This document shows positions 1 to 64,000 of a DNA stretch of 64,000 nt, piece by piece. Numbering within the stretch: the stretch's first letter is position 1; each line of letters starts with the position of its first letter. The DNA comes from Lampris incognitus. Its lineage: Eukaryota; Chordata; Actinopteri; Lampriformes; Lampridae. The stretch spans positions 56,222,856-56,286,855 of the forward strand of contig NC_079215.1 in the NCBI RefSeq assembly GCF_029633865.1. The letters are read 5' to 3'. The notes under the pieces were generated by a model that was not told where the DNA came from, ran no database searches, and saw nothing but the letters and a program-made list of their open reading frames with translations. The translations under genes and the position numbers were made by a program.

Positions 1-60
1 ACCCTAATTCTAACCTTAACCCTAAAACCAAGTGCTAGCCCTAACATAGACCCTTTTACT
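1..60. repeat. Degenerate telomere-like (CCCTAA) stretch
   Basis: Several imperfect CCCTAA/CTAACC units are visible but no uniform array. Similar short stretches occur inside fish dispersed repeats (compare 32919-32960), so this is not evidence of a chromosome end. Confidence 0.5.
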
Positions 61-180
61 TGTCAGGCCCCATAAAATGGCCCCACAAGGTAGGTGCTTT
101 CTGGTTTTTCTATCCTATTGGAGACATTTGGTCCCCACTAGGATAGGAAAACATGGTACACACACACACACACAGTGTCA
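61..180. repeat. Fish dispersed repeat with GGTCCCCA motifs ending in CA microsatellite
   Basis: The stretch contains the paired phrases ggccccacaaggtagg and ggtccccactaggatagg followed by a short CA run. This arrangement is familiar from a small, probably non-autonomous DNA-transposon-like repeat scattered in fish genomes. Family assignment is from memory and termini were not resolved. Confidence 0.4.
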
Positions 181-379
181 TGGGCTCTCAGCCCCAGCAG
201 CGCTGCAGAGCTGGTGGCCGATAGCAACTCCTCATGTTCCACTTGAGTCCTCATGACACTATTGTCACACACATCTGCCAGTCCTGCCACTACCCCAGAT
301 AGCAAAATAGCTGTGGCCCGGACCCGTCCCACACCCGACACTTTCATCCGGCCCACATACCGCGTGGAATGATGGCACT

Positions 380-700
380 TGGGCGGTCCGCTCCTGTTTG
401 CCAGATCTGGGCCAGAACCAAGCCATAGCAATGCTACATGTGCCACATATTAGCCAAAGGTGGCCCATATTTGTTTTGTGATATTTGGGCCACATTCACC
501 GTTTACCACACGGGCCACTTCAGGGTCACATCCAGACGACATGTTGCCGAGAGCACCGCATCTTTGCCAAAAAAAGGCCCACATTTGATTTGGCATATTC
601 GGGCCATATTTGCTATTATACATGTGGGCCACTTCAGGCTCACATCCATTCTGTCAGGGCCAGAAGAAGGCCGTCAGCTTGCCTGAAGTGGCCCACATCC
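380..700. repeat. Imperfect internal repeats built on gggccac/ggcccac cores
   Basis: Two roughly 110-120 bp blocks (about 455-545 and 570-650) share the order 'ggcccatatttg - gatatttgggccac - cgggccacttcaggg - cacatcca'. They look like two copies of a satellite-like or MITE-like unit. Short ORFs crossing it are by-products of the repeat. Confidence 0.45.
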
Positions 701-1114
701 GGATGCTGTCTGGGACTGCTTTTAAGCTTCGGTTCATTTGACTTGCACAGTACAACAAAACAGTGAGCTCAGTGACAGACACTGATCAATAAACACGAGC
801 AATTAAGGGACGCATGGACAATTAGTAAACGCACAAACAGGGAGGGTGAGACAAGAGTCACAGTCTATGCAGAAAGGCAGGAGAGATATTGTCCCCACTT
901 GGGTGCTGGCAAAGATGTAAGCAAAAAAGCCTAAACAATCGAGCGATTTCCCCAAGAAAACCTACGGTAGAACGAGAAGGATTTTCTTAAAAAAATGAAT
1001 CAAAAAAATAATCGCTCTCGATCATCACTTATCCTTCCTGTTGTCCACACATTGTGTTTACTGCCCTTGTGTTGCCATTTATGACCCGCCTTCCATTAAA
1101 CCTCTAAGCTAAAG
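701..1114. other. No gene or recognisable element
   Basis: AT-rich unique-looking sequence. I see no splice-bounded coding segment and no terminal repeats. Confidence 0.5.
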
Positions 1115-1241
1115 CATCCATCCATCCATTATCCGAACCACTTATCCTGCTCTCAGGGTGGCGGGGATGCTGGGGCCTATCCCAGCCGCCATTGGGCGGC
1201 AGGGCGGGGAGACACCCTGGACAGGCTGCCAGGCCGTCACA
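1115..1241 (-). mobile_element. AFC-type tRNA-SINE, 3' tail fragment
   Basis: Reads catccatccatt...cgcttatcctgctctcaggg...gacaccctggacagg, the reverse complement of the 3' half and GGATGGATGG tail of the common fish tRNA-derived SINE related to the African-cichlid AFC family. Full copies in this window (34136-34556, 58583-58966) carry the same sequence joined to a tRNA-like head. This copy lacks the head. The family name is from memory; the shared sequence is direct observation. Confidence 0.75.
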
Positions 1242-2348
1242 GATGACAAACATATTGGGATTAAACCCGCGGGGAAGGGCAGCGGGCTGGTTATTCTGGA
1301 CAGGGAACAATATATGTGGGCGGCAGACAGACAACTCGGTAACGCTGAACACTACACCAACTGTAGTCGAGGCCGGATTACAGACTGGGCATGCCGGCAA
1401 GTGCCCTCGGACCACGAGGGGCCCCAAAAGGTCAGGGGTATTGCGTTCACGTGTATTAACGGTGCATAAACAGGCTGCTCGCTCCGGGCAAGGCGACTAC
1501 CCTGTTGGGTATTTGCATTAGTTTTACATTTAACAATGTTTAGTATAGTCTGATGGGGCGGCGGGGGGGGGGGGGCAATGGACGTGCGTACCCCGGGGCC
1601 CCCTGCTGGGTTAATCCGGCCACGAATGTAGTAGCCCCATTTTTCCGGACACTACACCGTAAGTACATAAGCAAATTTCCCTGAAACATACCCGGATTTT
1701 GTTTCCACGGATCCGAAAGTTGTTCCTGTTCGTGTGAGGTTATGCGACAGTGTCCTCTTGTGGTGAAATTCGGTACACAAACCGGAACCGACGCATCCTC
1801 CTGGTGCTCCACACCGCTTATCTTTTTTGAGCGACACGCGTTCACACCAACCTTTACCGAGTACTTCCACAGGAGGACGCCGGAGTTGCCCGCCTCCCTC
1901 GCGGGCAACCTAAACAGGAACCCAGACTCTCAAGCGCACTTCTCTCCCCTGTACTTGAGAATTATGTGTAACGATGCGTCCTCTTCGTCCTTTTAGAACG
2001 ACGCACTAAGACTAAGCCAACCCCTTTATTGGGGCTCCAAGTTTTGGTTCAACGTGTTTTAGCCCGTGGCTGATCTGTGGGACCGCGACAAACCCCTTCG
2101 CCAACCCAGCGACACCAACAGTAACTACGTCAGGATTTGGCTCCCCCATTGGACAGGCATTAATCTCTTCCACCGCACCCCCACAATGCTAGCACTACTG
2201 CCCCCCCCCCCATCCAGTCCTACCCCCCCCCCTCCAGCCTCGTCCCCGCTACTCTACCTCTGCTCCCCAGACGCCCACACACACACAGGCATCAGCCTCA
2301 CGGCAACACCCGTGGATTGGTCATTTACATCAATAGCTGGGTGTGAAC
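1242..2348. other. Intergenic/intronic sequence, no supported gene
   Basis: Contains poly-G at 1561-1576 and poly-C runs near 2200-2240. The ORFs here are short and lack familiar motifs. No element ends were found. Confidence 0.5.
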
Positions 2349-2386
2349 AGCGTGTGTGTGTCTGTGTGTGTGTGTGTGTGTGTGTG
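2349..2386. repeat. (GT)n microsatellite
   Basis: Nearly uninterrupted GT dinucleotides with one GTC interruption. Confidence 0.9.
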
Positions 2387-2620
2387 CGACTGCTGGAGGA
2401 GGTACATGAGCCGGCCCTGCAGCCGAGCAAGTGTGTCCCACTCCATAGCAACGGCCGGTGGTTCTCCTCCGGGCTGAGTGGAGTCGAGCAGCAGGAGGCA
2501 GAGGTGGGGGCACAAATAACAGACTGCCCGCTTTAACCTGAAGCCAGCCACTCAGCCGCCGCTCCTGAGCACACGGAGGCCATTAAGGCCGACATGTGAC
2601 ACAGAGTGCTTTTCTCACCC

Positions 2621-2628
<8 letters not shown>

Positions 2629-2690
<62 letters not shown>
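2629..2690. repeat. (CA)n microsatellite running into an assembly gap
   Basis: More than 30 perfect CA units continue directly into the N run, so the tract length is unknown and probably caused the assembly break. Confidence 0.95.
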
Positions 2691-2890
2691 NNNNNNNNNN
2701 NNNNNNNNNNNNNNNNNNNNNNNNNNNNNNNNNNNNNNNNNNNNNNNNNNNNNNNNNNNNNNNNNNNNNNNNNNNNNNNNNNNNNNNNNNNNNNNNNNNN
2801 NNNNNNNNNNNNNNNNNNNNNNNNNNNNNNNNNNNNNNNNNNNNNNNNNNNNNNNNNNNNNNNNNNNNNNNNNNNNNNNNNNNNNNNNNN
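2691..2890. other. Assembly gap (200 N)
   Basis: Exactly 200 consecutive N, a round number that suggests a placeholder rather than a measured gap. Confidence 0.99.
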
Positions 2891-3051
2891 ATCACTCATG
2901 TAAGCGACCTCTTCAGTCTCAACTGACTGCAGGTATCCCCACCCTTATAACGACCACAGCGACCTAAAACAACCGTTGTAACTCTAATTACATGGTCACG
3001 GCAATTTGCATATGAAACCGATCATTGGTTTGGGTCGTTAAGCCACTGTAT
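2891..3051. mobile_element. Penelope-like element terminal repeat, left part (interrupted)
   Basis: 2891-2950 is the reverse complement of the Penelope end seen at 51911-51970 (atcactcat..cctcttcagtctcaactgactgcagg). 2975-3051 is the forward form of the sequence at 51835-51912 (aactcta..catggtcacggcaatttgcatatgaaaccgatc). The terminal repeat is cut at 3051/3476 by the miniature LTR element, and resumes at 3476. Confidence 0.75.
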
Positions 3052-3107
3052 TGTAACGTGCATGGATAAGAAGACACGCTGGCCGCTGGCTGGCGGGTCT
3101 GACCCTT

Positions 3108-3161
3108 TAGTCTAGCGGTTAGCGATGCCTCCTGCAATGCGGGCGATACGGGTTCGCGTCC
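3108..3161 (+). promoter_or_regulatory. tRNA-like internal pol III promoter (A and B boxes) inside the 5' LTR
   Basis: A box tagtctagcggtt (3108-3120) fits TRGYNNANNNGG, and B box ggttcgcgtcc (3151-3161) fits GGTTCGANTCC with one change. Their 43-nt spacing is tRNA-like. The 3' LTR has the same boxes at 3375-3387 and 3418-3428. The anticodon arm is poorly paired, so this is tRNA-derived or tRNA-mimicking rather than a functional tRNA gene. Transcription is inferred only. Confidence 0.7.
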
Positions 3162-3209
3162 CGGCCGCGGCAGTTCCTGTGGTTGCGTTGTCCCCCGAAT
3201 TCGCTACAT

Positions 3210-3227
3210 TGGTGTCAGAAGTGGGAT
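3210..3227 (+). other. Primer-binding site complementary to tRNA-Leu
   Basis: tggtgtcagaagtgggat begins one base after the LTR. It is complementary over 18 nt to the CCA-bearing 3' end I recall for vertebrate tRNA-Leu of the CAG/CAA type (ATCCCACTTCTGACACCA). This establishes the strand of the element. Confidence 0.8.
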
Positions 3228-3475
3228 GGAGCGACCGTAAGGCTATCGGAAGTGTAGGCGCCCTGAGGCGTGAAGGAGCTAATATGCTTAAGCGCGGGGA
3301 CGCGCTTCCCGAAGGAGGGGGGTAGTGTAACGTGCATGGATAAGAAGACCTGCTGGCTCGCGGGTCTGACCCTTTAGTCTAGCGGTTAGCGATGCCTCCT
3401 GCGGTGCGGGCGATACGGGTTCGCTTCCCGGCCGCGGCAGTTCCTGTGGTTGCGTTGTCCCCCGAATTCGCTACA

Positions 3476-3601
3476 GTATTGTTTATAAGGGTGGGGGACA
3501 CCTGCAGTCGGTTGAGACCGAAGAGGTCACTTAGATGAGTGATGAAACGCTTCTCTCAATGCACGTTGTGTCCAGATGAACTGGTTCAACTTTGTGTGAC
3601 T
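3476..3601 (+). mobile_element. Penelope-like element terminal repeat, right part
   Basis: Resumes after the TRIM insertion: gtttataagggtgggg..cctgcagtcggttgagac..gatgagtgatgaaacg..ctcaatgcacgttgtgtccagatgaactg. It closely matches 51913-52017 of the Penelope copy at 50762-52017. Confidence 0.8.
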
Positions 3602-3854
3602 GCAGCTAGTGAGTCGCCGTAGTAATCCTTTCTATCAAACGTAATTAAAATCCAGATCCTATGAAAATGTATCTAGGGCGATTATCATCTAGCCCAGAAG
3701 AAGTTATCGTTTTCCCTCGAATAAGGGAGCCAATCTGATATGGCCACCGATCCTTCCCTACATCAGCCTGGTGTATGTGTGTGTGTCGTCTGCATACGCT
3801 GTAGGTGGACATACTTCTGTAGCAAACGCCCCAGTGGAGCTCCATTAATGGATT
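3602..3854. other. No gene; flank of the ISL2EU transposon
   Basis: Unique-looking sequence between the Penelope end and the TA target of the transposon. Confidence 0.5.
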
Positions 3855-3856
3855 TA

Positions 3857-3928
3857 TACGCCCATTTCACGCCGCGGCCATCTTGGATTTAAAAAAACCA
3901 AGCGGTGGGAATTTAGCCACGCCCCCTT
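3857..3928 (+). repeat. Left terminal inverted repeat of ISL2EU element
   Basis: Pairs with 5717-5790. The outer 30 bases are identical. An A-tract differs by a few bases and agcgg/agtgg is one mismatch. Confidence 0.9.
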
Positions 3929-3960
3929 CTTACTTAATTGAAAACACTGCTGGAAGCAAC

Positions 3961-4056
3961 ATGTCGTACTGCTGTGTACCATCCTGCAACTCCTTTCAAA
4001 GAAGGGAAAGAGATACATCTGTATATATAAATATATATACACTAATCGTTCAATAG
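3961..4056 (+). pseudogene. Remnant of the THAP zinc-finger N-terminus of the transposase
   Basis: ATG at 3961 encodes MSYCCVPSCNS, the start of a THAP domain (first two zinc ligands of the C2CH motif). The frame then enters a TA-rich repeat and stops at 4054-4056. The expected FP, tryptophan and C-x2-H parts of THAP are missing and the frame does not match the downstream ORF. THAP-type DNA binding is therefore lost in this copy, either by deletion plus microsatellite growth or, less likely, through an intron I cannot delimit. Confidence 0.65.
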
Positions 4057-5210
4057 TGGATAGCTCTGTTCTGACACATCATCTTGATAACAGGAAAATG
4101 TGTGGATTTATATTGCTTCCCACATGTATGACATATCCTCATGTGTCCAGTGAGGTTTGGGTGACTCTACCTGATCATGACTACCACATGAAGCCCCTTT
4201 CTGTGGAAGACCAGCTTGACGCAGTAAAGAAACGCATCGCTTTCCTGGAGGACGAAAATAAAAAGCTGAAAAGTGAGCGTTTTGGTCTAGAACGCTTCCA
4301 GTGTGTGCCCAATCTGATCAGGTTTTACACTGGTTTTAAGGATTACCACACCCTCAAAGCACTCTTCCTAGCTTTACAGCCTACTGCAGAGTCCATGGTG
4401 CGATGGACTCAAATGCAAAGGAACAGCCATAACCTAGAACACATTTCTGTGTCTGGCTTCCATGCAGAGCATTTATCGCTGATTGATCAGTTTTTCCTGT
4501 TCTTGTGCCGTGTGAGGCAGGGCTTTTTTGCTCTGGATTTATCTGTACGATTCAATGTGTCGCCGACCACAGTCAGCAGGAACTGTACGACGTGGGCCAA
4601 CTATTTGCTCTTTATGTTAGGGACCCTCCCAATATGGCCTAGTAGAGCAGCAGTAGACGAGCTAATGCCACCAGTATTCAGGGAATTCTACCCAAACACA
4701 AGAGTGATACTAGACTGCACAGAGATCCGCATCGAGACAGCTAGTTCCAAGGTTTTGAACACCATGACATACTCCCATTATAAAAGTAACACTACACTGA
4801 AATCCCTAATTGGGATCACTCCCTCAGGGTCAGTTAGCCTGGTAAGTAATCTATACACAGGATGTATTTCTGATAAGGAGATAACTAAGAGGTCAGGTGT
4901 TCTGGACCTCTTAGAGTCAGGTGATGAGGTCGTGGCCGATAAGGGCTTCCTTATCAAAGACCTGCTCGATGAAATAGATGTAAAACTTGTCATCCCTGCA
5001 TTTTTAGGCCCAAGTGGACAGTTTAGCTGTAATGAGCTCACAGACACACAGAGTATTACTGGCTTGAGAATACATGTCGAACGGTCAATAAGACGCATAA
5101 AGGAGTACCACATTTTTGATGGAGTCATACCCCTTTCGCTAAGTGGAACAGTCAACCAACTGTGGACTGTGTGTGCACTCCTAACAAATTTTCAGGGACC
5201 ACTGATTTAA
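4056..5210 (+). CDS. ISL2EU/Harbinger-type DDE transposase (DDE_Tnp_4), N-terminus damaged
   Basis: An open frame of about 384 residues. Residues about 50-75 are charged and heptad-like (DQLDAVKKRIAFLEDENKKL), the coiled coil that normally follows THAP. A helix-turn-helix-like region (FNVSPTTVSRNCTTWANYL) precedes the catalytic fold. Catalytic residues are visible: first Asp in VILDCTEIRIE, second Asp in EVVADKGF, and Glu in HVERSIRRIKEYHIF. The C-terminal NQLWTVCALLTNFQGPLI is the family's usual ending. The enzyme would cut at the terminal repeats and insert at TA. The marked start is a GTG in an open frame; the true start was upstream in the THAP part, now out of frame. The catalytic domain looks intact, so the copy is a pseudogene mainly for loss of THAP. 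Confidence 0.88.
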   Translation: MDSSVLTHHLDNRKMCGFILLPTCMTYPHVSSEVWVTLPDHDYHMKPLSVEDQLDAVKKRIAFLEDENKKLKSERFGLERFQCVPNLIRFYTGFKDYHTLKALFLALQPTAESMVRWTQMQRNSHNLEHISVSGFHAEHLSLIDQFFLFLCRVRQGFFALDLSVRFNVSPTTVSRNCTTWANYLLFMLGTLPIWPSRAAVDELMPPVFREFYPNTRVILDCTEIRIETASSKVLNTMTYSHYKSNTTLKSLIGITPSGSVSLVSNLYTGCISDKEITKRSGVLDLLESGDEVVADKGFLIKDLLDEIDVKLVIPAFLGPSGQFSCNELTDTQSITGLRIHVERSIRRIKEYHIFDGVIPLSLSGTVNQLWTVCALLTNFQGPLI

Positions 5211-5529
5211 ACCTTTGTTAAATTCAGCTGACAAGAAAATAGTGCACACAAACATTACATAGATTGAAACATATATTTTTAGCCCACACCTTGAGATGAG
5301 CAATCACTATCTTAGTTTAGTAAACAATTGATGATTTGAGTTGGTAGACAGTTGACCCAACATATTTTAGTTTAAAATGAACCAACAGTTTTGTTAAAGT
5401 CAAAGGACAAAGAATGAAAATATTGTAGATGGGATAATCTAATGTATAAATATTGAATGAACAGTATAAAAATGAAATGTATCTTATTTTTTATTTTATT
5501 GTGATTAAACAGCTTCTTTGAATACAGCC

Positions 5530-5552
5530 CTGTGTGTGTGTGTGTGTGTGTC
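5530..5552. repeat. (TG)n microsatellite
   Basis: Short perfect TG run in the 3' part of the transposon, followed by TCTCTCTC. Confidence 0.9.
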
Positions 5553-5716
5553 TCTCTCCTCACTGGCACAGGAGAGGCAGAAAGTACTCGAAGAAGAAAA
5601 GATCCAGCTTAGTTTTCATATTGTGGTAAATGACGGTGTAGTAGGTGCTCGAGGTTGGTAGTCCAAACCATATTTGCTGCTGGCCCCAGCTGCATTGATT
5701 TCCGATTGAAGAAGAA

Positions 5717-5790
5717 GGGGGCGTGGCTAAATTCCCACCACTTGGTTTTTTTTTTCAAATCCAAGATGGCCGCGGCGTGAAATGGGCGTA
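5717..5790 (-). repeat. Right terminal inverted repeat of ISL2EU element
   Basis: Reverse complement of 3857-3928, ending gggcgta before the TA duplication. Confidence 0.9.
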
Positions 5791-5792
5791 TA

Positions 5793-7385
5793 GGTGCCTC
5801 AGTAGTGTCGAGTAAGAGCTGAATGTGCTGTTACCTGGCACTACGCTGGGCGATACAGCTCCCCCTTGTTCTTCTGTCACGCTGCCATCAGCTGGACATC
5901 ATCCAGACAATTACGCATGCAAACGAGTCCACCTCCCAACACTGTGGCTAATTGTGCGCAGTGGGAAATGGGTTTTTTGTTTTGTTTTTTTCCTCCTGTA
6001 TGGTTGTTGTGCACCCTTCTCCTCAATGCTTTACAGAGAGAGGAGACCTCCCCGGTGAGCGGATAGCCACTTTCCAAACAACGCTCCCGCCCTTGCAACG
6101 TCCACAGCGGTCGACGTCGTTGGGGAGACCGGGGAGGAGAGAGAGAGAGAGGGTGTCACATTCGCCGTTTTGTGTATTTAAAGACTGTTCTCACAAGCGG
6201 AAAGGGGTGACCATATTAGAAGTGGAGAGACGGAGGAATCCGACAGACATTCTCCAGAGAGCTGCCAGACGTCCACATACATCGTCTGATCAGCGTTATC
6301 CTCTCCTTGCGCATGCTCTGTGACGTGTCCGCGCCTGGCTGCGGCGATGGTTCACCGCCGTCTCCGTGCAGATCTCCGGCAAGTGCCCGCAAAGCGACGC
6401 GCCGCAGCTGGCATGGGCACGTGTCCAGCGTCCGGTCAGAGGGCACGAGGGCTCACTGCAGCCAAGCACAACTCCGTGAGAGCTTCTCGGTTGTGAGACG
6501 GAAAAAACTAATTCAGCGAATACCCATTGCAGTTTGAAACTCAAAATCGGGGGGCACCACTGTTGGGGGGGGGGGAGACAAACATCACCGTGTGCACCTG
6601 AAAAAAGCTACTCATCCTTAGATGCTGCGCCATAAGGTCAGGAGCAAAGCATTCTGGGATATTGGCTGTTGGGTGTAACGAGAGTGATAGAAGTTTGGGT
6701 CGTGGACTGACTGCGCGACAATGCTGGCAATCCCAGCGTTCCCTTCACCACGATAGTGGTCATGAGGGTGGAGGCGGTCAGGTTCGCCCATGCATGTGCA
6801 GCCATTGGCTGAAACTGCCAACACTTAAACGGGGAAGAAACAAAACAACAACAAAAAACGCACAACACAACAAAAAATCAACAGTGAGGCCAACAACAAT
6901 AACATCCAGGGGGGTGATCAAAAAAAGTTGGTTAAACTTGCTGCGTTGCCCACCCTCAGGGTTCCGTGCCAGCTCATCCACGTGTACATCTCGTGCGCTT
7001 TCGGAGCACACGTGGAGGGCTGGGGGCCTCGTTCGCACATGCTCAGTGGCAGACAGTGATGAGTGGTGACACATCGCATGTCGTGCGTGTGGTTACTGTG
7101 CTGAGGAAAATGACATTTAAGGACTCCCGCTTTTTCTCTCCGAGTGCATAGCACACGCGCCGCCATGCACAGCCACGCACACAGAGCCACTCACATTCAG
7201 ACAGATGCATGCACACGCACTGTAACAAATATAATGTCATTATAGTATTAACTCCCTCCAGCCCAGTCGAGCGCTGCTGAGTAAGGAATATCTACTGCGG
7301 AGAATTCATATTCACTTATTCATGACCTTAAATCGCTACTTTAATACCCACTGTGATACAGTGACACTATGTCTTTCATACATTC
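5793..7385. other. No supported gene
   Basis: Contains a (GA)n run near 6137-6153, poly-G at 6566-6578 and GC-rich patches. Several overlapping ORFs on both strands are low-complexity and lack domains or splice-bounded structure. Confidence 0.5.
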
Positions 7386-7398
7386 TGACTGAAGACAG

Positions 7399-8054
7399 AC
7401 AACTCGATTGCTCCCTCCGGGCTGGGGATGAGTTGTTGCCTCAAGTATCTCGGGGTCTTGTTCATGAGTGAGGGGAGGATGGAGCGGGAGATTGACAGGT
7501 GGATTGGTGCAGCATCAGCAGTAATGCGGACGTTGTACCGGACCGTTGTGGTGAAGAGGGAGCTGAGCCGGAAGGTAAAGCTCTCAATTTACCAGTCAGT
7601 CTTCGTTCCAACCCTCACCTATGGTCATGAGCTTTGGGTAGTGACCGAAAGGGCGAGATCTCGGATACAAGAGGCTGAAATGAGCTTCCTCCATTGGGTG
7701 TCTGGGCTCATCAGATAGGGTGAGGAGCTCGGACATCCGGAGGGATCTCGGAGTAGAGCCGCTGCTCCTTCGCGTTGAAAGGAGCCAGTTGAGGTGGTTC
7801 GGGCATCTGATCAGGATGCCTCCTGGGCATCTTCCTTTGGAGGTTTACCAGCCACGGCCAACTGGGAGGAGACCCCAGGGTAGACCCAGAACTCGCTGGA
7901 GGGACTACATGTCCAGTCTGGTCTGGGAACGCCTTGGGATCCCCCAGGAGGAGCTGGAGGGCGTTGCTGGGGAGGGGGACGTCTGGAGTGCCCTACTTAG
8001 CTCGCTGCCACTGCGACCCGACCCCGGAGAAGCAGCTGAAGATGAATGAATGAA
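7399..8054 (+). mobile_element. 5'-truncated RTE-type LINE (Rex3-like), C-terminal end
   Basis: Encodes the post-catalytic end of a fish non-LTR reverse transcriptase: KYLGVLFMSEGRMEREIDRW, then LSIYQSVFVPTLTYGHELWV, then a second frame with LRWFGHLIRMPPGHLP. A frameshift near 7715-7722 separates the halves. The element ends in GATGAATGAATGAATGA and is flanked by a perfect 13-bp duplication, tgactgaagacag (7386-7398 and 8055-8067). Only the last quarter of the ORF was copied, so it was dead on arrival. Confidence 0.85.
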
Positions 8055-8201
8055 TGACTGAAGACAGCTTTCAGGACACCAAGTAGATCATTAGTGGAGG
8101 ATTGAAAGAAAAAGGGATTTTATGAAGTGCACTGCTAGCAATGATCCACTTTTACATCACAAAAATAGTTTATGTATGTACATATATATGAATCCATGAA
8201 T

Positions 8202-8473
8202 CTACTGCTACTGCTACTATTACCAGTTTCGGCTGCTCCCGTTAGGGGGCGCCACAGAGGATCATCCGTTTCCATCTCTTCCTGTCCTCTGCATCTTCCT
8301 CTGTCACACCAGCCACCTGCACGTCCTCCCTCACCACATCCATAAACCTCCTCTTTGGCCTTCCTCTTCTCCTCTCCCCTGGCAGCTCCATGTTCAGCCT
8401 CCTTCTCCCAATATACCCAGCATCTCTCCTCCACACATGTCCAAACCACCTCAATCTTGCCTCTCTTGCTTTG
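8202..8473 (-). mobile_element. 5'-truncated RTE-type LINE with (TAG)n tail, copy d
   Basis: The minus strand encodes the C-terminus MRWFGHVWRRDAGYIGRR..GRPKRRFMDVVREDVQ, the same family as 24943-26997 and 30553-30897. The tail is a degenerate TAG/CAG repeat at 8202-8218. Flanks atatgaatccatgaat (8186-8201) and atatgaatccctgaat (8474-8489) form a 16-bp target duplication with one mismatch. Confidence 0.85.
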
Positions 8474-8489
8474 ATATGAATCCCTGAAT

Positions 8490-9060
8490 ACGATGCGTAA
8501 ATCCTAATTTCTACCCTTACTCTCCCGTAAGACGGGGGGTTTTACTGGGCAGCTCCCTGGAGTGTGAATGTGAAGCTGAAAAACAGTAGGATGCTTGGTA
8601 ATGACTTAACCAACAATATAAGAAAAAAATGGGGTGTGACTGGACCAAGAAAGTCATATTACAGACTTGTGAAGAAAAGACCACAAAGAACTGGACACGG
8701 CAAGACATCCACAATCAACTATTGGGGTTTGTCTGGACCCACCAAACAATGTCGATTTCTATTTACTATAACTTCTACTGAGAATCACACAAGACGGCCC
8801 ATGTTTAAATGGTGGAATGTTTTAAACAACATAATACCTGATAAATGTGTGAATGTAGTATAAATACTTTCTGCACTATCAAATCAGCATCCTGGTCTAT
8901 ACCCATGTGGTTGTTAGTACAGCTTTTTTTTAAAGGGGCTATGTTGTTTTGGTATAATGTATTTTATGTCCAGCTATGTTTTTCATTTCATGCATGTATT
9001 TCTATTATTTATAGAATACATTATTTATTTGTATTATCTATTATTTAGCGGCCTCACCAA
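8490..9060. other. No gene recognised
   Basis: AT-rich sequence, without element ends or convincing coding segments. Confidence 0.5.
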
Positions 9061-9089
9061 GTATACCGGTGTGGGAAAAGGGCAGCGCG

Positions 9090-9358
9090 AATTCACGGTT
9101 GGGCGGCCATGCCCAGCACCAGCAGCCATGCCTAGCTTTGACTGTGTTTTTAGTGTCGTCGTGTGGCGTGCGAGGAGGTGTGTCTGAGGTGTCTGGCTGG
9201 GAGAGCTGGCGCTGGATCGGCTGGGAGAGCTTGGTCTGCTGCATCCTGTGGGCCCAGGGACCACAGCCTTGCCTGGAGCTGCGCCCGAAGAGGAAACACC
9301 GAGGGCGGTCTGACAGGACGCAGAAGCGGGGCAGGCTAAGCTAACTGCTAGCCCATGC
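9090..9358 (+). repeat. Unidentified dispersed repeat X, copy 1 (partial)
   Basis: Shares gctgggagagctggcgctgg, ctgcgcccgaagaggaaaca and gcaggctaagctaactgcta with 31310-31890 (inverted) and 60240-60712. Three copies in 64 kb make this a genuine repeat. I cannot name the family; a LINE 5' or 3' region is possible. Confidence 0.7.
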
Positions 9359-9505
9359 AGACCGGAAGTTCCGATCAGTTTCATATGCAAATTGCCATGA
9401 CCATTAACTAGAGTTACAATGGTCATGTGTACTATTCACAGAGGATTGGGGAATAGTTGTAATCACAGCATTGTACAACGGTGAGCCCCCTCGGTTTAGG
9501 GATGG

Positions 9506-9832
9506 TCATTCCCTCTTCACATAGATGGCCTCTTTGACTCCCCGTTCAAACCAGCGTTCCTCTCTATCAAGGATGTGCATGTCCTCATCCTTGAAGGAGT
9601 GGCCACTGGCCTGTAGATGGGTGTAGACTGTGGAGTCCTGGCCTGATGTGGTAGCTCTTCTGTGTTGTGTCATCCTCTTGGCCAGCATCCGTTTGGTTTC
9701 TCCAATGTACAAGTTACAGCAATCCTCCTGGCACTTAACAGTGTACACTATATTGCTCTGTTTGTGGCGGGGGACCCGATCCTTGGAGTGGACCAATTTC
9801 TGGCACAGCGTGTTTTGAGGGTTTGAAAGCAA
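9506..9832 (-). pseudogene. GIY-YIG endonuclease domain of a Penelope-like element
   Basis: An open stretch of 108 residues includes NIVYTVKCQEDCCNLYIGET, the GIY..YIG signature, followed by KRMLAKRMTQHRR (conserved Arg/His region) and FERGVKEAIYVKRE. The domain nicks target DNA during PLE insertion. Ends and stop are as expected for the PLE C-terminus, but upstream coding is disrupted, so it is a fragment. Confidence 0.85.
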
Positions 9833-10072
9833 CTGAGACGTGAACCGAAGACGCGAGTCATGGTTAAGAAGTAGGCTAAGCTAAAGAATGGTAGCCATGG
9901 CAGGTTGTAAAAACATCTAAATGTTGGGGAATGCTTTATACAGTATTTCGCTACAGCCTTTCTTTGTTGCCATTTTATAGTGTCTAAATTTGTAGTAGCC
10001 CTGAATTTAGAAAGGCCCAGTATTTTGTTCCATCCATTGGAATTGATTTTTATTGCCTTATATAGGCTATAG

Positions 10073-10202
10073 GCCCTGTGATGGCATGGTGGCCTGTCCA
10101 GGGTGTCTCCCTGCCTGTCGCCCAATGACTGCTGGGATAGGCTCCAGCATCCCCGCGACCCTGAGAGCAGGATAAGCGGTTTGGATAATGGATGGATGGA
10201 TG
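10073..10202 (+). mobile_element. AFC-type SINE 3' tail, inserted into the Penelope copy
   Basis: Reads ccctgtgatggc..ggtggcctgtccagggtgtctcc..cccaatgactgctgggatagg..ggataatggatggatgga. It lacks the tRNA-like head. Confidence 0.8.
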
Positions 10203-10498
10203 AGATGAAGTGTTTGGAAAACACGTGTCGCAACTGTTCCGACACTCCCACCCCATACGGAATCACCACTGGTTTATGCTGAGGCAGCTGGTGTCCTTCT
10301 CCTCTCTCAGATTGGCTGGTGCACTGTTTGGGCGTCTTCCTGGCTTTGACAAACTCCCAGTTAGGATAACCACACTTAACCAGGGCCTGTTTAATGTGGG
10401 ATTTCTCCCCTTCCCCGGCCGCTGTGTCGGTGGGGACGTTGTCAGCTCGGTGGTACAGCGTCCTGGTGACTCCTAGTTTGTGTTGGTGGGGACATTGT

Positions 10499-11884
10499 CA
10501 AACTTCCAAAGAACTTTGATTTATCCAAGTGCAAAGACAATGGCTTAATTGCACCATGAGTAAATATAATTGTATATATTTTTCCAGTACAGGGCAAGTC
10601 TCATTCCTACAAACCATTTTTTTCCCTCCGAGCTCCAAAAAATATTAACAGTTAACAGTTTTATCAATGATAAGAGAATGAATTCAGACTTTACAGATAT
10701 TCAAATCTGTCTCAAATTCATTTGACAAAACAGATTTACTTACTCACATGTTGGCTGTCACACATTGTATCTATACTTTTATACAATATTATCCTTCATG
10801 CAATATTCTGTAAGATTCTCTTTGGGATGAGAACAGTCCACTGGTATCTGGATTTCCTTTTTATATTATTAATATTGCATGCTGGATGTACAGATGCCTT
10901 CCATATCTCTCTTATCTAATTAAAGCTGATGTGGTTTGGACTTCTGTCAAGGACTAGTTGGGTTTAGGTGTTAAAAGTTAAGCACACAATACTAGTCCTA
11001 ACTTGGAGTGTGTAGAAGAGATGAAAAACAAGGGGAGAAACAGAAAGAAGGGCTGATTTCCAAGACTACAGAAATAGCCGGGAGGTGGGCTCGATTACCG
11101 AGATAGCAGGCTAGCAGTTGGCAGGTCCCTCCGAGCCATATGGGTCTCAGCGGCAGCCTTCGTCTTGGTAGGTCTGTTCAGTTTAGGTTGATGGTCTTGA
11201 GCTGGAAAGGTGTGAACTTGTAGTGTCCTGAACAGCGTTATGTACGCAAACTGCTGCCATTAACTAACTCCAGGGGACGCATCGGCACCTCACACTGTCG
11301 TCGTCTTATAAACGCCGCTTAACCACCCCTCCAATCGTTTCTCAAGGAAAACCGGTCCAAGTATGTAAGAAAAGGAAGAGGGAAAAAGGCAAATATAGCC
11401 TCCATCACTTCTAACACTTCTTACGGGTGGCGTCTATTTGATGACAGGCAGTGACACCCTTTTTTCACCTGACTCTCAAGAAGTTAGAATCGGCTACTTT
11501 GCCAAATTTGCTAAGTATGAAAGAAAAAACAAATGACCTGGAAGTCCTCCCCTGGTCTTTTATGCTGTCACACAGCATTTAAGAGGAAAAAAAAACCAAG
11601 AAGTACAGGCCATTTATAAATCATACGGCCTCTTGTCAAGAGCTCTGTTGTCAAAACTATTGGACCATGAGGCGGTCTACAACTATTTATAGTGACTATA
11701 TGAAAAATGTGAATGAATAAACAGCAGCTCTGGCAGTACTGAACCGTTGTCTGCTTAGTTTCCAGCAATACTTCATTCCAATGATCCCCAAAACAGATGA
11801 ACATTTTACATCTGTTATCAAAAAGAGATCTTGTTTAGAAGTAATATCTCTAACATTATAGGCATTACAGGGCTCTACATCCTG
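10499..11884. other. No gene recognised; AT-rich
   Basis: No conserved coding motif or terminal repeats found. 11060-11560 is less AT-rich but has no supported ORF. Confidence 0.5.
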
Positions 11885-12103
11885 GGAGAGGGATCCCGCC
11901 CTCCTCTGATGCTCTTCTTAGGGTTTTCTCTCAATTTTTACTGTAAAATTCTGTTGTTTTTTTTCCTTCTGTGGCATATTTCTTCATCTGAATGAAGGGT
12001 CTAAGATAAAAGCTGCTGTCTATTGCTGTTTACGTCATCTAGCTGATTATTGTGTGAACGTAAAGCCTTCTGAGACCTTAGCTACACAAATAAACTCGAC
12101 TCG
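11885..12103 (+). mobile_element. L2/CR1-type LINE 3' end fragment
   Basis: Has the 3'-UTR layout of a widespread fish LINE: gagagggatcccgccctcc, then tgaagggtctaagataaaag, then ctacacaaataaactcgact. The same order is seen at 30285-30433 and, inverted, at 14471-14651 and 34600-34856. Confidence 0.65.
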
Positions 12104-12574
12104 ACTTGAAATCCTAACCTTTACCTCAGCACTTATTCCACCATGTATAGTACAGCAGAGTAGAGAAAGCTTTATTGTGCCTACTGAGGCAGTTAAAAGA
12201 AATAAGTACTACATGCACTATGTACTAAGTACCTGTGCATTGCATAGACTGGCATATACAAAGGCGGTTGTAGTTAAGTGCCTCCAACAGAGGTGCTCTG
12301 CTACATGTTATCCATCATCTTCATGACAGACTGTCAAACTAAAAACCTCTGCTATTTTCTTTCAGGTTGGCAATCAGCACTCTACTCACTGAAGTAACAA
12401 GTGATTGAAAGGTTACACCCCATTTTTTTCAGTGACATTAACTAAAAAGTTGATTCCAGGTCAGAGTTGCAATACCTTTTTGATTTCAATTAAGCATTTA
12501 TTATTATGAAAGACAGAGTTTTTATATTTATTTTATTATGATTAAGGCTTTTATTCTGATGTGTCAATAAAGTC

Positions 12575-12621
<47 letters not shown>

Positions 12622-13217
12622 TAGCAGAGGTACCTGGCGTTGCTCGGGGAAAATGTTCTCACCAAAACAACCAACACCATCTGATCGTTACGATATAATC
12701 GATGATGAACTAGAGGATCATTTATGATATGATACATGTGATAAACGAATGTCGAATAAACAAATCTTATTAACGAAAATTATCAAATGTCATAATTTTC
12801 AATCCATTCATCAAGCTTCTTTGCCAATGTGTGTATTAATCGCTCAGTGCTCAAGTGCCTCAGGTCAAACCACGTTGCATGTCTTACTATTTGGCGCTAG
12901 GATAGCATTGACAATGTTAGGCGTAGTGCCTCCCTTAACCACTGGAAGGATTTGCCAAAAGTTTTGCCACAAAATAAACTCAGTTTCGCAAATAAATCAA
13001 ATTTTTTAATTGGTTTTTGAAAAATGTTTCAAACTGTGCAATCCTTGGAAAGTGCTGATTCTAAAGATACCTTTCTTTTTGTTCTACAGTGAGTATTTCT
13101 GGAGTTTTAAGGGAACATACAAACATACACTCTTGCTTTATATATATAGCGGGGTTTTTTTCTTTTCTGAAAACCATCAATGGTGTTGATAAAAGTGCCC
13201 AACAAATGAGGAATGGA

Positions 13218-13224
<7 letters not shown>
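12104..13224. other. No gene; includes (TA)n at 12579-12618
   Basis: A perfect TA tract lies at 12579-12618. The remainder shows no domain-bearing ORF. Confidence 0.55.

Positions 13225-13279
<55 letters not shown>
13225..13279. repeat. (CA)n microsatellite adjoining a SINE tail
   Basis: About 27 CA units occupy the position where full AFC-type SINE copies carry an internal CA run (compare 34286-34325 and 58706-58730), so the microsatellite probably grew from the SINE. Confidence 0.85.
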
Positions 13280-13282
<3 letters not shown>

Positions 13283-13283
13283 A

Positions 13284-13416
13284 TGCCCTGTGATGGCCTG
13301 GCAGCCTGTCCAGGGTGTCTCCCCACCTGCCGCCCAATGACTACTGGAATAGGCTCCAGCATTCTCACGACCCTGACAGCAGGATAAACGCTTTCGATAA
13401 TAGATAGATGGATGGA
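13284..13416 (+). mobile_element. AFC-type SINE 3' tail
   Basis: ccctgtgatggcctggcagc..gtccagggtgtctcccc..cccaatgactactgg..gatagatggatgga. The tail abuts the Tc1-like element's left end. Confidence 0.8.
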
Positions 13417-13519
13417 CTAACACATCAAGCAGCCAAAACATTAAAACCACTGACAGGTGAAGTGAATAACATTAATTGTTTCATTACATTGCCCCCCTTC
13501 AAGGGGTGGGATATATTAG

Positions 13520-14470
13520 GCAGCAAGTGAACAATCAGTTCTTGAAGTTGATGTGTTGGAAGCAGGAATAACGGGCAAGCGTAGAAATCTGAGCGACTTT
13601 GACAAGGGCCAAATTGTGATGGAGAGAGCATCTCCAAAACAGCAGGTCTTGTGGGGTATTCCTGGTATGCAGCGGTCAGTAACTACCCAAAGTGTTCCAA
13701 TGAAGGACAACTGGTGAACTGGCGACAGGATCATGGGCGCCAAAGACTCATTGATCCTCTTGAGGAGTGAAGGCTAGCCCGTCTGAACCGATCCTACAGA
13801 GGAGATACTGTAGCTTAATTTGCTGAAAAAGTTAATGCTGGCTATGATAGACAGGTGTCAGAGCACACAGTGCTGAGGCAGCTTGCTGTGTATGAGGCAG
13901 CAAAGCGCAGATCGGTCAGAGTGTCCATGATGACCCTTGTTCACCGCTGAAAGTGCCTACAATGGGCACGTGAGCGTCAGAACTGGACCATGGAGCAATG
14001 GAAGAAGGTGGGCTGATCTGATTAATCGCATTTTCTTTTAGATCATGTGAACAGCCGGGTGCATGTGTGTTGTTTACCTGTAGAAGAAATGGCACCAGGA
14101 TGCACTATGGGGAAAAAGCAAGCCGGCGGGGGCAGTGTGATGCTCTGGATCCTGGCATTCATGTGGCTGTTACTTTGACAAGTACCACCTACTTAAACAT
14201 TGTCCCAGACCAAGTACACCCCTTCATGGCAACGGTATTCCCTGATGGCAGTGGCCTCTTTCAGCAGAATAATGCACCCTGCCACACTGCAAAAATGGTT
14301 CAGGAATGGTTTAAGGAACATGACAAAGAGGTCAAGGTGTTGCCTTGGCCTCCAAAATCTCCAGCTCTCAATCCAACCAAGCATCTGTGGGATGTGCTGG
14401 AAAAAGAAGTCCAATCCACGGAGGCCCCACCTCGCAACTTACAAGACATAAAGGATCCGCTGCTAACATC
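13520..14470 (+). pseudogene. Tc1-type transposase pseudogene
   Basis: Readable stretches in shifting frames include the N-terminal DNA-binding region (LKLMCWKQE..KRRNLSDFDKGQIVM-like) and the catalytic C-terminal half at 14180-14440, with FPDGSGLFQQNNAPCHTAKM (QDNAPCHTA is the usual DDE motif; the Asp is Asn here) and LPWPPKSPALNPTKHLWDVL (usual SPDLNPIEHLWD; D to A and E to K). Both catalytic residues are substituted and there are many stops and shifts, so it cannot be active. Confidence 0.85.
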
Positions 14471-14651
14471 AAGTCAAGTCAATTTTATTTGTATAGCCCA
14501 ATATCACAAATGTGTCCCAGTGGGCTTTACAGCAACACCACTTCATGTCCTTAGATCCTCGCATCAGATAAGGAACAATTCACTTAAAAAAAAAAACAAC
14601 CTTTAACTCGGAGAAAAAATAGGAATTGGCTGATTTTATCCCAGTTTTTAG
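14471..14651 (-). mobile_element. L2-type LINE 3' end inserted in the Tc1-like element
   Basis: aagtcaagtcaattttattt..gtatagcccaatatcacaaa..tttacagcaacac..cgcatcagataaggaac is the inverted 3' end of the LINE seen forward at 29130-30433. Confidence 0.75.
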
Positions 14652-14894
14652 ATTAGGATAAGCGGCTTGGATAATGAATGGGATGGATGAATGTGAAGCA
14701 CTGTATAGCTTTGTTTTTGTAATAAACTTTATTATCACTATCATTATAACGTCTTGGTGCCAGATACCAGAGGACACCTTCACAGGTCTCGTGGAGTCCA
14801 TGCCTCAGCATGTCAGAGCTGTTTTGGCAGCATGAGAGGGACCTACACAATATTAGGCAGGTGGTTTTAATGTTTTGGCTGATCGGTGTGTGTA

Positions 14895-15548
14895 ATTTGT
14901 GTTTTGTCCTTGTGACCCAGTGAGCAGCTCACCAAGTCCAATTGCTGTCGTGTAAAAAAAGTTACTTGGCCAATAAAGGTGATTCATATTCTGAATCTAC
15001 GTCCCTTTTATCATCCATCCAGTTTTGTTAGCCTCTTGCTCCTTTTACAGATAATGGGAGGCTTGAGCCAGCATGCTTTGAGTGGAGGGCAAGAAGGCAC
15101 TATGAAGAGATTTTCAGTCCATAGAAGGCCCCGGGGACATTCCTATTCATAACTGTGGTAAGTTTATTTGTCATAGGCATTTTAGGGTCTCTAATTTACA
15201 TGACATGCATGTTTTTGTGACTGGGGGAAGGGGGGGGGGGGACTGGGGCACCCGCGGAAACCCATGCTACAATTGGGTACAATCGGGGAATCTTACACTC
15301 CACATAGCGGTGCACGTATGATCAAGTGAACCAGCACCTAGGATCATCTTGCTGTGAGGCAACAGACTTAATAAGTAGAAAGAGAAACCTTAAACCTTAA
15401 AGGTGATTTTTTTTTAGCAATCTCCATTTAAATTTGATGGCACTATATTTCCAACGTAATCCAACATAATCTCACAGACAAAACGTTTATATACAATTTA
15501 TTTGCATTCCTCAAAAAATGTTGACTGCCAATGTTTTGCGGTTTCCAG

Positions 15549-15551
<3 letters not shown>
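14895..15551. other. No gene recognised
   Basis: Includes a poly-G run at 15229-15241. No element ends were found. Confidence 0.5.

Positions 15552-15625
<74 letters not shown>
15552..15625. repeat. (TA)n microsatellite, about 37 units
   Basis: Perfect AT/TA alternation, long enough to form cruciforms. Confidence 0.95.
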
Positions 15626-15628
<3 letters not shown>

Positions 15629-15634
15629 ATAGAG

Positions 15635-17985
15635 AGAGAGTAAATGGCATGTTCCTCAAAGAACCATCCAGAGTGTCAAAGTGTACTCCCAGCTGCAGCA
15701 TAACAAGGGAAAAACATCAGATCCCGACCACAGCAGAGACCAATCACACAACATCAATGCCCAGCCACTGGTGACTGGTGGACCTAAGAGCAGACCACAG
15801 CAATATCCCAGAACAAGAACCAGTTATCATCACAGTGGCTGATATCCAACGACGAGTCTCAAACATGAAGAACTGGACTGCACTAGATCCTGACATGATT
15901 CACACCTACCATAAACACCTGGCAACACAGATGAACCAGTTGCTAATATCAGGGTCTCACCCTGACTATTTAACACAGGGGAGAGTGATACTGATCATGA
16001 AGGATCCTCACAAGGGTACAACACCTTCAAAATACTGCCTAATAACCTGCCTCTCCACAACATGGAAGATCCTGTCAGGCATCATAGTAGCTAAGCTGAA
16101 TAGGTACATGGGTCAATACATGAGCAAAACTCAGAAAAGAATTGGGGAACAACACCAGAGGGTCAAAGCATCAGCTACTGGATGATAGAGCAGTCACCCA
16201 AGACTCTAAGACCAGACAGACAAACCTGAGCACAGCCTGAATCTACTACAAGGAAGCCTACAATTCAGTGCACCACTGGAGTGCTTGGCACCACACAAAG
16301 CCAACAGGACACTAATAGCCTTCATTGAGAACTCAATGCAGCAGTGGAAAACAACACGAGACGCCAACTCAAAGACAACAGATTGTTTATTAGCCACACG
16401 ACCAAGGCTGTTGGAATTGGTTGTGTGGTTGGCTAGGTAACCATCAAATGTGGTATATACCAAGGTGATGTACTATTCTGCTGCTATTCTGCATAGGCCT
16501 GAACCCCCTCAATCAGATCATCAAAGAGTGGATATGGATACAGGTTCAGAAGTGGAATTACTATACATGGATGACATCAAGCTTTATGCCAGGAATGAGT
16601 AAGACATTGACTCGCTGATTCATCTCACCAGGATCTACAGTGACGACATCAGGACGTCATACAGACTGGGCAAGTGTGGTCGAATGTTGGCAAAAACAGG
16701 AAAGGTGGTGAAGACTGAAGGGGTTGAATTACCAGATGGCAGGATAACAGACATATAGGACAGTCACAAGTGCCTGGGTATTTCACAGGCAAACGGAAAC
16801 CACGAGGAGGCAGCGAGGAGGTCAGCTACAGCCAAATACCTCCAGAGAGTGAGGCAGGTCCTGAAGCGGCAGCTCATTTAGAAGAATAAGATCCAAGCCA
16901 TCCACACATATGCCCTACCAGTCATCAGATACCCAGCTGGAATAATAAGTTGGCCAAAGTAGGAGATAAAGGCCACAGATATCAGGACACGAAAACTCCT
17001 CACAATGCATGGAGGGTTCCATCCAGCAGCCTGAGCCTGAGGATTAGTGAGTGTCAGAGCCACTATCAAGGATGAAACAAGGAACATCTATCCACGAGTA
17101 CATCAGAACGAGGAGGAACTGCTACGTACCTCAGGCAGCAGAAGACAGAGAGTCGAGAGGAAGAAGAAGAGAAGGCATCATGAAAGACCAAGCCCCTCCA
17201 TGGGATGTACCATCGACAGATAGAAGATATGGCTGATATCGAGAAATCCTACCAGTGGCTAGAAAAGGCTGGACTGAAGGACAGCAGATGCTCTGATCAT
17301 AGCAGCACAAGAACATGCACTCAGCACCAGATTGGTTGAGGCAGTGGTCTACCACAGCAGACAAGACCCAAGATGCAGGCTGTGCAAAGACGCCCCTGAG
17401 ACAGTCCAGCACTTAGTAGCAGGGTGTAAAACGCTAGCAATAAAGCATACACTGAAGGCATAACCAAGTGACTGGAATAGTGTACAGGAATATCTGGACT
17501 GAATTGAATACACACTTAAAGTCCCCAAGTCCAAATGGGAGACACCACCAAAGGGGGTTGAAAATGGCAGAGCTAAGATCCTGTAAGACATCAAGTTCCA
17601 GACTGACAAGCAGGTTCTGGCTAACCAATCAAACATTATGGTGGTCAACAAGCAACAGAAGACAGTGATCGATGTAGCAATCCCGAGCGATAGCAACATC
17701 GGGATGAAAAAGCATGAGAAGCTAGAGAAATACCAAAGGCTGAAGGAAGAACTAGATTGGAAGTGGAAGGTGAAATCTACAGTAGTCCCAGTGGTAATAG
17801 GAGCACTAGGGGCTGTGACCACCAAACTTGGAGAGTGGCTCCAGCATATTCCAGGAACAACATCTGAGGTCTCTGTCCAGAGGAGTGCAGTCCTAGGAAC
17901 AGCTAAGATACTGCGCAGAACCCTTAAACTCTCAGGCCTCTGGTAAAAGACCCAAGCTTGAGGAAGATACACACCACCCGGGGGG
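15635..17985 (+). pseudogene. Decayed LINE with restriction-like endonuclease (R2/R4 group, Rex6/Dong-like)
   Basis: A degenerate ORF in several frames. Readable parts: MKNWTALDPDMIHTYHKHLA and LTQGRVILIMKDPHKGT (reverse-transcriptase N-terminal motifs), LLYMDDIKLYARNE (catalytic YMDD box, about 16555-16600), AIHTYALPVIRYPAGIISW (thumb), CRLCKDAPETVQHLVAGC (CCHC finger, about 17370-17425), then MVVNKQQKTVIDVAIPSDSN (restriction-like endonuclease, 17638-17690), ending TLKLSGLW near 17945. RT followed by CCHC and this nuclease is diagnostic of R2/R4-type LINEs. Stops and frameshifts are numerous. The exact clade needs a phylogeny. Confidence 0.85.
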
Positions 17986-17999
17986 GGGGGAGTGAGGGA

Positions 18000-18270
18000 G
18001 ATTTTACATATATATATATATATATATATATAGCCTCATAGCTATATATCTTACAAACGCCTACCCCCCCCCCAAAAAAAACACTACATCTCCACTCTTC
18101 TCTTCAAAATCAATACACAAGCTACCAGAGGGTGAATGTAGATAGTAGATCTTTGGACCAATGAAGCCATTCTTCTATTAAACACTACCGCTTCTGTCGA
18201 CAGCATTGCAAAGTAAGCAACAATCTAAAACTCCTTGTAGCGGCTTTAAGATGGACTGTTACTTGAAGCC
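18000..18270. other. No gene; (TA)n at about 18006-18033 and poly-C/A
   Basis: Low-complexity sequence between two LINE fragments. Confidence 0.6.
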
Positions 18271-19123
18271 TTTATTCAATTCAATTCAATTTATTGTCAT
18301 TAAAAACAATGTGGAGGCACATGTGTAAAATTGAAATGAGGGCTGCGGCTTCGCCAAACATGCAAGACAGACATCGACAAACATAGCATAAGATATCTAC
18401 AGATTAAGACTAAAAGCAAAAGATTTTTTTTTTTTAAAAGAGCATGAGTATAACATATTTACAGACATTCAGCGGATAGCCAGGTTCAGGCGGGTAACAG
18501 CTTGTGGAAAGAAGCTGTGTTTGAGCCTGGTAGTGCGGGCTCTGAGGCTCCTGTAGCGCCTCCCAGAGCGCAGGGGGGAGAACAGTCCATGGTTGGGGTG
18601 GGTGTGATCTCTGCTGATGCTCAGACCCCTTCGAAGGCAGCGTTTGTGATAAATGTCTTTTATGGCTGGGAGCTGGGTACCGGTGATATGCTGGGCCGCC
18701 TTGACGACCCGCTGCAGAGCTTTGTGGTCTACTGAGGTGCAGTTGCCGTACCACACTGAGATGCAGCTGGTCAGGATGCTCTCTATGGTGCAGTGGTAGA
18801 AGTCGGTGAGATTTTTCGGGGACAGACGGGCGCTCCTCAGCCTCCTCAGGAAATGCAGGCGTTGTTGGGCCTTTTTCACAAGGGCCTGAGTGTTTGATGT
18901 CCAGGAGAGGTCCTCGCTGATTTGGACTCCAAGGAATTTAAAGCTGGAAACACGCTCCACTTCCACTCCATTGATGTGTATGGGGGAGTGGCTGTAGCTT
19001 CTAGACCTCCTGAAGTCCACAATCAGCTCCTTCATCTTCCGCACATTGAGGGCAATATTATTAGTGGCGCACCATGATGTGACGTGCTAAATCTCGTCCC
19101 TGTAGGCCGTCTCGTCATTGTTG
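18271..19123 (-). mobile_element. 5'-truncated L2/CR1-group LINE, copy 1
   Basis: The minus strand encodes KMKELIVDFRRSRSYSHSP, VSSFKFLGVQISEDLSW, FYHCTIESILTSCISVWYGN and HPNHGLFSPLRSGRRYRSL, the reverse-transcriptase thumb and C-terminus of a very common fish LINE. About 200 bp of 3' UTR and a TTGAA-repeat tail (18271-18295) follow. The tail stretch of 191 residues (18469-19044) is open. The same subfamily is at 27066-27752. Confidence 0.85.
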
Positions 19124-20199
19124 GTGTTTAGTTACAGACTGTAGCCATAAAGCTACAAGATCTACATGCAAATAGTTATCCTTTTGATACTTACCATCAC
19201 TGGCATATTTAAGACGATAGCCAATCCGGGAATATTCATTAGTGAGGGAGGCGATTACACAATAGCACTGATGACTCACACGAATTCTTTTCAAATGAAT
19301 CTTAAATACCACTGACAGTGTATGTATGTGTTAGCAAGTTAAACAAAAAAAAAGATGCCCTTCAGAATTGTTGCTTTAACTCATGAATATATGTATATTC
19401 CTTATACATGTTGTTACCGATGTACAACTGGGGCTCAACAGCACTTTCCTTATTAGTGTCCTTCTAACTAGTCCCTAAAGGGTTTGAAGTTGCAGCAAGG
19501 ACAAACAGAAATGTTATGGAAAAACAACACAGATCCTGCCGTATGTACCAGCAAATGCACGATAAAATTCAAACAAAAGGTCATTGCGAAAATTAGCTAC
19601 CGATATATGTAGCATAGGAATTCTAGAGACGACCGGGGCGCAAATAAGAAAAAGAGGCTGCAAGTAAACGCCAAACAAAGCTATTCCCTATACTTTCTAT
19701 GCTGTTGTGAAAGACACTCTGGGCACCGTAGGGGTTTATGGTCCTTCGGCCTCTTCAGAGAACTGCACGATAAAGGAAAATGTTCACTGCACGCATGAAA
19801 CATCAAGCAGAATGAATCTTTTAAAGTGTAAAAAAAAGCCACTTCCATTGCTGAAAAACAGCCTGGGCTCTACAGCCCCGCAGAGTAGCCGAGAGACGCT
19901 CCGTATGGAAGGGGATGACGTCAAATAGGGACTTAAGAAAACAAAGAGACGGAGCGATGCCGAAAGAGGGAAAAGGCAAAGGGGCTCTAAAAAGAAAGGG
20001 TCAGTTAAGGAGAATGATGACGTTGAAATTAGCGGCAGCAGCAGAGTGCTCATTGCTGAAAGAGAGAAGGAAGTAAGACCAAAATGCAAAAAAAGAGATG
20101 AGAGAACCAGATAAACAGCGAGTGGGCGAAGGCCGAGGCAGAGGAGCAGTGGAGGTGGATGCAGCGAGGAGGGGCATCTTAAACTAGCTGAGCAAATTG
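19124..20199. other. No gene recognised
   Basis: Unique-looking purine-rich sequence. Short ORFs have no recognisable motif. Confidence 0.5.
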
Positions 20200-20560
20200 C
20201 CGTGATGGATCGGTCTTATTCCCTTGAGGACGAGGCTCCCGCTCGCGCAATAACACAGTACATCGGTGACAGCAAACTGCACACTGGGCAGTTATGAAGA
20301 GCTTTGGTTCCAACTGTTATTACGGATGTTGTTGTCATTGCTAAGCAGACGGCAGCCCACTCAGAGCTAATATTTTAATATCTCACAACTGATTTCTCAG
20401 AGGAAATCTTTCCCAGGGTGCCACAAGTCAGCTCTACATCTAATTAGCAGAGGGCGCCAAATGCGGTATTAAAGGAGTGATCATTTCTTCTGATTTGATT
20501 AACTGTACTCAGCAATCTTGGCTCACTGACTCCCCCTTCTCATTGCACAGAGGCACCAGG
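20200..20560. other. Candidate conserved non-coding element
   Basis: Balanced-composition, repeat-free sequence with homeodomain-like cores (ctaattag near 20440, gatttgattaac near 20493) and no coding potential. It stands out from the surrounding simple repeats. This is only a compositional impression; no alignment was possible. Confidence 0.25.
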
Positions 20561-22110
20561 AGTCGAATACATACTAATATATATACAGTATGACACACTT
20601 ACAAAAAAAACAAAAACCAATGCTTATCTGCAAACATAAAAATTAAAATAAAAAAAAGGCACATGCATGCACCTCCATGCACATGCGCACACACATTTCC
20701 TGCAGAAAACTGGACCAGTGCCCCACCATTAATCTAGTTTTTAATAACAGTACCCTCCTATGGGCTACACACACACACATACACACATTCTTCACAGGGA
20801 TGCCCTGATTAAGTCATATCCCCCCCCCCTTTTCGTTCCTAAAATGGAGTGTTGTGTCAGAGCTGAGCTGAGAGGGAAGGGGAGGATCTTTAAAAAAAAA
20901 AAAAAAGGGAGAGGGAGGGAGAGAAGAAGGCATCCTCTGGGGAGAGACCCCTTGAGAGAGCGCCACGTGCACGGGGGTCCCCAGTCTGCAATCCATTCTC
21001 CCACACAGCAATTCTGCAAGTGACATAATGCATCAGTTTTTAGAGAAAATGAAGGGGATGCACTGGGACTCGGTTGCAGGGTGTTATCTGTTGTGCCTGG
21101 CACCATAACTGTATCTGTATCAGGACATTCTGTGGAAACTGGAGTGCATCTCTGTTCCCTTTTCTTTTTTTCTTCCACTGCACACAAAAAAATAACATTT
21201 TTGCACACAACAGCGTAGGAAAACGGGAGGTGGAAATTCAAAAAGCAACAGATTGGTCCCTACCATCGTTGGGCTTTGCTTTTTTTGTTGGTCCCTTCAA
21301 CTATTTTGTAACGAGTTATTTTAAAGATGGCTATTGCTCTATGACACTTCTCTTGGGAATGTCATCCAACCAATCGGCGAAGTCCACTTCTGCTCGCTCC
21401 ATACAATGGCGCTTAAGTTGCATAGAACTAACAGCAAACACAAATCTCACCTGGAAGTTTGCAATTTATCAATATCATCTTTGGTGTATCTGTAAACTCA
21501 AACTCCCATCTGGTTGCAGACAGTGTAAATTTGATCAGTTACATTTCAACAACTTGAGAAATGCTGGATTTGCGGTTATATCCTCATTATTTGCTTTAAT
21601 AATAATAATGATGATGATGATAGTCTCGTAAATGAGTAGGCCGAGTAGGCCTAAGAATAAGAGCAGCACACATGGAAATAGTTCGAGTATTGCCATCACG
21701 CACTGACATATCCTGTCTTGTTTTTCCAGCACATTCACAGTTAAAACTGTGCAGGGCCTTTGGGAGGCTCTCGCTACACCAACTGGAGATTATGAACATT
21801 GCTCCCCCGAATTTATCATAAATAACTACGAATAAACATTTCTGATTAGCTATTTTATTCAAATGTGAACTACCTTGGAAAGTAGAGACTGTCACAGGGC
21901 TGGCTGTGTCCTCGGTGTCACCCAGGTCAGTTGCAACAAAAGCCGATACCTACATTTCTCCAGGTAGGGCAGTGATCCTGTGCTCTATAGGACTCAAGCC
22001 AGATGTGCTGGAACCACCTCTGGTCTTTTGAATGCTGCTCCTGTAAGCCATCACACTTTTTGTGCTAAGCTTGAGATCAGACAGGGGGGAAAATAATCGG
22101 CATCTATCCG
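20561..22110. other. No gene recognised; simple repeats
   Basis: Contains CA near 20768-20784, a poly-A/GA patch near 20890-20925 and ATA/ATG runs near 21597-21622. A 185-residue ORF at 21074-21631 has no domain or codon signature I can support. Confidence 0.5.
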
Positions 22111-22117
22111 GATTTGG

Positions 22118-22165
22118 CATTTACAGTGCCTTGCAAAAGTATTCAACCCCCTTGACAGTCATCAC
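22118..22165. mobile_element. Tc1/mariner-type terminal fragment
   Basis: acagtgccttgcaaaagtat followed by tcaacccccttga is a familiar terminal sequence of a fish Tc1/mariner-type repeat. Only this end is present. Confidence 0.55.
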
Positions 22166-22299
22166 TCATTTCTGTATTATAAAAGATCCGTTCCTGAACA
22201 ATATTATTTTTGTGTTACTTTTTCATAAAAATTGGAATGGGTTGAAACAGGTACAGGAATTTAAGGAGGATCAGCATCTTTATGAGGCTGACTTTGAGT

Positions 22300-23474
22300 T
22301 CATATGAGTTCATTTGAAGTGCAGGAGGAGTTATTGAAATTGGTGTCTTTGTGTGACGTGACCAATACAAGGGCAAGGATATTTTCAAAGCTGTTAAAAG
22401 TGTTTTAAGTGAGCATGGGGGCTTTGACAAGCTTTCAGCTGTTGTTACCGATGACGCACCATCAATGTGAAGAAGATGCACTAGATTCGCTGAGCTCCTC
22501 CAACAGAGCGGCACTGACTGCCCAGTACTGCACTGCATCATACACCAGGTGCGTAAGGTTATTGCTAGCTAGCTATTAATATACGGTTATGAATGTGGGT
22601 TTTCTTTGTGAGAATTGTTATCATAGGCTAAATCCTATTTCATTTGGATCTTACAGGAGGCCCTCTATGCCAAGACAATGAACTTCAGCCATGTCATGGA
22701 TTTAGTTACCAAGGTTACCAATCTCTTTCGACGGGGGAACAGGTCTCTCAATCATAGGAAGTTTGTAGCCTTTTTGGATGAAGTGAGTGTCGCTTATGAG
22801 GCTTTACAGATGCACACTGAGATCAGATGGATGAGCCGCGGGAAGTGCTTCGAGAGGGTTTTTTGCACTTCCTTGTGGATATTACCCCGCATCTTAATCA
22901 CCTTAATATGCAGTTGCAGGGAAGAGGCCAAACTGTCTCAGATCTCTATGCACACGTAATGCATTTAAGCGTAAATTAGCCCTGGTCAAAGAAGGCTTTT
23001 CATCCGACCATCCAAATTTGGCACTTTCCCGCCTGTGAAGAGACGAGCAAAGATGTCCCCAAATATGAGAAAACACTTCTCAAGTACAGAGCAGACACAG
23101 AAACACTGCAGCGGCAGTTCAAGGGACGCTTTCAAGATTTCCACGCCATGCAGCCGCAAACTGCGTTCTTCACTGACCCCCCCCTCTCTGCTGCTGTCAG
23201 TGGGCAACCCCCAGAGCTGCAGCTTGAACTTCGCGAACTACAGTCAGACCCCTTCTTTCAAGCAAAGCACAATGAGAGAGGAATTTCATTTTGGAGACCA
23301 CTACCCGAGTCCCACTTTCCATTCCTCAGGGATTTTGCATTCTCAGTGGCCAGCATGTTTGGGAGCACTTGCGAGAGCAGCTTCTCAACAATGAAGCACA
23401 TCAAGTCAAAAGAAAGAAACAGGCTGACAGATGAAACTGTTGCAGCTCAAGCAGGCTGGATGCACAAACACTGA
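22300..23474 (+). pseudogene. hAT transposase, GTF2IRD2/ZBED-like, degraded
   Basis: Frames joined through shifts read FGKLSAVVTD-like catalytic region, QQSGTDCPVLHCIIHQ before the intron, then EALYAKTMNFSHVMDLVTKV, VAYEALQMHTEIRWMSRGKC (CxxH/RW catalytic neighbourhood) and finally FAFSVASMFGSTCESSFSTM with KHIKSKERNRLTDETVAAQA, the C-terminal dimerisation region. The stop is at 23472-23474. There are frameshifts near 22870, 22950 and 23170 and a stop before the intron. This family has been domesticated in mammals as GTF2IRD2, but this copy is a transposon relic. Confidence 0.85.
22549..22656 (+). other. Intron in the hAT transposase
   Basis: gtgcgtaagg..ttggatcttacag interrupts the reading frame exactly between CIIHQ and EALYAKTM. 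Removing the 108 bp restores a continuous protein, with GT and AG ends. Confidence 0.8.
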
Positions 23475-23539
23475 CATTGACAATTCAGTCTATTGTACGC
23501 CAGCGGGAGAGGCCACAAGTATCTCATTAAGACAGAGCT

Positions 23540-23705
23540 ACTGGTCCACCTGTGGGTGCCTTTCAATGGCTTCATCAGTGTATGAATGTGTGTGTGAATG
23601 GGTGAATGTGAGGCAAACATTGTAAAAAAAAAAAGCACTTTGAGTGGTCGGTAGACTAGAAAAGCGTTATATGAAATGCAGTCCATTTACCATTTCAAGC
23701 TTAAT
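23540..23705 (+). mobile_element. tRNA-SINE family E, 3' half
   Basis: ggcttcatcagtgtatgaatgtg..gcactttgagtggtcggtag..gaaatgcagtccatttacc matches the 3' half of the full copy at 33052-33330. Confidence 0.75.
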
Positions 23706-24103
23706 GCATGTTTATTTGAAACATATGGAATGGGAGGGCAGAGTAGAAATGCACTACAAACATGAATATTAGTTTTTGCAGTTTAGTGTGAATGTTAACT
23801 TTTGTACCATTACTGAATGATGATTTTTGAGACCCCATTGCGGTGAAATAATGGTATATCACTCAGGAATGTGGACGTTTTGTTTCTGTGTTAAGCTCAT
23901 TAAATAGCTGGTATAATAAACATTGATTACCGGTATATATTTTATTCTTTTCATTGACTTGGCAGCTATAATTGGTTAATTGAGTGATGGGGTTACAGTA
24001 TCCCAGTGGTGGAAGTGCACGGTCACAATCTGGCCCTCTTGTAGTGGGAATAACATTTTTGGGGCCCTCTCTATCATCAAAGTTGCCCATCCCTGGTCTA
24101 GAG

Positions 24104-24540
24104 GATGACCTGTCTAGGTCAGGGTCTTGGACGAGATTGAAATTGCCACCTAAGATCAGGTAGCGACTGTATATATCTGGGAGGGAAGAACAAAAAAAGT
24201 TCAATAAATCTGTCATCATCCCTAATGGGGGCATAGATACGTGCTAAAACTACAGGTAAAATCGACGTGGGATCTTCAGTGGATTTCAAATGTTCAAATG
24301 CTACAATTTTACCAGTTAGGATAGCTACCCCTCTCGCCCTTTCAGAATACTTGGAGTGAAATACATGACTCATCCAGCGTCTCTTAATGCGTGAGATTTC
24401 AGAAAGCCAAAGGATGGGTTTCCTGGAGGAAATAGATATCCCCGTTAAGCTGTTGTAGGTGTGCCATCCCATCCATCACCTTACCCCGTTTGGTGACTCC
24501 ACTGACTCCTCTAACATTCAATGAGACAAACTGACACCCC
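24104..24540 (-). pseudogene. L1-like LINE ORF2 endonuclease fragment
   Basis: The minus strand reads SEISRIKRRWMSHVFHSKYS, RARGVAILTGKIVAFEHLKS, then LARIYAPIRDDDRF and, after a shift, RYLILGGNFNLVQDPDLDRS. These are APE-type endonuclease motifs (GGDFN box with N in place of D). The fragment ends where the hAT terminus begins, suggesting the hAT landed in the L1. Confidence 0.8.
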
Positions 24541-24931
24541 TTACCTTGAGCTCCTGTTGTGCTACACATTGTTCACACTACACTGGGGAGACAATGTGTG
24601 TCTAGATGACACCTGTGGGGGGGGGGCTGGGTTGAGAAACCATGACAGTATAGCCAGAGGAAGAAAAAAAAACTATTAATGAGCCCATAACCCTCATGAA
24701 GCTTTCCCTTCTTCTCATACTCACTAATCTGTTTATGTCGCAATTCCCATTATTTACAGTGTAACCCTACCAAAACGTGGACAATTGTAACCAAACGAAA
24801 AATTGTAACTGCTAGACCAGATATCAAACCTGTTTGGGTAAGGATGCTTGGCACTGCATTATGAAAATTCTTTCTGGAGACAATTTGACATTTCCCTTGA
24901 TGAATTCAAAGAGACCCTTGATAATAGTAGC
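24541..24931. other. No gene; possible L1 5' region then unique sequence
   Basis: Contains a poly-G run at 24617-24626. No coding signal. Confidence 0.45.
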
Positions 24932-24942
24932 AATAAACATAA

Positions 24943-24943
24943 T

Positions 24944-24994
<51 letters not shown>

Positions 24995-25883
24995 TCGGCT
25001 GCTCCCGTCAGGGGCCACCACAGCGGATCAGCGGTTTCCATCTCTTCCTGTCCTCTGCATCTTCCTCTGTCACACCAGTCACCGGCATGTCCTCCCTCAC
25101 CACATCCATAAACCTCCTCTTTGGCCTTCCTCTTTCCCTCTTGCCTGGCAGCTCCATATTCAGCATCCTTCTCCTAATATACCCAGCATCTCTCCTCCAC
25201 ACATGTCCAGACCATCTCAATCTTGCCTCTCTTGCTTTGTCTTCAAACCGTCCAACCTGAGTTGTCGCTCTAATATACTCGTTCCTAATCCTGTCCTTCT
25301 TCATCACTCCCAGTGAAAATCTCAGCATCTTCAACTCTGCCACCTCCAGCTCCTCCTCCTGTCTTTCATCAGTGCCACTGTCTCCAAACCATATAACATA
25401 GCTGGTCTCACAACTATCCTGTAAACCTTCCCTTTAACTCTTGCTGATACCCTTCTGTCGCATATCACTCCTGACACTCTTCTCCACCCACTCCACCCTG
25501 CCTGCACTCTCTCTTCACCTCTCTTCCGCACTCCCCCTTACTTTGGACAGTTGAGCCCAAGTGTTTAAACTCATACGCCTTCGTCACCTCTACTCCTTGC
25601 ACCATTCCACTGTCCTCCCTCTCATTTGGGCATATGTATTCTGTCTTCCGCCTACTTACTTACTTAATTTCCTTTTTCATTTCATTTGCTTACTGACTTT
25701 CAATCCTCTTCTCCCCAGTGCATACCTCCAGCTCTCCAGGCTCTGCTAAGTCTGCATCCTACTCTCACTACAGATCACAATGTCATCTGCAAACATCATA
25801 GTCCATGGAGACCCCTGCCTGATCTCATCCGTCAACCTGTCCACCACCATTGCAAACAAGTTCTTCCTTCTTCCTCACAATAT
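24943..25883 (-). mobile_element. RTE-type LINE with (TAG)n tail, copy b
   Basis: Minus-strand fragment from the region just after the catalytic box down to the 3' tail: VICRRVSARVKGKVYRIVVR-like and MLYGLETVALMKDRR, then KKDRIRNEYIRATTQVGRFE, RLRWSGHVWRRDAGYIRRR and GRPKRRFMDVVREDMPV. The tail has about 17 TAG units (24944-24993). aataaacataa flanks it (24932-24942 and, beyond copy a, 27002-27012). Frames are broken by several indels. Confidence 0.85.
24944..24993. repeat. (CTA/TAG)n tail of RTE copy b
   Basis: About 17 perfect trinucleotides. It forms the 3' tail of the LINE on the minus strand. Confidence 0.9.
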
Positions 25884-25896
25884 ACATAATAAACAT

Positions 25897-26997
25897 CTAC
25901 TACTACTACTACTACTACTTTCGGCTGCTCCCGTTAGGGGTTGCCACAGCAGATCATCCGTTTCCATTTCTTCCTGTCTTCTCCATCTTCCTCTGTCATA
26001 CCAGCCATCTGCATGTCCTCCCTCATCACATCCATAAACCTCCTCTTTGGCCTTCTTCTTTTCCCCTTGCCTGGCAGCTCCATATTCAGCATCCTTCTCC
26101 CAATATACCCAGCATCTCTCCTCCACACATGTCAAAGCCATCTCAATCTTGCCTCTCTTGCTTTGTCTCCAAACCGTCCAACTTGAGCAGCCCCTCTAAT
26201 ATAATCGTCCCTAATCCTGTCCTTCTTCGTCACTCCCAATGAAAATCTTAGCATCTTCAACTCTGACACCTCCAGCTCCACCTCCTGTCTTTTCATCAGT
26301 GCCACTGTCTCCAAACCATATAACATAGCTGGTCTCACAACCATCTTGTAAACCTTCCCTTTAACTCTTGCTGGTACCCTTCTGTCATAAATCACTCCTG
26401 ACACTCTTCTCCACCCACTCCACCCTGCCTGCACTCTCTTCTTCACCTCTCTCCTGCACTCCCCGTTACTTTGGACAGTTGACCCCAAGTACTGAAACTC
26501 ATATGCCTTCGTCACCTCCACTCCTTGCATCCTCACCATTCCACTGTCCTCCCTCTCATTCATGCATAGGTATTCCGTCTTGCTCCTACTGACTTTCATT
26601 CCTCTTCTCTCCAGTGCATACCTCCACCTCTCCAGGCTCTCCTCAACCTGCACCCTACTCTCGCTACAGATCACAATGTCATCTGCGAACATCATCGTTC
26701 ATGGAGACTCCTGCCTGATCTTGTCCGTCAACCTGTCCATCACCATTGCAAACAAGAAAGGGCTCAGAGCTGATCCTTGATGTAATCCCACCTCCACCTT
26801 GAACCCATCTGTCATTCCAACCGCACACCTCACACCACTGTCACACTGCCCTCATACATATCCTGCACCACTCCTACATTTTCTCTGCGACTCCCAACTT
26901 CCTCATATAATACCACACCTCCTCTCTCTTCACCCTGTTGTATGCGTTCTCTAAATCTACAAAGACACAATGTAACTCCTTCTGGCCTTCTCAATCA
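25897..26997 (-). mobile_element. RTE-type LINE with (TAG)n tail, copy a
   Basis: The longest copy. From the minus-strand 5' side it reads EEVWYCM-like palm sequence, MMFADDIVICSESRVQVEES (catalytic FADD box, about 26660-26695), FQYLGSTVQSNGECRREVKK, VKGKVYKMVVRPAMLYGLET and the WRRDAGYIGRRMLNMEL end, with 187 residues open (26132-26695). The tail is at 25897-25918. acataataaacat flanks both ends perfectly (25884-25896, 26998-27010). It is 5'-truncated and interrupted near 26130. Confidence 0.88.
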
Positions 26998-27065
26998 ACA
27001 TAATAAACATAAAAATAATAAAATATAATAACAAGTACTATAATAATCATATACTCTATTTACCG

Positions 27066-27752
27066 GCTTTAAATTCCTTGGAGTCCAAATCAGTGAGGAA
27101 CTTTCCTGGGCATTAAACAGCCAGGCCCTTGTGAAAAAGGCCCAACAACGCCTGCATTTCCTGAGGAGCGCCCGTCTATCCCCCAAAATTCTCACCAACT
27201 TCTACCACTGCACCATAGAGAGCATCCTGACCATCTGCATCTCAGTGTGGTACGGCAACTGCACCTCAGTAGACCACAAAGCTCTGCAGTGGGTCGTCCT
27301 GGCGGTCCAGCATATCACCGGTACCCAGCTCCCAGCCATAAAAGACATTTATCACAAACGCTGCCTTCGAAGGGGTCTGAGCATCAGCAGAGGTCCCACC
27401 CACCCCAACCATGGACTGTTCTCCCCCCTGCGCTCTGGGAGGCGCTACAGGAGCCTCAGAGCCCCCACTACCAGGCTCAAAAACAGCTTCTTTCCACAAG
27501 CTGTTGCCCACCTGAACCTGGCCACCCACTGAATGTCTGTAAATATTTTTAAATATTTTGTACTCCTGCTCTCTTTTAACTTATTTTAGCTTTTGGTCTT
27601 CATGTGTGTATATCTTATACTGCGTTTGCTGTGTTTGTCTGTGTCTGTCTTGCACTGTTTGGTGAAGCCACAGCCCTCATTTCATTTTTAACATGTGCCT
27701 GCACATTGTTTTTAATGACAATAAATTGAATTGAGTTGAATTGAATTGAATA
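27066..27752 (+). mobile_element. 5'-truncated L2/CR1-group LINE, copy 2
   Basis: Encodes FKFLGVQISEELSWALNS, KKAQQRLHFLRSARLSP, FYHCTIESILTICISVWYGN and GLFSPLRSGRRYRSLRAP up to a stop near 27532, followed by the 3' UTR and a TTGAA tail (27725-27752). 133 residues are open (27131-27532). Confidence 0.85.
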
Positions 27753-29129
27753 TACCATGTATAAGCTAAACATATGCATATATTATATACATATATTAAA
27801 CGATAATTATTGTAATTGTAAATTGCTACAATAATTGAACATAAAAATGATAGATACTATCACACTACCGTTTATAGTATCGCGCTGTTCCCACACATGG
27901 TGCCAAGGGAAACTGTAAAAGCCGCAGTGGTGACCCCTGAGAAACAGGGAATATGCTGAAAGATGAAGCTATCGTCATAATAACCATAATATATACACAT
28001 AGCAGAGGTTTATGGCAACATATAACAGACCTGAGACAGAAAAAGAAATAGATGAATATAGCAGGACTTAGTCCCACACAATTTCCTATCGTTCCTCAAA
28101 AAGGGAGGTAGCCAAGCTGTATATACATGAGTTTCATGCAAATAAGGTTTTTAGAAACGCCATCCCTACACTTAAAAGGCGCTTTTGAGAGAAGAGGTTG
28201 AGAGGGGATACATTATTCCTATTTCCTTCCCCGTCAGGGCACAAGGGGCGCTGTGGCCCCTCGCAAACATACACATTAGCAGAGCTCTGGATAAGTCTCT
28301 CTGAGGATACATGAAAAGCTGTTTGGTTGCAGTGTATCTAGTCCACGTAAGCACAATATTTTTCAAAAAAAATGTGATAAAAATAAAACGGACCTAGATG
28401 AGAAAAAGAAGGTTGACACGTTAACTTGTGAAACTATTAATTTAGCCAGGCCCATGCTATTGTAATTAGCCAAACCAACGAGGGCGATACAAACAAACAG
28501 CCCTCGTAAGTCCAAATGACTTTAACATCAAAAGAAATAAGGGAGCCCTTGTAGCCCAGCAGTAACAATTCTGAACCTTACGTGAAATGCTGCATCACAG
28601 AAAACGGGGCACCATCACTTTAACAACACTCCTACCAGCTGAGCCATACACAACAAGGGCTGCAATGGCGATAGCCCGCTAATTGGATGGCCTAGTAGTT
28701 AGCCCTTCAGCTGGCATGAGGCATATCGGTGTTATGAAGCCGGCCATGTTCCCACGAAAGTTGCAGCTTCCTCAGCCAAGGAGAACCGATTCTTATTACA
28801 GTCTCTGCCAGCGATGGGAAGCCATGCTGGATGTAGAAGCGATGGTCGCAGCCCCATGTGGTAGAGCTTAGCCATGACATCACAGTAGGCCGCACACCGC
28901 TTCAGGGCGTCAGGGGAATAGTCCTTTGTCTTGCCCTTTGTCCCAGTCGAATATCTCTCCATCCTATGAATCTACAGACCCTGTCTCATGAAAGCACGTT
29001 TTGTTGATTGTTCCGCCGTGGAAAAGAGTCCGGCGTCAAAACAGTAGTTCTACATTCCCCCCTGGCCCCTGTCATGCCTCTGTGCCCCCCAGGCGCCACA
29101 CTTTGAGCAACGCTGTGCTAGGCTATTAA
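27753..29129. other. No gene recognised
   Basis: AT-rich to 28600, then mixed composition. 28640-28740 has tRNA-like phrases (cctagtagttagccc) without a clear B box, possibly an old SINE. Confidence 0.45.
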
Positions 29130-30433
29130 CTGAATCTAGGAAATTTGATCATATCACGCCAATCCTAGCCTCATTTCACTTGCTCCGTGTTCACGTATAA
29201 TCTGAAACACCTAATGGGCTTGCCCCTTCATATTTGTCGGAGCTTAAAACAGCATGTACCTTCTCATGCCCTCTGTTCTCAAGGTGCAGGCCTCCTCTCT
29301 TTCCCCCGAGTTAAAAAGAAGTCTGCAGGCTGCAGAGCCTTCTCCTACCACGCCCCTTTCTTTGGAATAGTCTCCCAGTCGAAATCAGAGAATCTGATTC
29401 CGCAGACTCTTTCAAATTTAAACCGAAAAACCCATCCCCTCATTGTCTTTAATCTTGTTGTTTTACTTTATTAATCTGACAACTTTTTCTTAATCTTATC
29501 GCAGTTACTTCCTTTTGGGAGGGTCTCACGCTGTGTTTATGACTTCAGGTCTCAGCGGTAATCTCTCGGTCATGTTCTACCAACGAGAATGTTGCTAAAC
29601 CCTCTTCTGAAAGCATTACACCATTCTATCCTTCTGTTTGTATGCCTGACAGCCATGAGCACAAGTGCTCATATTGGGTGCCTGTCCCCCCTTGTCTTTC
29701 TTTCTCTCTCATTCAGGACCAGTTCTTCTTCTATAGGTTGTCAAATGACCATGGGACCCCCCCCCCCAATTCTCTCTCTCTTTGGGCTGCTGCGTCCTGT
29801 CTTCCCTTGGTCACAGGGCCATCCTCCTGCAGATTTAAGCTATTGTTTGCATTGTTCTTGTTCATCACTGCTTTTGCATAATTTGTTTTGGCTATGACTA
29901 ATTTGCATCACCTCTCTCTTCTTTCTCCCTCTGTAGGAATGCTGTGTTGGAGTCTGCCACCTGCATGCATTTGAAGTCCATCCTCTCTCAAGGGCTCCGT
30001 TGAGCTGGTTTTGTGGTGCCAGGGTCCTGCTGACTCTTGAGACTGCATCTATGGGGTAGCCTGACATAGTGTTGGAGGATCCCAGATTCAACCCATATGC
30101 TTTGCACTCTCTCCTTACAATTTTTATAACCTCATGCATTTTAATTTGCTTTGCCATGTTCTATTCATTAACTCGTTTTTTTCTACATTACCTCGCTCTG
30201 TGTGTAATTTCTGATTTTACATTGTAAGTGTGTTACTCTTGTCTACTCTGCATTCAACATCTATTGCATGCGTGTCTGTCTTGGAAGAGGGATCCCTTCT
30301 CTGTTTTCTGATGGAGTATTTCCTCATTCGAGCTGAGGGTCTAAGGATAATGGGTGTTTTATATTGCACTGATCATAAAGCCGTTTGGGACTTCTATGTG
30401 ATTTTGAGCTATACAAATAAACTTGCCTTGACA
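29130..30433 (+). mobile_element. L2-group LINE, C-terminus and 3' UTR
   Basis: 29130-29420 reads KFDHITPILASFHL, GLPLHICRSLK.., VPSHALCSQGAGLLSFPRVK and KKSAGCRAFSYHAPFFGIV, the usual C-terminus of fish L2-like reverse transcriptases with several shifts. The region to 30433 is 3' UTR, closing with gagggtctaaggataatggg and agctatacaaataaacttgc. A second unrelated insertion between 29500 and 30200 is possible. Confidence 0.65.
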
Positions 30434-30552
30434 ACAGCATAGGATGTCGGGGGAAAAGGGGCTTTGTGTTGATTTGTGTGAAAGAAAGGGAGAGGAGAAA
30501 GAGGGACTGTCAGGCCGTGTGTGTGTTCAATAAGACATCTTATAAGCTATAC

Positions 30553-30897
30553 TACTACTACTACTACTTTCGGCTGCTCCCGTTAGGAGTCACCACAGCG
30601 GATCATCCGTTTCCATTTCTTCCTGTCTTCTGCATCTTCCTCTGTCACACCAGCCACCTGCATGTCCTCCCTCACTACATCCATAAACCTCCTCTTTGGC
30701 CCTCCTCTTTTCCTCTTCCCTGGCAGCTCCATATTCAGCATCCTTCTCCCAATATACCCAGCATCTCTCCTCCACACATGTCCAAGCCATCTCAATCTTG
30801 CCTCTCTCTTGCTTGGTCTCCAAACCGTCCAACTTCAGCGGTCCCTCCAATATAATCATTCCTGTCCTTCTTCGTCACTCCCAGTGTAAATCTTAGC
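30553..30897 (-). mobile_element. RTE-type LINE with (TAG)n tail, copy c, perfect target duplication
   Basis: Only the last 345 bp: MRWLGHVWRRDAGYIGRRML and GRPKRRFMDVVREDMQVAGV (third-from-left residues vary), then a TAG tail (30553-30569). atcttataagctatac is repeated exactly at 30537-30552 and 30898-30913, a 16-bp duplication proving insertion by target-primed reverse transcription. Confidence 0.9.
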
Positions 30898-30913
30898 ATC
30901 TTATAAGCTATAC

Positions 30914-31309
30914 AGTAGACCTCAAACTATGACTGTTTTTGGCTGGACAAGAACAGCGGGCCAGCCCTACAAAGGCGATTGTCCCTTAACAACCATGAAC
31001 AAGTTACACCACTGGGGATCAGGTGACCAACGAGGAGTTTCCCTATCGGCTGTTGCTCTTTCGTGCTTATTCCAAATTTTCCCCACGCTGAAGAACGGAA
31101 TATATTGCTGCTCGTTCCACATCTGGTTATGCACTGTAACAGTCCAGCATGGAGCAGAGTAGGAGAGAAAACAGCTCCCCGAGTGACAGTCTCTCTGACA
31201 AAACACTCAATGCAGAGCGAGTCTGAGAGAAACGAGAGACATCCGCAGATAGAAACAGATGAAAGAGGAGGGGGGGGGGGTCGAATTGATTTCGCTTTCA
31301 AATCACCTC
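30914..31309. other. No gene recognised
   Basis: A poly-G run lies at 31271-31280. No supported ORF. Confidence 0.5.
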
Positions 31310-31890
31310 TTGCACTTGCGTACACGAAATGAAACGAAATGCCGTTTCCCCCAGCCCGCAGCAGTGCAACACAAAGACAAAAACTTACACATATATCCAA
31401 ACTAAACCAAAAAAAATCCCTGTCCAAAGGAACGAACACCAGCCAGGATGACTGTCAGAACCGCCGGTCTGCATGGGTTAGCGGTTAGCTTAGCCCGCCC
31501 CGCTTCCTGTCACATTGCCCTTGGCGTTTAATTCCTCCTCGGCGCAGCTCCAGGCAGGGGCCGTGGTCCCCGGGCCCACCGGACAAAGCAGACTAAGCTC
31601 TCCAAGCTGATCCAGCACCAGCTCTCCCAGCCGGACACCCTCGACACACCACCCAGCACTCCTCAAGACGACATCAAAAACACCACAGTCAACGCCGGGC
31701 GAGGCCGCCGCCAGACCGCGCTCAGTGTTATCAGAACCGCCGGTCTGCATGGGCTAGCAGTTAGCGCTAGCCTGCCCCGCTCTCCCAGCCATCAAGCGAA
31801 GACAAAACTTAGACGCAGATGTGGACAAAGACACCGCATGGATGGTACTGGGTGAGGCCGCCGCAAATGTGAATTCGTGGGGCCATCTTT
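31310..31890 (-). repeat. Unidentified dispersed repeat X, copy 2 (with partial tandem piece)
   Basis: Inverted relative to 9090-9358 and 60240-60712. The phrase gaaccgccggtctgcatggg occurs twice (about 31460 and 31736), each followed by a gctagc-rich segment, so a second partial copy abuts the first. Confidence 0.7.
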
Positions 31891-32321
31891 TTTTTACTCA
31901 CACATACGTAGCTTAACCATGTCATGTGATATGCTACTTCATTAGACTCTAACAACAAATAGTGATAATAATAAACTTACAAATATTACTGGGACCACTA
32001 CAGAAAATGGCAGATGGCACATTTAATATCCAGGAGTTCACATTATAGACACGACAACTGACTACCCCTGCAACAAACTGGCCACGACTTCCAACACTGA
32101 TCATACGCGGTCCAGACATATTATGAAGTTACTAGTTGTTGTTTTTTTACCTAGTCTTGTTTTTACATTAAAAAGAGTAATGGTGGTTGTCAAGCCATCA
32201 TGTGCTCTTGGGCACCTGGACAGAAAACAAAACCCTGATAACGGGGGGGGGGGGCACTGCACTAGACATGGGTCTTTTCTGTTCACACACCAGTTATATT
32301 GTAATGGTGTCTGTAGCTGGT
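31891..32321. other. No gene recognised
   Basis: AT-rich. A poly-G run is at 32245-32254. Confidence 0.5.
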
Positions 32322-32400
32322 GGCGACACGGTGGCGCAGTGGTTAGCGCGGTCGCCTCACAGCAAGAAGGTCCTGGGTTCAAGTCCCAGGGTAGACCTTC
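32322..32400 (+). mobile_element. AFC-type SINE, tRNA-like head only
   Basis: cacggtggcgcagtggttag (A box region) and gggttcaagtccc (B box region) with ctcacagcaagaaggtcctg between them. The body is missing. Confidence 0.8.
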
Positions 32401-32879
32401 TTTCCTGGCCGAAGAACAACAGACATTTTCTGCCCGTTTTAAAGCGGCGGTGAGTTCAGGTCCAGGAAAGGGAAATACAGTTTTAGGTGTACAAGTCAAA
32501 CTGTGGGCTGCTGGGCCATCACCACTCTCACACTTCCCCGCAGTTGATCCTTCCTTTCAACAGACAAACGGCAGAGACACAAGAGATGAACGGAGGACAA
32601 AACGAGCGTCTGAAGTCATCTCAGTTCACAGGGAGTCGAGAATTAAAATCAGGCCTCGAGGCACGACGGTGGGATGATGTCTTATTTCATGCGTGGATTG
32701 AAACACAAATTAGCTCAATTAGGGAGTCTCTCTCACTCTCTTTAACGCACTCTCTCTAGCGCCATCTAATGCTCAGTTCTCCTTTTGCCTTTCCTTCTCC
32801 TCTCTTCTTTCCACAGCTCAAACACATGTAGGTCAGGTGAATCGGCTGTACAAAATTGTCCCTGGGTGTGAATGTGTCG
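32401..32879. other. No gene recognised
   Basis: TC-rich low complexity near 32728-32760; otherwise unremarkable. Confidence 0.5.
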
Positions 32880-33037
32880 GCCCTGTTGAAGGTAAGGTTG
32901 AAATTACCCTGTGATTTGGGTTAGGGTTAGGGCTACCGTTAGGGGTAGGGTTAGAAATTAGGTGATAATTACCACCTTGTTACTAGGAAATGACTAGGTA
33001 ATTTCCGACCCCCTAAAATAAAGTGTTACCTACGACT
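32880..33037. repeat. Small dispersed repeat with internal TTAGGG-like units
   Basis: ttgggttagggttagggcta and gggtagggttagaaattagg (32918-32960) followed by aaataaagtgttacct, a phrase common at the end of a small fish repeat. This explains interstitial telomere-like sequence without chromosome fusion. Confidence 0.5.
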
Positions 33038-33051
33038 GTTACCACTAGTGT

Positions 33052-33330
33052 GTGGGGGCGGCATGGCCCAGGAGGTAGAGCGGGTCGTCTAGTAATCAGA
33101 AGGTCACTGGTTCGATCCCCAGCTCCTGCAGAGAGCGTGTCGAAGTGTCCTTGAGTAAGACACTGAACCCCTAACTGCTCCTGATGAGCAGGTTGGTGCC
33201 TTGTATGGCAGCCTCCACCATCAGTGTATGAATGTGTGAGTGAATGGGTGAATGTGAGGCGCACATTGTAAAGCACTTTGAGTGGTCGGTCGACTAGAAA
33301 AGCCGCCATATAAATACCATTTACCATTTC
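33052..33330 (+). mobile_element. tRNA-SINE family E, full length
   Basis: Head ggcggcatggcccaggaggt..agagcgggtcgtctagtaat with B box ggttcgatccc, body with gtgtccttgagtaagacact, and 3' end aagcactttgagtggtcggt..gccatataaa. The 3' half recurs at 23540-23705. Confidence 0.8.
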
Positions 33331-34135
33331 TTTCATCTGCCTGTTTCTCTGCCTCTCTCTTTCTTGCTCATCTCTCGTTTCGCCTGCAGGTAACAACCAG
33401 AGCTTCTCTCTGCAGCGCAGAACTTTCTGGTTAGCGTGCCTTTACTGGTTTGTTGGTCTACAATATAGCATTTGCACAGCATCCATACAGTCTACACAGT
33501 CACGTAAGACGCACAAAGCATCTTCACTCGCAGCACTCTTGCACGTGTACTACTTTGCAATCCTTTCTCTTACTCATCCACCACCTTTTGTAAAGTACAC
33601 AGAGATGTTGCTCGGAAAGGTCAGAACAAGCATGACTCACCGCCTTCCTGCAAGGATGTCTGCATGTGTCTCATAGCGGGGACAAGAGCAGGAATTAACA
33701 GAACAAGCCAAGTCTCTCCTAAAATAGAGGTTACTTAGCTAAAACCTAGAGATCCTCGAGAGGCTTCCGGAGGCCAAAGCCACCGGGGTCTCTGCTATAA
33801 ATGTAGCCGGGACAGTGGAAGGAGAGGAGGGGAGCGAGGCAGCTATAATTGGAGAGAGAGGAAAATGAGTTGAACTTTGACTTTGCCTCTCTTTATAGAT
33901 GACAGAGGCGACCTTGAGAAGGTGAGCAGTGAGATTGATGACGGTCATTTTGCTTAATGAGCTCACAAGAAGACCGCCTCCTCTTCCCCCTCCTCTCTGC
34001 CAGGGGAACCAATGATCTGCTCAAGATAGAGACAAATGTTGCTATGATTCACAGCAGACACCTATATCATACCATCCTTTTTAAGCCTACCCACCCCTCC
34101 ACACGTCCATTATCATGCAGTTGAACACCACATGT
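33331..34135. other. No coding exon found
   Basis: Includes a non-repetitive stretch 33760-34010 with balanced composition, which could be regulatory, but no splice-bounded ORF was found. Confidence 0.4.
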
Positions 34136-34556
34136 CCATCCATCCATCCATCCATTATCCGGACCGCTTATCCTGCTCTCAGGGTCGCGGGGATGCTGGA
34201 GCCTATCCCAGCAGTCATTGGGCGGCAGGCGGGGTGACACCCTGGACAGGCCGCCAGGCCATCACACAGGGCTGACATATATATATACACACACACACAC
34301 TCACACACACACACACACACACACTCACACTCATACCTAGGGACAATTTAGTATGGCCGATTCACCTGACCTACATGTCTCCGGAGGAAACCGGAGCACC
34401 CAGAGGAAACCCACGCAGACACGGGGAGAACATGCAACCTCCACACAGAGGACAACCCAGGATGACCCCCCAAGGTTGGACTACCCCGGGGGCTCAAACC
34501 CAGTACCTTCTTGCTGTGAGGCAACCGCACTAACCACTGCACCACCGTGCTGCCCA
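34136..34556 (-). mobile_element. AFC-type tRNA-SINE, full length
   Basis: The minus strand starts with a tRNA-like head (gcacggtggtgcagtggtta, B box gggtttgagcccc) near 34556, then the conserved body (ggacaatt, atgtaggtcaggtgaatcgg), an internal CA/TA run (34278-34325), and ends in GGATGGATGGATGG at 34136-34150. The A box and B box of the head are those of a pol III transcript. Confidence 0.85.
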
Positions 34557-34599
34557 CATTTCCTTCCACCTACATCTAAATACAGAAAAAAGAGCCAAG

Positions 34600-34856
34600 T
34601 CAGTTTCCATTTGTATAGCCCATCCATCCATTATCCAAACCGCTTATCCTGCGCTCGGTGTCACGTGGATGCTGGAGCCTATCCCAGCCTCAGGGGTCTT
34701 TACAGCAACACAACATCCTGTCCTTAGACCCTCGCATCAGATAAGGAACAACTCCCTAAAAAAAAACCGTTAACAGGGAGAAAAAATAGGGAGAAACCTC
34801 AGGGAGAGCCACAGAGGAGGGATCCCTCTCCCAAGATGGACAACGTCTAAGCGATT
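34600..34856 (-). mobile_element. L2-type LINE 3' end with a SINE tail inserted
   Basis: Inverted 3'-UTR: catttgtatagccc, then (after 34621-34692) tttacagcaacacaacatcc, cgcatcagataaggaacaac and gagggatccctctcccaag. An AFC-type SINE tail (34621-34692) splits it. Confidence 0.75.
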
Positions 34857-35447
34857 ACCGAAGATGGGCCAGACCACGGTGGTGATGGTGGTGGTGGTGA
34901 GAAACCATGCATGTGACAGGATCCGACCAATGAGAAAACGGGATGATTTACTCAACAAAGTTTGTTTCATATCAAAGTCACAACCCGAATGTGACCTGTT
35001 CTGGTCTCTTTGCCCTTCCTGGGGTGATTTCAAACATCTCCCTTGCATGTCTTCAAAACAGTGGTGTGGAGACAGAGTGAGAGAGAGAGACAGAGACAGA
35101 GATAGAGAGAGAGAGATGGACAGAAACCTGCAGGATACTGAAAATGTGATGGAGGACAAGTGTGAAAAATGCTGAGACAGCCAGAATGCCCCCCTCTGTT
35201 GGAGGCTGTGCACATGGGGAGAACCTCTGACCCCCTATAATCCGGGTTACCTCACAGTGGGGCCAGCAGGAAACCAACGGGACCGGGAGGTGAGGAAGAG
35301 ACTGGGCGACATGCAGCGATCAATTGTACGCCTCTTTCCTCCCCCACCTCCTCCGTCTCTCCCTTCTTCTGAGGGAGGGAGGGAGGGAGGAGAGGAGAGG
35401 AGGGAAGCAGCGGATGCCCTATTTCTTTCATTCTCTCTTCCTCTTAC
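34857..35447 (-). other. slc24a3 intron 2, proximal part
   Basis: Downstream of the exon 2 donor on the minus strand. Contains GA/GACA-rich low complexity (35080-35118) and poly-purine at 35370-35405. Confidence 0.6.
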
Positions 35448-35576
35448 CTGGAGCAGTGCAGTTCTTGGACTCCTCGCCCTCCCCGTCCTCCAAACTGCTG
35501 TTGTCCATCTCCTGCAGTAGCCTCCTCCCTCCCCATCTCTCCTGCTCCAGAGGGCTTTGAGTGGAGATGTCATAAC
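35448..35576 (-). CDS. slc24a3: Na/Ca-K exchanger (NCKX3-like), coding exon 2
   Basis: A 129-bp exon (43 codons) bounded by ccctgtgtcccag at the acceptor and GTAAGAGG at the donor. It is phase 1 at both ends, fitting exon 1 exactly. It encodes YDISTQSPLEQERW, RRLLQEMDNSSL and EESKNCTAP. The alignment of RW..R-L-Q-x-N/D-S/T and SKNCTxPA with the N-terminal extracellular segment of human SLC24A3 identifies the family: the next exon there begins with LHEFP. Two N-glycosylation sequons (NSS, NCT) are present. NCKX proteins exchange Na+ for Ca2+ plus K+ at the plasma membrane. A similar ORF in another frame (178 residues) is a shadow. SLC24A4 is the alternative, but exon 1 and the dtd1 neighbour favour SLC24A3. 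Confidence 0.85.
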
Positions 35577-36439
35577 CTGGGACACAGGGGGACAGGACAG
35601 GGGCTCATACTTAATGTGCTGTTGAGAAAGGTCAAAATATCGGAAATCAGATGTGTGTGCTGTGCACTTCACCGCACCCTGCTGTGTTGCATACATGCAT
35701 GCATGCATACATACATGCATGCATTTATCTGGCCAATCTACCAAGCTGTTGTCAACACGTTGGCCTTCCACTTCTTTTACCACATCTAAATGTGTCCATA
35801 GTTTCTAAAAGTTATAAATCAGTGTAAAAGTGTTGGCCAGACTACTTGTTTTTGCTTCTGATGCCTTGTAGGGTTCTTGTGGCACAATACTTTTTTCTTT
35901 TTCTTTTTTTTGCATGAAAGTGTTCAAGACGGGTAGGTAAACCTTTTGTAGTTAGCCAAGTTCATTGAAAGCTAGTTTAAAGATAAACCACGTCCTGCAA
36001 AGACGGAAGCAGGAGGACTTTCCGAACAACCCATCTTGGGAGCGGCCGCATAAACTTTTGACTTGTACCACCCGCGCAGCCTTCACCAAGGCAGCAAAAA
36101 CCCCGCGGATCCGTGATATACTTCAGAGCTCAGCAGGAGCGTCAGAGCTTCTCCACGGTGCCGAGCCCGAGTCCAGACCGTGCCCGAGTCCGGCCCAGCA
36201 GAAGACTGCTGGGCGTGAGAAGGTGCAGGTGTTCTGTACTCTGAAGGGCACGGCTAAACGTCTCACCTGGCCTCACCTTCACTGCACCGCACGCACACAC
36301 ACACACACACACAGGGGCAGTGGGAGTTGTGTAACAAAACTCTGTCTCCCTCTCTCTGTCTCTATCTCTCTCTCTTTGTCTCTCTCTGTCTCTCCCTGTC
36401 TCGCCCTCCCTCCCTCTCCCTCTCTCTCTCGGGAGAGTA

Positions 36440-36590
36440 GGGGAATGACTAATTCGCTGCTTTGAGGAGGCGTTGAGTGCTTTGCTTCCAACTCAGCAGC
36501 ATCAAGCTCAATTAAGCAGAACTTCATTAAGAACATCATAAATAATCGACTTCAATTGATATTCCAGCGGACTGATTAAGAGTTAGCGGG
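36440..36590. other. Candidate intronic regulatory element
   Basis: Repeat-free, with multiple attaa/taatt cores (ctcaattaagcag, cttcattaagaac, cttcaattgatattcc) inside intron 1 near the promoter. This is inference from composition only. Confidence 0.25.
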
Positions 36591-37128
36591 TGTACAGCGG
36601 GGACAAGGGAAATGCATTAACAGTCCCCGTGTTGCTGCTTGTTTGTCTTTGGTTTCTGCACTCACGCAGCGTGCAAAGCCCCGTTGCCTTCCCTCGTAAC
36701 CAGGCTCTGCAGCCAGGAGTCAAGGAGGAGGAGGAGGAGGAGGAGGAGGGGGGGTTTACAACAAGAGTCCCACTGATGATGCACAAATCATGAGCGTATG
36801 AATATTCATGTCGTCCTGCTGTCCGCGGAGTGTGATGAATATGACATCTCACTGAAGCTGACGCTGATTCGGTAATCGAGCAGTGTTGCGGTGGTGGGTG
36901 AGGAGGCGCGCAGGGGAGGTGGCGGAGAGAGGCGTTCGGCTGGAGGAGCTGAGCGGGCCCTCTGTCACGCTTCGCCTTGGTTTCAGCGTTAGGCTGCAGA
37001 AACACCTGAGCTGACTGGACCTCTGTCAGAAACTAGCTCGCGGCTCTTAAAACTCACAGCAACTCTTACTGGAAGTCTATCAACCTGCAGCTGTTCAGCT
37101 GATGCTAGCATGATAATAATGATGATGA

Positions 37129-37239
37129 TGTAACCGGTTATTTTCTTGCCCGGTGCGGGATTCGATCCGACGTGTACTGCTCCACAAGGCGACATCACTA
37201 ACCGCTCGGATAAAGGCTCAGTATTATTAGTAGTTTACA
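37129..37239 (-). mobile_element. Solo LTR of TRIM family B, with tRNA-like boxes
   Basis: 111 bp, reverse complement running TGTAAACTACTAATAA...CCGGTTACA, with atga on each side (37125-37128, 37240-37243). The minus strand has A box tatccgagcggtt and B box like ggatcgaatcc. It matches the 5' LTR at 38124-38258 except that it lacks that copy's hairpin segment. The flank is low-complexity, so the duplication is only moderately convincing here. Confidence 0.78.
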
Positions 37240-37330
37240 ATGATAATACTAAACTTCATTTTCATAGCACTTTTCATAACGAGTCCTCCCACCCATACGA
37301 CCACACAGGTCGTTTGTCCTCTGCCCTCCG

Positions 37331-37736
37331 ATGCCCCTTTTCCACTACGTGGTACCGGCTCAACTCGACTCCACTCGCCTCGCCTCAGTGTCGTTTACTC
37401 GGCGGCCCACGGCGTGGATTTCCGGCTCTCCGTTTTGTTCAGTTTCAAGGCGGACTTTCAAGACGACTCCGCACCGACCGCTTCGGCACTACAAAATGCC
37501 GGGCGATATCCCATGCGCGCATTGATGACGCAAAGTGACGCGTTTCCCTGGCCAATCAGAGGTCCGCATTGATTGTGGTCACCCCGCTCCCGTGTTTCTG
37601 GAACCTCGGCGGACGTGGTACCAGAAAAGCGGTAACGTTCACCAACATGCCGGCCGGTACTTTCCAGTCATGGACAACGAAAAAAGGGGCGAGTCGAGTC
37701 AAGTCGAGCCGTACCATATCGTGGAAAAGGGGCATA
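37331..37736. mobile_element. MITE-like element with long imperfect inverted ends
   Basis: Left tgccccttttccactacgtg with gtaccggctcaactcgactc, right gagtcgagtcaagtcgagc, gtaccatatcgtgg and aaaaggggca, inverted over about 40 bp. This is a familiar fish non-autonomous DNA element, probably PIF/Harbinger- or hAT-related. No transposase and no clear target copy. ORFs of 110-130 residues across it are open by chance. Confidence 0.65.
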
Positions 37737-38259
37737 ATACGACCGACGAGAGCGTTTCCTAAATTAGCGCCCCTACCGGCGGCAGGAGATATGCCACAGA
37801 TACTTTTCGCCTCTGCGCATTGTGGGTTTTTAAAGCAATTTGAGAACAGAAGGTGCGGTCAGTGCGATTTTGTGGAGTTTCGTCGTCTAGTGTAGTAACT
37901 AAGATTGCCACTGGCAGCATGTTTACCTATGAATAACCTTATAAGAGCTAACTCAGCTAGCGTAGACATTATAACCTCTATGTGACATTAAACTTAGCTT
38001 TTATTAATATTCGTTCTCGCGATAGTTTATGGAAGGAGACCGGAAGTGGCTGAAAACGCAACTATAGGTCGTAATAAGCTGCTTGTACAAACGACCTATG
38101 GGGTCGTTTTTTTTGTTTGTTTATGTAAACTACTAATAAGACACGTTAGCCCCTAGCTAACGGGTCTGACCCTTTAGCCGAGCGGTTAGCGATGTCGCCT
38201 TGTGGTGCAGTACATCCCGTATCGAATCCCGCACCGGGCAAAAAAATAACCGGTTACAT

Positions 38260-38277
38260 TGGTGGCAGCGGTGGGAT
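38260..38277 (+). other. Primer-binding site for another tRNA-Leu isoacceptor
   Basis: tggtggcagcggtgggat, one base after the LTR, is complementary to ATCCCACCGCTGCCACCA, the 3' end I recall for vertebrate tRNA-Leu (AAG/TAG type). It differs from family A's site at the bases that distinguish the two tRNA-Leu groups. Confidence 0.78.
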
Positions 38278-38350
38278 CCGGAAGTGTGCAGATCCTCAGC
38301 AGTCTCTTCGGAGCGCGGGAACAACAAAGCTTCCGGGAGAGGGTGACGAC

Positions 38351-38410
38351 TGTAATAAAACTAATAAGACCCGTTAGCCCCTAGCTAACGGGTCTTATTA
38401 GTAGTTTACA
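38351..38410. repeat. Perfect hairpin replacing the 3' LTR
   Basis: ctaataagacccgttagc and gctaacgggtcttattag pair over 18 bp around a 5-nt loop (cccta). The outer end is the reverse complement of the LTR start. Confidence 0.9.
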
Positions 38411-38666
38411 TTTAGTTTAGTTTTTTGTGGAGGACAGTCTCTGCTTTACGCAAAGGAAAAGTAAAAAAAAAAAACATCAATTAAAAACAAAATAAAAACC
38501 ACCGTTATAAACCAGAGGGGGGGCTGTTGCAGGTGCAGATGTCTGACGGGGACAGGAGGATGAAGGTCGGTCATCTTCCGGTCCCCGTGAGACCAGCAGA
38601 CCCGGTCTAAAGAGCGCCTGGCCACGGAAGGGCTCTTGACATAACCCGAGCGAGGCCATTTAATAC
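38411..38666. other. Intronic spacer between two LTR insertions
   Basis: Contains an A-rich run at 38463-38474. A short minus-strand ORF has no recognised motif. Confidence 0.5.
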
Positions 38667-38823
38667 TGTAACGTGCATGGATAAGAGGACACGCTGGCCG
38701 CTGGCTCGCGGGCAGGACCCTTTAGTCGACTGGTTAACGTTGTCGCTTGCGGTGCAGGAGTTACGGGTTCGCGTCCCGGCCGCGGCAGTTCCTGTGGTTA
38801 CGCTGTCCCCCGAATTCGCTACA
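38667..38823 (+). mobile_element. Solo LTR of TRIM family A
   Basis: 157 bp, the same length as the 5' LTR at 3052-3208, from TGTAACGTGCATGG to GAATTCGCTACA, with atac duplicated at 38663-38666 and 38824-38827. B box ggttcgcgtcc is preserved; the A box is changed to tagtcgactggtt. A solo LTR forms by recombination between the two LTRs of one insertion. Confidence 0.88.
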
Positions 38824-39231
38824 ATACTTTAAAGGTGACAAATGTGATTTTTTTTTTTAAATCAACGCTTATTTGGGGCTCTCAGCAAACACCAAAATGA
38901 CCAAACGTCTCTGACAAACCAGCACTGTTTAACTGGCGACCACTTGATCAACTTTCAAGGGCAAGTGGTTTTGGTAACTGCACATGAAAAGGTGGCCCGA
39001 GGAAAGTTACGTAACTTCGGGGGGGGGGGGGTCTGTATGCATTTTTCGACAGCTGTGAAGAACCTAAAACCCGAACTCCGAGCTTGGCTTGACGCGAAAG
39101 CGGCAACGTGACTGTGCACACGACAGACAACGCGGGCTCGCTCGTGCAGCGCGGAAGAGATGCTGGTGGAGGAGGCTCTCCTCCATCCTCTCCGCGGGCT
39201 CTCCCCCCACCCCCACCCCCCCGACCCTCAC

Positions 39232-39424
39232 CTGAATTCTCCGCTAGGTAGGAAAAGCCCTTCACGGCCAGCAGCAACCCGCCGAACAAACAGAGCTGGA
39301 TCAGGAGCAACTCCTTCCGCTTTTTCCGCCTCGTCCTGGTCTTCGTCTGGTTCAGCGTCACCTGGGTCGGCCGACTCCGGAGCCGGACACCGGGAGACAT
39401 CCTGTCCACCGTCACCGCGTCCAT
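39232..39424 (-). CDS. slc24a3: Na/Ca-K exchanger (NCKX3-like), coding exon 1
   Basis: Encodes MDAVTVDRMSPGVRLRSR.., a basic run (KTRTRRKKRKE), then one hydrophobic segment LLLIQLCLFGGLLLAVKGF and SYLAENS before a GTGAGG donor at 39231. A basic stretch followed by a single hydrophobic segment matches the start of human SLC24A3, where it acts as signal/first membrane segment. The exon ends in phase 1 (one G), giving Gly-Tyr-Asp when joined to exon 2. Two starts are possible: ATG at 39424 (weak context, G at +4) or ATG at 39400 (A at -3), leaving 64 or 56 residues plus one base. The frame stays open upstream to an ATG at 39529, but that part is an Arg-Glu/Ala-Arg-Glu run translated from a GA microsatellite and is probably 5' UTR. 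Confidence 0.82.
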
Positions 39425-39469
39425 ACAGTCCGAATGAGAGACCTCCTCTCCGAGTGGATGGTGTGCGCG

Positions 39470-39520
39470 CGCTCTCTCTCTCTCTCTCGCGCTCTCTCTC
39501 TCTCTCGCGCTCTCCCTCTC
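39470..39520. repeat. (TC)n/GA microsatellite in the 5' UTR region
   Basis: Interrupted CTCTCT/CGCGCTCTC runs. On the minus strand they read as RERESARE in the slc24a3 frame. Confidence 0.85.
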
Positions 39521-39960
39521 TCCGGACACGGTAGAAGTCGCGGGGAAGCTGGCGGTTAGACACGGCTAGAAAAGTTACAAGTCAGTAGCGCCGGGCTGTT
39601 TCTAGTGGCGAGGTGTGGGCCAAAACGGTTGTTTGCTGTTGTTGTTGGTTGGTGTTGCTGCTGCTGCGGTTGGAGGTGCCGGGGTGACCATGTTAAAACG
39701 GGGAGTTTTGCGGTAGCGGAGCGGCAGAGGACGGACGGAGGAGCTCCATGGATGACGCGTCGGCTCGGTGTCAGCTCATGGTCGACACGCGCTCTCCTAT
39801 CGACGGCACTGTAGATGTTGTCCGGGGAGGAGGGGGAGGAGGGGGGTGGGGAGCGAGAGGGGGGGGATGTGGGAGAGCGTGATGGGGAGGAGGGGCGTGA
39901 AGAGTTCAGCCTAATTGGTACACAGTGCTGAATAAGATAAAATGTGAAGTTCATTTGCAA

Positions 39961-40195
39961 TGAATTGGCCGCAGCGTCCTAAATGTACAGCTTGGCACAG
40001 GGCCGAGCGTGGAGGGAAACGCTCTGGCCACAGAAACTCAGGCTGTTTGATTTCTGTCATTAGAAATGAGATACATTTAAAAAAAAACGTTGTTGAAGTA
40101 CACATCCGACTCTGCAGGTGAAGCCTGGTCCCCCAGCAGAAGCAGCAACGTGGAGTTTGGGGTTTCTCTAGACTGCCGTCCATGTAGGACGAGCA
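39961..40195. other. No gene recognised
   Basis: Spacer upstream of the slc24a3 promoter, leading into the minisatellite. Confidence 0.5.
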
Positions 40196-40905
40196 GGTTC
40201 CTCTGCGCTGGAGGCCGCTCCTCTGAAGTTCCTCTGGTCTGGAGGCCGCTCCTCTGAGGTTCCTCTGGTCTGGAGGCCGTTCCTCTGAGGTTCCTCTGGT
40301 CTGGAGGCCGTTCCTCTGAGGTTCCTCTGGTCTGGAGGCCGCTCCTCTGAGGTTTCTCTGGTCTGGAGGCCGTTCCTCTGAGGTTCCTCTGGTCTGGAGG
40401 CCGCTCCTCTGAGGTTCCTCTGGTCTGGAGGCCGCTCCTCTGAGGTTCCTCTGAGGTTCCTCTGGTCTGGAGGCCGTTCCTCTGAGGTTCCTCTGGTCCG
40501 GAGGCCGTTCCTCTGAGGTTCCTCTGGTCTGGAGGCCGTTCCTCTGAGGTTCCTCTGGTCTGGAGGCCGCTCCTCTGAGGTTCCTCTGGTCTGAAGGCCG
40601 TTCCTCTGAGGTTCCTCTGGTCTGGAGGCCGTTCCTCTGAGGTTCCTCTGGTCCGGAGGCCGTTCCTCTGAGGTTCCTCTGGTCTGGAGGCCGTTCCTCT
40701 GAGGTTCCTCTGGTCTGGAGGCCGCTCCTCTGAGGTTCCTCTGGTCTGAAGGCCGTTCCTCTGAGGTTCCTCTGGTCTGGAGGCCGTTCCTCTGAGGTTC
40801 CTCTGGTCTGGAGGCCGTTCCTCTGAGGTTCCTCTGGTCTGGACGCTGTTCCTCTGAGGTTCCTCTGGTCTGGAGGCCGTTCCTCTGAGGTTCCTCTGGT
40901 CCGGT
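40196..40905. repeat. 31-bp minisatellite, 22 copies, with a 5-unit higher-order repeat
   Basis: Unit ggttcctctggtctggaggc plus cgttcctctga (31 bp). Variants (gctcc/gttcc, tctgg/tccgg, ctggagg/ctgaagg) recur in the order GTT, CCGG, GTT, GCT, GAAGG for units 9-13 and again for 14-18, an internal 155-bp higher-order period (tccgg at 40498 and about 40652; ctgaagg at 40591 and 40746). A 310-residue minus-strand ORF spans it because 31 is not a multiple of 3 and no frame has a stop; it is a repeat by-product. Confidence 0.95.
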
Positions 40906-42324
40906 GTGAAGCTGAGGGCAGGGTGTGGAGACGTCTCCATGGCCTGCTGCGGCGTGTTGTCCATGGACCTCACTACGAAGCTGTCAGCAAAACTAAATAA
41001 GGAGACCACAACCTCTCAGCTACACACTCCCGATGCTTCACGTCCCACCATGGAGTGCAATGGCAAGTTATGACCACGGCCAACACTTTATCTTAGCTAA
41101 TATTTATTTATTTGTTTTGATCGTTGGGCCTGAGGTTTCATATAAATAGCACTGGAAACTTTCCAGCAAGAATGGAAAAAGTGGCCAGGGCTCTAGGCAA
41201 TGGGTTTCATTGTGTTTTTAACCCTTTCAGCCGGGGGCCCGAAGACAACCCCAGACACAGAGAAGGGGTGGGGGGTGGGGGGGAGACGTGGGCTTCAAGG
41301 CTGACAGTCATATTCACAGAGTGACGATGATCCCATCAAATATTTTTACGTAGTCCATGGAAACCTTTTGAAAAACCTTTTAAATGTGTGAATTAAAAAA
41401 AAAAAAATTCACATCACTTCCCACGGACGTCCCACAAGGCAGCAAAGCCCACCGCCCACCCGGACGCGAGGAGGGCAGAAAGCTCGCCCGGCCTCGCTGG
41501 CTTGCAGAGGACGCTCGGACCCGGAGTTTACCAAACAAGATGAATTCCCAACCTCTCCGAGGCACACAAAAGAAAGGGAAGGGGAGGGGGAGGGGGAGGG
41601 GATGGGGGGGGCAACAAATTAAATCCAGTTAAATTGTTTTTCCATTGCCAGTGGGCCTGGCAAGGGACTGGCACACACACTAGATGTGAGATAAAGTTGT
41701 AGGGAAGACAAATGAGAAAGGCAGTGGCTTCAGATGTAACAGAATGCCTGGAATTTAACCCACTTTCCCAGGTCCAACTGACACCGTGCCCACGCCAGTG
41801 CAGTTTATCCATCACAGGAGGAGGGGAGGGGGGGGGGTCTCTCTCTTTCTAGTGTTTTGCTATAAAAGGTATTTTTATTGACAGATAGACCGGTATCCAA
41901 GTTTCAGACTCAACAAAGCAGTCCCGGGCCCTCTAGTGTTCCCGGTTTCCTTGTCCCCTTCTGAGATGTTATCAGTCGGGACTTTCTGCAGCCTCCCCTT
42001 CAGTAACCCAAAGGCCCCGATGGCCGCCTTCCCACAACCCCCACGTCTATAAAATCCAGCCCGCATGTGAAGTCTGCTGGGGAGCGGCATCGCAGGGACG
42101 GCAGCTCAGAGGACGGTTGTTGTTTTCAGCCCGTTTTGGAGCAGCGCTAGACTGTCAAGCTAGCTGGCTGGCAGACATATTTGGGTCACGTCTTCCCTCT
42201 CAGAGATCTCCAGAGCCTCGGCAGCAGCAGCAGCTCCTCAGCCCCTCCAGTTCCGCTCCACCCCAACATAGAGAAACCTCCACTCAGCACCTCGGCCGAG
42301 GGAGAGGAGGGAAGAGAGGGAGAA

Positions 42325-42330
<6 letters not shown>
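40906..42330. other. Intergenic sequence between dtd1 and slc24a3, no gene supported
   Basis: G-rich purine tracts at 41271-41283, 41578-41610 and 41819-41838. A TATA-like ctataaaatcc lies at 42047-42057 without a supported transcript. Confidence 0.45.

Positions 42331-42399
<69 letters not shown>
42331..42399. repeat. (GA)n microsatellite, about 34 units
   Basis: Perfect GA run; ORFs on both strands (poly-RE, poly-SL) are artefacts. Confidence 0.95.
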
Positions 42400-42403
<4 letters not shown>

Positions 42404-42824
42404 GAGTGGTTGTCCAGGAATAGCTTGCTGAACTAAAAAGAGTGGTAGAGCTAAAGTTGGTGCTGTACAGGAGGCCCAGGTGTTTCCACTGAAGGGAGAA
42501 ACAAGGACAGAAGCGTGGCCCTGCTTTCCTCACACACAAAACAAGTAGGCTGAAACTGCAGATGTAAAACACAAACACACACACACAGACACACACGTTT
42601 AATCTGTGTTTTATAAAATGACAGCAAACCTTTACACCCAGGTCCTCCTGACCGACACCGGACAATTAAAATCACTGAAAAGATGAATCAATATAGAAAG
42701 CAGCTTTTTTGAGATACTTTATTGATCCCCGTAGGGAAATCATGCTCTACATTTAACCCACCCTAGCTGTGCAGCGGGCAGCTGCAGCATCCGGGGACCC
42801 ACTCCAGTTCTTCTTTTGGATGGC
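42400..42824. other. No gene; LINE 3'-end-like segment at 42705-42775
   Basis: gatactttattgatccccgt agggaaat resembles a fish retroelement 3' end; otherwise unremarkable. Confidence 0.4.
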
Positions 42825-42999
42825 GGGGGAAACCGGCGCACCCGGAGAAAGCCCACCGCAGACACGGGGAGAACATGCAAGCTCCACACAGAGGATGACC
42901 TAGGATGACCCCCCCAAGGTTGGACAACTCCGGGGTTCGAACCCAGGGCCTCCTTGCTGTGAGGCGACGCCGTTGACCACTGTGCCACCGTTGCCGGCC
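42825..42999 (-). mobile_element. AFC-type SINE, head and body
   Basis: Minus-strand head with B box gggttcgaaccccg near 42940 and the body phrases tttgcatgttctccccgtgt-like. The 3' tail is missing. Confidence 0.75.
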
Positions 43000-43697
43000 A
43001 GCGCCCATATACCACTGTGTCAGCGTTGCCATACGTTGAGATACCCTCACCGGCCCTTCACCACTACAGTTGCCTCAGACGTGAAAATGAACCCCATTCC
43101 GTATCTCCTAGCCACCAACCCCGACCTCCTCCTCTAAAGCCATGTGGCTCCTGCCTCCCTGCGGAACAGCACCTCCCCTGACGGCTCAGGTGAGGAGATA
43201 AAATCAGACGATTCAAGAGATCAAACGTGCCCCACACAGCTGCTGACATTTAAAGGCCCATTCCAGCGAGCAAACACGACTCCCCTGCTGTCTGGGTGGT
43301 ACGGTGCCATTCAGTGTGCACGTGTGTCAGGTTTGGGACACGTTACGTATTCCTTTATGCAGAGGAGGTTGAAACGTGATGCAGTTTCTTCTTCCCTCGA
43401 ATCTCACATTGAGCAACTAATGGCAAAACACCACCACGCTGGCAGCAAATCTTACAAAGCTCGACCTCTGCAGTGTTTCATGGGCAAAGTGCCAGCAGAG
43501 CCGCCGTTATGGGAAATGTTCCGTGGTGCTACGTCACATATCAGCTACGTATTTCCTGTTGTCTCCTCTCACTGAGGTGGCCACAGCAGAACCCATCCGT
43601 ATGTCTGAGCCTGGTGCCGCTTCTGCACAGTACATGCAAGAAGGTGCCGTTTACACTTTCCGTTTGCTGCCCTCCAGTGTTTGACATGCCGTCATCA
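43000..43697. other. No gene recognised
   Basis: A 143-residue plus-strand ORF (43144-43575) shows no known domain, no splice context and ordinary composition; not supported as a gene. Confidence 0.45.
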
Positions 43698-43781
43698 AAG
43701 GTTGGGACTGCCCCGGGGCTCGAACCCAGAACCTTCTTGCTGCGAGGCGGCCGCGCTAACCGCTGCGCCACCGTGCCGCCC
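43698..43781 (-). mobile_element. AFC-type SINE, tRNA-like head only
   Basis: Minus strand: ggcggcacggtggcgcagcg at 43781, ctcgcagcaagaaggttctg, then gggttcgagcccc. Confidence 0.8.
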
Positions 43782-44545
43782 AAGTCTGACGAATGCTAAA
43801 GTATACGTGCTAGTGCAACCAAGGCGTTTACAACAATGCGTTTCTGGAAGATTGGGAGTTTACGAGACTCGCTGGATGGTCAGACTGTGGGATGGAGGCA
43901 CGCGGCTTGAGAAACACGCGCGAGCTTTTCCAGAAAATGTCCCCATTTCCGGTTTCTGTCGCCGGTCGAAAAGCTCCATTTTCTCACCGAGCTCGAGCTT
44001 GGTCACAGCCTCGCTCCAGACATGCGGTCGTCCATCGCGGCCCAGCAGTCCCACCTCCGTCCTGCCTTTTCCGCAGCAGACGCCAGGGACTTCCCGGTGC
44101 GCGCGCACAACCGGTTCTCCGAAAAGAACTCCGATCCAAGGCGCGAGCAGACCCGCGATTCGGAGGGCGGATGAAAAACCCCGACTCCTTCAACCACATC
44201 GCGCCCGCGTCGATTTGAGACCTTAATCTAATTCGAAGTAACGCGATTACGGTGTTTACCGTTCGGCTGGCAAAAGTCGAATTATTGATTTAAATCCGAT
44301 TAACACTCGAGTTTTTTAACTTGCACGTAAACACAATTAACGCCAATCAAAGATGTGCTGTGGCGAAAATGCGCGTGCCCAACAGCTCTGCAGGGCAGAT
44401 GCGGTGAAATCCTCGGGGCGTAAAAGCCGCTTCTCTCTAGACTCTCACGGGTGTTGCAGATTCAAGGTTGTTTCCCCCCCCCGCAAGGTTTTAATGAATG
44501 AAGATCAGCCCAGCGAGATCAGGAGAGATCAGCAGCGATTGCTGA
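43782..44545. other. CpG-rich block followed by an AT-rich inverted-repeat-like stretch, no gene
   Basis: 43900-44220 is CpG-rich with overlapping ORFs in several frames, none with motifs. 44225-44345 (aattcgaagtaacgcgatta..cacgtaaacacaatt) resembles the end of a fish non-autonomous DNA transposon. Confidence 0.4.
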
Positions 44546-44880
44546 GCGGGCGGCGCAGTGGTTAGCGCGGTCGCCTCACAGCAAGAAGGTCCCGGGTTCG
44601 AGCCCCGGGGTAGTCCAACCTTGGGGGCTGTCCCGGGTCGTCCTCTGTGAGGAGTTTGCATGTTGTCCCCGTGTCTGCGTGGGTTTCCTCCGGGTGCTCC
44701 GGTTCCCCCCCACAGTCCAAAGACATGTAGGTCAGGTGAATCGGCCTTACTAAATTGTCCCTAGGTATGAATATGTGGGTGTGATGGCCTGGCGGCCTGT
44801 CCAGGGTGTCTCCCCGCCTGCCGGGATAGGCTCCCGCCACCCTGAGAGCAGGATGAGCGATTCAGATAATGGATGAGTGA
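44546..44880 (+). mobile_element. AFC-type tRNA-SINE, near full length
   Basis: gcggcgcagtggttagcgcg (A box), gggttcgagccccg (B box), the body with atgtaggtcaggtgaatcgg and a tail gataatggatgag. A short deletion near 44818 removes the cccaatgact segment. Confidence 0.85.
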
Positions 44881-45377
44881 CAGTGACTGAACCCATGACT
44901 TCCTGAATATCAAAAACCAGGCAGTGGGGCTGGCTGAGAGTTTCTGACGTTTGAAGGCCTGTAGGGTCTTGGCCAGCTAAAGACTTGGTTAGTTAGCACT
45001 GATAACCAGTAAACTGATATCTTACTAAAACAATGAAAACCTGCACAGTCAGCAAAAATGGAGTATTATCCACTACTCTTTTATTTGGATGTTTGTTCTG
45101 CTTATTTTTTTTTTGGTAATCTGTATAAAGTGCCTGAAAACATTTACATTCAGATCCCCGACTGACACGAGACGGTGTAGTCACTGAAAACGTTAATATT
45201 TCTTCTTGAATTTATCGGTCTTGTCTGCTTAGAAGTCTTATTAAAATCGCTTAAAACTGAAATGTGATTTCCCCCGATGTGTCGCTCCCTCTGGCAGCAA
45301 GAACTACAAACCAGGTGCAGCAGCCATTGTGGCTTGTGTGTGCACTGCTCAGCAGTAAACAGCTCCCGCCCAGTGAA
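44881..45377. other. No gene recognised
   Basis: No domain-bearing ORF and no element ends. Confidence 0.5.
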
Positions 45378-45550
45378 GGCGCCACAGTGCAGCGACCACG
45401 ACACATACCCACATCCAGCTTCCCACCCGCAGACACGGCCAATTGTGTCTGTAGGGACGCCCGACCAAGCTGGAGGTAACACAGGGATTCGAACCAGTGA
45501 TCCCCGTGTTGGTAGGCAACGGTATAGACCGCCACGCCACCTGGACGCCC
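45378..45550 (-). mobile_element. tRNA-SINE family B, head half
   Basis: Minus strand starts ggggcgtccaggtggcgtgg cggtcta and has gattcgaatccctg-like B box, then the body gtcgggcgtccctacagaca. Truncated after about 170 bp. Confidence 0.75.
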
Positions 45551-46903
45551 CGCTGTACTGTAATATTGATCATAGAATTGGCAGATGACCTGTCAGACAG
45601 AAGCACGGCCATGATGTTTCACTCCTTTCTGCAGTTTGAGTAGGGACGTGTTTGCTGCTGCACCGGCGTTCATCCTGGCCTGTCAAAGCACTTCAGCAGC
45701 TACACATGGAGTACATCTCCACCCGCGGTACAGAGGCAGTTAGTGTTGTGTAAACCGACTGTAAAACAATAACGGAGAAAAAGATCAGATTCCAGGTTTA
45801 ATGTTAGAGATCAGCACTCAGGTAGAAATTACAAATTGCCCCGTGAAAAGGTATCTTCAGCTAAGATGTTCCTTTTGGGGCACCACCCAAACTGACGGCG
45901 TCAACGGCGTTTACAGGGTGACGAGAGATGCCATCATCGCTGCTGTCACACTGGTCAGTTTTAAGTCTGAATGGGAGTTGGGTGGGGGGTTGAGACTGGG
46001 AAAGAAAGACAATGCTAAGGAGGGGGGGGGCGAGAGAGAGAGAGAGAGAAAGAAAGCAAGGACAAGAAGGGGGAGAAGGGGGACCAAATAGTGTAGTGTC
46101 ATTGATTCTAAGAATTAAGCAATGTTTTGTCACACACTGTTTATGTTCCCGTCCCACGTGTCCTTGTCCTAAACCGTTTCAGAGATCCACGGTGGTGACT
46201 GGGTGTTGTGTTGGCGATGGAGTCCCACATGTCCAATCCTTGAGAGGAGCTGCCAGGGACACCAGCCCCGGGCACAACATTCAGCGGCAGACCAAGAGGA
46301 CGTTGCTGGTTTCCAAACAAGAAGGGCGACGTCCACAATTAGGTGTCACGGTCGCTGAAGTCCCAAACGCCTTTCTTCAGGAAACCAGGCTCCCGGTCAC
46401 GTCGCCCAAATCGGAGTCTGCACAAAAGAAAAGAGTAATTTTGTTCTGGGGTATTTTAATACATTAGCTCATGAAACATAGCGGTGGTGCAGAGTTCGGC
46501 ACGCAGGATCTAATGGATAGACTAGAATACAATACACTTTGTCATTTTTACATACATACAATGAAATTCACTCTCTGCGTTTAACCATCCTAGCTGTGTA
46601 GCTAGGAGCAGTGGGCAGCCGCCGTGCAGCACCCGGGGAATGGTTTACCCTTTCCGGGTATTGACAGCGTGGTAGACTGTGCCCGGGGATTTGAATTCAG
46701 AGTTACCTTCTCCTAGCCTTTGCCTAAAGAGGCATCAACCCACAAGGCAGCAGGTGGATTTGAAATCAGAGTTCCCTTCTCCTATCCCAATGTGTTGACT
46801 GGACTGGGCACCATGGGAAGTACCATACAGGCATGAAGGAGGACCAGATCTATCAGTAGGGATGTCGTCCTTAGCCAAAGGGCCCTTGCTGAGGTAAGGT
46901 GCT
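45551..46903. other. No gene; LINE 3'-end-like piece at 46530-46640
   Basis: 46530-46640 (ctttgtcatttttacatac..tcctagctgtgtagctagga) resembles a fish LINE 3' end. GA and G runs occur near 46020-46050. Confidence 0.45.
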
Positions 46904-47373
46904 ACCCCTCTACAGCCTGCGGTTGCAGTTTAGCATCTTACCCAGGACGTACCCCTCTACAGCCTGCGGTTGCAGTTTAGTGTCTTACCCAGGACACACC
47001 CCTCTACAGCCTGCGGTTGCAGTTTAGTGTCTTACCCAGGACACACCCCTCTACAGCCTGCGGTTGCAGTTTAGTGTCTTACCCAGGATGTACCCCTCTA
47101 CAGCCTGCGGTTGCAGTTTAGTGTCTTACCCAGGACGTACCCCTCTACAGCCTGCGGTTGCAGTTTAGCATCTTACCCAGGATACACCCCTCTACAGCCT
47201 GCGGTTGCAGTTTAGCATCTTACCCAGGACACACCCCTCTACAGCCTGCGGTTGCAGTTTAGCATCTTACCCAGGACACACCCCTCTACAGCCTGCGGTT
47301 GCAGTTTAGCATCTTACCCAGGACACACCCCTCTACAGCCTGCGGTTGCAGTTTAGCGTCTTACCCAGGACGT
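46904..47373. repeat. 47-bp minisatellite, 10 copies
   Basis: Unit acccctctacagcctgcggt plus tgcagtttagcatcttaccc and aggacgt. The catc/tgtc and acgt/acac sites vary in blocks between copies. Confidence 0.95.
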
Positions 47374-47838
47374 AGGACGCAGGGCGCTAGGATGCAGAGG
47401 CATGTCAATGGATATGAACAATCTCCATAGGATTGATTTGAGAACGATCAGCTGACTTGTAGATGTTGTATCGGAAACGGTGGTAGCGGTTCCAAGTCTC
47501 GCCATACGATCCCTCGCTGTTTGCATCACAACAGAAGGGTGGAGGCAGCGAGAGCAGTGAAGATGTCGGAGGAGTATCACAAATTTCTCTCCTTGTTCGG
47601 AGGAATAAGCACGCAGCTCATGTTTAAGTCATGTAAACCAAACCTCGGAGAAAACCAACTCCCTCTTTAAATTATGCAGAGAAAGAGCCAAGCAAGTGAA
47701 CCCCTGTTTGACATCTTTCTCCCCTGCTTGCCCTCTGCACACACTTCAGAGAGCGCTGCCTGTGCAGTCCCCGGCTGCCCAACATTAAAGATTCAGGAGT
47801 AACTTTATTGTCCCACACACTCGTACATTTGGCTTGGG
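47374..47838. other. No gene recognised
   Basis: Spacer; no motifs. Confidence 0.5.
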
Positions 47839-48283
47839 CTTTTTTTTTTTTTTGGGAGTCCCCCCCTCCCCCCTTTTCTCCCCAATTGTACTTGGCCCAC
47901 TTTCCCGAGTGGTCCCAGTCACTGCTCCACCCCCTCTGCCGATCTGAGGGCGGCTGCAGACTACCACATGCCTCCTCCGGTACATGTGGAGTCGCCAGCC
48001 GCTTCTTTTCACCTGACAGTGAGGGGTTTCACCAGGGGGACGTAGCGCGTGGGAGGATCACACTATTCCACCCTCGGTTCCCCCGAACAGGCTCCCCGAC
48101 CGACCAGAGGAGGCGCTAGTGCAGTGACCAGGACACATACCCACATCCGGCTTCCCACCCACAGACACGGCCGATCGTGTCTGTAGGGACGCCCGACCAA
48201 GCCGGAGGTGACACGGGGATTCGACCCAGCGATCCCCGTGTTGGTAGGCAACGGAATAGACCGCCACGCCACCCGGATGCCCC
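47839..48283 (-). mobile_element. tRNA-SINE family B, full length
   Basis: Minus strand: gggcatccgggtggcgtggc ggtcta (A box region) and a B box ggtcgaatccccg near 48225, then cctccggcttggtcgggcgt, the internal gtcccctggtgaaac region, and the end attggggagaaaagg before a poly-T (poly-A on the sense strand) at 47839-47851. Confidence 0.82.
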
Positions 48284-48299
48284 TGGACACATTGTCTAG

Positions 48300-48380
48300 T
48301 GGGAGATACGTTTCATCACTCATCTAAATGACCTCTTCAGTCTCGACTGACTGCAGGTATCCCCACCCTTATAAACAGGT
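48300..48380 (-). mobile_element. Penelope terminal-repeat fragment
   Basis: cgtttcatcactcatctaaa..cctcttcagtctcgactgac..cacccttataaac is the inverted Penelope end. It stops where the family B SINE begins. Confidence 0.75.
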
Positions 48381-49334
48381 GCCGAAGTCTTGCTGAGGTC
48401 TTAAGGCATATTTACCCAGAAAGCGCTTGGGGATTACAGTGCAGCAACCCCCCCCCCCCACCCCCACCTTGCTGCTGGAGTGTCTGGGATAGGGCCACAG
48501 GCTGACAAAGTCACACAAGGGACATGGAGGATGTTTTATGTGTGTTTACACAGGGTTACGGGGAAGAGGACGAGTAGTGAAACAGTGGAGTGTGTGAGTG
48601 AACAAGACAGAGAACCCCGGGGAGGGAAGGACGCACAAAAATAAACAACAAAAAAAAGTCAAAGAGTTGGCTATGACTGATGCAATGCAGCTAGCTAGTG
48701 AATTTTGGATGAATGGAGCATCCTCCTCATGGTCAGGTCCAACAGCAATAGCGATGCTTGCGTGTATGTGTGTATATTTGCATTAGCCATGAGAACACTG
48801 TGTGTTTCTGTGTGTCTTGTGTGTGCGTAACTGTAAAATAAGAGTTGTAGGCGCTGCCAGTGCTCAGCTGTGAGAGTGTGTAAGCGTGTGTGTGTGTTTG
48901 TGTGTGTGTGTGTGAGAGAGAGGGGGAGTTCACACAGGGAAAACAGAAGGGACGGGGGGAGCTGACCCACTGCCTCCCTCGCTCTACTCGCCCATAGCTT
49001 GGCTGTTTTTCGCACTAGTAAACAAATGCCGAGGGCAAACAACGGCACCCCGCCCCGAATCAAAGCCATATGAACGACTGAACGAGAAACAAACGGGCCC
49101 GTTTCTCACGGGCATTGCTGCCTGTCACTGCAATGTCAACAATAACACGCTTTATGGTGCATGCTCAGCTGCAACGACACCCTTTGTACAAACTCCTGTT
49201 CACGTATTGTTGTCTGTCTGTTCACTGTGAGCATTGTGTAGTGTTCATATGTGTATTCACTGTATGTGAGGCTCTGCGCAAAGGGTGAAAACAAATCTCC
49301 TCTTGTAGGACGATAAAGTATAAGAGAACGGGTA
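48381..49334. other. No gene; GT/CA and poly-C simple repeats
   Basis: Poly-C at 48448-48457 and GT/GA runs at 48885-48926. Confidence 0.5.
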
Positions 49335-49606
49335 GCGTCCGGGTAGCGTGGCGGTCTACCAACATGGGGATCGCCGGTTCGAATCCCCGTGTTACCTCCA
49401 GCTTGGTCGGGCGTCCCTACAGACACAATTGGCCGTGTCTGAGGGTGGGAAATCGGATGTGGGTATTTGTCCTGGTCGCTGCACTAGCACCTCCTCTGGT
49501 CGGTCGGGGCGCCTCCCGGATCGGCAGAGAGGCGGTAGAGCAGCGACCGGGACGGCTCAAAAAGAGCGGGGTAATTGGCCGGATACATTGGGGAGAAAAT
49601 TTAAAA
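49335..49606 (+). mobile_element. tRNA-SINE family B, internally deleted
   Basis: gcgtccgggtagcgtggcgg tcta, with a deletion of ttccgttgcc relative to the other copies; intact B box ggttcgaatcc (49376-49386); a second internal deletion; 3' end attggggagaaaatt. Confidence 0.82.
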
Positions 49607-49771
49607 AAAGAAAGAAAACATGGAAATATATTTGGTAAATAACAAGCACATATCAAGAAGGCAAATACAGAATGCATTTTTCCTTTTGATACAGATGGGT
49701 TTTCACCTGCCAGATGTTCAACTATACACAATATATCAATATATCCCTCCATCCATTATCTGTATCACATA

Positions 49772-49907
49772 GCCCTGTGTGATGGCCTGGCGGCCTGTCC
49801 ACGGTGTCTCCCCGCCTGCTGCCCAATGACTGCTGGGATAGGCTCCAGCATCCCCGTGACCCCGAGAGCAGGAGAAGCGGTTCGGATAACGAATGGATGG
49901 ATGGATG
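49772..49907 (+). mobile_element. AFC-type SINE 3' tail
   Basis: gccctgtgtgatggcctggc..ctgtccacggtgtctcccc..gaatggatggatggatg. Confidence 0.8.
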
Positions 49908-49995
49908 TAGAATATATCAACAATATATACGATTCTGAAGAACTTTTTGTGCAATCTTTTGTCATGCACTTGTTAACAGTAAAACAGAAAGAAAT

Positions 49996-50282
49996 CAGGG
50001 ATGTACTGACACCAGTACTGGTGTGGTATACCGAGCCAATACCGGGCTGACACGGGACATCAGCATCCGAAATTTTACCCAAAGCTAAAAAAAATCTGAC
50101 ACCAACAGCCATGAATGACATGACCTGATTCTGCCTCAGTTATCTTGCTCGCCAACCCCGAACTAACGGTCTGAGTTTGCACTGTTCAGAGAACGTAATG
50201 GATGGGATCGGTCTCGATATTAGCCGATACGTACTCAGAATCAGGACTGGCAGTGAAAAAAGTGATATTGGCACATCCCTAG
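49996..50282. mobile_element. Small hAT-like non-autonomous element
   Basis: Inverted ends cagggatgtactgacac and gatattggcacatccct(a) enclose a body with paired cagtactgg and cgatattagccgat phrases. The ends match hAT CAGGGATG-type termini. No exact 8-bp target copy seen. Confidence 0.5.
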
Positions 50283-50538
50283 AGAGAAAGGTTGATGTTT
50301 CACAGCCAAAATGCACACTTGTGTATTTGGTGAGCATCTCGGCCAATAGTGGATCCATTCGAGTTGTACCAAAAGGTATCCAAAGCGCTAAATGGTAATC
50401 ATGTCATAGCCAACAATGCACGCCACGTCAAGTTCATTCAGTGTGAATTTGCCTTAGATCATCAAGAGGGACTGACAGGAGACTATGTAGGCAATGTGTG
50501 CGTGCAATCTGTGCATGCTGTCTCACCCGGCTGGTGCC
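50283..50538 (-). other. dtd1: Probable dtd1 3' UTR and downstream flank
   Basis: Directly follows the stop codon on the minus strand. I see no canonical AATAAA in this orientation, so the transcript end is undefined. Confidence 0.4.
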
Positions 50539-50694
50539 CTAGGGCTCTCTCTCTGAGGACACGTCCCCCTCAGCCCCGCTGCTGGTGTTGGGATCCCGTT
50601 TAGAGCGCGGCGCACCCTTCTCCCTGCTGGCATCTGAGGGGCCCTTAGGGCGGGTCTTCTCCTTCCTCTGCTGCTGATTCTCCTGCTTGGCTAG
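50539..50694 (-). CDS. dtd1: D-aminoacyl-tRNA deacylase 1, last coding exon
   Basis: A minus-strand segment of 51 codons plus TAG (50539-50541), preceded by a pyrimidine-rich acceptor (tgtggtccctcag). It reads LAKQENQQQRKEKTR, PKGPSDASREKGAPRS and SSGAEGDVSSEREP. The QQQRKEKTR-KGPS and terminal SSGAEGDVSSEREP blocks are, from memory, those of the vertebrate DTD1 C-terminus. DTD1 hydrolyses D-amino acids wrongly attached to tRNA; its catalytic fold is encoded by earlier exons, above the window's 50.7 kb or beyond it. This exon encodes the basic, low-complexity tail. An alternative acceptor 22 bp upstream is possible but less pyrimidine-rich. A Penelope copy starts only 68 bp upstream of the acceptor. 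Confidence 0.9.
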   Translation of the reverse strand, partial: LAKQENQQQRKEKTRPKGPSDASREKGAPRSKRDPNTSSGAEGDVSSEREP

Positions 50695-50761
50695 CTGAGG
50701 GACCACAGCAGACAACGTCTGGGTGCATGCTCAATAACCCAGGTGAGAAAATTCAGAGAAG

Positions 50762-52017
50762 GTTGATTCAGTTCATCTGGACACGACGTTTATTGAGAGA
50801 AACATTCCGTCACTCATCTAAGTGACCGCTTCGGTCTCAACTGACTGCAGGTATCGCCACCCTTATAAACAATACAGTGGCATGGTGACCGAAACCAACG
50901 ACCAGTTTTCATATGCAAATTACCGTGACCATTAACTAGAGTTACAATGGCCATGTGTACTATTCACAGAGGACTGGGGAATAGTTGCAATCACAGCATT
51001 GTAAGATGGGGACAGATGTACTCTTATTGGCCAACTTGTATATCGAGGAAGTGGAAAATAGGGCTCTGATGTCCTATCCAGGGACACCAGCAAGCCATTG
51101 GTTCCGATTTGTGGACAACACCTGTGTTTGAGTCATCAGGACGCTGTACCACTGAGCTGACAACGTCCCCACCGACACAGCAGCCGGGGAAGGGGAGAAA
51201 CCCCACATTAAACAGGTCCTAGTTAAGTGTGGTTATCCTAACTGGGCGTTTGTCGAAGCCAGGAAGACGCCCAAACACCGCACCAACTGATCGAAGAGAG
51301 GAGGAGGACAACAGCTGTCTAAGTGTAAACCAGTGGTGATTCCATATGTGGCGGGAGTGTCGGAACAGTTGAGACGCGTATTTTCCAAACACCGTGTCCC
51401 TGTTGCTTTCAAACTCCAAACCACACTGCACCAGAAGTTGGCCCATCCCCAGGGATCGGGTTCCCCGGCACCAACAGAGCGATATAGTGTACACTGTTAA
51501 GTGCCAGGAGGATTGCTGTAACTTGTACATTGGAGAAACCAAACGGATGCTGGCCAAGAGGATGGCACAACACAGAAGAGCTAACACGTCAGACCAGGAC
51601 TCCACAGTCTACACCCATCTACAGGCCAGTGGCCACTCTTTCAAGGAGGAGGATGTGCACATCCTTGATAGGGAGGAATGCTCGTTTGAACGGGGAGTCA
51701 AAGAGGCCATCTATGAGAAGAGGGAACAACCGTCTCTGAACCGGGGGGGGGGGGGCTAAGAGTACATCTGTCACTATCTTACAGTGCTGTGATTGCAAAC
51801 ATTCTCCAATCCTCTGTGAATAGTACACATGGCCATTGTAACTCTAGTTAATGGTCATGGCAATTTGCATATGAAACCGATCATCGGTTTGGGTCGTTAT
51901 GCCACTGTACTGTTTATAAGGGTGGGGATACCTGCAGTCAGTTGAGACTGAAGAGGTCATTTGGATGAGTGACGAAACGTTTTTCTCAATAAACGTGTCC
52001 AGATGAACTGATTCAAC
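50762..52017 (+). mobile_element. Penelope-like retroelement with inverted terminal repeats, internally deleted
   Basis: The left terminal repeat (about 50762-51020) is the reverse complement of the right one (about 51760-52017); both include cctgcagtcagttgagac and tttgcatatgaaaac/accg-type segments. Between them lies the 3' part of the PLE ORF: LYIEEVENRALMSYPG and WFRFVDNTCV (reverse-transcriptase active-site region, about 51030-51115), then KPHIKQVLVKCGYPNWAF (across a shift, about 51190-51255), and the GIY-YIG domain. It lies in the last dtd1 intron. Confidence 0.85.
51030..51759 (+). pseudogene. Penelope reverse transcriptase / GIY-YIG remnant
   Basis: The active-site box reads FVDN where PLEs have FVDD, so one catalytic Asp is lost, and a stop follows soon. 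A deletion joins this to the connector and to SEQLRRVFSKHRVPVAFKLQ. A frameshift near 51450-51480 precedes SDIVYTVKCQEDCCNLYIGE and TKRMLAKRMAQHRR, an intact-looking GIY-YIG nuclease ending in EKREQPSLNR. The nuclease half is closely similar to the copy at 9506-9832. Confidence 0.85.
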
Positions 52018-52331
52018 TTTCTGTGAGTCACAGCAGACAATAGAACCCCTTTCACAAAAATGTATATTTTCTCTTTTACTGAAGAAATAATCCTGAAAAA
52101 TGTTCATTCTAGTTTGACTTATCGACACCTATGGTGGTGCAGGTAATTGCAGTGGTGTTTAACAACCGCATATCCCAGTGATCTATGTGAAATGAAACGG
52201 TCACCAGTGTTGCTGTGTCAGCAGTTTCCTCACCACTGAAAAACACAAAAACAAAATATGGGTGAACCTGGGTTTTAATTACCATTGTTAATATCTGTTG
52301 GTGAGGTAATCTGAATATTTGTGGATTAGCT
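52018..52331. other. dtd1 intronic spacer, no gene
   Basis: AT-rich; contains the left target copy of the next SINE. Confidence 0.5.
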
Positions 52332-52779
52332 TTTGTTTTTGTTTTTTTATTCCCCCCTTTTCTCCCCAATTGAATTTTGGTCAATTACCCCACTCTTCTA
52401 AGCCGCCCCGGTCGCTGCTCCACCCCCTCTGCCGATCCAGGGAGGGCTGTAGACTGCCACATGCCTCCTCCAATACATGTGGAGTCACCAGCCGCTTCTT
52501 TTCACCTGACAGTCAGGAGTTTCACCAGGGGGACGTAGCGCGTGGGAGGATCAAACTATTCCCCCCAGTTCCTCTTCCCCCCGAACAGGCACCCCAACCG
52601 ACCAGAGGAGGCGCTAGTGCAGCAACCAGGATACAAACCCACATCCGGCTTCCCACCCGCAGACACACACGGCCAAGTGTGTCTGTAAGGACACAGAGCC
52701 GGAGGTAAAACAGGGACTCAAACCGGAGATGCCCGTGTTGGTAGGCAACGGAATAGACCGCTACGCTACCCGGACGCCC
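52332..52779 (-). mobile_element. tRNA-SINE family B, full length, with target duplication
   Basis: Minus strand from gggcgtccgggtagcgtagc ggtcta, through a degraded B box and the full body, to a poly-A end. attagcttttg (52325-52335) and attagctattg (52780-52790) form an 11-bp duplication with one mismatch, the left copy overlapping the poly-T. Confidence 0.85.
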
Positions 52780-52790
52780 ATTAGCTATTG

Positions 52791-53589
52791 TTTTAAACAT
52801 CAAAAAAGATGTTTGTTTGCACCATGATACTGAAAGCTTGCCAACCACAACCACCACAATTAAATGAAATGTTCCAATATTGTTATTTCTAATTAGGACT
52901 ATAGTCTTTTTTTGGGATTGTAAGCAAACAGAAACATGTCTTCATGTTACTGCAGTTCTCAGCTGTCTGCTCCTGTGATTTGACCTTTTCAGCCCGACCC
53001 AGAAGAAAATGTGATTTTAAGTAATAAAATAGGACATTTTAATTTTAGTAACACTCTGTTACTGAATTTTGTCAGTAGCATACAAATTGATTTAATGAGT
53101 AAGTATTAATTTCCTTTCTATCCCTCTCAATTTAAAAACAGACAGTTAACGCCAAAGACCTGTCAAAGACCTGACCTGCCATGTCGGTTTCTGTCCCTGA
53201 TTTTATCCTCAGTCAACCCCGTGTTTCCCACACCTATTCCCCTTTCCTTCATTAGCTCCCCAGATCTTATATCCCCTGGTTTCCCTGCCAGATTGCTTCA
53301 TGTCTTGTTTGTACAGCCAAGTTATCCAGCGTTCTCTAGTCCAAGTTCTACCTGTTGCTGTGTTTGAAGTCTTTTGCCTGTTCCCGGACTTTTTTTCTCT
53401 GCCTGCCTCTCATTGGACCTGATTGCCTGTTTGGACTTACTTCCCTGGTAATTTGAACTTGCGCTTTGAACCCGTTTGGTCTGTCTGCCTGCCCTTGACT
53501 ATTAAACTGAGAGTTCTGTTACCTTCCTGTCTGTTAGTCATGCATTTCGGTTCTCGTCTGCCAGTTTCTTTGGGAAAAGTGACATACTA
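52791..53589. other. Repeat-like pyrimidine-rich sequence, no gene
   Basis: 53140-53545 is rich in ctgcctg and ctgtttg phrases and includes actattaaactgagagttct, resembling the 3' end of a known type of fish repeat; I cannot assign it. Confidence 0.4.
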
Positions 53590-54639
53590 CAGCTTTTTGA
53601 AATTGTGGAACCAGCTAAGTTCAGAGTGAGATCACTGCTGTGTTTCTAATCTGCTTTGGACCAAGAACTAACATTTCAGTGTTCTCAGCATTTGAAAGGG
53701 ATGAAGTTAGATGACATCCATCGTTTGATTTCTAATAAGCATTCCTCCAGCTTCACCAGCTGATGACACGTGTCAGGCTTAATAGAAACGTAACGCCCAG
53801 TATCATTCGCAAAGGAATGGAAATCTAGTTTGCAATGACTGATTAATGTACCAAGGGGCAACATGTAAATACAGAAAAGAATAAGACCAAGGACAGACCC
53901 CTGTGGCCCACCATAACTGACCTTAATGTGACCTGATGTAAAACAAAGGGAGCTCTGTTAGATAAGTATGTGATCTAAACAAGGAGAGAGCAGTGTCAGT
54001 GGTCAGTGAGACCAATATAACTTTTTAGATGACCCAAAACAATGTGGTGATCAATCATGTCGAATGCTGTACTTGGGTCTAGGAGCACCGATATTGAAAC
54101 TGAGCCAGAGTCTGAGCAAGTAGTAAATCATTTAACCACTTTTGTCAGAGCTGAGTTTTGGACTGATGAGGTTCACTGGATGAAAGCTGATCTATGGGTT
54201 GCGGAGCGACAGCTTTTGCAAGGAGTTTTGAAAAGAATGACAGATTTGTAGTTGGTCTGTAGTTGCTGTTCAAATCTGGGTCCAGGTTGTGCTTCTTTAC
54301 GAGTGGCCTGATAACCCCTGTTTTAAAAGATGAAGCCACAATGCCATTAATCAAAGAGCTGTTTATTATCCGTATTAACTGTGGGCTTGGAGAAAAATAC
54401 CAATCTGGAGGGTGTTTTAAGGGAGATTATCTCAAAGTGGGTGAGGTTGCAAGATGAAGAATGTTCAGGTGTAATCACCCCATCCTGGGTGGGAATTGAG
54501 AAGGAGGAGGATATTGTTTTTCTGATTTCATCAACTTTAGTGGTGAAGAATTCTATGTAGTCAGTTGGAGTAAGGGAGGTGCTACATATAGGGGGTGGTT
54601 TACAATTCAGTTTAGTGACAGTGTCAAAATAATTTTTTT

Positions 54640-55027
54640 TCTTAATTTATTTCTGATTTTTCCCTTTTTCTCCCAATTTAGTGGCCAATCGATCCCTATT
54701 TTAATTCAAACACCCAACCTTGTACTGCATGCGTTCGCCAACTGCATCTCTCCGGCCGGCAGTCTTGAAGGAGACGCCTCCCCACTTTCGTGACAAGGCG
54801 ACTCCAGGCCGAACCACTGCTTTTTCCGACACACACAGACACGCATACATGTGACGAACACAAGCCGACTCCACCCCCCTCCCGAAGACAGCGTTGCCAA
54901 TTGTTGCTGCTTCACCGAGTCCGGCCATAGTCGGATCTGACGCGACCGAGGCGCGAACCCCGGTCCCCAGTGGGCAACTGCATCAACACAAAGCCGATGC
55001 TTAGACCGCTACACCACCGCGGACGTT
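54640..55027 (-). mobile_element. tRNA-SINE family C, full length, inserted in the LINE
   Basis: Minus strand: gtccgcggtggtgtagcggt ctaagc (A box region), B box gggttcgcgcctcgg, then a body with gtggttcggcctggagtcgc, ending attgggagaaaaagggaaaa. Flanking aaaataattt/aaaataaattt suggests a target duplication. The end resembles family B's. Confidence 0.8.
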
Positions 55028-55571
55028 AAAATAAATTTTGGGTTATTTATTATTTTGTTATAAGGTCAGAAAAATTGAGCTGATCTAGCAGCACGAAGAG
55101 CACATTTATATACAAGTTTATTAGAGCAATGAAACCGAAAAGTTTCTTGCTTGGTTGTTCTCCCATTTGTGTTCAAGTTTTCTGTGTTTTTGTTTAAGAG
55201 ACTCGATTGTACCAGGGGTACAGGTTGTAGTCTAAGTTTCCTATTAGTCAGGGGGGGAAACTGAATTAAACGCATTTAGCAATGTGAGATTAAATTTGTT
55301 AGTATACTTTTTAAGGCAACAGAACTGATCTACAGAGGTTACAGCAGACTTGAGTTGCTCAGTGAGTTTATGAATGGTAGTTCAGTCAATACGATGGGTG
55401 GTGTAGGTTTCAGGGTGACTAGTAAGATGCCCAGACATTGCAACTTAAAAAAGGAAGCAAGCAGTGTCTGAAAGGACAGGAAGATGGGGTGAAATGGCTA
55501 GATCTGAGAAAGAGAGGCCACATGTCAAGACTAAGTCAAGCGTGTGGCCATAGAGGTGAGTAGGACCTACT

Positions 55572-55701
55572 CAACATGCTGTATAAAAACAGTATGAGAT
55601 CTAAGAAAGCTTTATTGAGTAGCTTGGATTTGTCATCAACATGCTGTATAAAAACAGTATGAGATCTAAGAAAGCTTTATTGAGTAGCTTGGATTTGTCA
55701 T
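55572..55701. repeat. 65-bp tandem duplication inside the LINE
   Basis: caacatgctgtataaaaaca through ggatttgtcat occurs twice in a row (55572-55636, 55637-55701) with almost no differences, so it is a recent local event. Confidence 0.92.
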
Positions 55702-57085
55702 TAATGTGAATATTAAAATACCCCATAATTAAAAGACTGTCCATCCATGTCAGTGTGTCACAAAGAAATGTAGAAAACTCTGATATAAGAATTGTAAATA
55801 AGGCCCTGGTGGTCAATATAAAATTGCCATATGAAATGACTGCACTCACATTCACTGATTATGACAGGGATTTTACTATAGTTGTGAAGGATAGGTTACC
55901 ATTGGGAGTTTTATCATTTGAATTTGTAAAAATTGGCCATGAGCCGGCAGGACCCTCTCTATCAAGAGTGGGTGTATTTAGAATCAAAATTAGGTTGTTA
56001 AGGTCTTGCTGGGATGTGAGTCAGAAGGAGTTAAAAGCTATATAGTTACAACAATTTGACACCAGTTGCCTGGTCCCTTTTCAGTTTGGATGTAAGCCAT
56101 CAGTTTTATGCAAATCATGCTTAGTCTAAAACAAATCAAAATGGCTGGTAAAACCATAACCTGTTGCTGTACAGAAGTTTTGCAACCACTGATGAAGGCT
56201 AAAAAGATGGCTAAAATGTTCAGATCTGGTCGACATAATGGGGATAGGATCAGATAGGATACAGTGTTTGCCCAGGCTCTCAATAGTTAATGCCAATGAT
56301 TCCATCTCACACTGGAGCTTAACTGACTTTCTCGACATGATTTATTCCTGCATGCACTATGACTGTGTGGACTGAAGGGTGACGCCCAATCAGCGTTGGT
56401 GAGAGTTTGATCAAATCTGCCACTTTGCCACCAGAAAGGCAATAGGTTACGGTACTGGGTAGATCCAAAAATCTAATAATGGAGTCACCCAAAACCAGAA
56501 CTTCAGGCTTATTATTGTTTCCAGTGCCACCATACATGGAGAGTTTGGGTGGAAGCTGGTGATTAGCAATCACCGGGCTAGCTATGCTAGTGACACTGGC
56601 ACTGCTGCAGGAGATGGCGTCATGGTCTGACAGTGGTGTGGGAAGGGTTGGCTGTATCAGCAGCCTTACCAGGTGCCCAAATGGAGTTATCTCTAGGATA
56701 AATACTACATAAGGACACTGAGGCTGATAGTCAGGGATGTTTGCCAATGGGAGAACTATTTCCGGAGCTAGAAGTGCTACGCGGGTAGCGCTTTTTGGAT
56801 GTTGCTGTAATTCGGTTTGCTACCAGAGAGTGAGAAAATGGGGAAATTGGGTCATCAGTGACCTCGGCCAGAGGAGCAAAGCAATTGAAGAGCTGAGGAG
56901 AATCATCTTCACCATTGGGGTTGTAGAGACGAAGGGAGAGTTTCCTCCTGCCTTTCACCACCGCTGCCCACGAGGAGCAGCTGAGAGTGAGGCTAGTTCC
57001 ACCCCCATGTAGCGTGGTTGCCGAGACCAATGGGGACCGACAGCCCAGCTGTTCCAGACTGGCTAACCAAGAAGAGACCTCCATT

Positions 57086-58196
57086 TTTCACTGGAGAAGA
57101 CCCATGATAAGAAACTCAATGGATCGCAACTCAATTTTTATGTCTGTGATTGTTGATGTCCTAGCCATTCTTTAGCGGGAGACTTCAATTGGACAGTCAG
57201 AGAGACAAGATCATCAAGGTAGGTTAAGGAGTCAACATAGGTAAGGAGATTGACCCAAGTTATCCTTCTAGTAACGTTAGCTGTCCATTTAGGTCATATA
57301 TTTACAGTCAATGCCAGCAGGGGAATGGAGTGTACTGTAGTATGTCACACGCAATCAGGCTAGTGAGATGATCCAGAGGCTGAACGCAGAAAACAGAAAG
57401 AAACTTCGGCAGCAGTGTTGAATTGTGCGAAATTACTCCGTTGTTCACTTGTAGCAGCCGTAGCAGTCAGATAAACAACCTCCATAAGATAAGATGCTGA
57501 GGTCCAAATTTAACGATGACAAACCGTGAAACTGGCTTGTGCTTTCTCAAACAACACTTACTGGCAATGGGCCCAGACGGGCCCGGCTGTGGTGATCCAG
57601 CTCTTGACGTTGGTATAGCTTGGTTCCCAGTTAACCAACAATATAAAATAACTTTGTAATCCATCTCTGACCCTGGCTGAAGTCGGGCAGGGATGTAGCT
57701 GGGACTGCTAGTGTAGTGTAAGAGAGACTAGGGCCATAGCACAAGTGGAAGTGCTGTGAAGCACCAAGGTTTTGCTGGCAATTCATTTCAGCGCCACATC
57801 AACAGAACATGCAACGAAATGTGATGAAAGCACAAGTCGCACCACAATGAAGGAGCTGAACAGAAAAGGAAAGCTATTTTGTAAAATGTTGGCAGTACAA
57901 AACACAGGGATTCACTTGAAGTGACAGATGGTTTATGTTATCTGCCAGCACACCTATCAGCACTGACAGACTGAGCCAGCACTAACAATTGTCAACACTG
58001 CTTCTTTGGCACAACTACATCCAACAGATCCATTATTAACGTTATTAGCTGCAGCCGTGTCTACCCTGGCAAAAAATAATATACAAAAAGTTTTTTTCTG
58101 CCATGTCCTCTTTAACACTATGACCCCAGAGGTTTGTATTTGATGTTTATGTGAATTTATGCATGCTGTATGAGTGGCAGTAAACACAGATCTCTT
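57086..58196. other. No gene; possibly 5' region of the LINE
   Basis: Up to about 57700 the sequence may be the LINE's 5' UTR. The remainder is AT-rich without motifs. Confidence 0.4.
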
Positions 58197-58310
58197 TCAT
58201 CCATTATCTGAACCGCTTATCCTGCTCTCAGGGTCGCGGGGATGCTGGAGCCTATTCCAGCAGTCATTGGGCGGCAGGCGGGGAGACACCCTGGACAGGC
58301 CGCTAGGCCA
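58197..58310 (-). mobile_element. AFC-type SINE 3' tail
   Basis: ttcatccattatctgaaccg..ctctcagggtcgcgggg..gagacaccctggacaggccg. Confidence 0.8.
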
Positions 58311-58456
58311 TCTTTGTTTTCTGGAAAGTGGTGTATATTAAGAGACCGTGCCTGCATTGTTTCAGAGCTGTCTCAGAGGTTTCAGAGGTCCGTTTATTTA
58401 CCACACACAATCTAAAGCAAAAACTGAAATTATCTATAGGATACAGCCAAGTACTG

Positions 58457-58513
58457 CGTATTACTTGGCACAGGCCTCAGTTCACAGAACCGAGGCCTGT
58501 GCCAAGTAATACG
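58457..58513. repeat. Perfect 22-bp inverted repeat (hairpin) with 13-nt loop
   Basis: cgtattacttggcacaggcc tc (58457-58478) and its exact reverse complement (58492-58513). The inner agtt..aacc bases could extend pairing by a few more with bulges. No flanking transposon ends are visible. Confidence 0.92.
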
Positions 58514-58582
58514 GAGTGAATATGTGAACTGTTACTGCTCCCTGGCTAATGGACTTAGCCCGCATCTAGCTTTCATAAACTC

Positions 58583-58703
58583 CATCCATCCATCCATCCA
58601 TTAGCTGAACCGCTTATCCTGCTCTCAGGGTCGCGAGGATGCTGGAGCCTATTCCAGCAGTCATTGGGCGGCAGGCGGGGAGACACCCTGGACAGGCCGC
58701 CAT

Positions 58704-58734
<31 letters not shown>

Positions 58735-58966
58735 TTCATACCTAGGGACAATTTAATACGGCCAATTCACCTGATCTGCATGTCTTTGGACTGTGGGAGG
58801 AAACCGGAGCCCCCAGAGGAAACCCACACAGACTCAGGGAGAACATGCAAACGCCACACAGAGGACGACCCGGGACAACCCCCAAGGTTGGACTACCCCA
58901 GGGCTCGAACCCAGGACCTTCTTGCTGTGAGGCGACTGCGCTAACCACTGCGTTACCGTGCCGCCA
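58583..58966 (-). mobile_element. AFC-type tRNA-SINE, full length with perfect target duplication
   Basis: Minus-strand head ggcggcacggtaacgcagtg at 58966, B box gggttcgagccc, body, CA run (58706-58730), and a GGATGGATGG tail at 58583-58600. ctttcataaactc is repeated exactly at 58570-58582 and 58967-58979. Confidence 0.92.
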
Positions 58967-58979
58967 CTTTCATAAACTC

Positions 58980-59230
58980 TCACTTCACAAAGAACAAAAC
59001 TAGTGTAATTTACAGCTATGAATCAGTGTTTACTAAGCTGTGAAGAGGCATTATCTCTGTAGGCTGTACACCTTTTACTAAATGTTTTGTTTCAGACCTA
59101 ATAAAAACAGCAAACAAAGAGCTACAAGGTAGTTACACCGCTGTTGGCGAACACAACGCTGTAGAGTCCATAGAGAGACGGCTCACCATTATGCACTGCG
59201 ATTCACAAGTTGCACAGTGGTCCCACTGTG
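58980..59230. other. No gene recognised
   Basis: Short AT-rich spacer in the dtd1 intron. Confidence 0.5.
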
Positions 59231-59576
59231 TATATATTTTTTTCTTCATTTTTAAAATCCCGGCCAATTACCCAACTCTTCCGAGCCGTCCTGGTCTCTG
59301 CTTCCACCCCCTCCTGCCCATCCGGGGAGGGCTGCAGACTACCACACACCTCCTCCGATACATGTGGAGTCGGCAGCCGCTACTTTTCACCTGACAGTGA
59401 GGAGTTTCACCAGGGGGACGTAGCATGTGGGAGGATCACGCTTATCCCCCAACCCCCGAACAGGCACCCCGACCGACCAGAGGAGGCACTAGCGCAGCGA
59501 CCAGGACCACATACCCACATCAGGCTTCCCACCCGCAGACACAGCCAGTTGTGTGTGTAGGGACGCCTGACCAAGC
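59231..59576 (-). mobile_element. tRNA-SINE family B, head truncated
   Basis: Body and 3' end of family B: gcttggtcaggcgtccctac (59575-59556 on the minus strand), agtgcctcctctggtcggtc, gtccccctggtgaaactcct and a poly-T-side end near 59231. The A/B box head is missing. Confidence 0.8.
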
Positions 59577-59989
59577 CTTTTATAAGATGCCTTATATAAG
59601 TCAGCACCAGGGATGCGGCTTGAAAAAAATCTCAAATGTGCAAAACTATTTTCACTCAATCCGAGCACCTTTCGATTATTTAAAGATGTTTAGACTTCAG
59701 ATATTTTAAGATATTAAAATATCTGGAGATGTTTGGAATCTTTATTTTTACAAGGACGCACAATAAAAATTAGCTAAATATAAATTAAACATTTAGTTTA
59801 AAAAAAAATAACGGTATACTTGCTTAACATGAATTATTCATGAGCAGTTTTTTTTTTTTAACTGGCTGCAGAAGATATCAGAGCCATATTGGTTATATTT
59901 GTTTTTGGATGAGGTGTAGTTTAAAGTATACTGATCCAAGGCCTCCCGGTGCCCCAGTAGGCAGCGCCGTATGTTAGAATAAAATCCAA
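59577..59989. other. No gene recognised; AT-rich
   Basis: A and T runs near 59800-59860. No supported ORF. Confidence 0.5.
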
Positions 59990-60200
59990 GCCGGCCGCTC
60001 TGATGGCCGAGCGGAATAGACCGCCGTTCTTGCAATCCGCTCGTCATGTGGCTGGGGGGTTTAGATCCCAGACTCGCCGTAACCGGTCACGGCCAGAGGG
60101 TCCACGGGCTAAGGCATTCATTAGGCCACCCTTACCTGAGGGATAGTGGGTGTAGATCGGTGTAGCGTTCGGGGACTCGTCGTTCTCCGTTTTTCATTAG
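59990..60200 (+). mobile_element. tRNA-SINE family D (tRNA-Leu/Ser-like head)
   Basis: ctctgatggccgagcggaat agaccgcc matches the A-box end of class II tRNAs, and ggggtttagatcccag is a degraded B box. A body (aaccggtcacggccagaggg, cattcattaggccacccttac) follows. The tail is unclear. Confidence 0.7.
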
Positions 60201-60239
60201 AGGTCCAACACACATATTAGACTACTCTAAGGTTGGTGC

Positions 60240-60712
60240 ACTTAGAAAACTACAATGCATCTAAGATGTAGCTCAAGTCCACGTCTAAGTTTGTCTTCAT
60301 TTAATGGCTGGGAGAGCTGGTGCTGGATCGGGTCGGAGAACTTGGTCTGCTGCGTCCTGTGGGCCCAAGGATCACGACTCTGACCGGAGCTGCGCCCAAA
60401 CAGGAAACACCGAGGGCGGTCTGACAGGATGCGGAAGCGGGGCAGGCTAAGCTAACTGCTAGCACATGCAGACAGACAGTTGTGGCAGTCATCCTGGCTG
60501 GTGTTCGTTCTCCCGGACAGTGAATTTTTTTATTTTATTTATTTTATTTTTAGTTTAGATATATGTGGTAGTTTGGATATGTGTTCTTATAGTTCTTGGA
60601 TGTGTTTTGTCTTGGTGTTGTACTGCTGTGGGCTGGGGGGAAACGGTGTCCCGTTTCATTTCATGTGCGCAAGTGCATTAAAGGCAATGACAAATAAAGT
60701 GTTTCTGATTTC
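60240..60712 (+). repeat. Unidentified dispersed repeat X, copy 3
   Basis: Longest clean copy: ggctgggagagctggtgctg, gcgcccaaacaggaaacacc, gcaggctaagctaactgcta, then cgtttcatttcatgtgcgc and a closing gacaaataaagtgtttctga, which looks like a polyadenylated 3' end (aataaa). Confidence 0.72.
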
Positions 60713-61492
60713 TGAAGTGTAGTGATCATTATTCATGTCAGAACCTAGAGTTGAACCCTCTGAAGGTTTCTTGGGTGCAATTAAAATAAACACATATCAT
60801 TAGAGGTACCTAATACCTGACAGGTACACATGCTTTCCACTCACATCCAAGCAGCTCTTACACATTTCTTTAGTCACTCGATCAAAAAATAGTACTTGGG
60901 ATTGTTATGTCAAAACCTGTGTTGGTGAAAGCATCCCTGATCAAGTCAGCAAAGATGACCTCAGTCAGCAGGACCAGCACTCTTCTCTGATGGTGCTGCG
61001 TGAGCACACACCCTCATCTATTCTCTCCTCCTCTGGAGCTATTCTAGAACGTCATATGATCACTTCAATGAGGCTACTGTGATGACTGCGTACACTGCCA
61101 CTCTCTCTCACCCCCCCCCCCCACCACCACACACACACACACACACACACACAACCATTCTGAGCTTTACACAGTGAGGCTAGTCAATGCCTTGGGTTAC
61201 ACCACCTCTCTCAGTCTCTCTTTCTATTACGGTCCATAAAACACGTCACTAGAGGAATATATATGTAGGTATGCCATCGCTCACAGGACGACTGAGAAGA
61301 ATTCACAAAAAAATGACTGTAAACACAGCTAGTAAAACTTTCACAGTAGCCAATAAATATTCATGAAGTGAGTGTCACGTTAAAAAAACGCAACATTGCA
61401 TAAGATGCTGCATTATTCATGCAGCACGAGTCAGACACAAAAAAAATGTGTCATCCCCACGTGAACCCAGCCTGTGGTGGTGCCAAACTACC
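60713..61492. other. No gene; poly-C/CA run near 61110-61152
   Basis: Simple repeats and unique sequence without coding signal. Confidence 0.5.
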
Positions 61493-62765
61493 GCCTCATT
61501 TTATACTGTAACATCATGTAAATAAACCACTACCTCACTTTATACTGTAACATCATGTAAATAAGCTACCGCCTCACTTTATACTGTAACATCATGTAAA
61601 TTAACTACCGCCTCACTTTATTCTGTAACATCATGTAAATAAACTACCGTCCCACTTTATACTGTAACATCATGTAAATAAACTACCGTCCCACCTTATA
61701 CTGTAACATCATGTAAATAAACTACCTTCCCACTTTATACTGTAACATCATGTAAATAAACTACCGTCCCACCTTATACTGTAACATCATGTAAATAAAC
61801 TACCGTCCCACCTTATACTGTAACATCATGTAAATAAACTACCGTCCCACCTTATACTGTAACATCATGTAAATAAACTACGGTCTCACTTTATAATGTA
61901 ACATCATGTAAATAAACTACCGTCCCACCTTATACTGTAACATCATGTAAATAAACTACGGTCTCACTTTATACTGCAACATCATGTAAATAAACTACCG
62001 TCCCACTTTATACTGTAACATCATGTAAATAAACTACCGTCCCACCTTATACTGTAACATCATGTAAATAAACTACGGTCTCACTTTATACTGCAACATC
62101 ATGTAGATAAACTACCGTCTCACTTTATACTGTAACATCATGTAAATAAACTACTGTCCCACTTTATAATGTAACATCATGTAATGTCACATCATGTAAA
62201 TAAACTACCATCTCACTTTATAATATAATATCATGTAAACAAACTACCGCCCCACTTTATAATGTAACATCATGTAATGTCACATCATGTAAATAAACTA
62301 CCATCTCACTTTATAATGTAACATCATGTAAATAAACTACCATCTCACTTTATAATGTAACATCATGTAAATAAACTACCGTCTCACTTTATACTGTAAC
62401 ATCATGTAAATAAACTACCATCCCACTTTATAATGTAACATCATGTAAATAAACTACCGTCTCACTTTATACTGTAACATCATGTAAATAAACTACCATC
62501 CCACTTTATAATGTAACATCATGTAAATAAACTATCGTCTCATTTTATAATGTAACATCATGTAACTAAACTACCGTCTCACTTCATACTGTAACATCAT
62601 GTAAATAAACTACCGCCTCATTTTGTAATGTAACATCATGTAAATAAACTACCACCTCACTTTATAATGTAACATCATGTAAATAAACTACCGTCTCACT
62701 TTATAATGTAACATCATGTAAATAAACTACCGTCTCACTTTATAATGTAACATCATGTAAATAAA
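61493..62765. repeat. 39-bp minisatellite, about 32 copies
   Basis: Unit catcatgtaaataaactacc plus gtctcactttataatgtaa, with block-wise variants (gtcccacctt, ggtctcactt, ccatctcactt). Two units carry an extra catcatgtaatgtca piece (about 62170 and 62270). Each unit contains AATAAA and GTAAATA. Confidence 0.95.
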
Positions 62766-62839
62766 ATGGAGTGGGAGAGGCTCTCTTCACACACAGCCAA
62801 ATGGTTCAGACAGACAGACCGGCCGATAGATAGATAGTT

Positions 62840-64000
62840 TACAAGGCCGGTGGAATTTGTTTTCGGAACAATATCTACAAACTCTGCAGCACAACACATA
62901 CATGTACAACAGCAAACACTCCACATATCATGAAAATGCAGTGATACAGAACACATTACACACAACTATACATACAATAGGTGAACGGTATACATGCATA
63001 TGCATATGTACACCAGTGGTGTGTGAGGAGGGGACTAGAGGGAGGAGTTCAGAGTCCTGATAACTAGGGGGAAAAAGCTGTTTGTGAAGTGTTTAGTCTT
63101 AGTGGACGTGACCTGTAGTGCCTCCCTGAGGGAAGGAGCTGGAAGAGGTGTTGAGCAGGATGTGAGGGGTCGGAGATGATCTTCTTTGCTCACTTTACAG
63201 TCCGGTGATTGTGTAGAAATTCAACTGACGGGAGTGGGTTGCCTATGATTTTGGATGCCTTGTTGACAATCCGCTGCAGTTTTTTCATGTTCGACTGTCC
63301 ATGCTGCCGTACCATACTGTAATAGAAGATGTTATGATGGGCTCAGTGATGGGTGAGTAGAACAGAACAAGAAGCTGCTGTTTGAGCCGGTATTTTTTAA
63401 ATTGCATAAGGAAGTAAAGTCATTGTTGAGCTTCTGTAATGATATGTTCATTATTAGCTTTCCACTTCAGGTTATTGCGGATGTATGTTCTGTGGAATTC
63501 AAAAGAGTCGGTGGTGGTGATGGGATCTCTGTCTACTTGTATGGGTGTTTTGGGATTTGGCATGCATCGGAAGTCAATAATGAATTGCTGGGCTTTGTCT
63601 GTATTAAGCAGGAGGTCATTGTTTGCGTACCAAGTGACAGCTTGGTCCACTTCAATGCAGTACTGAGTTTCATCACTGTTGGCGATGAGGCCTATGGTTG
63701 TCACCGGTGTATTTCATTATTTGTACAGAACTGTGCATGGATGTTAAGTGGGTGGTGTAACATGAGAAGAGCCAGGGGGAGAGAACACAGCACTGAGAAG
63801 CTCCTGTACTGAGGGTAAAAGGGTGTTTGGTTAGGTTATTAACCTTCAACCTCTGTGGCCTGTTCCACAGGAAGTTCTGAATCCAGTGGCATATGGCTGG
63901 GTCAATGTTCATGTCCAAGAGTATGGTAAAGAGTTTGAGCAGGTCAGTGGAGCTCAAGGTGGAACTAAAGTCTATGAACAAGAAGCATGTGTAGATGTTT
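62840..64000 (-). pseudogene. L2-group LINE, third subfamily, running off the window end
   Basis: The minus strand reads MFIDFSSTLSSTDLLKLF, LWNRPQRLKVNNLTKHPFTL and STGASQCCVLSPWLFSCYTT (reverse-transcriptase motifs with Q-G-C changed to Q-C-C), then DQAVTWYANNDLLLNTDKAQ, IIDFRCMPNPKTPIQVD and, in the 3' part, VRQHGQSNMKKLQRIVNKAS-like residues. The likely 3' UTR is 62840-63060. Several frameshifts. Confidence 0.78.

Follow-up and report, generated by a model that had tools for sequence, protein, structure and literature searches.

A short LTR retrotransposon assigned to Helenus in Lampris incognitus, and insertions whose two LTRs differ in subtype

Within a 64,000-nucleotide stretch of the Lampris incognitus genome (the window), a 424 bp unit carries the ends, primer site and purine tract of an LTR retrotransposon, and each of its terminal repeats contains sequences that resemble the internal promoter of a tRNA gene. 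What kind of element is this, which polymerase is likely to transcribe it, and how is it copied? An earlier note on this DNA had read it as a TRIM with a tRNA-type promoter motif in a fish and knew of no established description. The anatomy supports that reading, but the class is not new: TRIMs with tRNA-derived LTRs were named Helenus by Kojima in 2024 (PMC10886601). We found no description of such a class beyond that paper in the literature (titles and abstract openings). The window element is almost certainly a Helenus-type LTR retrotransposon, and the explanation that best covers the whole, a Helenus member with a tRNA-type pol III promoter in its LTRs, is very probable. We describe here either a further Helenus family or a further host of the class, together with insertions whose paired LTRs do not match.

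The element, its insertion site and its relatives in the window

The element, a member of what we call family A, occupies positions 3052-3475 and consists of a 5' LTR, an interior and a 3' LTR (Table 1). The structural description in the earlier note holds throughout. The LTRs of about 150-157 bp with TG..CA ends were found as repeats of 157 and 150 bp that differ by four substitutions and 7 nt in length; the proposed tRNA-Leu primer-binding site (PBS) matches the complement of a tRNA-Leu-CAA 3' end at 18 of 18 positions; the purine tract (PPT) lies at 3311-3322; and the 4 bp target duplication is GTAT on both sides. The interior, which terminates in GAAGGAGGGGGGTAG, is 117 bp long and, as had been claimed, noncoding. 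It belongs to a 66-codon open frame that looks accidental and is open in 27 of 40 genome copies and in 57 of 1000 shuffles. Most changes in the interiors of the 40 copies fall in four columns, and three of these changes are found mainly in the window copy; there is thus no sign of a gene, and a coding interior was rejected. The U3 part of the 5' LTR is predicted to form a hairpin, but the prediction is weak, as 6 of 200 shuffles folded equally well.

The element sits in an older interspersed repeat, and two paralogs of that repeat in the window, at 50753-50950 (85% identical) and 51833-52026 (88%), span the junction uninterrupted, with a single GTAT and a single GTAC, respectively. The empty site is therefore directly seen. 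Right beside the element, positions 3942-5210 hold a 422-codon open frame with DDE_Tnp_4 and HTH_Tnp_4 domains, whose closest relative is an Anguilla protein (75% identical). The window also contains tandem repeats at 61380-62918 (39 bp unit), 40102-41022 (31 bp) and 46809-47466 (47 bp), and a weak GIY-YIG match at 51373-51759 with copies of the element's host repeat close by; this match may be part of a Penelope-like element.

Table 1. Positions of the element, its parts and its relatives in the window
Feature	Position	Strand	Remark
Older interspersed repeat hosting the element	2891-3543	.	inverted arms 2891-2950 and 3483-3543
Left target site duplication, GTAT	3048-3051	.	empty site in paralogous repeats
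5' LTR, 157 bp, TGTAAC...CTACA	3052-3208	+	subtype A1 with extra 7 nt unit
Predicted hairpin, U3 part of 5' LTR	3072-3100	+	weak; just 5' of the tRNA-like stretch
A box TAGTCTAGCGGT, 5' LTR	3108-3119	+	0/500 shuffles for A+B pair
B box GGTTCGCGTCC, 5' LTR	3151-3161	+	
Interior, 117 bp	3209-3325	+	no recognized gene
tRNA-Leu-CAA primer site (PBS)	3210-3227	+	interior bases 2-19; 18/18
Purine tract (PPT) GAAGGAGGGGGG	3311-3322	+	followed by TAG, then the 3' LTR
3' LTR, 150 bp, begins TGTAAC, ends CTACA	3326-3475	+	without 7 nt unit
A box, 3' LTR	3375-3386	+	box-pair shuffle test
B box GGTTCGCTTCC, 3' LTR	3418-3428	+	box-pair shuffle test
Right target site duplication, GTAT	3476-3479	.	
Solo LTR, family B	37129-37239	-	TCAT both sides
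Family B copy	38124-38410	+	TTTA both sides
Family B copy, 5' LTR	38124-38258	+	
Family B copy, interior	38259-38350	+	18/18 tRNA-Leu-AAG primer site
Family B copy, 3' end	38351-38410	+	abnormal 60 nt fold-back
Solo LTR, family A	38667-38823	+	ATAC both sides; LTR-subtype mosaic by eye

Three more insertions, of family A and of its sister family B, lie within the same 64 kb, and all four of the recognized insertions carry exact 4 bp duplications. Weak LTR-profile matches at 43704-43764 (E 0.017) and 44557-44613 (E 0.55) were left out of this count. Family B is itself Helenus-like, and its tRNA-like stretch is most like tRNA-His-GTG. A genome search for family B, in which the best 40 of 2445 candidates were scored, yielded copies L049-L067. 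A direct LTR pair was present in 17 of 20 family B loci, and the duplications were exact in 7 of 19 scored loci, or in 8 of 17 units in a second scoring, at targets that are not confined to a central TA (CTGG, ACAA and CTTG were seen). Short matches in the family B search had hinted that the fold-back 3' end of the window copy is a family trait, but other B copies have ordinary 3' LTRs, so this was rejected. In three of 29 family-A loci (L077, L096 and L079) the start of an LTR stands inverted at the right end; the duplication is kept in L077 and L096 and not in L079. The inverted right ends with a kept duplication (38351-38410, L077 and L096) look like products of self-primed, or snap-back, reverse transcription.

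The closest named relatives of the transposase and LINE proteins in the window are from teleosts (75% and 66% identical). A tree built from a single RAG1 exon groups the host with the euteleosts relative to two cyprinids (support 0.967) and places it outside the acanthomorphs that were sampled (support 0.921). The tree holds 19 named vertebrates out of 69 hits; its sampling is thin, because the search took in proteins of up to 1038 aa and scored the best 7995 candidates.

Genome copies, promoter motifs and a possible Gypsy partner

We searched the genome (1.48 Gb in 537 contigs) with the window element. Scoring the best 40 of 1646 candidates gave 44 matches, the window copy among them, that each span at least 420 of the 424 bases and are 91-100% identical to the element; a comparison of flanks showed that the further near-full-length copies occupy independent sites. 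The full LTR-interior-LTR copies with target duplications that the earlier note had asked to look for are present: 30 of 40 family-A loci (window copy included) have an exact 4 bp duplication. Pairing the flanks of mismatched loci gave 412 exact matches in 1560, a control value raised by the strong target preference. Of 105 family-A loci in total (two fetched twice), 64 contain a unit with an exact duplication, and 62 of these are distinct by their flanks. Their duplications have a central TA in 61 cases, 31 being ATAT, with TGGT (L113) as the sole exception. Family A thus shows an unusually strong NTAN integration preference that family B does not share. The primer site matches at 18/18 positions in 31 of the 40 copies, at 17/18 in eight and at 5/18 in one. 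We found no match to the family-A element in IMG/VR, in GTDB contigs (exact 25- and 23-base patterns) or in phages.

At four loci in this set, neighboring matches share one LTR, giving the order LTR-interior-LTR-interior-LTR. Over all samples, LTR-sharing tandem arrays were observed at L011, L029, L043, L100, L107, L109 (four LTRs) and L120; L118 was dropped from this group, as it consists of two elements 7 nt apart. A fixed rule of a 157 bp 5' LTR and a 150 bp 3' LTR was also rejected as largely an effect of the 157/150 query: among the 40 copies fetched with that query, the 7 nt unit is missing at the 3' end only in 27, while an interior-only sample has it at the 5' end only in 4 of 16 and the reverse in none, the class scored as lacking it covering other deletions too.

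Each LTR had been said to contain an A box and a B box at tRNA spacing. The two boxes lie 43 nt apart in both window LTRs, with two mismatches in total to the consensus. Dinucleotide shuffles equaled the pair in 0 of 500 cases for LTR1, for LTR2 and for the family B solo LTR, in 7 of 500 for the family A solo LTR and in 2 of 500 for the family B 5' LTR. Alignment scores to tRNAs exceeded the best of 500 shuffles in LTR1 (47 versus 39), LTR2 (49 versus 40) and the B solo LTR (49 versus 38), tied with it in the A solo LTR (41 versus 41) and fell below it in the B 5' LTR (36 versus 37). Rfam detected no tRNA in the element, even with the threshold at E<=10, and ARAGORN found no tRNA gene there. 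"tRNA-like" therefore refers to promoter boxes and local similarity and not to a cloverleaf.

Neither TTTT nor AATAAA/ATTAAA occurs in the 40 family-A elements or in the 18 units of a second sample (two loci are common to both), and the window copy contains no TATA[AT]. TTTT is also missing from 225 of 500 shuffles, which makes its absence weak evidence; about 2.3 gains of TTTT would be expected in 40 copies if each had some 12 private changes (an assumed figure). Beyond the window element, the first T-run on the plus strand comes after 234 nt; transcription by pol III would therefore continue into flanking DNA. We infer use of the LTR promoter by pol III from these motifs, and transcription mainly by pol III is reasonably likely.

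Gypsy-type integrase domains are abundant in the genome (150 matches scored of 20572 candidates, many equal in score), in open frames of up to 2015 aa. Two such loci were examined over 4 kb upstream each: at L098, the region upstream of the 2015 aa frame contains the identical 18 nt primer site (18/18), and at L099 no such site was seen. Apart from the PBS, the L098 piece has nothing significant in common with the element. The L098 site fits a Gypsy partner, although a common primer tRNA alone is no proof of mobilization. Movement by a Gypsy element is probable; that the particular Gypsy family sampled here is responsible is unlikely. We propose that RNA polymerase III would initiate at about position 48-50 in the 5' LTR and, because no TTTT terminator lies inside any counted family-A copy, would read through the 3' LTR into flanking DNA; that this RNA would enter particles of a Gypsy element; that tRNA-Leu would prime its reverse transcription; and that Gypsy integrase would insert the product.

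Two other accounts of the element were weighed against this proposal. A and B boxes at tRNA spacing in short, GC-rich, noncoding units would fit an ordinary tRNA-derived SINE, mobilized by a LINE and present by chance twice in tandem. Against this, the element has TG..CA LTR ends with a PBS and a purine tract, its 4 bp duplications lie at a preferred NTAN target, unlike the variable duplications of LINE type, and the copies examined have neither the A-rich or LINE-derived tail nor the LINE-type duplications of SINE2 elements. The earlier note had taken A-tailed copies that stop inside the LTR as the mark of a SINE; none of the four window copies is of this kind, and the best 40 genome loci by score cover almost the whole element, although genome searches that return the best-scoring copies are no census and a score-ranked list cannot show truncated copies to be absent. 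We rejected the SINE account, which is extremely improbable, on the element's ends, its duplications and the copies examined. The other account accepts the TRIM and gives it an ordinary pol II LTR promoter, the tRNA-like stretch being a roleless relic of a SINE insertion. It draws on the lack of a cloverleaf and of an Rfam tRNA match, and on the B box of family A, which has C where the consensus has A. Against it, the boxes recur in families A and B despite diverged surroundings, polyadenylation motifs are missing from the elements counted above and TATA[AT] from the window copy, and four of six LTRs with a single subtype change (described below) switch at 42-49, the expected pol III start, a point that is weaker because three of the four have the same arrangement and may go back to one inherited chimera. 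We consider a pol II promoter improbable and retain the tRNA-type pol III promoter as the preferred account.

Insertions with LTRs of unlike subtype

Standard reverse transcription gives identical LTRs, as set out in the available text of PMC5668417. We compared the LTR subtypes of single insertions that have exact duplications. To avoid choosing copies by their LTRs, we searched with the interior only (best 40 of 1220 scored) and examined 29 non-window loci. Their interiors are almost the same, which is in part an effect of ranking the list by interior. At 24 of the 29 loci, the interior is distinguished from that of the window copy by exactly three sites, the same in each; L097 differs at these and one more, and L069, L070, L077 and L096 differ at two of the three, with changes of their own in L077 and L096. 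Directly repeated LTRs are present at both ends in 17 of the 29 loci, with exact duplications in 15 of the 17. Five of these 15 units (L078, L081, L085, L087 and L088) have LTRs of different subtypes in at least one segment. By comparison, mixed LTRs occur in 0 of 28 in the sample for which the complete window element (A1/A1) served as query.

A search with L087 (best 40 of 5171 scored; 20 loci fetched) gave 21 units in 19 loci. In all 12 units with exact duplications, the 5' LTR ends as A1 type and the 3' LTR as A2 type, by segment. Their LTRs diverge by 9.9-25.5% and their interiors by 3.4-6.8% from that of the window copy, of which up to 2.6% is due to the window copy's own changes. In seven of the 12, the whole LTRs are of different segment type (111/222); the reciprocal pair 211/122 was not seen among them. 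This sample was chosen for the A1/A2 arrangement and so demonstrates its recurrence at independent sites, not its frequency. In a further sample, obtained with the interior plus the 3' LTR, L106 has A2 at the 5' end and A1 at the 3' end, with ATAT on both sides, and six of eight exact-duplication units have the 7 nt unit at the 5' end only.

Across samples, including those chosen by query, 18 single insertions with exact duplications have unlike 5' and 3' subtypes (L078, L081, L085, L087, L088, L106, L116, L117, L119, L123, L125, L127, L128, L129 and L132-L135); L040 and L110, which are mosaics of one main type, were left out. The LTRs of the mixed insertions differ more than their interiors do. 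At diagnostic sites, six LTRs show one clear subtype change: at 42-49 in the 5' LTRs of L081, L119 and L135 and the 3' LTR of L134, at 65-71 in L127 and at 81-90 in L088. The changes in L081, L119 and L135 are the same arrangement, perhaps one inherited chimera, and several mosaic 3' LTRs perhaps represent a further subtype. Unlike LTRs also occur side by side in arrays, as L120 reads 222-211-222 and the LTRs of L107 are with, without and with the 7 nt unit. In a nearest-partner test, an element's own LTRs were only slightly closer to each other than to those of other elements, a result that we do not use as proof because a star-like family would give the same.

The mixed insertions with exact duplications run against the rule that the LTRs of an insertion start out identical. 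We found no account of such insertions in the literature, only general precedents. Bursts of Onsen in Arabidopsis produce recombinant LTRs that are mostly consistent with the first template switch (available text of PMC5668417), and Triticeae template-switching complexes carry three LTRs, with duplications (available text of PMC1950507). Both accounts, as far as those texts go, state identical LTRs or identical outer LTRs, whereas some single insertions here have unlike ones.

Possible sources of the mixed LTRs are intermolecular plus-strand transfer, jump-free copying of an array transcript, array contraction and cDNA-driven conversion. The last two act after insertion, and a post-insertion origin, by gene conversion or by contraction of an array through LTR recombination, has in our judgment an even chance of being correct. 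Arrays with unlike LTRs exist (L120 and L107), their contraction leaves the outer duplications intact, some single LTRs are themselves mosaic, and there are precedents in the accessible parts of two reports, for ectopic and cDNA-driven conversion (PMC4558846) and for array dynamics (PMC7215508). Two observations speak against it: the 111/222 difference over whole LTRs in seven of 12 units, and the absence of the reciprocal 211/122 from the 12. Each carries less weight because a 111/222 query had selected these units.

Formation of the mixed LTRs during reverse transcription, by a second replication route of the family that leaves its two LTRs unlike, is somewhat less probable. In the RNA of an array, a purine tract would lie to the left of each LTR-interior-LTR stretch and a primer site to its right; if pol III reads through LTRs and arrays, an insertable copy could arise by reverse transcription with no strand jump. 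Alternatively, many short RNAs might share a particle, so that plus-strand transfer would often take place between molecules. By either route, a single insertion would have an exact duplication but LTRs of two different subtypes. If mixed LTRs do arise in this way, TRIMs driven by pol III would offer a natural way to test how strand transfer and LTR identity depend on the points at which transcription begins and ends, and such elements could not be dated by the divergence of their LTRs.

Comparison with known elements

Cassandra of plants and Ajax of nemerteans are TRIMs whose LTRs each contain a promoter of pol III type, which derives from 5S rRNA, in contrast to the tRNA-type motif of the Lampris element; Rfam gave no 5S match in the window or the element. 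Cassandra also makes tandem arrays, according to the available part of PMC7215508. The ta-TRIM of Echinococcus and Taenia is another animal TRIM; the accessible text of PMC4558846 mentions no tRNA-type promoter and discusses a possible autonomous partner along with the conversion noted above.

Helenus elements measure 311-1263 bp, and their animal families give 4 bp duplications; vertebrate members use tRNA-His, tRNA-Leu or tRNA-Lys as primer, the similarity of the PBS points to Gypsy, with movement probably by Gypsy elements, and tandem arrays of LTR-11_DR are reported (PMC10886601). Transcription of Helenus by pol III is unproven there too (PMC10886601). In the anatomical features compared, the Lampris element corresponds: it is short (424 bp) and contains no coding region, only the chance-like 66-codon frame; its LTRs have tRNA-derived sequence with A and B boxes, if no covariance-model tRNA match; it has a PPT and a PBS (Leu-CAA, 18/18 in the window copy and at least 17/18 in 39 of 40 copies); and its 4 bp duplications are exact in 30 of 40 loci and in 15 of 17 LTR pairs, with an empty site besides. 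With the fish families related to LTR-11_DR it has in common TRIM size, A/B-box LTRs, PBS, PPT, tRNA-Leu priming, 4 bp duplications, a suspected Gypsy partner, high copy number and tandem arrays, a comparison made by features and not by consensus sequence. It differs in its mixed-LTR insertions, of which there is no mention in the available text of PMC10886601, and in its host. The chordate hosts tabulated for Helenus are Latimeria, sturgeon, paddlefish, Cypriniformes, a catfish and milkfish (PMC10886601), and to this class, known since 2024, Lampris adds a multicopy family in a euteleost lineage that is missing from the published table.
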